Positions 1-37,042 of a stretch of 37,042 nt of DNA are shown one piece after another. The translations under genes were made by a program, and so were the position numbers. The notes below the pieces were generated by a model, which was not told the origin of the DNA, did not search any database, and was given only the letters and a program-made list of their open reading frames with translations. The stretch's first letter is position 1; every line of letters starts with the position of its first letter. Origin of the DNA: an uncultured Alphaproteobacteria bacterium (lineage in GTDB: Bacteria > Pseudomonadota > Alphaproteobacteria > Methylaequorales > Methylaequoraceae); assembly GCA_902590895.1 (NCBI GenBank), contig CACIYM010000008.1:1-37042 (forward strand), given 5' to 3'.

Positions 1-135
1 ACTAATGTTTTAAACCAAGATTTAGATTTAGCAAATAAACTTGAGCTCAGAGGTACACCTGCATTTATTATTAAAGATCAGATTTATTTTGGTTATGTAG
101 GTTATGATGCAATGGCTGAAAGTCTAAAGAATTAA
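1..135 (+). CDS. C-terminal fragment of a DsbA-like thioredoxin-fold protein (5' end outside window)
   Basis: Frame 1 reads TNVLNQDLDLANKLELRGTPAFIIKDQIYFGYVGYDAMAESLKN*; the 'RGTPAFII' cis-Pro motif and C-terminal helix resemble DsbA/DSBA-like oxidoreductases. Confidence 0.7.
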   Translation, partial: TNVLNQDLDLANKLELRGTPAFIIKDQIYFGYVGYDAMAESLKN

Positions 136-581
136 CAATACAAGTTATTCTTTTCATTGGTTTTGAATTTTGCTGCGAAACCGTTACTGTACAATATTTT
201 CTTTCCATACCTACTTAAATATATATTGTGATTAACGAGAGCATCCATTTCTCTAAGATGTTTTTTTGTTCTTTCATCATACTCTATAAAAATACTTTGA
301 TCTTCTTGTAATACGTGGATTAACTCATGTAACAAAACTGCCCTATGACAGATGTCATTCATTGGATCTAAATTGTCTGCAAGATAAACTTTATATTTTG
401 GTTCAATAGGGGTATAAGCCATAATTTCGCATTCTCTGTTACCACAAGCTAATTCAGATAATTTGCTTTGTTCAATAAACTCAACACTTGGTGTTTGTTT
501 TGGATTGATATAATTTGTATTACTTGTTATCCATAGCATTAATGCTAAAATCAATTCATTAAAATTTTCAAACTTTTCCAT
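132..581 (-). CDS. Small hypothetical protein with a zincin-like HELIH motif (putative metallopeptidase-like)
   Basis: 149 aa ORF containing 'RAVLLHELIHVLQE' (HExxH); convergent overlap with the upstream gene's stop. Confidence 0.6.
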   Translation of the reverse strand: MEKFENFNELILALMLWITSNTNYINPKQTPSVEFIEQSKLSELACGNRECEIMAYTPIEPKYKVYLADNLDPMNDICHRAVLLHELIHVLQEDQSIFIEYDERTKKHLREMDALVNHNIYLSRYGKKILYSNGFAAKFKTNEKNNLYC

Positions 582-605
582 GTTTAATAAGATAGTGATA
601 AAAAA

Positions 606-1550
606 ATGAAAAGTAAATTATTTAAACATTTAAATCTTCCTGAAATGTATAACATAGAAGTAGGAGAGGGAAATAAAATATACGTTGAGGTTAGTGGAAA
701 TAAATCAGGTATACCAGTTATTTTTTGTCATGGGGGACCTGGGGGTCATTGCAGAAATGAACATCATTCTCTGTTTGATCCTAAAATATTTAAATCCGTA
801 ATATTTGATCAAAGGGGGTGTGGGAAAAGTACCCCGTATAGGTCTTTAAGTGGAAACGATACAAGTAATTTAGTTGAGGATATAGATAAGATAAGGGAAT
901 TTTTAAACATAAAAAAATTTTTAATTGTGGGAGGATCCTGGGGAGCAACATTAGCTTTAAAATATGCAATAAAATACACTAAAAATGTATCTGCAATTCT
1001 CTTAAGATCGGTTTTTTTAGGAACAATGAGAGAAATTCAATGGGCATTTGACGTTGGACCTAAAACTTTTGCCCCAAAACTTCATCAAGACTTTATGGGA
1101 AAAGTTGACAAAGGTGAAAATTTTATTGATTTTTACTATCAAAAAATTGTTAAAAAAGATTCTAAATTACATTCCTGGTTATGGCATGATTACGAGAGAA
1201 TTCTATCTCAAATAAACCCTGAAAATTCAAATTTTGAGGATTTCAAAACTATTACAAAAAGACAAGGTCTGCCGAATTCTCCATTCATGGAACTTCATTA
1301 CATAAAAAATAACTTTTTTATGGAAGAAGATCATATAGTCAAGTCTGCCAAGGTTTTAAACAATATTCCTGGTTTAATTGTTCAGGGTAGATATGATCTT
1401 ATTTGTCCTCCAAATAACGCTTATCAATTGCATAAGAACTGGAAGAAATCAAAACTTACAATTATTAACACTGCAGGCCATTCATCATCGGATGAAGGTA
1501 TTTTAGAGAATATGATTGAAGGTTTAGAAATATTAGCTAAGACTATTTAA
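606..1550 (+). CDS. pip: Proline iminopeptidase (alpha/beta hydrolase, S33)
   Basis: HGGPGGHC oxyanion motif, DQRGCGKSTP, GGSWGATLAL nucleophile elbow, late D and GHSSSDEG His. Confidence 0.9.
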   Translation: MKSKLFKHLNLPEMYNIEVGEGNKIYVEVSGNKSGIPVIFCHGGPGGHCRNEHHSLFDPKIFKSVIFDQRGCGKSTPYRSLSGNDTSNLVEDIDKIREFLNIKKFLIVGGSWGATLALKYAIKYTKNVSAILLRSVFLGTMREIQWAFDVGPKTFAPKLHQDFMGKVDKGENFIDFYYQKIVKKDSKLHSWLWHDYERILSQINPENSNFEDFKTITKRQGLPNSPFMELHYIKNNFFMEEDHIVKSAKVLNNIPGLIVQGRYDLICPPNNAYQLHKNWKKSKLTIINTAGHSSSDEGILENMIEGLEILAKTI

Positions 1551-2630
1551 TTCAAATAACACGTATTTATTTTTTTCGTTTTTTAACTTTTTCTTTATTT
1601 TGTTTTTAGATGAGAGTTTTCCTAAAGACCAGATTGAAGCACCCCTAATTATTGGATTGTCATGATTTAAAAGCTTTTCCAATTTAATTTCTAAAATTTT
1701 TGAATTACTGTTACCGGAGGCAATAATTACATTTCTTAAAAAACTTATCCATCCAATTCTTTTTACTGGAGAATTACAAAAATATTTTTCAAATTTCTCT
1801 TTATCAAAATCCAAAAAGAAATTTAAATTTTTATATTCTTCGTTGGGAATTAAATCTTTATTTTTGGTTGGTTTTGCAAATTTATTCCAAGGGCATATAG
1901 ATAAGCAATCGTCACAACCATAAATTTTATTTCCAATTTTGTCTCTAATACTTATTGGAAAAGGGCCTTTATGTTCAATTGTCAAATATGAAATACATTT
2001 TCTAGCATCAATTTTATAGTCTGAAATAATAGCATTGGTGGGACAAATATCAATACAACTTCTGCATGTACCACAGTTATCATTTTTTGTTTTATCAACT
2101 GTTAAGCTTATTGGTAAAAATATTTCTGAAAGAAACAACCATGACCCGTATTCTTTAGAAACAATATTAGTGTGTTTGCCAAGCCAGCCAACTTTAGTTT
2201 TTTTTGCAAAATATTTTTCCATTACTGGTGAGCTATCAACAAAATATTTTGAATCTAATTTATGTTCTGTATATAACCAATTTTTAAATTCTTTAAGCTG
2301 TTTACCAATGACATCATGATAATCTCTTTGATGTGCATAAACACTAATATTAGCTTTTTCTTTAAAATCATTTTTCAATAATGGATTGAATCTTGGCGCA
2401 TAATTCAAACCTATTACAACGATTGTTTTAACTTCACTCCAAACTTTTTTTGGATTTATTTTTTTTTCATATTGATTTTCAAGCCAACCCATTTGACCAT
2501 GAAATTTTTTTTTTAAAAATTCCCGATATTCCATTTTTGTTTTGGTATCAACAATTGGTTGTGTGTATCCAATTACATCAAAACCTAATTCGGAAATTTT
2601 GTTATTTATCCTTTTTTTTAAATTCATCAT
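1533..2630 (-). CDS. queG: Epoxyqueuosine reductase QueG (cobalamin-dependent, 2x[4Fe-4S])
   Basis: CGTCRSCIDICPTNAI and CDDCLSICPWNKFA ferredoxin motifs, DSSPVMEKYFAKKTKVGWLGKHTN; C-terminal HEAT-like end. Confidence 0.93.
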   Translation of the reverse strand: MMNLKKRINNKISELGFDVIGYTQPIVDTKTKMEYREFLKKKFHGQMGWLENQYEKKINPKKVWSEVKTIVVIGLNYAPRFNPLLKNDFKEKANISVYAHQRDYHDVIGKQLKEFKNWLYTEHKLDSKYFVDSSPVMEKYFAKKTKVGWLGKHTNIVSKEYGSWLFLSEIFLPISLTVDKTKNDNCGTCRSCIDICPTNAIISDYKIDARKCISYLTIEHKGPFPISIRDKIGNKIYGCDDCLSICPWNKFAKPTKNKDLIPNEEYKNLNFFLDFDKEKFEKYFCNSPVKRIGWISFLRNVIIASGNSNSKILEIKLEKLLNHDNPIIRGASIWSLGKLSSKNKIKKKLKNEKNKYVLFELNSLS

Positions 2631-2655
2631 CGTTTTATTATGTTAATAAAGATAA

Positions 2656-3336
2656 ATGAAAAAAAATATGGATAAAGTAAAAAAAGGTTTAGTCTTATTA
2701 AGTGGAGGACTTGATTCAACTGTTACGTTGTCAATATGTAAAGAATCTAATATAGATATTCATGCCATGACATTTGACTACGGTCAAAGACATAAAGTTG
2801 AACTTGATTTTGCTAAATGGCAGGCAAAAAAATTTAACTGTAAATCTCATAAAATATTTAAAATTGATTTATATGGAGGTTCTGCGCTAACAGATAAAAT
2901 TGATGTTCCCAATAATAAGAATGTTGATTCAATACCTAATAATATTCCTGTAACTTATGTTCCTGGAAGAAATATAATTTTTCTATCATTTGCAGCTGGC
3001 TATGCTGAGTATTTGGACATAGAAGATATATATATAGGTGTTAATTCTGTTGATTATTCTGGCTATCCAGACTGTAGAGAAGAATTTATTAAAATCTTTG
3101 AAAAAACTATTAATATGTCCACAAAAAAAGGACTTCAGGGAAAAAAGTTTAGAATCATTGCACCACTTCAAAAACTAGATAAAAAAGAAATAGTATTAAT
3201 TGGAAAAAAAAATGGCGTTGATTTCTCTAAAACCTCAAGCTGTTATAATCCAATTAATATGCGAAAATGTGGATTATGTGATGCATGTCTTCTTAGAAAA
3301 AAAGGTTTTGATGAAGCCAATTTAGATGATAATTAG
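2656..3336 (+). CDS. queC: 7-cyano-7-deazaguanine synthase QueC
   Basis: LLSGGLDSTVTL PP-loop, FDYGQRHKVEL, VPGRNIIFLS, C-terminal zinc Cys cluster CYNPINMRKCGLCDACLLRKKGF. Confidence 0.95.
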   Translation: MKKNMDKVKKGLVLLSGGLDSTVTLSICKESNIDIHAMTFDYGQRHKVELDFAKWQAKKFNCKSHKIFKIDLYGGSALTDKIDVPNNKNVDSIPNNIPVTYVPGRNIIFLSFAAGYAEYLDIEDIYIGVNSVDYSGYPDCREEFIKIFEKTINMSTKKGLQGKKFRIIAPLQKLDKKEIVLIGKKNGVDFSKTSSCYNPINMRKCGLCDACLLRKKGFDEANLDDN

Positions 3337-3973
3337 AACTATGTATAAAGTTAAAGAAATTTTTAAGTCAATTCAAGGTGAGGGTTTTCATTCAGGAAAA
3401 ACGGCAGTATTTATTCGTTTTTCAGGATGTAACTTATGGAATGGGATTGAGAAATTCAGAAAAAGGGCGATGTGTAACTTTTGTGATACTGATTTTGTTG
3501 GAGTGGATGGTCAAAATGGTGGTGAGTATAAATTAGAAGATCTTATAAAAAAAACTCTTGAGATATGGGGTAAGAATAAATCATATCACGAAAAGTTTAT
3601 TGTTTTAACTGGTGGTGAACCTCTGTTACAAGTTGATACACAATTAATTAAAGAATTAAAAAAAAAAAACTTTTACATTGCTTTAGAAACTAATGGAACT
3701 ATTAAAACAAAATTAAAATTTGATTGGGTTGTTGTTAGTCCTAAAGAAAATGCATCTTGGAATTTAAAAAATGGTGATGAACTGAAAGTTGTATATCCAC
3801 AAAATAAAATTAATTTAAAAAAAGCATTAGATCTTAAATTCAAATATTTTTTTCTTCAACCTATGGCTAACGAGTTTAAACAACTAAACATTATAAAAAC
3901 CTTAAATTATTGCAGATCTCATAAACCATGGTTTCCAAGTTTTCAAATTCATAAATCGTTAGGAACAAGTTAA
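3326..3973 (+). CDS. queE: 7-carboxy-7-deazaguanine synthase QueE (radical SAM)
   Basis: KEIFKSIQGEGFHSGKTAVFIRFSGCNLW...CNFCDTDF radical-SAM cluster variant typical of QueE; TGGEPLLQ. Confidence 0.94.
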   Translation: MIIRTMYKVKEIFKSIQGEGFHSGKTAVFIRFSGCNLWNGIEKFRKRAMCNFCDTDFVGVDGQNGGEYKLEDLIKKTLEIWGKNKSYHEKFIVLTGGEPLLQVDTQLIKELKKKNFYIALETNGTIKTKLKFDWVVVSPKENASWNLKNGDELKVVYPQNKINLKKALDLKFKYFFLQPMANEFKQLNIIKTLNYCRSHKPWFPSFQIHKSLGTS

Positions 3974-4329
3974 TGATCATTTATAAAAAGTACTTTTTTG
4001 ATGCAGCTCATTATATGCCAAATTTTAAAAAAACTCATAAATATGCTAAAGTACACGGTCATAGTTATGAGATGATTATTAAAATATCTGGAGATCCTGA
4101 TAAAAAAAATAATTGGATAATTAACTATGATGAAATTGATAATATAATTGTCCCCATTGTAAATAAACTTGACCATAGGACATTAAATGAAATTTCTGGT
4201 TTAGAAAACCCAACGGCTGAAAATATAGCCAAATGGTTTTGGAAACAAATTAAAAAAAAAATCAACAATTTAACGAGCATTGAAATCTATCGACCAAGAA
4301 TTGGTGGATGTATTTATGAAGGTGATTGA
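3973..4329 (+). CDS. queD: 6-carboxy-5,6,7,8-tetrahydropterin synthase QueD
   Basis: FDAAHYMPNFK, VHGHSYEM zinc-binding His residues, LDHRTLNE, PTAENIAKW; TAATG overlap with queE. Confidence 0.93.
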   Translation: MIIYKKYFFDAAHYMPNFKKTHKYAKVHGHSYEMIIKISGDPDKKNNWIINYDEIDNIIVPIVNKLDHRTLNEISGLENPTAENIAKWFWKQIKKKINNLTSIEIYRPRIGGCIYEGD

Positions 4330-4411
4330 ATAGTTTAACTTAACTTAATTTGAGTCGTTATTTTTGATAATGGAAGTATAAAGTTAATGGAGGTAGTTAA
4401 GAGGAAATAAA

Positions 4412-5260
4412 ATCCCTTCAGTTTCCAATATTTCAATTGGTGTTAATATGGCTGCTGCCGCAGCTAACAAAGCTCGACACGGAATGAATGAGTCAATTAC
4501 CAGACTGTCTACCGGTGTTAGAGCCATGTACGGTGCTGACGCTGCTGGTCACTCAATGGGTAAAAGCATTCAAGCCATTGGCCAAAGTTATGCGAAGGCA
4601 GCACGTAACATTGAAGATGGTATTTCATATGCACAAATGGGTGAATCAGTTCTTTTAGAAGTTGCTAATTTAGCAATAAGATTAAGAGAATTAGGAACTG
4701 CTTCGCATACCAATGTGGTTCTCATACCAAGTATAGGGTTTAGTCGAGAAACTCCTGCTTATGGTATGGTGTTAATTGATGTTCATCAAAATGCTGCAAT
4801 ACAAGCAGAGGCAGAATTAATTTATGATACTGTAGACCAAATTCTTGATACAACTGACTTTAACACAGTTGAAGTTGTTGATGGTAACAAAAAAAAACAA
4901 GTAAACATAGCTTATGGACCATTGACAGCAAATGTTACTGCCGTTGGTCCTAATCAGCTCTTAAGTATATTGAACGGTCAGTATGATGTCTTTAACATAG
5001 GGCTTGCTGATAGTTTATTTGCAGAGGTTGCAGAGGGTCTTGGAAACATTGCTGCTGATTTAACAGCGCTTAAAGCATTCCAAGGAGCCGCTTCAGCAAC
5101 AGGTGCAAATATGGCTGCTGCTGGTGCACGATTAATTGACACAGACTTTGCTCTTGAAACGGCAAGTTTGGCAAAAAATATGATCTTGAATCAAGCTGCA
5201 TTAGCTATGGCTACTCAAGCAAACGCAACTCAATCGTCTATATTGTCAGTTTTATTGTAA
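4412..5260 (+). CDS. Short flagellin (D0/D1 only); true start probably upstream of the first ATG (4448), see findings
   Basis: ESITRLSTGVR, NIEDGISYAQMGESVLLEVANLAIRLREL, and C-terminal DTDFALETASLAKNMILNQAALAMATQANATQSSILSVLL are classic flagellin N/C D0-D1 motifs. In-frame codons upstream of ATG-4448 read IPSVSNISIGVN, completing the flagellin N-terminus. Confidence 0.88.
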   Translation: MPSVSNISIGVNMAAAAANKARHGMNESITRLSTGVRAMYGADAAGHSMGKSIQAIGQSYAKAARNIEDGISYAQMGESVLLEVANLAIRLRELGTASHTNVVLIPSIGFSRETPAYGMVLIDVHQNAAIQAEAELIYDTVDQILDTTDFNTVEVVDGNKKKQVNIAYGPLTANVTAVGPNQLLSILNGQYDVFNIGLADSLFAEVAEGLGNIAADLTALKAFQGAASATGANMAAAGARLIDTDFALETASLAKNMILNQAALAMATQANATQSSILSVLL

Positions 5261-5267
5261 TAAGAGT

Positions 5268-5290
5268 GAATTACAATTTACTTTTAATTC
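5268..5290 (+). terminator. Possible weak hairpin 3' of flagellin
   Basis: GAATTA-N11-TAATTC perfect 6-bp inverted repeat followed by TTTAAG; AT-only stem core, no strong U-tract. Confidence 0.25.
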
Positions 5291-5310
5291 TTTAAGTTAG
5301 AACACAAACT

Positions 5311-5766
5311 TTATCTTCCCGAATACGTATTTATTTTAAAATCCTCTAAATGAATATCTTTTGGTTTTTTGCCGTTTTGATAAAATACATCAATGGGAAT
5401 ACCCCCTCTAGGATTCCAAAATCCAGCAATTCTTAGCCACTTGGGTTTAATAGATTTCTCAACTGATTTAGCTATTTTTATTGTACATTCCTCGTGAAAG
5501 CCACCATAGTTTCTAAAAGAAAATAAAAACAGTTTAAAAGATTTACTCTCAACAATTAATTTATTAGGTACATAATCAATAATTATTATACCAAAATCTG
5601 GCTGACCAGTAACAGGACAAATTGAAGTAAATTCAGGAGCAGTCAATCTTACAACATAATCGCTTTTGGGATGGGGGTTATTTACGCTATCTAACTCAAA
5701 GTCAACTGGTGAGCTTGGAGTTTTTTTTATTTTTCCTAGATATTTAGTTTTTTTTAAACGACTCAT
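5311..5766 (-). CDS. queF: NADPH-dependent 7-cyano-7-deazaguanine reductase QueF
   Basis: TAPEFTSICPVTGQPDFG (catalytic Cys/Asp), ESKSFKLFLFSFRNYGGFHEECT. Confidence 0.95.
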   Translation of the reverse strand: MSRLKKTKYLGKIKKTPSSPVDFELDSVNNPHPKSDYVVRLTAPEFTSICPVTGQPDFGIIIIDYVPNKLIVESKSFKLFLFSFRNYGGFHEECTIKIAKSVEKSIKPKWLRIAGFWNPRGGIPIDVFYQNGKKPKDIHLEDFKINTYSGR

Positions 5767-6883
5767 GATTTTTTAAATATTTTTTTTTTAGACTTTTGAA
5801 GCGTTTATTAATAATTGAAACTCTTATTTCATCCATCATTTTTTTATAATAAGCAATGTTGTGCAAGCTTAATATCATTGATGATAAAATTTCATTACTT
5901 TTTGTCAAATGATGAAGATAGGATTTTGAAAAGTTAGTCGATGCATAACAATCGGTTGTTTCATCCAATAAGCTTTTATCACTGGCATATTTAGCATTGC
6001 GTAAATTAATTTCACCTTTATCTGTAAAAGCTCTACCGTTTCTTCCAAATCTTGTTGGCAAAACGCAGTCAAACATATCAATGCCGTTTTCAACTGAATA
6101 AAATATATCAACTGGTCTTCCAACGCCCATTATATACCTTGGTTTTTCAATATCTATATGTTGAGTAGTTTCTTTTACAACATTTATCATCTGTTCATGG
6201 TTTTCGCCTACTGATAATCCTCCTAGTGCATAACCATCAAATTCTATTTCATTTAATATTTTCGTACTTTCTTTTCTCAAATCACCAAACATTCCTCCCT
6301 GAATTATCCCAAACAATCCATAACCCTTTCTTTTAGTGAAAGCTTTTTTACATCGCTCTGCCCATCTCATACTTAATTCCATTGATTCTTTTGATCTAGC
6401 ATAAGTTGCAGGATACTCTGTACATTCATCAAGAACCATTGATATTGTTGAATTCAATTTTTCTTGAATTAAAATTGAACTCTCTGGTGTAAGTTTATAT
6501 TTTTTTCCATCTACATGTGAAGAAAATTCAATACCTTTTTCTTTTATGTTTCTTAATTTTGATAGCGACCATACTTGAAAACCTCCAGAGTCGGTTAAAA
6601 TTGGTTTTTCCCAATTCATAAATTTTTGTAATCCAGAAAATTTTTTTATTAGTTCCTCACCGGGTCTTAACATTAAATGATATGTATTAGCTAAAATTAT
6701 TTCGATGTTCAGTTCTAAAAGATCTTTTGGAAAAATACCTTTAACTGAAGCTGCAGTGCCCACCGGCATGAAGACTGGTGTTTTTATATTACCATGAATA
6801 GTTTCTATTATTCCAGCTCTTGCTTTTTCATCACTTGCCTCTAATTTGAAATTGAATGGTTTTAAGTTTTCCATAATAAACAA
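5744..6883 (-). CDS. tgt: Queuine tRNA-ribosyltransferase Tgt
   Basis: TPVFMPVGTAASVKG, LANTYHLMLRPG, ILTDSGGFQVWSLSKLR, GIIQGGMFGDLR, MGVGRPVDI. The usual C-terminal CxCxxC zinc motif region reads DCYAST. Confidence 0.94.
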   Translation of the reverse strand: MFIMENLKPFNFKLEASDEKARAGIIETIHGNIKTPVFMPVGTAASVKGIFPKDLLELNIEIILANTYHLMLRPGEELIKKFSGLQKFMNWEKPILTDSGGFQVWSLSKLRNIKEKGIEFSSHVDGKKYKLTPESSILIQEKLNSTISMVLDECTEYPATYARSKESMELSMRWAERCKKAFTKRKGYGLFGIIQGGMFGDLRKESTKILNEIEFDGYALGGLSVGENHEQMINVVKETTQHIDIEKPRYIMGVGRPVDIFYSVENGIDMFDCVLPTRFGRNGRAFTDKGEINLRNAKYASDKSLLDETTDCYASTNFSKSYLHHLTKSNEILSSMILSLHNIAYYKKMMDEIRVSIINKRFKSLKKKYLKNHESFKKN

Positions 6884-7920
6884 GCATCTCCGTATGAAAA
6901 AAATCTTAATTTTTTTTTTATGGCATATTTGTAAAGTTTTTTTGTTTTTTGCTCACCAATAAATGCGTAAACTAAAAGTAGTAAAGTAGATTTGGGTGTG
7001 TGAAAATTTGTAATCAGACCATCAACGGAATTAATATTAGATCCAGGTTTTAAATATATATCAGTTTCTCCATTAAACTCTTTAATTAAGCCATTCTCAT
7101 CTTTTGATGATTCTAATAATCTCAGCACAGTAGTTCCAACTGCAATTATTCTTCCTCCCTTTTTTCTATTTTTATTTATTGTCGATGCTGATTGTTCTGA
7201 AATATTTCCAAATTCACTATGCATATTGTGTTCAAAAATGTTATCAGTTTTGATTGGTAAAAATGTTCCACCATTAACATGTAAAGTAATGTAAACAAAA
7301 TTTATTTTCTTCTTTAATTCTGTAAATAATTTTTCTGAAAAATGCAAACTAGCTGTCGGTGCAGCAACAGCACCTTCTTTTTTTGCAAAAATAGTTTGGT
7401 AGTCTTTACAATCATTTTTGTTAATTTTTCTAATTTTTTTTATGTACGGTGGTAAAGGTAGTTTTCCAAAAAGATTCAGCATTTTTTTAAATTTTTCAAA
7501 TTTACAATTAAACTTTATGTGAAAAAAATTAACGCTGTTGTTTTGAAAACTATCAATAATTATTGCTTGTAAGTTAAAAGGAAATGTTATTACTTCGTCA
7601 ATAATTGGTGTTTTATTAGATTTTAAAAAGGCACTCCAAATTGTTTCTTTTTTATCAATAAGTTTGTTTAAGTTAACACTAATTTTTCTTTCTTTTATTT
7701 TTCCTTCAAGGTTTGCATTTATAACTTTAGTATTATTGAACACTAAAGTGTCACCATCTTTAAGTTGATTAACAATTTCTTTGAACTTAATTATTTTGAA
7801 CTCTTTATTTACTATAACTAAACTAGATTCATCTCTTGGTTTGATGGGTTTAGTTGCAATTAAATTTTTTGGGATGTGATAGTCTAATTGTCCAAGTTTC
7901 ATTCTAATATAAAAAGTCAA
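6862..7920 (-). CDS. queA: S-adenosylmethionine:tRNA ribosyltransferase-isomerase QueA
   Basis: LDYHIPKNLIATKPIKPRDESSLVIV, DYQTIFAKKEGAVAAPTASLHF, VNGGTFLPI, ITNFHTPKSTLLLLVYAFIG. Confidence 0.95.
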   Translation of the reverse strand: MTFYIRMKLGQLDYHIPKNLIATKPIKPRDESSLVIVNKEFKIIKFKEIVNQLKDGDTLVFNNTKVINANLEGKIKERKISVNLNKLIDKKETIWSAFLKSNKTPIIDEVITFPFNLQAIIIDSFQNNSVNFFHIKFNCKFEKFKKMLNLFGKLPLPPYIKKIRKINKNDCKDYQTIFAKKEGAVAAPTASLHFSEKLFTELKKKINFVYITLHVNGGTFLPIKTDNIFEHNMHSEFGNISEQSASTINKNRKKGGRIIAVGTTVLRLLESSKDENGLIKEFNGETDIYLKPGSNINSVDGLITNFHTPKSTLLLLVYAFIGEQKTKKLYKYAIKKKLRFFSYGDACLLWKT

Positions 7921-9040
7921 TTATTTTAGTTAAAAACTCATCACATTTTTTTAACTGTTTTTCTTCAATGTATTCATTTGGTTTATGAGCTTGTTCTATA
8001 CTGCCTGGACCACAAACTATTGTTTCAAAACCAACTTTATTGAAAACTCCAGCCTCAGTTCCAAAACTGACACTACTTATTGAATTTGATTTTAATTTTT
8101 CAAGAGCAAGATTAATAATTTTTTTTTTTTCACTTGTTTCTAATGGTGGAAAATTATTTTGTATTTTAAAATTAATTGAGCATTTTTTATTTTTTATTTT
8201 CATTTTTTTTTCTAATTTTTTTAGAAATATTTTTATTTCTTCAATGATTTTTTCAGTTTTTAAATTAGGAGTATCTCTAATTTCAAATTCTAATTCACAC
8301 TGTTCAGGAATAATATTTACAGCTAAACCACCTTGTATTTTTCCAATATTTATTGTTGGATAAGGAGGATCAAATTTTTGATGATTTTTTGTTTTAATAA
8401 ATATTTTTTGTAAATTTTTTAAATAATTTATCAACTCACCACAATAATCAATTGCGTTGACGCCGTTTGCAGTAAGAGAGGAATGAGACTCAATACCTTT
8501 GAATAAAACTACAAAATTTTTTTTACCTTTGTGCATGTTCACAAGTTTCATTTCAGTTGGTTCACCAACAATACAAAATGCTGGTTTCGGTTTAATTTTT
8601 TTTAAGAATGGGATTAATTTTTGAATACCAACGCAACCAATTTCTTCGTCATATGAAAAAATTAAATGTAATGGTTTTTTTAATTTATTAATTTTTAATT
8701 TAGGAATTAAGGCTAGTACAACAGCTATAAAACCTTTCATATCGCAAGAACCTCTTCCAAATAGTTTATTTTTTTTTTTAACTAATTTAAACGGATTGGT
8801 TATCCAATTTTGACCCTCAGTTGGAACAACATCAGTGTGTCCTGATAAAATGATTCCTCCATCAACCTCTGGTCCTATTTTAGCATATAGATTAAATTGA
8901 CCCGGGTTACCTTCAAATAATTGGGTTTTAACTTTGTATTTAGCAAGATAATTTGAAATATATTTTGCTAATTCTTTATTAGTTAACTCACTAATTGTTC
9001 TAAAAGAAATAAGTTTTGAAAGGATATCAATGGTATTCAT
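7904..9040 (-). CDS. argE: Acetylornithine deacetylase (M20 family)
   Basis: ILSGHTDVVPTEGQNW, GRGSCDMKGFIAV, SYDEEIGCVGIQ, FGTEAGVF, CGPGSIEQAHKPNEYI. Confidence 0.9.
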   Translation of the reverse strand: MNTIDILSKLISFRTISELTNKELAKYISNYLAKYKVKTQLFEGNPGQFNLYAKIGPEVDGGIILSGHTDVVPTEGQNWITNPFKLVKKKNKLFGRGSCDMKGFIAVVLALIPKLKINKLKKPLHLIFSYDEEIGCVGIQKLIPFLKKIKPKPAFCIVGEPTEMKLVNMHKGKKNFVVLFKGIESHSSLTANGVNAIDYCGELINYLKNLQKIFIKTKNHQKFDPPYPTINIGKIQGGLAVNIIPEQCELEFEIRDTPNLKTEKIIEEIKIFLKKLEKKMKIKNKKCSINFKIQNNFPPLETSEKKKIINLALEKLKSNSISSVSFGTEAGVFNKVGFETIVCGPGSIEQAHKPNEYIEEKQLKKCDEFLTKIIDFLY

Positions 9041-9041
9041 T

Positions 9042-9806
9042 TTAATTGTTAAATTGTTCGTTAATGATTCTTTCTTCCATATCGTGACCTGGGTCGAACA
9101 GTAAATTCATACATTTGCTTTTATCCATTTTAATCTCAAGTTTCACAATATTTTTAAATTCTAAAAAATCTGCTTCAGCCCTTACCGGTCTTCTTTTGTT
9201 GTCGACTGATAGCAAAGTTATTTTTGCATCATTATTTAATAAAGCTCCTCTCCACCTTCTTGGCCTGTAAGGGCTAATTGGTGTTAAGGCCAAAACTTGA
9301 GCACCTACAGGTATTACCGGTCCTCTTAATGAAAGATTGTAAGCTGAACTTCCAGCAGCTGTGGATATGAGACATCCATCTCCTAGAAATTCGTTAATTC
9401 TTGTCTTGTTATTAATTTGTATTTTGATTTTGGCAATACTTGGACTGTTTCTAATCATAGAAACATCGTTAAATGCTAGACCTTCTTTTATTTTACCACT
9501 AGAGTCAAAACTTTTTATTTTTAAAGGATGCAATTTGTATGGAATTGCTTCGCTTAATCTTTTTTCTAAATTTTTTTCTGAGTATTGATTCATTAAAAAT
9601 CCAACATAACCTTTGTTCATCCCATAAATAGGTATTTTTTTTTTTAAAAATTTGTGAAGCGACTTCAAAATTGTTCCATCACCTCCAAGAGCAACAATTA
9701 CTTCAGCTTTTTCAGGAGCTACACTTTTATATAATTTTTTTAAAATTTGAAGTGATTTTTTTGCCTCTGGTTTTTCAGATGAGACAAAACCAATTTTTTT
9801 ATTCAT
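9042..9806 (-). CDS. nadK: NAD kinase
   Basis: VALGGDGTILKSLH, GMNKGYVGFLMN, GDGCLISTAAGSSAYNLSLRGPVI. Confidence 0.93.
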   Translation of the reverse strand: MNKKIGFVSSEKPEAKKSLQILKKLYKSVAPEKAEVIVALGGDGTILKSLHKFLKKKIPIYGMNKGYVGFLMNQYSEKNLEKRLSEAIPYKLHPLKIKSFDSSGKIKEGLAFNDVSMIRNSPSIAKIKIQINNKTRINEFLGDGCLISTAAGSSAYNLSLRGPVIPVGAQVLALTPISPYRPRRWRGALLNNDAKITLLSVDNKRRPVRAEADFLEFKNIVKLEIKMDKSKCMNLLFDPGHDMEERIINEQFNN

Positions 9807-10784
9807 TTAGCCTCCGGTGGTATTCATAAATCTATCTTGCACGTAGGCTTTTTCTTTAATATTAAAAAAATGTTTTTCTGGTTTATGATAGATAGAATTT
9901 CTTATGATCTTAATAATTTCTGAATCGTTTTTATGAAGTGCATGTTTTAGATTTACTGAGCCATTATCTCCCAAACAAGGATAAAGCATTCCATTGCTTG
10001 TTACCCTAATTCTATTACATGACGAACAAAAGTTATCGGTCAGTGGAGATATAAACCCAACTACATTACCAAGTTTTGTTTTAAAATATTTTGATGGTCC
10101 GTTTGTTGAAAGAGGTAAACTCTCTAGCCCAAATTTTTTTTTAATTAAAGAACTTGCAAATGAAATTGGAAGAAATTGATTAACACGAGAAGTATTAACC
10201 TCTCCAATTGGCATTACTTCAATAAAAGATTGTTTGAATCCATTTTCATGACACCAGTAAACCATCTTATTAATTTCATCTTCATTAAAATTTTTCAGAA
10301 GAACTGTGTTAATTTTCACTTCGATATTTTGTTTTTTTGCTTCAAATAGACCATCTAAGACTAATTTTAAATTTCCGCCATTAGTTATAAATTGGAATTT
10401 TTCAGGAATTAAAGTATCTAATGAAATATTTATTCTATCAACCCCAAGATTTGAAATATCTTTTGCATACTTCTTTAATTGTGTACCATTAGTTGTTAAA
10501 AGTATTTCTTTTAAAAATTGTTTATCTTTTTGAATTTTGAGGAAACTTATTATTTCTAATATATCTTTTCTAATTAGAGGTTCTCCTCCAGTAATTCTAA
10601 TTTTTTTTATCCCAGTCTTAATGAACAAAGTTAAAATTTTCTTTATTTGTTCTGCACTTAATATATTTTCTTTTTTAAAAAACTTCTCATTTTTTGTTGG
10701 CATACAATATCGGCATCTCAAATCACATCTATCTGTAACTGAAAATCTTAAGTAATTTATTTTTCTACCGAAATTATCTATCAT
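9807..10784 (-). CDS. moaA: GTP 3',8-cyclase MoaA (radical SAM)
   Basis: FSVTDRCDLRCRYCMP, RITGGEPLIRKDI, second cluster FCSSCNRIRVTSNGMLYPCLG, C-terminal TGG. Confidence 0.95.
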   Translation of the reverse strand: MIDNFGRKINYLRFSVTDRCDLRCRYCMPTKNEKFFKKENILSAEQIKKILTLFIKTGIKKIRITGGEPLIRKDILEIISFLKIQKDKQFLKEILLTTNGTQLKKYAKDISNLGVDRINISLDTLIPEKFQFITNGGNLKLVLDGLFEAKKQNIEVKINTVLLKNFNEDEINKMVYWCHENGFKQSFIEVMPIGEVNTSRVNQFLPISFASSLIKKKFGLESLPLSTNGPSKYFKTKLGNVVGFISPLTDNFCSSCNRIRVTSNGMLYPCLGDNGSVNLKHALHKNDSEIIKIIRNSIYHKPEKHFFNIKEKAYVQDRFMNTTGG

Positions 10785-10826
10785 ATTTTTTGTTCTTTAT
10801 TTTAATACTAAACTACTGAATAATAA

Positions 10827-11645
10827 ATGTCTAAAAACTTAATTATGCGAATAAAACCTAATATTGAAGATAAGAGACTAACAAGAAAAATTTTTGGTTT
10901 CAATGAGCTTTTAAAAAGAACAAAATTAGATGTTATAGAGGAAAAACCTCTTTCATTATTTTTAAACGATCAAGAGATTGTCACAATGATGACAATTAAT
11001 GACCACCCCAAATACCTGGCACTTGGTTATCTTTTAAATCAAAATATGATTAGCAGTAGAACAAAAATAGATAAAGTTGAATATTATGATGACTTGATGA
11101 CTGTTGTAGTTAGAACAAAAAAACCAGTTAATTATCAAAAAAAATTAAAAAAAAAAACAATAACCTCTGGATGTGCTCAAGGTACTTTGTTTGGAGATAT
11201 AATGGAAAGTTTTAAAAAAATTAAATTTAAAGATACGCCCAAACTAAAAATGTCCTGGATTTATGAGTTATCAAAAAAAATTAATCTAATGCCTAGTTTG
11301 TATTTGAAAGCTGGGGCAATCCATGGTTGTGTTTTGTGCGAAAAAAATAAACCACTCGTTTATATGGAAGATGTAGGAAGACATAATGCAATCGACAAAA
11401 TCGCAGGTTACATGTTTTTAAAAAAAGTAAAAACAGAAAATAAAATTTTTTATACAACAGGAAGATTAACAAGCGAAATGGTTATTAAAGCGGTAAAAAT
11501 GAAAATTCCAATCGTTATATCAAGGTCCGGCTTTACTGCTTGGGGAGTGGAGTTAGCAAGAAAAGCAAACCTTACACTGATAGGAAGAGCTAAGGGAAAA
11601 AAATTTATTATACTCTCAGGCGAAAAAAGACTTGATGAGCTTTAA
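10827..11645 (+). CDS. fdhD: Formate dehydrogenase accessory sulfurtransferase FdhD
   Basis: EEKPLSLFLNDQEIVTMMTINDHPKYLALGYLL, AIHGCVLC, MEDVGRHNAIDKIAGYM, TTGRLTSEMVIKA. Confidence 0.93.
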   Translation: MSKNLIMRIKPNIEDKRLTRKIFGFNELLKRTKLDVIEEKPLSLFLNDQEIVTMMTINDHPKYLALGYLLNQNMISSRTKIDKVEYYDDLMTVVVRTKKPVNYQKKLKKKTITSGCAQGTLFGDIMESFKKIKFKDTPKLKMSWIYELSKKINLMPSLYLKAGAIHGCVLCEKNKPLVYMEDVGRHNAIDKIAGYMFLKKVKTENKIFYTTGRLTSEMVIKAVKMKIPIVISRSGFTAWGVELARKANLTLIGRAKGKKFIILSGEKRLDEL

Positions 11646-12255
11646 AAAAAAAATTTTTGGAATAATTTTATGTGGTGGATTGTCAAGGCGCATGGGGTCC
11701 GATAAATCACAAAAAAAAATAGGTAACTTAAAACTAATTGATATAGTTATTAAAAATGCAATTTCTCAAGTCAATAATCTTGCACTTAATTCTGATGACT
11801 TAAAAAGTGAAAAATTTAATATTGAACTTGTTCCAGACTGCCAGGTTGGAAATTTGGGTCCTCTGGTCGGAATTCTAAGTGGTCTTATTTGGGCAAAAAA
11901 AAATAATACCGAATGGTTAATGGTCTTTCCCGTTGATTCTCCTTTTTTCCCAAAAAATATTGTTCAATCGTTCATAAACGGATTAAAAGATGAAAAAATT
12001 GTAATGGCAAAATCTAATAAGAAAATACATCCAGTTTTTTCGATGTGGAATGTAAGCTTAATAAGTGATATTCAACTTGCGATTAAAAATGATCAGAGGA
12101 AAATCGATTTACTTACAAAAAAAATCCCGACTAGACTAGTAAATTTTAACAATATTGGATATGATCCATTTTTTAACGTAAATAATCTTGATGATCTTGA
12201 GAAAGCGAAAAGAATTTATAAAGAATTTTTTCACAAAAAGGGGAGAATAGAATGA
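11635..12255 (+). CDS. mobA: Molybdenum cofactor guanylyltransferase MobA
   Basis: GIILCGGLSRRMGSDKS nucleotidyltransferase motif, GPLVGILSGL, FPVDSPFFP. ORF track starts at TTG 11632; ATG at 11635 overlaps the fdhD 3' end. Confidence 0.9.
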   Translation: MSFKKKIFGIILCGGLSRRMGSDKSQKKIGNLKLIDIVIKNAISQVNNLALNSDDLKSEKFNIELVPDCQVGNLGPLVGILSGLIWAKKNNTEWLMVFPVDSPFFPKNIVQSFINGLKDEKIVMAKSNKKIHPVFSMWNVSLISDIQLAIKNDQRKIDLLTKKIPTRLVNFNNIGYDPFFNVNNLDDLEKAKRIYKEFFHKKGRIE

Positions 12256-14009
12256 GCCTTTACGAAACATTACATAAAAAAAACATTATTGCAAAACCTG
12301 GTTTTAACCGATGGTTAGTTCCCCCTGCTTCAATTGCAATTCACTTATGTATTGGTTCAGTCTACGCGTGGAGCATGTTTAATCCAGCCCTCGTTAAAGT
12401 TTTAGGTGTTGTTACTTCGTCTGGAGATGACTGGAGTCTTGGACAAGTGGTTTGGATATTCTCTGTTGCAATTGTTTCTCTTGGATTAGCTGCTGCTTAT
12501 GCAGGAAAGTGGTTAGAGGAGGTCGGTCCTAGAATGGTTGGGTTTGTTGCTGCATGTTGTTGGGGAGGAGGATTTCTTATAGGTTCATTAGGAATTTATT
12601 TACATGAAATTGGTGTACAAATTTCACTTTCTCTACCAATGCTCGGTTCGGAGCCTATCGTCCTCAGGCTTGGATTGTATTTGTTATATCTTGGATATGG
12701 TGTTTTAGGAGGAATTGGTCTTGGCCTTGGTTATGTATCTCCTGTTTCAACGTTAATTAGATGGTTCCCCGATAGACGAGGAATGGCAACTGGTATGGCT
12801 ATCATGGGTTTTGGTGGCGGTGCGATGATAGCAAAAGTGTCAATTGATAGCTTGTTAGCAAAATTTTATAAGGCCCCCGAATATTTAGGTTCACTCGAAT
12901 CTGTCCAGCTAGTAACTGAAGGAGGAAGACGGTTTGTAGATATAGCTGGAAACTTAACTGAAGTTGTCATTGTAACGGCGAATGATATCGCGAAGATGAT
13001 AGTCCCAGGCGATATCGGTGTTTATATTGTTGGGACTGGATCAAGTGGTGCAGCTCAAACATTTCTCTTCCTTGGTATTGTTTATTTTCTCATTATGACA
13101 ATAGCTGCTTTTTCTTATAGAGTTCCAGCGGAGGGATGGAAGCCAGAGGGGTGGACACCACCTAAAGACTCGAAAAAAACAAGACTCATTACAAAAAACA
13201 ACGTTCATATCGACCAAGCATTAAAAACTCCACAATTCTATTTTTTGTGGGTTGTTTTGTGTTTTAATGTATCAGCTGGTATAGGTGTGATTGGTGTTGC
13301 TAAAACAATGATGATCGAGATTTTCCAACCAAGCTTACCTGCAATTGTAACAGCAGGTTTTGCCGGAACGTATGTTTTGATGATTAGTGTTTTTAATATG
13401 GTGGGTAGAATTTTTTGGGCTTCTATGTCAGATTTTATTGGAAGAAAACCAACATATTTTATCTTTTTTTCTTTAGGCATTTTATTGTATCTATCTATAC
13501 CTTTTACCGCAAAAGCTATGAGTATCAACCCAGCTGTAACTTACCTTATTTTATTCTACGCAGCTTCAATGATCATTTTTACAATGTATGGAGGCGGGTT
13601 CGCCACCATTCCGGCATACTTAGCGGATATATTTGGAACAAAGTATGTTGGAGGTATTCACGGAAGACTTTTAACAGCCTGGTCAACAGCAGGTGTTTTG
13701 GGACCAGTTGCTATTACGCAGTTAAGGCAATCGTCCATGGATAATGCAATTAATGAGCTAGTGCAAAAAATTAGTCCTGAAAAATTCCAAGAAATTTATG
13801 GTTCTTCGATTGAAAATCTCTCTCTGTTAGTTCAACAAAAAACTGTTACAATTTCAAACTTAATGCCGCACATGCCAGAAGGTACAATTAACCCATCAAC
13901 AACATTATACAACACCACAATGTTTGCAATGGCAGGGTTACTCGCAATAGCTTTTATTTGTAACTTACTGATAAGTCCCGTAGATTCAAAGCATCATATG
14001 AAGGAATGA
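12252..14009 (+). CDS. OFA (oxalate/formate antiporter) family MFS transporter
   Basis: N-terminal SIAIHLCIGSVYAWSMFNPAL, GYGVLGGIGLGLGYVSPVSTLIRWFPDRRGMATGMAIMGFGGGAMI; multiple TM segments. Next to formate dehydrogenase genes. Confidence 0.88.
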   Translation: MSLYETLHKKNIIAKPGFNRWLVPPASIAIHLCIGSVYAWSMFNPALVKVLGVVTSSGDDWSLGQVVWIFSVAIVSLGLAAAYAGKWLEEVGPRMVGFVAACCWGGGFLIGSLGIYLHEIGVQISLSLPMLGSEPIVLRLGLYLLYLGYGVLGGIGLGLGYVSPVSTLIRWFPDRRGMATGMAIMGFGGGAMIAKVSIDSLLAKFYKAPEYLGSLESVQLVTEGGRRFVDIAGNLTEVVIVTANDIAKMIVPGDIGVYIVGTGSSGAAQTFLFLGIVYFLIMTIAAFSYRVPAEGWKPEGWTPPKDSKKTRLITKNNVHIDQALKTPQFYFLWVVLCFNVSAGIGVIGVAKTMMIEIFQPSLPAIVTAGFAGTYVLMISVFNMVGRIFWASMSDFIGRKPTYFIFFSLGILLYLSIPFTAKAMSINPAVTYLILFYAASMIIFTMYGGGFATIPAYLADIFGTKYVGGIHGRLLTAWSTAGVLGPVAITQLRQSSMDNAINELVQKISPEKFQEIYGSSIENLSLLVQQKTVTISNLMPHMPEGTINPSTTLYNTTMFAMAGLLAIAFICNLLISPVDSKHHMKE

Positions 14010-14019
14010 TTTAAGAAAT

Positions 14020-16776
14020 TTATGCTGTAATTTTCTCTATTTTTGCAGCACAATACTTAAGTTCCGGAATCTTACCGTCAGGATCCAGAGCTTGATTTGT
14101 TAGCAAATTGGCCGGAGCATTTTCAAAACAAAAGGGCATAAAAACCATTCCATCTGGAATCATTTTATCGAACCTTACCTTAACACTTATTTTTCCTCTT
14201 CTTGTGGATAGTTCAACTTTTTCATCTTGTGAGAAGTTATTTTTTTTCATGTCATTCTTTGAGAGGTGAACATATGGTTGTGGCTCGATCGTACTTAAAA
14301 CTTTTGACCTCACAGTCATTGAGCCGGTGTGCCAATGCTCTAAAAGTCTTCCAGTTGTAAGTACAAGAGGGAATTTTTCGTCAGGACGTTCGTCAGGAGA
14401 AATAAGCTTTGCAGGTACCAGTTTACCTTTTTTATTGTCTGTCGGAAAACCTTCTCCAAAAATAACTTCGTTTCCCGGTTTATCTTCATCATCGCATGGA
14501 TATGTCACAGCACCGTCTTTTACCAATCTTTCCCATGTAATATTTTTCATAGAATCCATACATTTGCTTAATTCGTCATAAACCTCATCAGGACCAGAAT
14601 AATTCCAATTTAGTCCCATTCTTTTGGCTAACTCTTGAATAATCCACAAGTCTTGTTTGGCTTTTCCTGGTGGATTTACAGCTTTTTTTGCAAGTTGTAC
14701 TCTTCGATCTGTATTAGTAAAAGTTCCAGTTTTTTCTGGAAAAGCAGACGCAGGGAGGACTACATCAGCTAGATAAGCGGTTTCTGTCAGGAATATGTCT
14801 TGAACCACTAGCATCTCTAATTTAGCAAGTGCCTCTCTCGCATGATTTGCATTTGGATCTGACATTGCAGGGTTTTCACCCATTACATATAACCCTTTAA
14901 TATTTTTCTCATATATAGATTCCATAATTTCAACCACAGTCAAACCGGGATTAGGGTCAAGTTTTGTCTGCCAATAGTTTTCAAAAAATTCAACATTCTT
15001 TTTATCCGATATTGGTTGATAGTCTGGATAAACCATTGGGATTAGTCCAACATCTGAAGCACCCTGAACATTGTTTTGTCCTCTTAAGGGGTGAAGTCCA
15101 GTCCCTTTTCTACCAATATTTCCAGTTATCATTGCTAGAGAAATTAAACATCTGGAGTTATCCGTCCCATGAATATGTTGAGATATTCCCATACCCCAAA
15201 AGATCATTGCAGATTTTGCATTTGCAAATAAACGGGCAGTCTCCCTTATTTCATTGGGAGATATTCCGCATATGTCAGTCATTTCCTCAGGTGTAAAATC
15301 TTTTATGTGTTCCTTTAATTCTTCATATCCTTCGGTATTTTTTTCAATATACTGTCTGTCTACCAAACCTTCTTCAACAATTGTATTGATCATAGCATTT
15401 AGTAAGGCTACATCAGCACCAGGTGTAAACTGAAGACTCTTTTCGGCTATTCTAGACAAATCTTGTTTTCTTGGATCCATGATTATTAGTTTTAAACCAT
15501 TTTTCTTTACTGCATTTTTCATAAATGTAGCAGCTACAGGGTGGTTCTGCGTAGGTCTAGCCCCTATAACAATAGCTACATCCGCATTTTTAATTTCTGA
15601 TACTGGTGCTGTAACAGCTCCAGATCCTATGGTTTCCATTAAAGCTGCAACCGAAGATGCGTGACACATTCTTGTGCAATGATCTACATTATTATTTTTA
15701 AAACCGGTTCTAATCAATTTTTGGAATAGATAAGCTTCCTCGTTTGATCCTTTTGCACAACCAAATCCTGCTAAAGACTTATCTCCAGACTTATCTAGTA
15801 TGTCTTTTAATTTTTCTGCAGCCAAATCTAGCGCTTCGTCCCAGGATGCCTCTCTAAAGTGAGTAAATGGGTTTAAAGGATCTAGTTTCTCGTGTGGGTT
15901 TTTTGGTTTGTTTGATTTTCTAATCAAAGGTACCTTTAATCTTTCTGGGTTATGAATATAATCAAATCCAAACCTTCCTTTGACACAAAGTCTATTTTTA
16001 TTGGCTGGACCATCTCTCCCGTCAACAGAGATTATCTTTTCGTCTTGAATATTATAAGTTAGTTGGCAACCTACACCACAATATGGACACAATGAATCAA
16101 CTTTTCTATCAGGCTTAGCATTCTTTGTACCATTATCATCTAACAGGTTGGACTCCATTAGAGCTCCAGTTGGACAGGCTTGGACACATTCTCCACAACT
16201 AACACATGACGAATCACCCATTGGATCATTAAAATCAAAAATAACCTTGGAATGATGGCCTCTATTACCCATTCCAATTACATCGTTGACTTGAACCTCT
16301 CTGCAAGCTCTTACACAAAGATTACAATGAATACAAGCATCAAGGTTAACTGACATAGCCACGTGTGAAGCGTCTTCGCATGGAACAATTGTTTTTTCCC
16401 TCTTATCAAATCGACTTTTCGCAACATCAACGCTTGATGCTACATTCCAGAAATGAGAATCTGGGTCATGTGAAGTTTCTCTATCTGGCTGATCGGTAAC
16501 TAAAAGCTCTAAGACCATTTTTCTTGACTTTGTAGATCTTTCGTCGTTGGTAACCACTTTCATTCCCTCGGTGGGCTTTCTGATGCAAGAGGCGGCTAAA
16601 ACTCTTTCACCCTCTATCGAAACCATGCAAGCTCTGCAATTACCATCTGCTCTATAACCTGGTTTATCAGCGAAACACAAATGAGGTAGGACTATGCCCT
16701 CTCTTTTAGCTACAGTCCATATTGTCTCGTCATCTTTAGCTTTGACTTTTTTTTTATTGAGAAAGAATTCAGTCAT
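14020..16776 (-). CDS. fdhA: NAD-dependent formate dehydrogenase alpha subunit (Mo/W-bis-MGD, Cys type)
   Basis: N-terminal 2Fe-2S domain (LPHLCF..GNCRACMVSIEG), ferredoxin-type clusters, SLCPYCGVGCQL, active-site DHCTRMCHASS (Cys, not Sec), MGENPAMSDPN, C-terminal molybdopterin dinucleotide-binding domain. Confidence 0.93.
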   Translation of the reverse strand: MTEFFLNKKKVKAKDDETIWTVAKREGIVLPHLCFADKPGYRADGNCRACMVSIEGERVLAASCIRKPTEGMKVVTNDERSTKSRKMVLELLVTDQPDRETSHDPDSHFWNVASSVDVAKSRFDKREKTIVPCEDASHVAMSVNLDACIHCNLCVRACREVQVNDVIGMGNRGHHSKVIFDFNDPMGDSSCVSCGECVQACPTGALMESNLLDDNGTKNAKPDRKVDSLCPYCGVGCQLTYNIQDEKIISVDGRDGPANKNRLCVKGRFGFDYIHNPERLKVPLIRKSNKPKNPHEKLDPLNPFTHFREASWDEALDLAAEKLKDILDKSGDKSLAGFGCAKGSNEEAYLFQKLIRTGFKNNNVDHCTRMCHASSVAALMETIGSGAVTAPVSEIKNADVAIVIGARPTQNHPVAATFMKNAVKKNGLKLIIMDPRKQDLSRIAEKSLQFTPGADVALLNAMINTIVEEGLVDRQYIEKNTEGYEELKEHIKDFTPEEMTDICGISPNEIRETARLFANAKSAMIFWGMGISQHIHGTDNSRCLISLAMITGNIGRKGTGLHPLRGQNNVQGASDVGLIPMVYPDYQPISDKKNVEFFENYWQTKLDPNPGLTVVEIMESIYEKNIKGLYVMGENPAMSDPNANHAREALAKLEMLVVQDIFLTETAYLADVVLPASAFPEKTGTFTNTDRRVQLAKKAVNPPGKAKQDLWIIQELAKRMGLNWNYSGPDEVYDELSKCMDSMKNITWERLVKDGAVTYPCDDEDKPGNEVIFGEGFPTDNKKGKLVPAKLISPDERPDEKFPLVLTTGRLLEHWHTGSMTVRSKVLSTIEPQPYVHLSKNDMKKNNFSQDEKVELSTRRGKISVKVRFDKMIPDGMVFMPFCFENAPANLLTNQALDPDGKIPELKYCAAKIEKITA

Positions 16777-16783
16777 TTAAGTA

Positions 16784-18448
16784 TTATAGTCGGTCTTTAA
16801 AATAATTTAAAGAACAAGTTATAGGGTTACCTGCAGCTTGTCCTAAACCACAGATTGACGCTTCACCCATTGTATCTACTAGTTCTCTTAACAACTTTTC
16901 ATCCCAAATATTTTTTTCTAACAGTTTGACAGCCTTTTCTGTTCCAACCCTGCAAGGTGTACATTGTCCGCAACTCTCGTCATTAAAGAATTTTAATAAG
17001 TTTAAAACAACACTTTTGATGCTGTCTTTATCTGAAAAGACCACAATGGCTCCAGAACCGATAAAGCAACCAAGTTCTTCTAGTGTACCAAAATCAAGAG
17101 GTACATCTGCTTTATCCGCTGGCAGAATTCCTCCCGAAGCGCCGCCTGGAAGATATCCAAAAAACTTGTGACCATCTTGCATCCCTCCACAATAATCGTT
17201 TAACAATTCATTCATAGTTATTCCTGCAGGTGCGACCTTGACACCGGGGTTTTTTACTCTACCAGATACAGAGTAACTGTGTGGCCCTTTATGTCCTCTT
17301 TTACCTTGATCACTATACCATTTGTGACCTTTCTCTAGGATATCTCTAACCCAGTATACTGTTTCAATATTGTGATTGAGAGTAGGTTTTCCGAAAAGCC
17401 CGACTTTTGAAACAAAAGGAGGTTTATGCCTAGGAAGACCTCTTTTTCCTTCAATAGACTCGATCATTGCAGATTCTTCGCCGCAAATGTATGCGCCTGC
17501 CCCTCTTCGGATATAGATTTTTGTTTCATCATCTAAAATTTTACTTCTTTTAATTTTATCTAACTCTTTAATCATTTTTATTCTTATTCCCGGGTATTCA
17601 TCTCTCATATATATGTATATTTTTTTTGCTTCAACGGCCCAAGCTGCGATTAACATCCCCTCAAAAAATTTGTGCATATTAGTTTCAAGGTAAAGTTTAT
17701 CTTTAAAAGTTCCTGGTTCACCCTCATCACCATTAATTGTCATAAGTCGAGGTCCTTTTTCCATCCTTACAAATTTCCATTTTTGTCCGGAAGGAAAACC
17801 AGCTCCACCCATACCTTTTAGACCAGATTTGTTTAGTTCATCTATTACATTTTCAACACTAAATTTTCCATCATAACACTTCTTTAATATTTCATATCCA
17901 CCATCTGTGATATACTTATCGAAATCAATTCCTTTAACGTCTTTAGGGTGTGTTTTATTATTTGATAAAGCAGTTTCAACATCTTTCACAGTAAATTTTT
18001 CTAAATGATTGTGTCCAACTTCGCATGCTGGGGCTTTATCACATAAACCCATGCATGGAGCTCTTACAACTCTAACTTTCTTTGGGTCTAACCTTGACTC
18101 AAGTTTTTTCATTAAGTCGTTAGCCCCAAATAATTCGCACGTAAGGCTGTCGCAAACCCTAACTGTAGTAGGTGGTAGAGATTCATCATCATCATCAATT
18201 ACATCAAAATGTGCATAAAATGTTGCGACCTCAAAAGCTTCCGCCATAGGTATCTTTAAGATAGTAGAAAGTGCAGCTAAATGTCTTTTTCTAATTTGGT
18301 TATATTTATCCTGAATTAAATGAAGATATTCAATCAACATATCCCTTTTAATGGGTAGATGTCCAATTAGCTTCTTTATATCGGAAACGTCAGAATCTTC
18401 GGTATTTCTTCCTTTTGGATAAAAATTTTTCTTTCTTATATCTAGCAT
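16784..18448 (-). CDS. Formate dehydrogenase beta subunit, fused NuoE-like (FdsG) + NuoF-like (FdsB) domains
   Basis: N-terminal NuoE-type VCDSLTCELFGA...APCMGLCDKAPA; C-terminal NuoF-type GRGxGG-like KGMGGAGFPSGQKW, NGDEGEPGTFKD, GAGAYICGEESAMIESIEG, ESCGQCTPCRVGT. Confidence 0.93.
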   Translation of the reverse strand: MLDIRKKNFYPKGRNTEDSDVSDIKKLIGHLPIKRDMLIEYLHLIQDKYNQIRKRHLAALSTILKIPMAEAFEVATFYAHFDVIDDDDESLPPTTVRVCDSLTCELFGANDLMKKLESRLDPKKVRVVRAPCMGLCDKAPACEVGHNHLEKFTVKDVETALSNNKTHPKDVKGIDFDKYITDGGYEILKKCYDGKFSVENVIDELNKSGLKGMGGAGFPSGQKWKFVRMEKGPRLMTINGDEGEPGTFKDKLYLETNMHKFFEGMLIAAWAVEAKKIYIYMRDEYPGIRIKMIKELDKIKRSKILDDETKIYIRRGAGAYICGEESAMIESIEGKRGLPRHKPPFVSKVGLFGKPTLNHNIETVYWVRDILEKGHKWYSDQGKRGHKGPHSYSVSGRVKNPGVKVAPAGITMNELLNDYCGGMQDGHKFFGYLPGGASGGILPADKADVPLDFGTLEELGCFIGSGAIVVFSDKDSIKSVVLNLLKFFNDESCGQCTPCRVGTEKAVKLLEKNIWDEKLLRELVDTMGEASICGLGQAAGNPITCSLNYFKDRL

Positions 18449-18503
18449 GTATAAATCTTAATCATTAGTAACTATATATATATATAACGAATTTTCAGAA
18501 ATA

Positions 18504-19019
18504 CTATAGATGATCTTTCAAAATTTTACTAATTTTAACTGATAAATCACCACCATCAAATAAAAACCCTTTAATTGAAGCATTTTTTGCTGCTAATAAG
18601 TCAGATCGTTTGTCCCCAATCATAAAACATTTATCTTTTACAAGATTATATTTTTTTACTGCTTCATTAATCATTAAAGGAGATGGTTTTCTTCTTGAGT
18701 TTTCAATTTTTTCTGTTGGAAGTTCTGTAGAAAAATAAAAATCATCTATTTTTACTTTATGTTCAAGTAGTTGTTCATTAATCCATGAATGAAGATCATT
18801 AACTTGTTTTTCTGTGTAGTATCCTCTTCCAACTCCTGATTGGTTGGTAATTACGATAATTAGGTAATTATGTTTCTTCAAAATTTTTAAAGCTTCTACG
18901 GCTCCCTTAATCCATTTAAAATCCTTTATACTATGGAGATAACCTGTGTCTTCGTTTATAACTCCATCTCTATCTAAAAATGCGGCTTTATTATATTTTT
19001 CAAATTTTACTTGATTCAT
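18504..19019 (-). CDS. gmhB: D-glycero-beta-D-manno-heptose-1,7-bisphosphate 7-phosphatase (HAD)
   Basis: AAFLDRDGVINEDTGYLH, IVITNQSGVGRGYYTE, RRKPSPLMINEA, MIGDKRSDLLAAKNA. Confidence 0.88.
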   Translation of the reverse strand: MNQVKFEKYNKAAFLDRDGVINEDTGYLHSIKDFKWIKGAVEALKILKKHNYLIIVITNQSGVGRGYYTEKQVNDLHSWINEQLLEHKVKIDDFYFSTELPTEKIENSRRKPSPLMINEAVKKYNLVKDKCFMIGDKRSDLLAAKNASIKGFLFDGGDLSVKISKILKDHL

Positions 19020-19068
19020 TTTTTTGTCAAATATAAATATAATGCAAATAATTCTTTAATGAAACTTT

Positions 19069-19500
19069 ATGGTCAACAAAATTAATAAAAAAGAAAATAA
19101 CTATGAACCAAGCGATAAAGAAGAGTTCATGAACCCAAAACAAGTTGAATATTTTAAAAATCTTTTACAAGCATGGAAAAATGATCTTTTACAAGAATCA
19201 TCAAATACGCTAGACCATTTGAAAGAAGAGTCATCAAATAAACCTGATAATGCAGATAGAGCTTCAATAGAGTCAGAGAGAAGTCTTGAGCTAAGAACTA
19301 GAGATAGAGAAAGAAAACTTCTCAACAAGATAAATAAAGCATTGAGAAAAATTGATGAAGGTACTTATGGTTACTGCGAAGAAACAAACAAACCCATATC
19401 TATTGCCAGACTTAAAGCTAGACCTATAGCAACATTATCTATTGAAGCTCAGGAGATGCATGAGAGATTTGAAAAGATTTATAAAGAAAAAGAATATTAA
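19069..19500 (+). CDS. dksA: DksA/TraR-family RNA polymerase-binding transcription factor (non-zinc-finger type)
   Basis: DNADRASIESERSLELRTRDRERKLLNKINKALRKIDEGTYGYCEETNKPISIARLKARPIATLSIEAQEMHE; only one of the four zinc-finger Cys retained. Confidence 0.92.
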   Translation: MVNKINKKENNYEPSDKEEFMNPKQVEYFKNLLQAWKNDLLQESSNTLDHLKEESSNKPDNADRASIESERSLELRTRDRERKLLNKINKALRKIDEGTYGYCEETNKPISIARLKARPIATLSIEAQEMHERFEKIYKEKEY

Positions 19501-19508
19501 ATTATTTG

Positions 19509-19538
19509 TTGATTTGTAATTTTACAATGATATATTAT
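19509..19538 (+). promoter_or_regulatory. Candidate recA promoter (-35 TTGATT, -10 TATATT/TATTAT)
   Basis: TTGATT (19509-19514), 16-nt spacer, TATATT (19531-19536), upstream of recA ATG 19561. Confidence 0.45.
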
Positions 19539-19541
19539 ATA

Positions 19542-19556
19542 GAACATTTATAGAAC
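19542..19556 (-). promoter_or_regulatory. Candidate LexA/SOS box GAAC-N7-GAAC (= GTTC-N7-GTTC on minus strand)
   Basis: GAAC ATTTATA GAAC, within a perfect 11-bp tandem repeat (ATAGAACATTT x2, 19539-19560) immediately before recA ATG. Matches the known alphaproteobacterial LexA direct-repeat operator. Confidence 0.65.
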
Positions 19557-19560
19557 ATTT

Positions 19561-20601
19561 ATGGACAAGCTTAAATCATTAGAAACCACCATTAGTCAAA
19601 TTGAAAGAAGTTTTGGTAAAGGCTCCGTAATGAGACTGGGCGAAAGAGAAGTTGTTGAAATAGACGCTATTTCTTCAGGTTCACTTAGCCTAGACGTTGC
19701 TCTAGGAATTGGAGGGTTACCAAAAGGTAGAATAGTTGAGATTTATGGACCTGAAAGTTCTGGAAAAACAACACTAGCATTGCATGTAATCGCTGAAGCT
19801 CAAAAGAAAAATGGGACTTGTGCATTTATAGATGCTGAACATGCGCTCGATCCAATATATGCCAAAAAATTAGGAGTCAATACTGACGATATGCTGATTT
19901 CACAACCAGATAATGGCGAACAGGCTTTGGAAATCGCTGATACATTAGTTAATTCTAATGCAATTGATGTGTTAGTTATAGATTCTGTTGCAGCTCTTGT
20001 TCCTAGAGCAGAAATTGAAGGTGATATGGGAGATTCTCATATGGGATTACACGCAAGATTAATGAGTCAGGCATTAAGAAAATTAACTGGTTCAATCTCG
20101 AGGTCACAATCCCTTGTAATTTTTATAAATCAGATAAGGCAAAAAATTGGAGTAATGTTTGGAAACCCTGAAACAACTACTGGAGGAAATGCACTTAAAT
20201 TTTATGCGTCAGTGAGGATGGATATTAGAAGAATTGGTGCAATTAAAGACAGGGATGAAGTAATAGGAAATCAAACACGAGTTAAGATTGTAAAAAATAA
20301 GTTAGCCCCACCTTTTAAAACAGTAGAATTTGATATTATGTATGGTGAAGGTATTTCTAAAACAGGAGAGATTTTAGATCTAGCAAGTAAAGATGGTATT
20401 GTAGAAAAATCCGGTGCATGGTATTCTTATAATGGCGACAGAATTGGTCAAGGTCGGGAAAACGCTAAAACTTTTCTAAAAGAGAACCCAGAAATTGCTT
20501 GTCAAATAGAAGATTCAATTAGAGCTTCAAGTCAAAAGGGGTTTGTTACTGAGGAAGAGAATCAAGATAGTGTGATAGAGGAAACTCAAACCACTGAATA
20601 A
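19561..20601 (+). CDS. recA: Recombinase RecA
   Basis: [13 protein letters not shown] Walker [65 protein letters not shown]. Confidence 0.98.
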
Positions 20602-20660
20602 AACTATATTGATTAATTAGTACAAACTTCATTATAATTATTCTAAATTATTAAATTAGA

Positions 20661-23300
20661 ATGCTTAAGTCAAAAGACATATCAAACGATATAAGAAGAA
20701 GTTTTACTAGTTTTTTTAAAAAAAATTCTCACGTAGAAATTGCTTCTTCTCCATTAATTCCTGACGATGATCCTTCATTACTTTTCACAAATTCTGGAAT
20801 GGTACAATTCAAAAACTTCTTTACAGGAAAAGTTATACCTAATGACAAAAACCTAGTCACAATTCAAAAGTGCATAAGAGCGGGTGGAAAACACAATGAT
20901 CTTGAAAATGTTGGGTATACACCAAGACATCACACTTTTTTTGAAATGTTAGGAAACTTTTCATTTGGTGGTTATTTTAAAGAAAAAGCAATTTCAATGG
21001 CTTGGGAATATTTGACTAAGGAGTTAGGGATAGAGAAAAATAGATTAATTATTACAATTTTTAATGAAGATGATGAGTCAGAGAGTCTATGGAAAAAAAT
21101 TACCGGTTTTGATGCAAATAAAATTATAAGAATAAGTTCAAACGATAATTTTTGGTCTATGGGCGAAACCGGTCCATGTGGTCCTTGCAGTGAAATTTTT
21201 TTTGATAATGGTGATAAATACAAAGGTGGTTTACCAGGGACTCCTGAACAAGATGGAGATAGGTATGTAGAAATATGGAACTTAGTTTTCATGCAATACG
21301 AAAAAATAGATGGAGAATTACAAAAACTTAGAACAAAATGTGTTGATACAGGAATGGGGTTGGAACGAATTACTGCATTGATTTCCGAAACTGCTGACAA
21401 TTATGATACTGATTTATTCCAATTTCTTTTCAAAGAAATAGAAGAAAAATGCAAAATCAAACAGGAAAGTAAAAATCTAGTTTCATTTAAGATAATTTCC
21501 GACCATTTGAAATCTATTTGTATGTTGATGTCAGAAGGAATAATCCCTTCAAACGAAGGAAGAGGTTATGTATTAAGAAGATTAATCAGAAGAGCATTGA
21601 TGCATGTGAATAAAATCCATTCTAGTGGTGTAGTTTTAAATGAGTTAGTCAAAGTAACAACAGAAAAATATTCGAAAATTTATTTTGAATTAAGTAAAAG
21701 AGTTTCTTTCATTGAAAAAAACTTAAAAATTGAAGAAGAAAAGTTTGTGGAAACAATAGATATAGGTTTATCTTTATTAAACAAAGAGATTAAAGGTTTA
21801 AAATCAAAAGAGTTTCCAGCTGAAATTGCGTTTAAATTGTATGATACTTATGGTTTTCCGATTGATGTAACTAAAAATATTTTATCAGAGAAAAAAATTA
21901 ATTTAGACTTTGAAAAATATGAAAAAATTGTAGTTAAAAATAAATCAAAACAAAAAAATACTTGGGTAGGAGGTCAGAGTAAAAATGAAGAAAAAGTTTT
22001 TCTTGAGTTGAACCAAAAATCAAAAGAAACCGTTTTTATCGGTTACAACAAAACTAAAACGGAAAGCAAGCTTCTACATATAATTTTAAACGGAAAAAAT
22101 GTTAACTATGTTGAAAAAAAACAAAGTGATATCATTTTGGTTTTTGATAGAACCCCTTTTTATGCTGAGGCAGGTGGTCAGGTTGGAGATTCAGGAAATA
22201 TTTTTAACCAAGAAAATGATTTAATTGGAAAAATAACCGATACAAAAAAAATTGATAATGATATTTACTTACATTTTTTAACAAATAACACAACAGAATT
22301 AGAAGTGAATCAAAGATATATGTTATCAGTCAATATAGAAAGAAGAGAAAAAATAAGAAACAATCATTCAGCAACACACCTTTTACATGCCTCTTTAAGA
22401 AACGTTCTAGGCGATCATATAAGTCAAAAAGGGTCACTAGTTAACGATGAAAAACTTCGTTTCGATTTTACTTATAATGATCAACTAACTACCGATCAAG
22501 TAAATAAAATTGAGAGTTTGGTTAACCAAACAATAAGAGCCAACATACAAAGTAGTGTAGAATTAATGCCAACGAAGAAAGCAATAAAAAGTGGTGCAAT
22601 AGCCCTTTTTGGTGAAAGATATCCTGAAAATGCAAGGGTTATTTCATTTAACAATGATGGATATAATAAATCATTGTCTTCCGTTGAGTTATGTGGAGGA
22701 ACTCATGTAGAATCAACAGGCCAGATTGGTATTTTTAAAATCGTTTCTAATCATTCTGTATCATCAGGAGTAAAAAGAATTGAAGCAATTACTGGAGAGA
22801 ATGCGGAGACCTATTTTTCAAAACAAATCCAATTATTAACCCTAATTAAAGAAAAACTAAAGGCTAACGAAAATGATATTGTTGAAAAGATTGACGCACT
22901 AAAAAAAGATCTAACTTTTTTAAAAAAAAATAAGACAAATGATGATCTAAAGTTTTCTAAAAATAAAATAATTATGTTTAAAAATTATAAATGCTATTTT
23001 GATATATTAGACATAGATCAAAAGGAACTAAAAAACTTCTCTGATTTGATTAATAAGAATCTTAAAACAAATATTGTTATTCTAGTAACTAAAAATAACA
23101 ATAAAATTTCAGTAGTAGTTTCTGTTTCTAATGAAGTTATTAAAGAATTTGATGCAATAACCATTGTAAAAAAAATAGTAGATTTTTTGGGTGGTAAAGG
23201 TGGTGGTGGAAGAAAAGATATGGCACAAGGTGGTGCTCCCCTGAGTAATAAAGTTGAAACACTTAAAGATTTTATTAAAAATTCAGTTTTAGTTTTCTAA
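20661..23300 (+). CDS. alaS: Alanyl-tRNA synthetase
   Basis: NSGMVQFKNFFTG, GETGPCGPCSEIFFD, HSATHLLHASLR, CGGTHVESTGQIG, GGKGGGGRKDMAQGGA. Confidence 0.97.
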   Translation: MLKSKDISNDIRRSFTSFFKKNSHVEIASSPLIPDDDPSLLFTNSGMVQFKNFFTGKVIPNDKNLVTIQKCIRAGGKHNDLENVGYTPRHHTFFEMLGNFSFGGYFKEKAISMAWEYLTKELGIEKNRLIITIFNEDDESESLWKKITGFDANKIIRISSNDNFWSMGETGPCGPCSEIFFDNGDKYKGGLPGTPEQDGDRYVEIWNLVFMQYEKIDGELQKLRTKCVDTGMGLERITALISETADNYDTDLFQFLFKEIEEKCKIKQESKNLVSFKIISDHLKSICMLMSEGIIPSNEGRGYVLRRLIRRALMHVNKIHSSGVVLNELVKVTTEKYSKIYFELSKRVSFIEKNLKIEEEKFVETIDIGLSLLNKEIKGLKSKEFPAEIAFKLYDTYGFPIDVTKNILSEKKINLDFEKYEKIVVKNKSKQKNTWVGGQSKNEEKVFLELNQKSKETVFIGYNKTKTESKLLHIILNGKNVNYVEKKQSDIILVFDRTPFYAEAGGQVGDSGNIFNQENDLIGKITDTKKIDNDIYLHFLTNNTTELEVNQRYMLSVNIERREKIRNNHSATHLLHASLRNVLGDHISQKGSLVNDEKLRFDFTYNDQLTTDQVNKIESLVNQTIRANIQSSVELMPTKKAIKSGAIALFGERYPENARVISFNNDGYNKSLSSVELCGGTHVESTGQIGIFKIVSNHSVSSGVKRIEAITGENAETYFSKQIQLLTLIKEKLKANENDIVEKIDALKKDLTFLKKNKTNDDLKFSKNKIIMFKNYKCYFDILDIDQKELKNFSDLINKNLKTNIVILVTKNNNKISVVVSVSNEVIKEFDAITIVKKIVDFLGGKGGGGRKDMAQGGAPLSNKVETLKDFIKNSVLVF

Positions 23301-24494
23301 TTTTTTTTTTATCGTTTCAAACAGTTGGGTAGTATTGACCCACTTTTGCTCTGGTCCTACCATTAGGGCTAAATCTTTTGTCATTTCACCATTTTCGAGC
23401 GTTTCTATACAGATATTTTCTAATTTTTTTGCAAAGTCCTCTAGTTCTTTATTTTTATCTAATTCCCCCCTATGACTGAGTGCTCTGGTCCAAGCAAATA
23501 TGGAAGCTATTGGATTTGTTGAGGTTTGCAAGCCATTTTGATGCTGTCTATAATGACTAGTGACGGTTCCATGTGCTGCTTCCGTTTCAATAATTTTACC
23601 ATCAGGGCTCTGTAGTACTGATGTCATTAAACCAAGAGAACCATATCCCTGGGCTACCAAATCTGACATCACATCACCATCGTAGTTTTTACAAGCCCAA
23701 ATAAATCCACCTGACCATTTCAACATGCATGCAACCATATCGTCAATGAGTCTATGTTGATAAGAAATATTATTTTCTTGAAATTTTTTTTTAAATTTTT
23801 TTTCATACACCTCTTCGAATATATTTTTGAATCTTTCATCATACTTTTGAAGTATGGTATTTTTAGTAGATAAAAAAATTGGAATTTTTCTATTTAATGC
23901 AAAATTAAAACAAGAATATGCAAAATCTCTAATGGACGAATCAATATTAAAATAGCTTATTCCTACTCCTGGAGAATCAAATTCGAAAATTGTTTCTTCC
24001 ACTACTTCTTTCTTATCAGCACTTTCAAATTTTAATGTCAGTTTACCATTTTTTTTTATATCAATTTCCCTTGATTTATATATGTCACCAAAAGCATGTC
24101 TCGCAATTACAACGGATTCATTCCAATGATTAACTATTTTAGGAATATTTTTAATAATTATTGGCTCTCTGAAGATTGTTCCATTTAAGATATTTCTAAT
24201 GGTACCATTTGGTGAAGGATATTTTCTTTTTAAATTATACTCAATTATTCTTTTATCATCTGGGGTAATTGTTGCACATTTAACACCTACATTATTTTTT
24301 TTTATTGCTTTTGCTGCCTCTATTGTAACTTGATCGTCTGTATTATTTCTGTTAACTATACTTAAATCAAATTCTAAAAGATTAATATCTAAAAAAGGCA
24401 AAATTAGAGATTCCTTTATTTTATCCCAAATAACGCGAGCCATTTCATCACCGTTAATATCTACAATTGGATTTTTAACTTTTATTTTTGGCAT
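23289..24494 (-). CDS. icd: NADP-dependent isocitrate dehydrogenase
   Basis: NPIVDINGDEMARVIW, VGVKCATITPDDKRI, SPNGTIRNILNGTIFREPI, RHAFGDIY, NYDGDVMSDLVAQGYGSLGLMTS, AAHGTVTSHYR. Confidence 0.95.
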   Translation of the reverse strand: MPKIKVKNPIVDINGDEMARVIWDKIKESLILPFLDINLLEFDLSIVNRNNTDDQVTIEAAKAIKKNNVGVKCATITPDDKRIIEYNLKRKYPSPNGTIRNILNGTIFREPIIIKNIPKIVNHWNESVVIARHAFGDIYKSREIDIKKNGKLTLKFESADKKEVVEETIFEFDSPGVGISYFNIDSSIRDFAYSCFNFALNRKIPIFLSTKNTILQKYDERFKNIFEEVYEKKFKKKFQENNISYQHRLIDDMVACMLKWSGGFIWACKNYDGDVMSDLVAQGYGSLGLMTSVLQSPDGKIIETEAAHGTVTSHYRQHQNGLQTSTNPIASIFAWTRALSHRGELDKNKELEDFAKKLENICIETLENGEMTKDLALMVGPEQKWVNTTQLFETIKKKLEN

Positions 24495-25032
24495 CTATTC
24501 TTTTAATTTCTTTTTTTAATTGCTCTAAATTACAAGTTTTAAGGTTATGATTTTCGTAATTGCTACTGGTAAAATGTTTTAACTTAAAATAATCAAGAAG
24601 CTCATTAAATTGTTTCCAGTAGGAAATATCATTTATTAAGAAAAGTTTTTTATTAATTTCTCTTAAAATGTTTCTATTAATAATATCAACAATTTCATCT
24701 AATGTACCTACACCCCCAGGAAAAGCAATAAAAAGGTCAGAATTTTTTTCAAAGATTTTTTTTTTGGTAATTGAATTATCTACAATTATTAACTCTGTGT
24801 AAAAATTGTAGTCTTTTGAGGAATCAATATATTTTTCTGTGTAAATTGCTTTGACTTTGACTTTGGAATGCACTTCTTTAGCTAATACTTCCATAAGACC
24901 CGAATCAGTTCCTCCAATTATTAAGGTGTGATTTTGTGTAACAAACCACCTTGAAAACTTTTTTAATAAAGTCAAAATTTTTTTATCGTTTCCTGATCTT
25001 GATCCTAAAAAAACTCCTATATTTAATGACAT
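24475..25032 (-). CDS. LOG-family protein (TIGR00730-like; cytokinin riboside phosphoribohydrolase / 'lysine decarboxylase' family)
   Basis: IGVFLGSRSG, PGGVGTLDEI (PGGxGTxxE). The ORF track begins at 25125, but the conserved N-terminus starts at MSLNIGVFLGS (ATG 25032), avoiding overlap with the divergent gene. Confidence 0.85.
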   Translation of the reverse strand: MSLNIGVFLGSRSGNDKKILTLLKKFSRWFVTQNHTLIIGGTDSGLMEVLAKEVHSKVKVKAIYTEKYIDSSKDYNFYTELIIVDNSITKKKIFEKNSDLFIAFPGGVGTLDEIVDIINRNILREINKKLFLINDISYWKQFNELLDYFKLKHFTSSNYENHNLKTCNLEQLKKEIKRIDAKNKS

Positions 25033-25090
25033 AAAATTTGTATGGTGATATTTATAAATTGAATATATTATTAAATTAGAGAATATCACA

Positions 25091-26050
25091 ATGAAAAAAG
25101 AAATATTATTACTTTCATCTCTCATTAGTTTGGCTGTAGTTTTTTACTTAGGTATACCAAATAAAAATATTACGGAAAAAAATGAAAGTATAGTTGATAA
25201 AAAATCAGTTTTTATTTCTTCTCCACCAAATGAAAGTATAAATGAAGATGTTCCTTTGAAATTTGATATTGTAAGATTAGATCCAGGTGGTGACTTGATT
25301 ATAGCAGGTAAAACTAAACCAAATATTATTGTAGATATTTATGATGGAAATCTAAAGCTTTCTTCAGTTACTTCAGATTCTCATGGAGATTGGGTGTGGA
25401 TGAGTGAAAAACAAATAGATAGTGGATTAAAAAGGTTTAAATTAAAACATTTAAATTCTAAAGGAGAAGTTATTAATTCAGATGAAAACATAATTATTTT
25501 TTTTGAAAAAGATAAAAAAGAAAAACAAAAAGTTGTCAAGGTTAAAAATAAAGGAAAAACTGGAATTGAGATACTCAATAATAATCAAGAGATTAGAGGA
25601 TTAGCATTAGACTCAGTAGAACACTTCGATAATCATAAATTAAGACTTAAGGGGAGATCCATACCAAACGCTGAAATTGAAATCTTTCTATCAAAAAAAC
25701 TAATAGGCAAATCTTTTACAGATTTAAAAGGGAATTGGGAGTTTAGTATAAATGAAATAGCTTTTGATACTTACAATTTAGAGGTAAAATCTATTTTCGA
25801 AAATAATATTATATCATTAAAAACTGAAATTCTTAATGGTAAAGTTAATACAAAACTTTTTTATGAAAAAGAAATTATTGTTGAAGACGGTAATAGTCTT
25901 TGGAGAATTGCAAGAAAGACATTAGGTGGTGGAATTCTATATGCAGAAATTTATAAAAATAACAAAAAAATAATTAGTGATCCAGATCTTATTTTTCCTG
26001 GTCAAGTTTTTAAAATTCCTAACCTGAAACGTGCTTCTTTTTATGAATAA
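25091..26050 (+). CDS. Membrane-anchored/secreted protein with Ig-like modules and a C-terminal LysM domain
   Basis: N-terminal hydrophobic segment (ILLLSSLISLAVVFYLGI); repeated 'PNxxVxIYDG..SDSHGDWVW' / 'PNAEIEIFLS..TDLKGNWEF' modules; C-terminal IIVEDGNSLWRIARKTLGGGILYAEIYKNNKKIISDPDLIFPGQVFKIP (LysM). Confidence 0.8.
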   Translation: MKKEILLLSSLISLAVVFYLGIPNKNITEKNESIVDKKSVFISSPPNESINEDVPLKFDIVRLDPGGDLIIAGKTKPNIIVDIYDGNLKLSSVTSDSHGDWVWMSEKQIDSGLKRFKLKHLNSKGEVINSDENIIIFFEKDKKEKQKVVKVKNKGKTGIEILNNNQEIRGLALDSVEHFDNHKLRLKGRSIPNAEIEIFLSKKLIGKSFTDLKGNWEFSINEIAFDTYNLEVKSIFENNIISLKTEILNGKVNTKLFYEKEIIVEDGNSLWRIARKTLGGGILYAEIYKNNKKIISDPDLIFPGQVFKIPNLKRASFYE

Positions 26051-26771
26051 AAATAACGATCTAATTACAAAAATAAAATCGCTTCTGAGTTCTTCAGAGC
26101 AACTAAAAAAATTTTTTCCTTCTATAAACTCTGAAGGTTATCCATTTATAGCTCTGTTTTTTTTCATAGCACTTTTGTTTTCTTTAGTTTCCGATTTTTT
26201 AGGTTGGATTGGTTTTTTACTTTCGCTATGGTGTGTATATTTTTTTAGAGATCCAAATAGGTTTACTCCTGACACTGATAATACTGTTATATCTCCAGCT
26301 GATGGCAAAGTGGTTAAAGTAGATTCAGCTAAAAGCCCTGAAATTTTGAAAGATAAACAACGTATATCAATGACAAAAATTTCTGTTTTTATGAATGTTT
26401 TTAATGTGCACGTTAATAGAGTACCAGTATCAGGAAAAGTTGTATGGTTAAAATATATTCCAGGAACATTTATTAATGCATCACTTGACAAATCTAGTGA
26501 GAACAACGAAAGAATGATTGCAAAAATTGAAGTAGAAAAAAATGTGTTTGTATACGTAGTACAAATTGCCGGTTTGATAGCTCGAAGAATTAAATGTGAT
26601 TTAACTGAAAATCAAACAGTTAAGGTTGGTGAAAGATATGGTATAATTAGATTTGGGAGTAGGTTAGATGTTTATATCCCGACAAATTTTAATGTTAAAG
26701 TTAAAGAAGGTCAGTTGGCTATTTCTGGTGAAACCATATTGGCTGACTTTGTGTCTTCCAATTCAAAATAA
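26043..26771 (+). CDS. psd: Phosphatidylserine decarboxylase proenzyme
   Basis: FFRDPNRFTPDTDNTVISPADGKVV, FMNVFNVHVNRVPVSG, IKCDLTENQTVKVGERYGIIRFGSRLDVYIP (GS processing site). ORF track start 26031 is TTG; ATG at 26043 is likely. Confidence 0.9.
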   Translation: MNKNNDLITKIKSLLSSSEQLKKFFPSINSEGYPFIALFFFIALLFSLVSDFLGWIGFLLSLWCVYFFRDPNRFTPDTDNTVISPADGKVVKVDSAKSPEILKDKQRISMTKISVFMNVFNVHVNRVPVSGKVVWLKYIPGTFINASLDKSSENNERMIAKIEVEKNVFVYVVQIAGLIARRIKCDLTENQTVKVGERYGIIRFGSRLDVYIPTNFNVKVKEGQLAISGETILADFVSSNSK

Positions 26772-26787
26772 AAGATTTTTTTATTAA

Positions 26788-27501
26788 ATGAAAAAATTAT
26801 CACTCAGAAGTCTTATTCCTAATTTATTTACTTTTTTTTCCTTAGCATTAGGCTTAACGGCACTAAAGTTTGCGATAGAAAATAAATGGCAGGTATCAGT
26901 TTCACTTGTAGTTTTTGCCTCATTTTTGGATAATATTGATGGAAAAATTGCCAGACTACTCAAATCAAATTCAAATTTCGGTGTTGAACTTGATTCTCTA
27001 TCTGATTTGATTAGTTTTGGCGTTACACCCGCAATAATAGTTTATCTTTGGTCGAAATCGTTGATGATTGAAGGTGTATGGGCAATGGTGATCTTTTATG
27101 CTATATGTTCTTCTTCAAGACTAGCGAAATTCAATGTGACTAGTCATGAAAACAAATCGGCAATAAATATTAAATACTTCTCTGGAATTTCAACACCTGC
27201 TGCAGCTGGTCTAACACTGTTACCGATGATGTTGAATTTTAGGTTTAATGTAGAATTTTTTTTAAATGAATATTTCATCAAGTTTTATTTACTTATTCCT
27301 TCAATATTAATGATATCCAATATTCCTACCTTTTCACTAAAAGGAATTAAATTTGAAAAGAAACTTATCCCTTTAATAATTATTTTATTAGCAAGTTTTT
27401 TATCTCTACTTATAACTGACTTTTGGTTAGCAATGATAATTCTTATCAGTGTTTATTTTTTAAGTATCCCTCTAGCTTTTTATGATTTTAAAAAGTCTTA
27501 A
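26788..27501 (+). CDS. pssA: CDP-diacylglycerol--serine O-phosphatidyltransferase
   Basis: SLIPNLFTFFSLALGLTAL, SFLDNIDGKIARLLKSNSNFGVELDSLSDLISFGVTPA (CDP-alcohol phosphatidyltransferase signature). Confidence 0.92.
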   Translation: MKKLSLRSLIPNLFTFFSLALGLTALKFAIENKWQVSVSLVVFASFLDNIDGKIARLLKSNSNFGVELDSLSDLISFGVTPAIIVYLWSKSLMIEGVWAMVIFYAICSSSRLAKFNVTSHENKSAINIKYFSGISTPAAAGLTLLPMMLNFRFNVEFFLNEYFIKFYLLIPSILMISNIPTFSLKGIKFEKKLIPLIIILLASFLSLLITDFWLAMIILISVYFLSIPLAFYDFKKS

Positions 27502-30500
27502 ATATTTTGCTCTTTTCTCCAATAAGAATTAAACAAGGTGTAATTATGAGCGTTAGAATAAACGAAAACATTACACCAAAAACTATCGCATTAGATAATT
27601 GAAGCCACCACTGAGAACTTGGACTCCCAAAATTTATTTCAAATTCTAAAAAATTTATATTCAATCCAATAGCCATAGGAACTAATCCAAAAAATGTCGT
27701 AAGGGTTGTAAGCATAACAGGTCTAAGTCTTTGTGCTCCAGTTCTTAAAATTGCGTCTTTAATTTTTTCACCTCCCATTCTTAAAGTTTTGTAAGTATCT
27801 AGAAGAACGATATTGTTATTAACAACAATCCCAGCTAACGCGATAACTCCAATCCCGCTCATAATTATACCGAAGGGTTTCCCAGATACTATCAATCCTA
27901 TCATTACGCCAATAGTAGAGAAAATAATTGCCGATAAAATAATAAGACAAAAGTAAAAACTGTTAAAGGTAGCAATAAGAATAATTGTAATTAGAAAAAC
28001 TGCAACAAAGAAGGCTTTAATTAAAAACTCCTTTGCTTCATTTTGATCTTCTTCTTGACCAGTAAAAAAAACATTAGACTTTAATTTTTTGGATAATTTT
28101 AGCCATTCTGTAATTTCTAAAACTTTATTATTAGCAACTGTGCCTTCTGTTACATCGAATTTTATTGACTTTGATCTTGTTGAATTTTTTCTAGCTATCT
28201 TTCCAGTTTTACTTACGGGCTTTCTATTAACAAATAGACTAAGTGAAACAGGTCCATTTTTTCCTTCAACAAGAATTTTATCTAACTCGTCTAATGTTCT
28301 ATATTCCTTCTCGTACTTGATAACAATATCGATTTCTTCGTCACTATCTTTTGGCATATATTCTGTAACTTTTAATCCATGCGTAAGCATTTGAATCGCA
28401 TTACCAATTAGTTGAATGTCAACGCCGTATTGATCAGCTTTAATCCTATTAATTGAAATTTCCCATTCTATTCCTGGTATGTTAAGATCGGTATCAATAT
28501 TTTTTACCCATTTCTTTTCCTTTAAAAATTGATAAATAAAAGCTGTGTCAATATTTAGCTGGTTTTCATTATTATTCATTATTTCTATTTCTATATCTTT
28601 ATCTTTAGGAGGACCATCTTGTTTTTTTACAAATTCAATATAAATACCTGAAAATTGTTTAGTTTGTAATTTTAGCTCTTCGATAATGACATTAGCGTTG
28701 GGTCTTTTTCTCCAATCAATAAACTCTATTTTAATTGAACCAATGACGTCTTCAGATTCATCACGATTATTGCCTTTAACAATACCGCTTCTAGAGTATA
28801 TATTTTCAATGTTTTTATTTTTGAGAATTTCTTTTTCTATCTGATTTACTATTTTGTCTTTTTCTATTGCTGAAAAATTTCCTCTAGCATGAACTACCAC
28901 CTCTGCATAGTCGGGTTCAATTGGAGGAAAAAATTCAAAACCTTTACCAAATTTACCATAAATAATTTGGATGGAAATTACGGATACAAAAGTTAATGCT
29001 ATCAATTTTTTTGGATTATCAAGACAGTATCTCAAAACCTCAATATATTTGCCTTGAATGCCTTTTATATCATTTAAATTTCCTGTTTCTAATAATTTAA
29101 GATTATTTTGTTGATCCTTGTCAAAATTTTTGTCTGTTCCAAAAATTTTACCAATAACAGGTATGAAAAAAAGAGCCATTACTAAGGATGAAGAGAGTAT
29201 AGCCAAAAGTGTAACAGGTAAAAAAAACATGAATTCTCCAGCAATTCCTGGCCAGAAGATTAATGGAAAAAAAGCTGCTAGTGTTGTGGAGGTGGAAGCT
29301 AATACTGGAATAAACATTTTTTTTGCTGACAGAATAAATACTCTTTTCTTACTAATTCCCTCGTTAGCTCTTCTGTTTGCATATTCAACAACTATTATTG
29401 CACCATCAATTAAAATCCCAACTGATAAAATAAGAGAAAATAGAACAACAACATTTATAGTTACATCAAAAAAAGATAAAATGATCATTGATAAAAGAAA
29501 AGAAAAGGGTATTGAAATACTAACCAAAATAGAGGATCTAAAACCCATAAAAAATGAGGTTATTATAAAAACTATAATTGTGGCGAGTATCACATTATTT
29601 TCTAAATCACTTACTTGCGTAATGATTTTTTCAGATTCGTCCTGAAAAAAGTTAATATTAATAAATTCTGGTATATTTTTTGTTCTTTCATTAACAACAG
29701 ATTTAATTTGGTTAATTACGTCAATAATATTTTCTCCAGTTCTTTTTGAAACCTCAAGAATTATTGCTTTTTCTCCATTATTTCTTGCAAACCCGACTTT
29801 TTCTCTAAATGAATCCCTGACATCAGCGACATCCTCAAGCTTTATAAAAGAGTTACTTTGTGACTTTATAGGAATATTTAATAAATCTTCTCTGCTTTCT
29901 ATTAGACTTGGAACTTGAACATTAAAACTTCCTTTATTGTTACTTAATGTTCCCGCTGGTATCATTAAATTACTTTTTGCAATCGACTCCAATACATCTT
30001 TATTAGTTAGACCATAATTTTCTACAATTCTTGGGTTAACTATTATTTCTATTAATCTCTCTCTTTCTCCTAAAGTTTTAACTTCAAGGACTTCCGATAT
30101 TGATTCAATGTCATTTTTTAAAGTTTTGGCAATTTTAAATAGAACTCTCTCGTCTACTTCACCTGAAATTGCTACAGCTAAAACAGGAAATCTTGATAGG
30201 TTCACTTCCATAACCCTAGGCTCTTCTGTTTCTTTAGGTAATTTATTTTTTATAAGATCAATTTTAACTCTTGTATCAGACAGAGCCTTTTCAGAATTAA
30301 ACCCTGCATCAAACTCTAAAACAACATTCCCACCACTTTGATAAGAGCTTGATGAGATTTTTTTTAATCCTTCTATATTTTTTAGTTCTTTTTCTAAGGG
30401 TTTTATTAAAAGTCTTTCTGAATCCGTTGGTGAAATTCCTTTATGATATAGTGATACATATATTACAGGCAAACTTATATCGGGGTCTGATTCTCTGGGA

Positions 30501-30589
30501 AGAGTATTGTATTGATAAAATCCAAAAGTGATTAAAAAAAATAGAATTGTTAGTAACAATTTTGAAGAATTTAAAATTTTATCAATCAT
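27488..30589 (-). CDS. RND-family efflux transporter permease (AcrB/MMPL superfamily)
   Basis: 1033 aa; DPDISLPVIYVSLYHKGISPTDSERLLIKPLEKEL, GILIDGAIIVVEYANRR, RLRPVMLTTLTTFFGLVPMA; 12-TM layout with two periplasmic loops. Confidence 0.93.
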   Translation of the reverse strand: MIDKILNSSKLLLTILFFLITFGFYQYNTLPRESDPDISLPVIYVSLYHKGISPTDSERLLIKPLEKELKNIEGLKKISSSSYQSGGNVVLEFDAGFNSEKALSDTRVKIDLIKNKLPKETEEPRVMEVNLSRFPVLAVAISGEVDERVLFKIAKTLKNDIESISEVLEVKTLGERERLIEIIVNPRIVENYGLTNKDVLESIAKSNLMIPAGTLSNNKGSFNVQVPSLIESREDLLNIPIKSQSNSFIKLEDVADVRDSFREKVGFARNNGEKAIILEVSKRTGENIIDVINQIKSVVNERTKNIPEFININFFQDESEKIITQVSDLENNVILATIIVFIITSFFMGFRSSILVSISIPFSFLLSMIILSFFDVTINVVVLFSLILSVGILIDGAIIVVEYANRRANEGISKKRVFILSAKKMFIPVLASTSTTLAAFFPLIFWPGIAGEFMFFLPVTLLAILSSSLVMALFFIPVIGKIFGTDKNFDKDQQNNLKLLETGNLNDIKGIQGKYIEVLRYCLDNPKKLIALTFVSVISIQIIYGKFGKGFEFFPPIEPDYAEVVVHARGNFSAIEKDKIVNQIEKEILKNKNIENIYSRSGIVKGNNRDESEDVIGSIKIEFIDWRKRPNANVIIEELKLQTKQFSGIYIEFVKKQDGPPKDKDIEIEIMNNNENQLNIDTAFIYQFLKEKKWVKNIDTDLNIPGIEWEISINRIKADQYGVDIQLIGNAIQMLTHGLKVTEYMPKDSDEEIDIVIKYEKEYRTLDELDKILVEGKNGPVSLSLFVNRKPVSKTGKIARKNSTRSKSIKFDVTEGTVANNKVLEITEWLKLSKKLKSNVFFTGQEEDQNEAKEFLIKAFFVAVFLITIILIATFNSFYFCLIILSAIIFSTIGVMIGLIVSGKPFGIIMSGIGVIALAGIVVNNNIVLLDTYKTLRMGGEKIKDAILRTGAQRLRPVMLTTLTTFFGLVPMAIGLNINFLEFEINFGSPSSQWWLQLSNAIVFGVMFSFILTLIITPCLILIGEKSKIFKTF

Positions 30590-31625
30590 TTGAATTTTGA
30601 ATAACTACATTTTCTCCCTCAATCACATATTCGTGACCTTGGGTAATTAACATATAATCCTCTAAATTATTTTTTGAATTAGTATTAACCCAGTATCCAT
30701 TTCCTGTATCACTAATTATATCAATTGTTAAAAACAATACTTTTTTTTCTTGCACCACCTTAATTCCTATTTTACCTTGATCATCTAAGCTAATTAAAGA
30801 AGATGGAATGAAATAAGCATCTTCTTTAGATAGATCAATTCTAACCTCTGATGATAATCCACTAATTATCTGCTTTTGTTTATTGTTAATTTTTATCTCA
30901 ACTCTAAAGTTTCTTGTAAGAGGATCCGATGTTTTAGAGATATAGCTAATTAATCCTTCATAGTATTTATCAGCAATTATAATGCTGGTTGTTTGGTTTA
31001 ATCTTAGATTGTTTATTACATTTTCTGTTACATTGACTTTAACAAAAATTGGATCTAGATCTACAATTTTTGCAATTTTGTCACCTTTTTTCACGTAATC
31101 TCCCAATTCAATAAAACTGTCTTCGATAGTGCTATCAAACGGAATTAAAATTTTAGTGTTATTTAATTCAACTTGACTTTTTTCATACAATGCCAGAGCG
31201 TTTTCAAAGTTTGTCCTCGATTCACTTAATTTTACTTCAGACCTAAATCCTTTTTTAAATAATTTTTCAGCCACTTCATATTCTTTTTTTCTTTGATTTA
31301 ATAAAGCCTCCATTTCTTTTAACCTTGCAATTTTATCCTCGGGGTCAATTAATACTAATTGTGATCCAGCTTTATAGAACTTTCCTTTTTCGAAAGACTT
31401 ACTGCTAACTTTGCCTTCGACTTGAGATTTAATTATTACAATTCTTGACGCTTCTGAAAAACCACTAAATTTTAGTGTTTTTGTAAAACTTTCTTTCTGT
31501 AATTTTTTTACCACTACTTTTTTATCCAACTTAATTTCAATTTCATCAGATATTTCGGCTTCTTCTTTGTAAAAAAAGAAAATAGAAATTATAAGTAGAG
31601 AGGATATGATTAAAAATATTTTCAC
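30582..31625 (-). CDS. RND efflux periplasmic adaptor (membrane fusion protein, HlyD/AcrA family)
   Basis: N-terminal signal/TM, SQVEGKVSSKSFEKGKFYKAGSQLVLIDPED lipoyl-like half motif, coiled coil, ILIPFDSTIEDSFIELGDYVKKGDKIAKIVDLDPIFVKVNV. Confidence 0.9.
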   Translation of the reverse strand: MKIFLIISSLLIISIFFFYKEEAEISDEIEIKLDKKVVVKKLQKESFTKTLKFSGFSEASRIVIIKSQVEGKVSSKSFEKGKFYKAGSQLVLIDPEDKIARLKEMEALLNQRKKEYEVAEKLFKKGFRSEVKLSESRTNFENALALYEKSQVELNNTKILIPFDSTIEDSFIELGDYVKKGDKIAKIVDLDPIFVKVNVTENVINNLRLNQTTSIIIADKYYEGLISYISKTSDPLTRNFRVEIKINNKQKQIISGLSSEVRIDLSKEDAYFIPSSLISLDDQGKIGIKVVQEKKVLFLTIDIISDTGNGYWVNTNSKNNLEDYMLITQGHEYVIEGENVVIQNSND

Positions 31626-31683
31626 AAGTTTATTATATATAGTTTGTTAATTGATTTAATTATTTATTGTTAATAATATAAAG

Positions 31684-32661
31684 TTGAATTTAATTAATGT
31701 TGATGCATTGAAAAAAAACGATAAATTTGCAGCTATTGATATTGGAAGTCATAATTGTAGACTGCTGATATCTGAAAAAAACCAAGGTGTGATAAAATCA
31801 GTATTTAACTCCTCTAAACCAACTAATTTGATTAAAAATTTATCATATAATAATGAATTTAATTATAAAAATATAAAAAAAACTATAGACAGTCTTAGCT
31901 TTTTTGCAAAAAAAATTAATAGTATGAATGTTAAAGAATATAAATGTATTGCAACAGAAGCATGCAGAAGTGTAATAAACCCAGAGTTTTTTGTGGAAGA
32001 AGTAAAAAAAAATACTGGATTAAAAGTAGAAATTATTGGCTCAGTTGAGGAAGCTAGACTTTCTATGAAAAGCTGTAATATCTACATATCAAAAATAAAA
32101 AAACTGGGCCTCATATTCGATATAGGAGGAGGAAGCACTGAACTTAGTTGTTTTAACACGAAACCTAATAAAATAATAACTAAATCTATATCATATGGTG
32201 TTATAAATCTTGATGAAAAATGTCAGATTTTTTCAGAAGAGCATGTAAAGAATGATTTAAACAGACACTTTTCAAATTATTTTCAACATTTTAAAATCAG
32301 AGATGATGAAAAATTCTTAGCAGTTGGTTCTTGTAGTACAGTCACTTCCCTTTGTTGTGTGTTCTTAAATTTACCATTTTATAATCCAAAAAAAATTGAG
32401 GGTTATGAAATGTATTCAGAAGAAGTTAATAACACTATAAAATATCTAGAAAATATAAATGATGATGAATTACAAAAACACCCATGCATAGGAAATAGGT
32501 ATATGTTGTTAAAAAATGGAATAAAGATTCTAAAAATAATTATGGATAAGTTTCCTATTACAAAGATTATTGTTACGCAAAAAGGTCTTAGGGATGCTCT
32601 TACTGAAGAAATAATTTTAGACTATGAAAAGAATAAAAGTTTTCAAGAAGCAAAAAAATAA
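31684..32661 (+). CDS. ppx: Ppx/GppA phosphatase family protein (TTG start)
   Basis: FAAIDIGSHNCRLLI, CIATEACRSVINPEFF, GLIFDIGGGSTELSCF, AVGSCSTVTSL. Confidence 0.88.
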   Translation: MNLINVDALKKNDKFAAIDIGSHNCRLLISEKNQGVIKSVFNSSKPTNLIKNLSYNNEFNYKNIKKTIDSLSFFAKKINSMNVKEYKCIATEACRSVINPEFFVEEVKKNTGLKVEIIGSVEEARLSMKSCNIYISKIKKLGLIFDIGGGSTELSCFNTKPNKIITKSISYGVINLDEKCQIFSEEHVKNDLNRHFSNYFQHFKIRDDEKFLAVGSCSTVTSLCCVFLNLPFYNPKKIEGYEMYSEEVNNTIKYLENINDDELQKHPCIGNRYMLLKNGIKILKIIMDKFPITKIIVTQKGLRDALTEEIILDYEKNKSFQEAKK

Positions 32662-33262
32662 GGATAGTAATAGATGGCTTGAGAGGCATTTGAATGATGA
32701 GTACGTAATCAAATCTAAAATCGATGGTTATCGTTCTAGATCATCTTATAAATTAATTCAGATAAACCAAAAATTTAAATTTTTTAAAAGTAGTAATTCA
32801 ATTTTAGACCTTGGTTGTTCTCCAGGTGGATGGCTCCAAGTTTCTAAAAAATTTGCCCCAAAAAATTCGAAAATTTTAGGTATTGATAAAATAAATTTAA
32901 AATCAATTCCAAATGTTCAATTTCTGCAAAATGATATTTTTGATGAAAATATTTTTAATAAAATTGATTCATTTTTTGATGGTAAAAAAATTAATTTAAT
33001 TTTAAGTGATATGTCTCCAAATTCCACGGGTAATAAAAAAGTTGATCATTTATTAATAGTTTCATTAATTGAAAGAGTTTTGGATTTATCTAATTACTTT
33101 TTATCAAAAAATGGTTTCCTAATAGCAAAAATTTTTCAAGGAGGTGCTCAAGGAGACCTAATAAAAAAAATGAACCAAACCTTATCATCAATAAGGTACT
33201 TTAAACCTAAAGCCTCTAGAGCAGAATCACCAGAAACTTATTTAGTTGCGCAAAAAAAATAA
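32624..33262 (+). CDS. rlmE: 23S rRNA (uridine-2'-O)-methyltransferase RlmE/FtsJ
   Basis: SYKLIQINQKFKFFKSSNSILDLGCSPGGWLQVSKK, LSDMSPNSTGNKKVDH, KIFQGGAQGDL, KASRAESPETYLVAQ. Confidence 0.93.
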   Translation: MKRIKVFKKQKNKDSNRWLERHLNDEYVIKSKIDGYRSRSSYKLIQINQKFKFFKSSNSILDLGCSPGGWLQVSKKFAPKNSKILGIDKINLKSIPNVQFLQNDIFDENIFNKIDSFFDGKKINLILSDMSPNSTGNKKVDHLLIVSLIERVLDLSNYFLSKNGFLIAKIFQGGAQGDLIKKMNQTLSSIRYFKPKASRAESPETYLVAQKK

Positions 33263-33309
33263 TTTTAAATATTAGTTTAAAATTAATTGATATTAGATTA
33301 AGTTGTAAT

Positions 33310-34776
33310 ATGAAGAATTTAACAGAGGCACTAACTTTTGATGATGTGTTAATAGTACCGTCAAAATCGTCAATAAAACCCTCCGATGCCGATGTCAAAA
33401 CAAAAATAACCAAAAATATTATTCTTAAAATTCCATTGGTGTCAGCTGCTATGGACACAGTTACAGAGTCAAAATTAGCAATCAAAATTGCGCAAATGGG
33501 AGGCTTAGGGATTGTACATAAAAATATGACTTATGAACAGCAAGCTAATGAGGTTATGAGAGTAAAAAGATTTGAATCTGGAATGGTTGTTAATCCTGTA
33601 ACGATTAACCCTGAAAATTCTTTGAACGAGGCATTGATAATTAAAGAAAAATTTAATATTTCTGGAATTCCAGTTGTACAAAGGAATACAAAAAAACTTG
33701 TAGGAATTCTCACAAACAGAGATATTCGATTTGCAAAAAAATTGTCACAACCAGTTGAAGCGCTTATGACAAAAGAAAATTTAGTCACAGTAAAAGAAAA
33801 TATAAGCATGAAAGATGCACAAAAGCTATTACACAAACATAGAATAGAAAAATTACTTGTTGTTGATAAAAATTACAAGTGTGTTGGTTTAATAACTGTT
33901 AAAGATATAGAAAAGGCAGAAAAATTTCCGTCAGCATCTAAGGACAAATTAGGTAGATTAATAGTTGGTGGAGCTATTGGAGTAGGTGAAAATGAAGGCC
34001 TTCAGAGGGCAAGTTTTTTAAACAAAGCTGGTGTTGATGTTTTTGTGGTTGATACTGCACACGGACACTCTCAAAATGTTATTGATACTTTAAAAAATGT
34101 TAAAAAACATTTTCCTTCCGTTCCTGTTATTGTTGGTAATATCGCAACTGCTGAGGCAGCAAAAGATTTGATTAAAGCTGGTGCGGATTCATTAAAAGTA
34201 GGAATAGGTCCTGGGTCTATCTGCACAACTAGAATTGTAGCGGGGGTTGGTGTTCCGCAATTGCATGCTATTTCAGAAACACATAAAGTGGCAAAAAAAT
34301 TTAAAATACCAATCATATCCGATGGAGGAATAAAGTTCTCAGGTGACATTGCAAAGGCTATTGCTTTTGGTGCAAACGTAGTTATGGTAGGTTCACTTTT
34401 AGCAGGAACAGATGAGGCACCAGGAGAAGTTTTTCTATCTAGCGGCAGAACTTATAAATCTTACAGAGGAATGGGATCAATCGCTGCAATGGGCAGAGGT
34501 TCAGCTGATAGATATTTTCAAGAGGAAGTAACTGGTGATAAATTCGTCCCAGAAGGTGTTGAGGGACGTGTTCCTTACCGGGGGCCAGTTGAAAAAGTTA
34601 TTGAACAATTAATTGGAGGATTAAAGGCATCAATGGGATACACTGGAAATAAAGATCTAATAAATTTTCAAAAAAATACAAATCTAGTTAAAATTACTTC
34701 AGCAGGTTTGACAGAGAGTCATGTACATAGTATTTCCATTACGAGAGAATCGCCAAATTATCAATTAAACAAATGA
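33310..34776 (+). CDS. guaB: Inosine-5'-monophosphate dehydrogenase
   Basis: ALTFDDVLIVPSKS, VSAAMDTVTESKLAI, CBS domains, KVGIGPGSICTTRIVAGVGVPQ, SDGGIKFSGDIAKAIAFGANVVMVGSLLAGTDE. Confidence 0.97.
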   Translation: MKNLTEALTFDDVLIVPSKSSIKPSDADVKTKITKNIILKIPLVSAAMDTVTESKLAIKIAQMGGLGIVHKNMTYEQQANEVMRVKRFESGMVVNPVTINPENSLNEALIIKEKFNISGIPVVQRNTKKLVGILTNRDIRFAKKLSQPVEALMTKENLVTVKENISMKDAQKLLHKHRIEKLLVVDKNYKCVGLITVKDIEKAEKFPSASKDKLGRLIVGGAIGVGENEGLQRASFLNKAGVDVFVVDTAHGHSQNVIDTLKNVKKHFPSVPVIVGNIATAEAAKDLIKAGADSLKVGIGPGSICTTRIVAGVGVPQLHAISETHKVAKKFKIPIISDGGIKFSGDIAKAIAFGANVVMVGSLLAGTDEAPGEVFLSSGRTYKSYRGMGSIAAMGRGSADRYFQEEVTGDKFVPEGVEGRVPYRGPVEKVIEQLIGGLKASMGYTGNKDLINFQKNTNLVKITSAGLTESHVHSISITRESPNYQLNK

Positions 34777-36323
34777 AAAATACAATTTTGATTATTGATT
34801 TTGGATCCCAAGTAACAAAATTGATAGCAAGAAGAATTAGGGAATTTGAAGTTTTTAGTCAGATAATCCCTTATCACTTATTAAACAAAAGTATTTTTGA
34901 AAAAAGTTCTGTGAAGGGGATAATTTTTTCAGGTGGACCGAACTCAGTAGATGAAAAATTTGCACCTGAGGTTCCAGAATATGTATATGACCAAGGAATA
35001 CCAATTCTAGGCATATGTTATGGCTTACAATTAATATGTAAAAATTTTGGAGGAAATATCTCTCATTCTAAAGAAAGAGAGTTTGGTAAAACTTTTTTAA
35101 AAATTAAAAAGAAATCGATGTTATTTGGAAGTACGTTTAAAAATAACAAAAACTATCAGGTTTGGATGAGCCATAGTGATGCAATAAAAAAATTACCACA
35201 AGGTTTTGAAAGTATTGCGTCAAGTGATAACTGTGAATCCGCAGCAGTCCAAAATATAAATAAAAAAATATATGGGGTGCAATTTCACCCCGAAGTTATT
35301 CATACATTAAAGGGTAAAGTGATTCTTAAAAATTTTGTACAAACAATTTGTAGGTGTAAAAAAGAATGGAATATGAAAAATTTTAAAAATGAAATTATCA
35401 AATCAATACAAAAAACTGTAGGAAGAAATAATGTTCTTTGTGGTTTATCAGGTGGTGTTGATTCCACTGTAACAGCAGTTCTTGTTCACCAAGCGATTGG
35501 TGACAAATTAAAATGTTTGTTCGTCGATACTGGTTTAATGAGAATGAACGAAACAGAGTCAATTAAAAAGTTGTTCAGGAAAAACTTTAATATTCAATTA
35601 GATATAGTTAATTCTTCAAAAACATTTTTAAAAAAACTTTCAGGCGTAGAAGATCCTGAGAAAAAAAGAAAAATAATTGGTAAAGAATTTATTAATGTGT
35701 TTGAGAAATATTCTAAAAAACAAAAAAATATAAAATTTTTAGCTCAGGGAACCCTTTATCCTGATGTTATTGAGTCATCTTCAAATATGGGAAAACATTC
35801 TGTAACGATTAAGTCACACCATAATGTAGGTGGTCTTCCAAAAAATATTAAATTTAAACTTCTTGAACCATTAAGAGAATTATTTAAAGATGAAGTAAGA
35901 GATTTAGGAAAAGAACTAAATATACCAAATGAATTTGTCAATAGGCATCCTTTTCCTGGACCTGGGCTTGGGATTAGAGTTATAGGCAAGATAACAAAAC
36001 AAAATGTTGAGATACTCAGAAAAGCTGACGAAATTTTTATAAATAAAATTAAAGAAAAAGGTCTTTATAATAAAATTTGGCAAGCTTTTTGTGTTTTATT
36101 ACCAGTGAAAACCGTTGGCGTGATGGGTGATAATAGAACCTATGAAAAAATATGTATATTAAGAGCAGTGACATCTGTAGATGGAATGACAGCTGAGACA
36201 TTTAAATTTCCAGAAAAATTTCTAGAGTCTTGTGCAAATGAAATTGTAAATAATGTTAAAGGCATTAACAGAGTTTGCTATGATTTAACATCAAAACCAC
36301 CAGGCACTATAGAGTATGAGTAA
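34773..36323 (+). CDS. guaA: GMP synthase (glutamine-hydrolysing)
   Basis: LIIDFGSQVTKLIARRIRE, GICYGLQLI, VQFHPEV, GLSGGVDSTVTAVL, NRHPFPGPGLGIRVIG, TSKPPGTIEYE. Confidence 0.97.
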   Translation: MKNTILIIDFGSQVTKLIARRIREFEVFSQIIPYHLLNKSIFEKSSVKGIIFSGGPNSVDEKFAPEVPEYVYDQGIPILGICYGLQLICKNFGGNISHSKEREFGKTFLKIKKKSMLFGSTFKNNKNYQVWMSHSDAIKKLPQGFESIASSDNCESAAVQNINKKIYGVQFHPEVIHTLKGKVILKNFVQTICRCKKEWNMKNFKNEIIKSIQKTVGRNNVLCGLSGGVDSTVTAVLVHQAIGDKLKCLFVDTGLMRMNETESIKKLFRKNFNIQLDIVNSSKTFLKKLSGVEDPEKKRKIIGKEFINVFEKYSKKQKNIKFLAQGTLYPDVIESSSNMGKHSVTIKSHHNVGGLPKNIKFKLLEPLRELFKDEVRDLGKELNIPNEFVNRHPFPGPGLGIRVIGKITKQNVEILRKADEIFINKIKEKGLYNKIWQAFCVLLPVKTVGVMGDNRTYEKICILRAVTSVDGMTAETFKFPEKFLESCANEIVNNVKGINRVCYDLTSKPPGTIEYE

Positions 36324-36324
36324 T

Positions 36325-36352
36325 AAGATCCGAACTTTTGGATTACTTTTTT
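36325..36352. terminator. Possible bidirectional terminator between convergent guaA and methyltransferase
   Basis: AAGATCC-GAACTTTT-GGATtaCTTTTTTA: imperfect inverted repeat followed by a T-tract, in the convergent intergenic gap. Confidence 0.35.
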
Positions 36353-37042
36353 AACTTAAAAACATATTCATCGCAACCGGTGCCAAAGAACCCTATTTGT
36401 TTTTTTACCTGGAAACTTCTAATCATCTTATAACCAAAATTATCCATTATTTTCGAAATTTCTTCAAAGGTTATTGATTCATATGGATAACCTCCTAACC
36501 AGTCATGGACATCATGATAAAAATCCATACCTCTTTTTTTTTTATAATCATAAAGATAATTAGAAAAATTCTTTCGTTTTAAAATCATTGCAATTTTAAA
36601 TAAAAAAATAAAAAGATTTTTTATAAAATTTTGTATCATTTTTGGAGAACTTTTATAAATATATTTTTCAACTTTCCATAAGTTACAAAGCTTAGTTTTT
36701 TTATAAAGAGCAAGAATTAGCATTCCATTTTTTGAAACCATTGTAGTGCTCTTTTTTATAGCTTCCAACATGTTTCCTGTATGATGTAACACTCCCCATG
36801 AATACACTATGTCAAATTTTTCTTTTTCATTAAGCTTAAAAAGATCTTTTTTTTCAACTTTAAATTTTTTGAATCTTGATTTTTGTAAAATTTTTTTAGT
36901 TGTTTTAATGGACTCCACATCTTGGTCAATTGCATAAAGTTTTTTACAATTTAATTGTATTGCTGCTAATGATGACAAACCAGACCCACAACCAATATCT
37001 AGAAAACTTAAATTATTTAAACTTTTTTTATTTGTTAGTTTT
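36343..37042 (-). CDS. SAM-dependent class I methyltransferase (N-terminus truncated by window end)
   Basis: Reading frame continues past the listed ORF to the window edge, giving NLSFLDIGCGSGLSSLAA (motif I); FDIVYSWGVLHHTGNMLEAIKK (motif IV region). Confidence 0.85.
   Translation of the reverse strand, partial: KLTNKKSLNNLSFLDIGCGSGLSSLAAIQLNCKKLYAIDQDVESIKTTKKILQKSRFKKFKVEKKDLFKLNEKEKFDIVYSWGVLHHTGNMLEAIKKSTTMVSKNGMLILALYKKTKLCNLWKVEKYIYKSSPKMIQNFIKNLFIFLFKIAMILKRKNFSNYLYDYKKKRGMDFYHDVHDWLGGYPYESITFEEISKIMDNFGYKMIRSFQVKKQIGFFGTGCDEYVFKLKK

Follow-up and report, generated by a model that had tools for sequence, protein, structure and literature searches.

Introduction

AUU start codons are found in the bacterial genes infC and pcnB. 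The terminal segment of flagellin is required for filament assembly. For sigR of Streptomyces, a GTC start that is repressed through IF3 has been described (PMC5472188). A start-codon reconstruction, whose counts are affected by annotation bias, traced 61,358 ancestral AUG codons and listed 363 switches to GUG, 113 to UUG, 2 to CUG, 1 to AUU and none to AUC (PMC5622118). The counts nevertheless agree that AUC would be a highly unusual functional start codon.

In this study, a flagellin gene with ATC at the expected start position was analyzed in the window, the whole stretch of 37,042 nucleotides. The gene resembles infC, pcnB and sigR in having a near-cognate or non-standard codon at the expected start together with a Shine-Dalgarno-like sequence. 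It differs from them in that the ATC occurs in one genome only, the Shine-Dalgarno is weaker than that of the relatives, and the start is not conserved. It also resembles start-loss pseudogenes and ectopic duplicates in its displaced position, lost start codon and several further drifted positions. Unlike in such pseudogenes, the reading frame remains open over its entire length, and any decay would have to be recent.

Results

The flagellin gene lay on a genome-specific insert of about 975 bp (about 4332..5305, forward strand). The left neighbor was queD (3973..4329, forward strand) and the right neighbor was queF (5311..5766, reverse strand), identified from the list of open reading frames and the gene order of relatives. 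queC, queE and queD were located to the left of the insert, and queF, tgt and queA to the right. When the window was compared by blastn with the que locus of the relative G001, positions 2473-4331 and 5306-6776 were matched, and 4332-5305 had no match. The que genes of G001 were 85-87% identical in DNA to those of the window, and its QueD protein was 94% identical. There queF followed queD directly, and the empty site aligned cleanly on both sides. queD and queF were adjacent, with no flagellin between them, in all 27 relatives of the same GTDB family in which queD was found. Neither gene was found in G002 (92% completeness), G003, G016 or G030, which may be due to loss of the queuosine locus or to assembly gaps.

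The insert contained a flagellin-type promoter a few bases after the left border, a leader and one flagellin gene, in that order. The window flagellin was thus outside any flagellar cluster, whereas flagellins A and B of the relatives formed a tandem within the flagellar cluster; such a location is a usual, not a defining, flagellin trait. In the initial annotation, the gene was regarded as the main flagellin, a protein made in huge amounts. A displaced duplicate is more likely, because the gene is ectopic between queD and queF and absent from the 27 relatives. The displaced gene is more striking than the ATC codon. An origin of the insert as part of a phage was considered and rejected: viral contigs gave no relative, either by protein or by DNA pattern. 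An inverted repeat, ATTGTAAT...ATTACAAT, was present at 5254-5278, comprising the gene end and the following bases, close to the right-hand limit of the copied coding sequence; its folding energy was not unusual. The idea of a strong terminator hairpin downstream of the flagellin was rejected, because the fold did not outperform shuffled sequences (z = -0.95).

As contig C8, the window belongs to a draft genome of 1.07 Mb and 43 contigs that is 70.75% complete. The window flagellin was the only complete one in the assembly, whereas relatives have several; this incomplete assembly probably lacks the normal flagellin cluster. flhA, for flagellar export, was intact in this genome, and a stretch of flagellar genes was present on contig C22, so the lineage looks flagellate from its gene content. 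On C22 (L044, G000:C22 1-883), flgL broke off after about 100 codons and ran on, without a change of frame, as an ABC transporter ATPase, with the junction near 580. The equivalent region of G002 was 90% identical, with flgL inside an open frame of 430 aa. The joint fell in a shared stretch around ACATCGTT and is either a deletion or an amplification or assembly chimera.

The flagellin reading frame comprised 282 codons (4412..5260, forward strand) and belonged to clade A of the family flagellins. Its stop codon (5258-5260) was in frame with both ATC 4412 and ATG 4448. The frame was closed upstream by TAG 4394-4396 and carried ATC at 4412-4414, both as the initial annotation had stated, and it had no ATG, GTG or TTG ahead of 4448. 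The open reading frame was therefore called from 4448. ATC was followed by CCT TCA GTT TCC AAT ATT TCA ATT GGT GTT AAT ATG, so that 12 codons counted from 4412 precede ATG 4448. This ATG (4448..4450, forward strand) corresponded to codon 13 of the homologues and had no Shine-Dalgarno before it. Residues 2-12, PSVSNISIGVN, aligned without gaps with M-PSVSNIAIGAN of family members. Alignment with the homologues was possible throughout codons 1-95. The earlier view that 4448 omits the conserved N-terminus was confirmed by this alignment, on which the 12-codon extension is judged not to be due to chance. The N-terminal peptide predicted from the 4412 frame is PSVSNISIGVNMAAAAANK.

When translated from 4412, the protein scored 40.0 bits for Pfam Flagellin_N (PF00669; cut-off 26.6) and 29.3 bits for Flagellin_C (PF00700; cut-off 23). 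Both terminal domains were above the curated cut-offs, and a standard start before the conserved N-terminal segment was absent. The PF00669/PF00700 family definition needs no standard start, and the sequence therefore still counts as a flagellin, although perhaps one that is not expressed.

Comparison with relatives had been proposed as the check on the ATC codon. In the same GTDB family, ATG stood at the equivalent of 4412..4414 (forward strand) in 25 of 25 MPSVS/MTSVS-type flagellins read, which included tandem A and B; more distant cluster paralogues begin differently (e.g., SNLMVPFN..., apparently with TTG) and are uninformative for 4412. Because all 25 have ATG, ATC is best read as a derived change, unique to this genome in the sample. 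Among the three options offered earlier, a change of ATG to ATC, by mutation or error, was supported, and a conserved non-canonical start was rejected on the same 25 sequences.

The closest family member was flagellin A (e.g., G003:C31:10639-11436 and G002:C17). It had the same domain architecture, and the window protein was about 67-74% identical to the same-genus copies. In the tree, the window flagellin grouped with flagellin A of G002 and G003 (support 97/97). The flagellin A of relatives lies behind flagellin B, whereas the window copy lies between queD and queF, with a promoter and leader of the B type before the A-type gene. The window copy further differed from flagellin A in its ATC, in an 18-codon insertion (4712..4765, forward strand) and in its last codon. 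The insertion was in the variable middle domain and was lacking in the homologues. No second copy of the flagellin gene or of this insertion was found in this genome. The last codon (5255..5257, forward strand) was TTG for Leu, where 20 of 20 aligned homologues had Gln.

A late-flagellar (sigma-28-like) promoter motif, TAAC-N14-GTCGTT, was located at 4336..4359 (forward strand), its function being predicted from motif comparison. It was the single TAAM-N14-GTCGTT site in the whole window. The form of the relatives, TAAA-N14-GTCGTT, had 22 exact occurrences when 294 kb of their flagellar loci were counted on both strands, and one -35 base of the window motif departed from this 22-site consensus. 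Across the family (flagellar loci L033-L045), these sites preceded many flagellar genes, and TAAA-N14-GTCGTT is predicted to be a sigma-28-like promoter.

The 5' leader (4360..4411, forward strand) resembled that of flagellin B, the first gene in the flagellin tandem of the relatives, including the repeated motif GTTAATGGA. In the window, GTTAATGGA was found at 4383-4391, and ATGGA motifs at 4370-4374 and 4387-4391. The leader repeat GTT[AG]ATG(G)A sits in the flagellin B leaders of L034-L043 (e.g., L042 and L043) and at 4383-4391 of the window; 14 copies were counted in the leaders of nine relatives, versus 0.12 expected in mononucleotide shuffles. The repeat looks like a post-transcriptional control site. 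FlbT and CsrA were considered as regulators and rejected, since searches of 12 and 14 genomes, all incomplete, yielded no member of either family.

The Shine-Dalgarno-like sequence before ATC was a weak GAGG (4401..4404, forward strand), with four contiguous matches to AAGGAGGT, versus 5-6 in ten A-type orthologues, which had AAGGAG- or TAGGAG-type sequences ahead of ATG. It was the weakest of the set compared. This element, 7 nt ahead of ATC, is not ideal as described earlier, because it matches fewer bases than in the orthologues. A seven-codon upstream open reading frame, ATG GAG GTA GTT AAG AGG AAA TAA (4387..4410, forward strand), was read directly, with its stop ending one base ahead of ATC 4412. 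It is probably due to chance.

Three columns that were invariant in the other 20 sequences were changed in the window flagellin, namely the start, residue 273 (A to T) and residue 282 (Q to L); this count is weak alone, as equal or higher numbers were seen in several orthologues. The terminal branch was 2-3 times longer (0.41) than those of the sisters (0.12 and 0.18). The lineage-specific nonsynonymous:synonymous ratio was 59:33, versus 27:37 in the G003 orthologue (p = 0.009). With G002 in place of G003, it was 57:40 versus 35:26 (p = 0.87), and the nonsynonymous excess vanished. Most of the excess fell within the variable domain, and testing region by region gave no significant result. dN/dS in the terminal core was 0.11 against G003 and 0.11-0.18 against both same-genus orthologues, which matched the level between the orthologues. 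The frame was free of stops over its 282 codons. The frame survived simulated neutral drift of 20 substitutions in 44% of runs, and of 60 substitutions in 12%. The open frame is compatible with recent loss, and by these proportions only recent decay fits. The start codon, Shine-Dalgarno and -35 element all departed from the family pattern, which corresponds to the disabled expression signal of a pseudogene.

Discussion

The results suggested, with moderate confidence, that the window flagellin is an ectopic, lineage-specific copy of flagellin A that recently lost efficient translation, and is now either a nascent pseudogene or a near-silent minor flagellin. A plausible route would be recombination between the near-identical starts of flagellins B and A, deleting B, followed by relocation. 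The A-type copy would have been inserted between queD and queF with its own flagellin-type promoter and leader. ATG may have changed to ATC after or during the move, while the Shine-Dalgarno, -35 element and C-terminus drifted. The moved copy may still be transcribed. Its translation would be very poor or zero, given the weakening of both the start codon and the Shine-Dalgarno.

Alternatively, the ATC could be an error of sequencing, whole-genome amplification or assembly. The true codon would then be ATG, and the copy a working displaced flagellin. The fragmented and incomplete draft and the second odd junction, at flgL on C22, are in keeping with an error. In addition, G002 of the same genus has the look of a single-cell genome, and the present genome may be one too. 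However, the remaining conserved open reading frames of the window were full-length, and promoter, leader and gene stood in the right order, unlike in a random chimera. The flagellin copy also carries several independent blemishes besides ATC, and a base error that hits exactly the start codon would be expected, a priori, far less often than a displaced duplicate truly losing its start. An error is therefore considered doubtful.

Genuine initiation at AUC, giving a functional minor flagellin at low level, perhaps aided by re-initiation from the seven-codon frame, is unlikely. The open frame, conserved core and intact flhA agree with a functional protein, and GAGG lies at 7 nt with the upstream frame ending beside the start. 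However, none of the 25 homologues of this start type uses a codon other than ATG here, and non-AUG switches other than to GUG or UUG are extremely rare (PMC5622118). Compensation for a poor codon would require a strengthened Shine-Dalgarno, whereas the one found was weakened, and AT-rich leaders of this kind often contain short upstream frames by chance. It is less probable still that AUC initiation of the relocated gene, perhaps through termination-reinitiation at the seven-codon frame, has made a scarce minor subunit out of what was a bulk filament protein. If AUC initiation were true, the gene would be a rare natural case beyond the few known bacterial genes.

Translation from ATG 4448, which would yield flagellin minus its first 12 residues, uses the earliest standard start codon in frame, but it is very improbable given the lack of a Shine-Dalgarno there and the removal of the conserved beginning of the terminal segment, which every homologue has.

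The locus is also a warning that gene callers will silently clip this flagellin to the wrong start, 4448. If the window flagellin is the decaying duplicate favored above, it would represent a routine stage of turnover among the multiple flagellin copies of a streamlined marine alphaproteobacterium.
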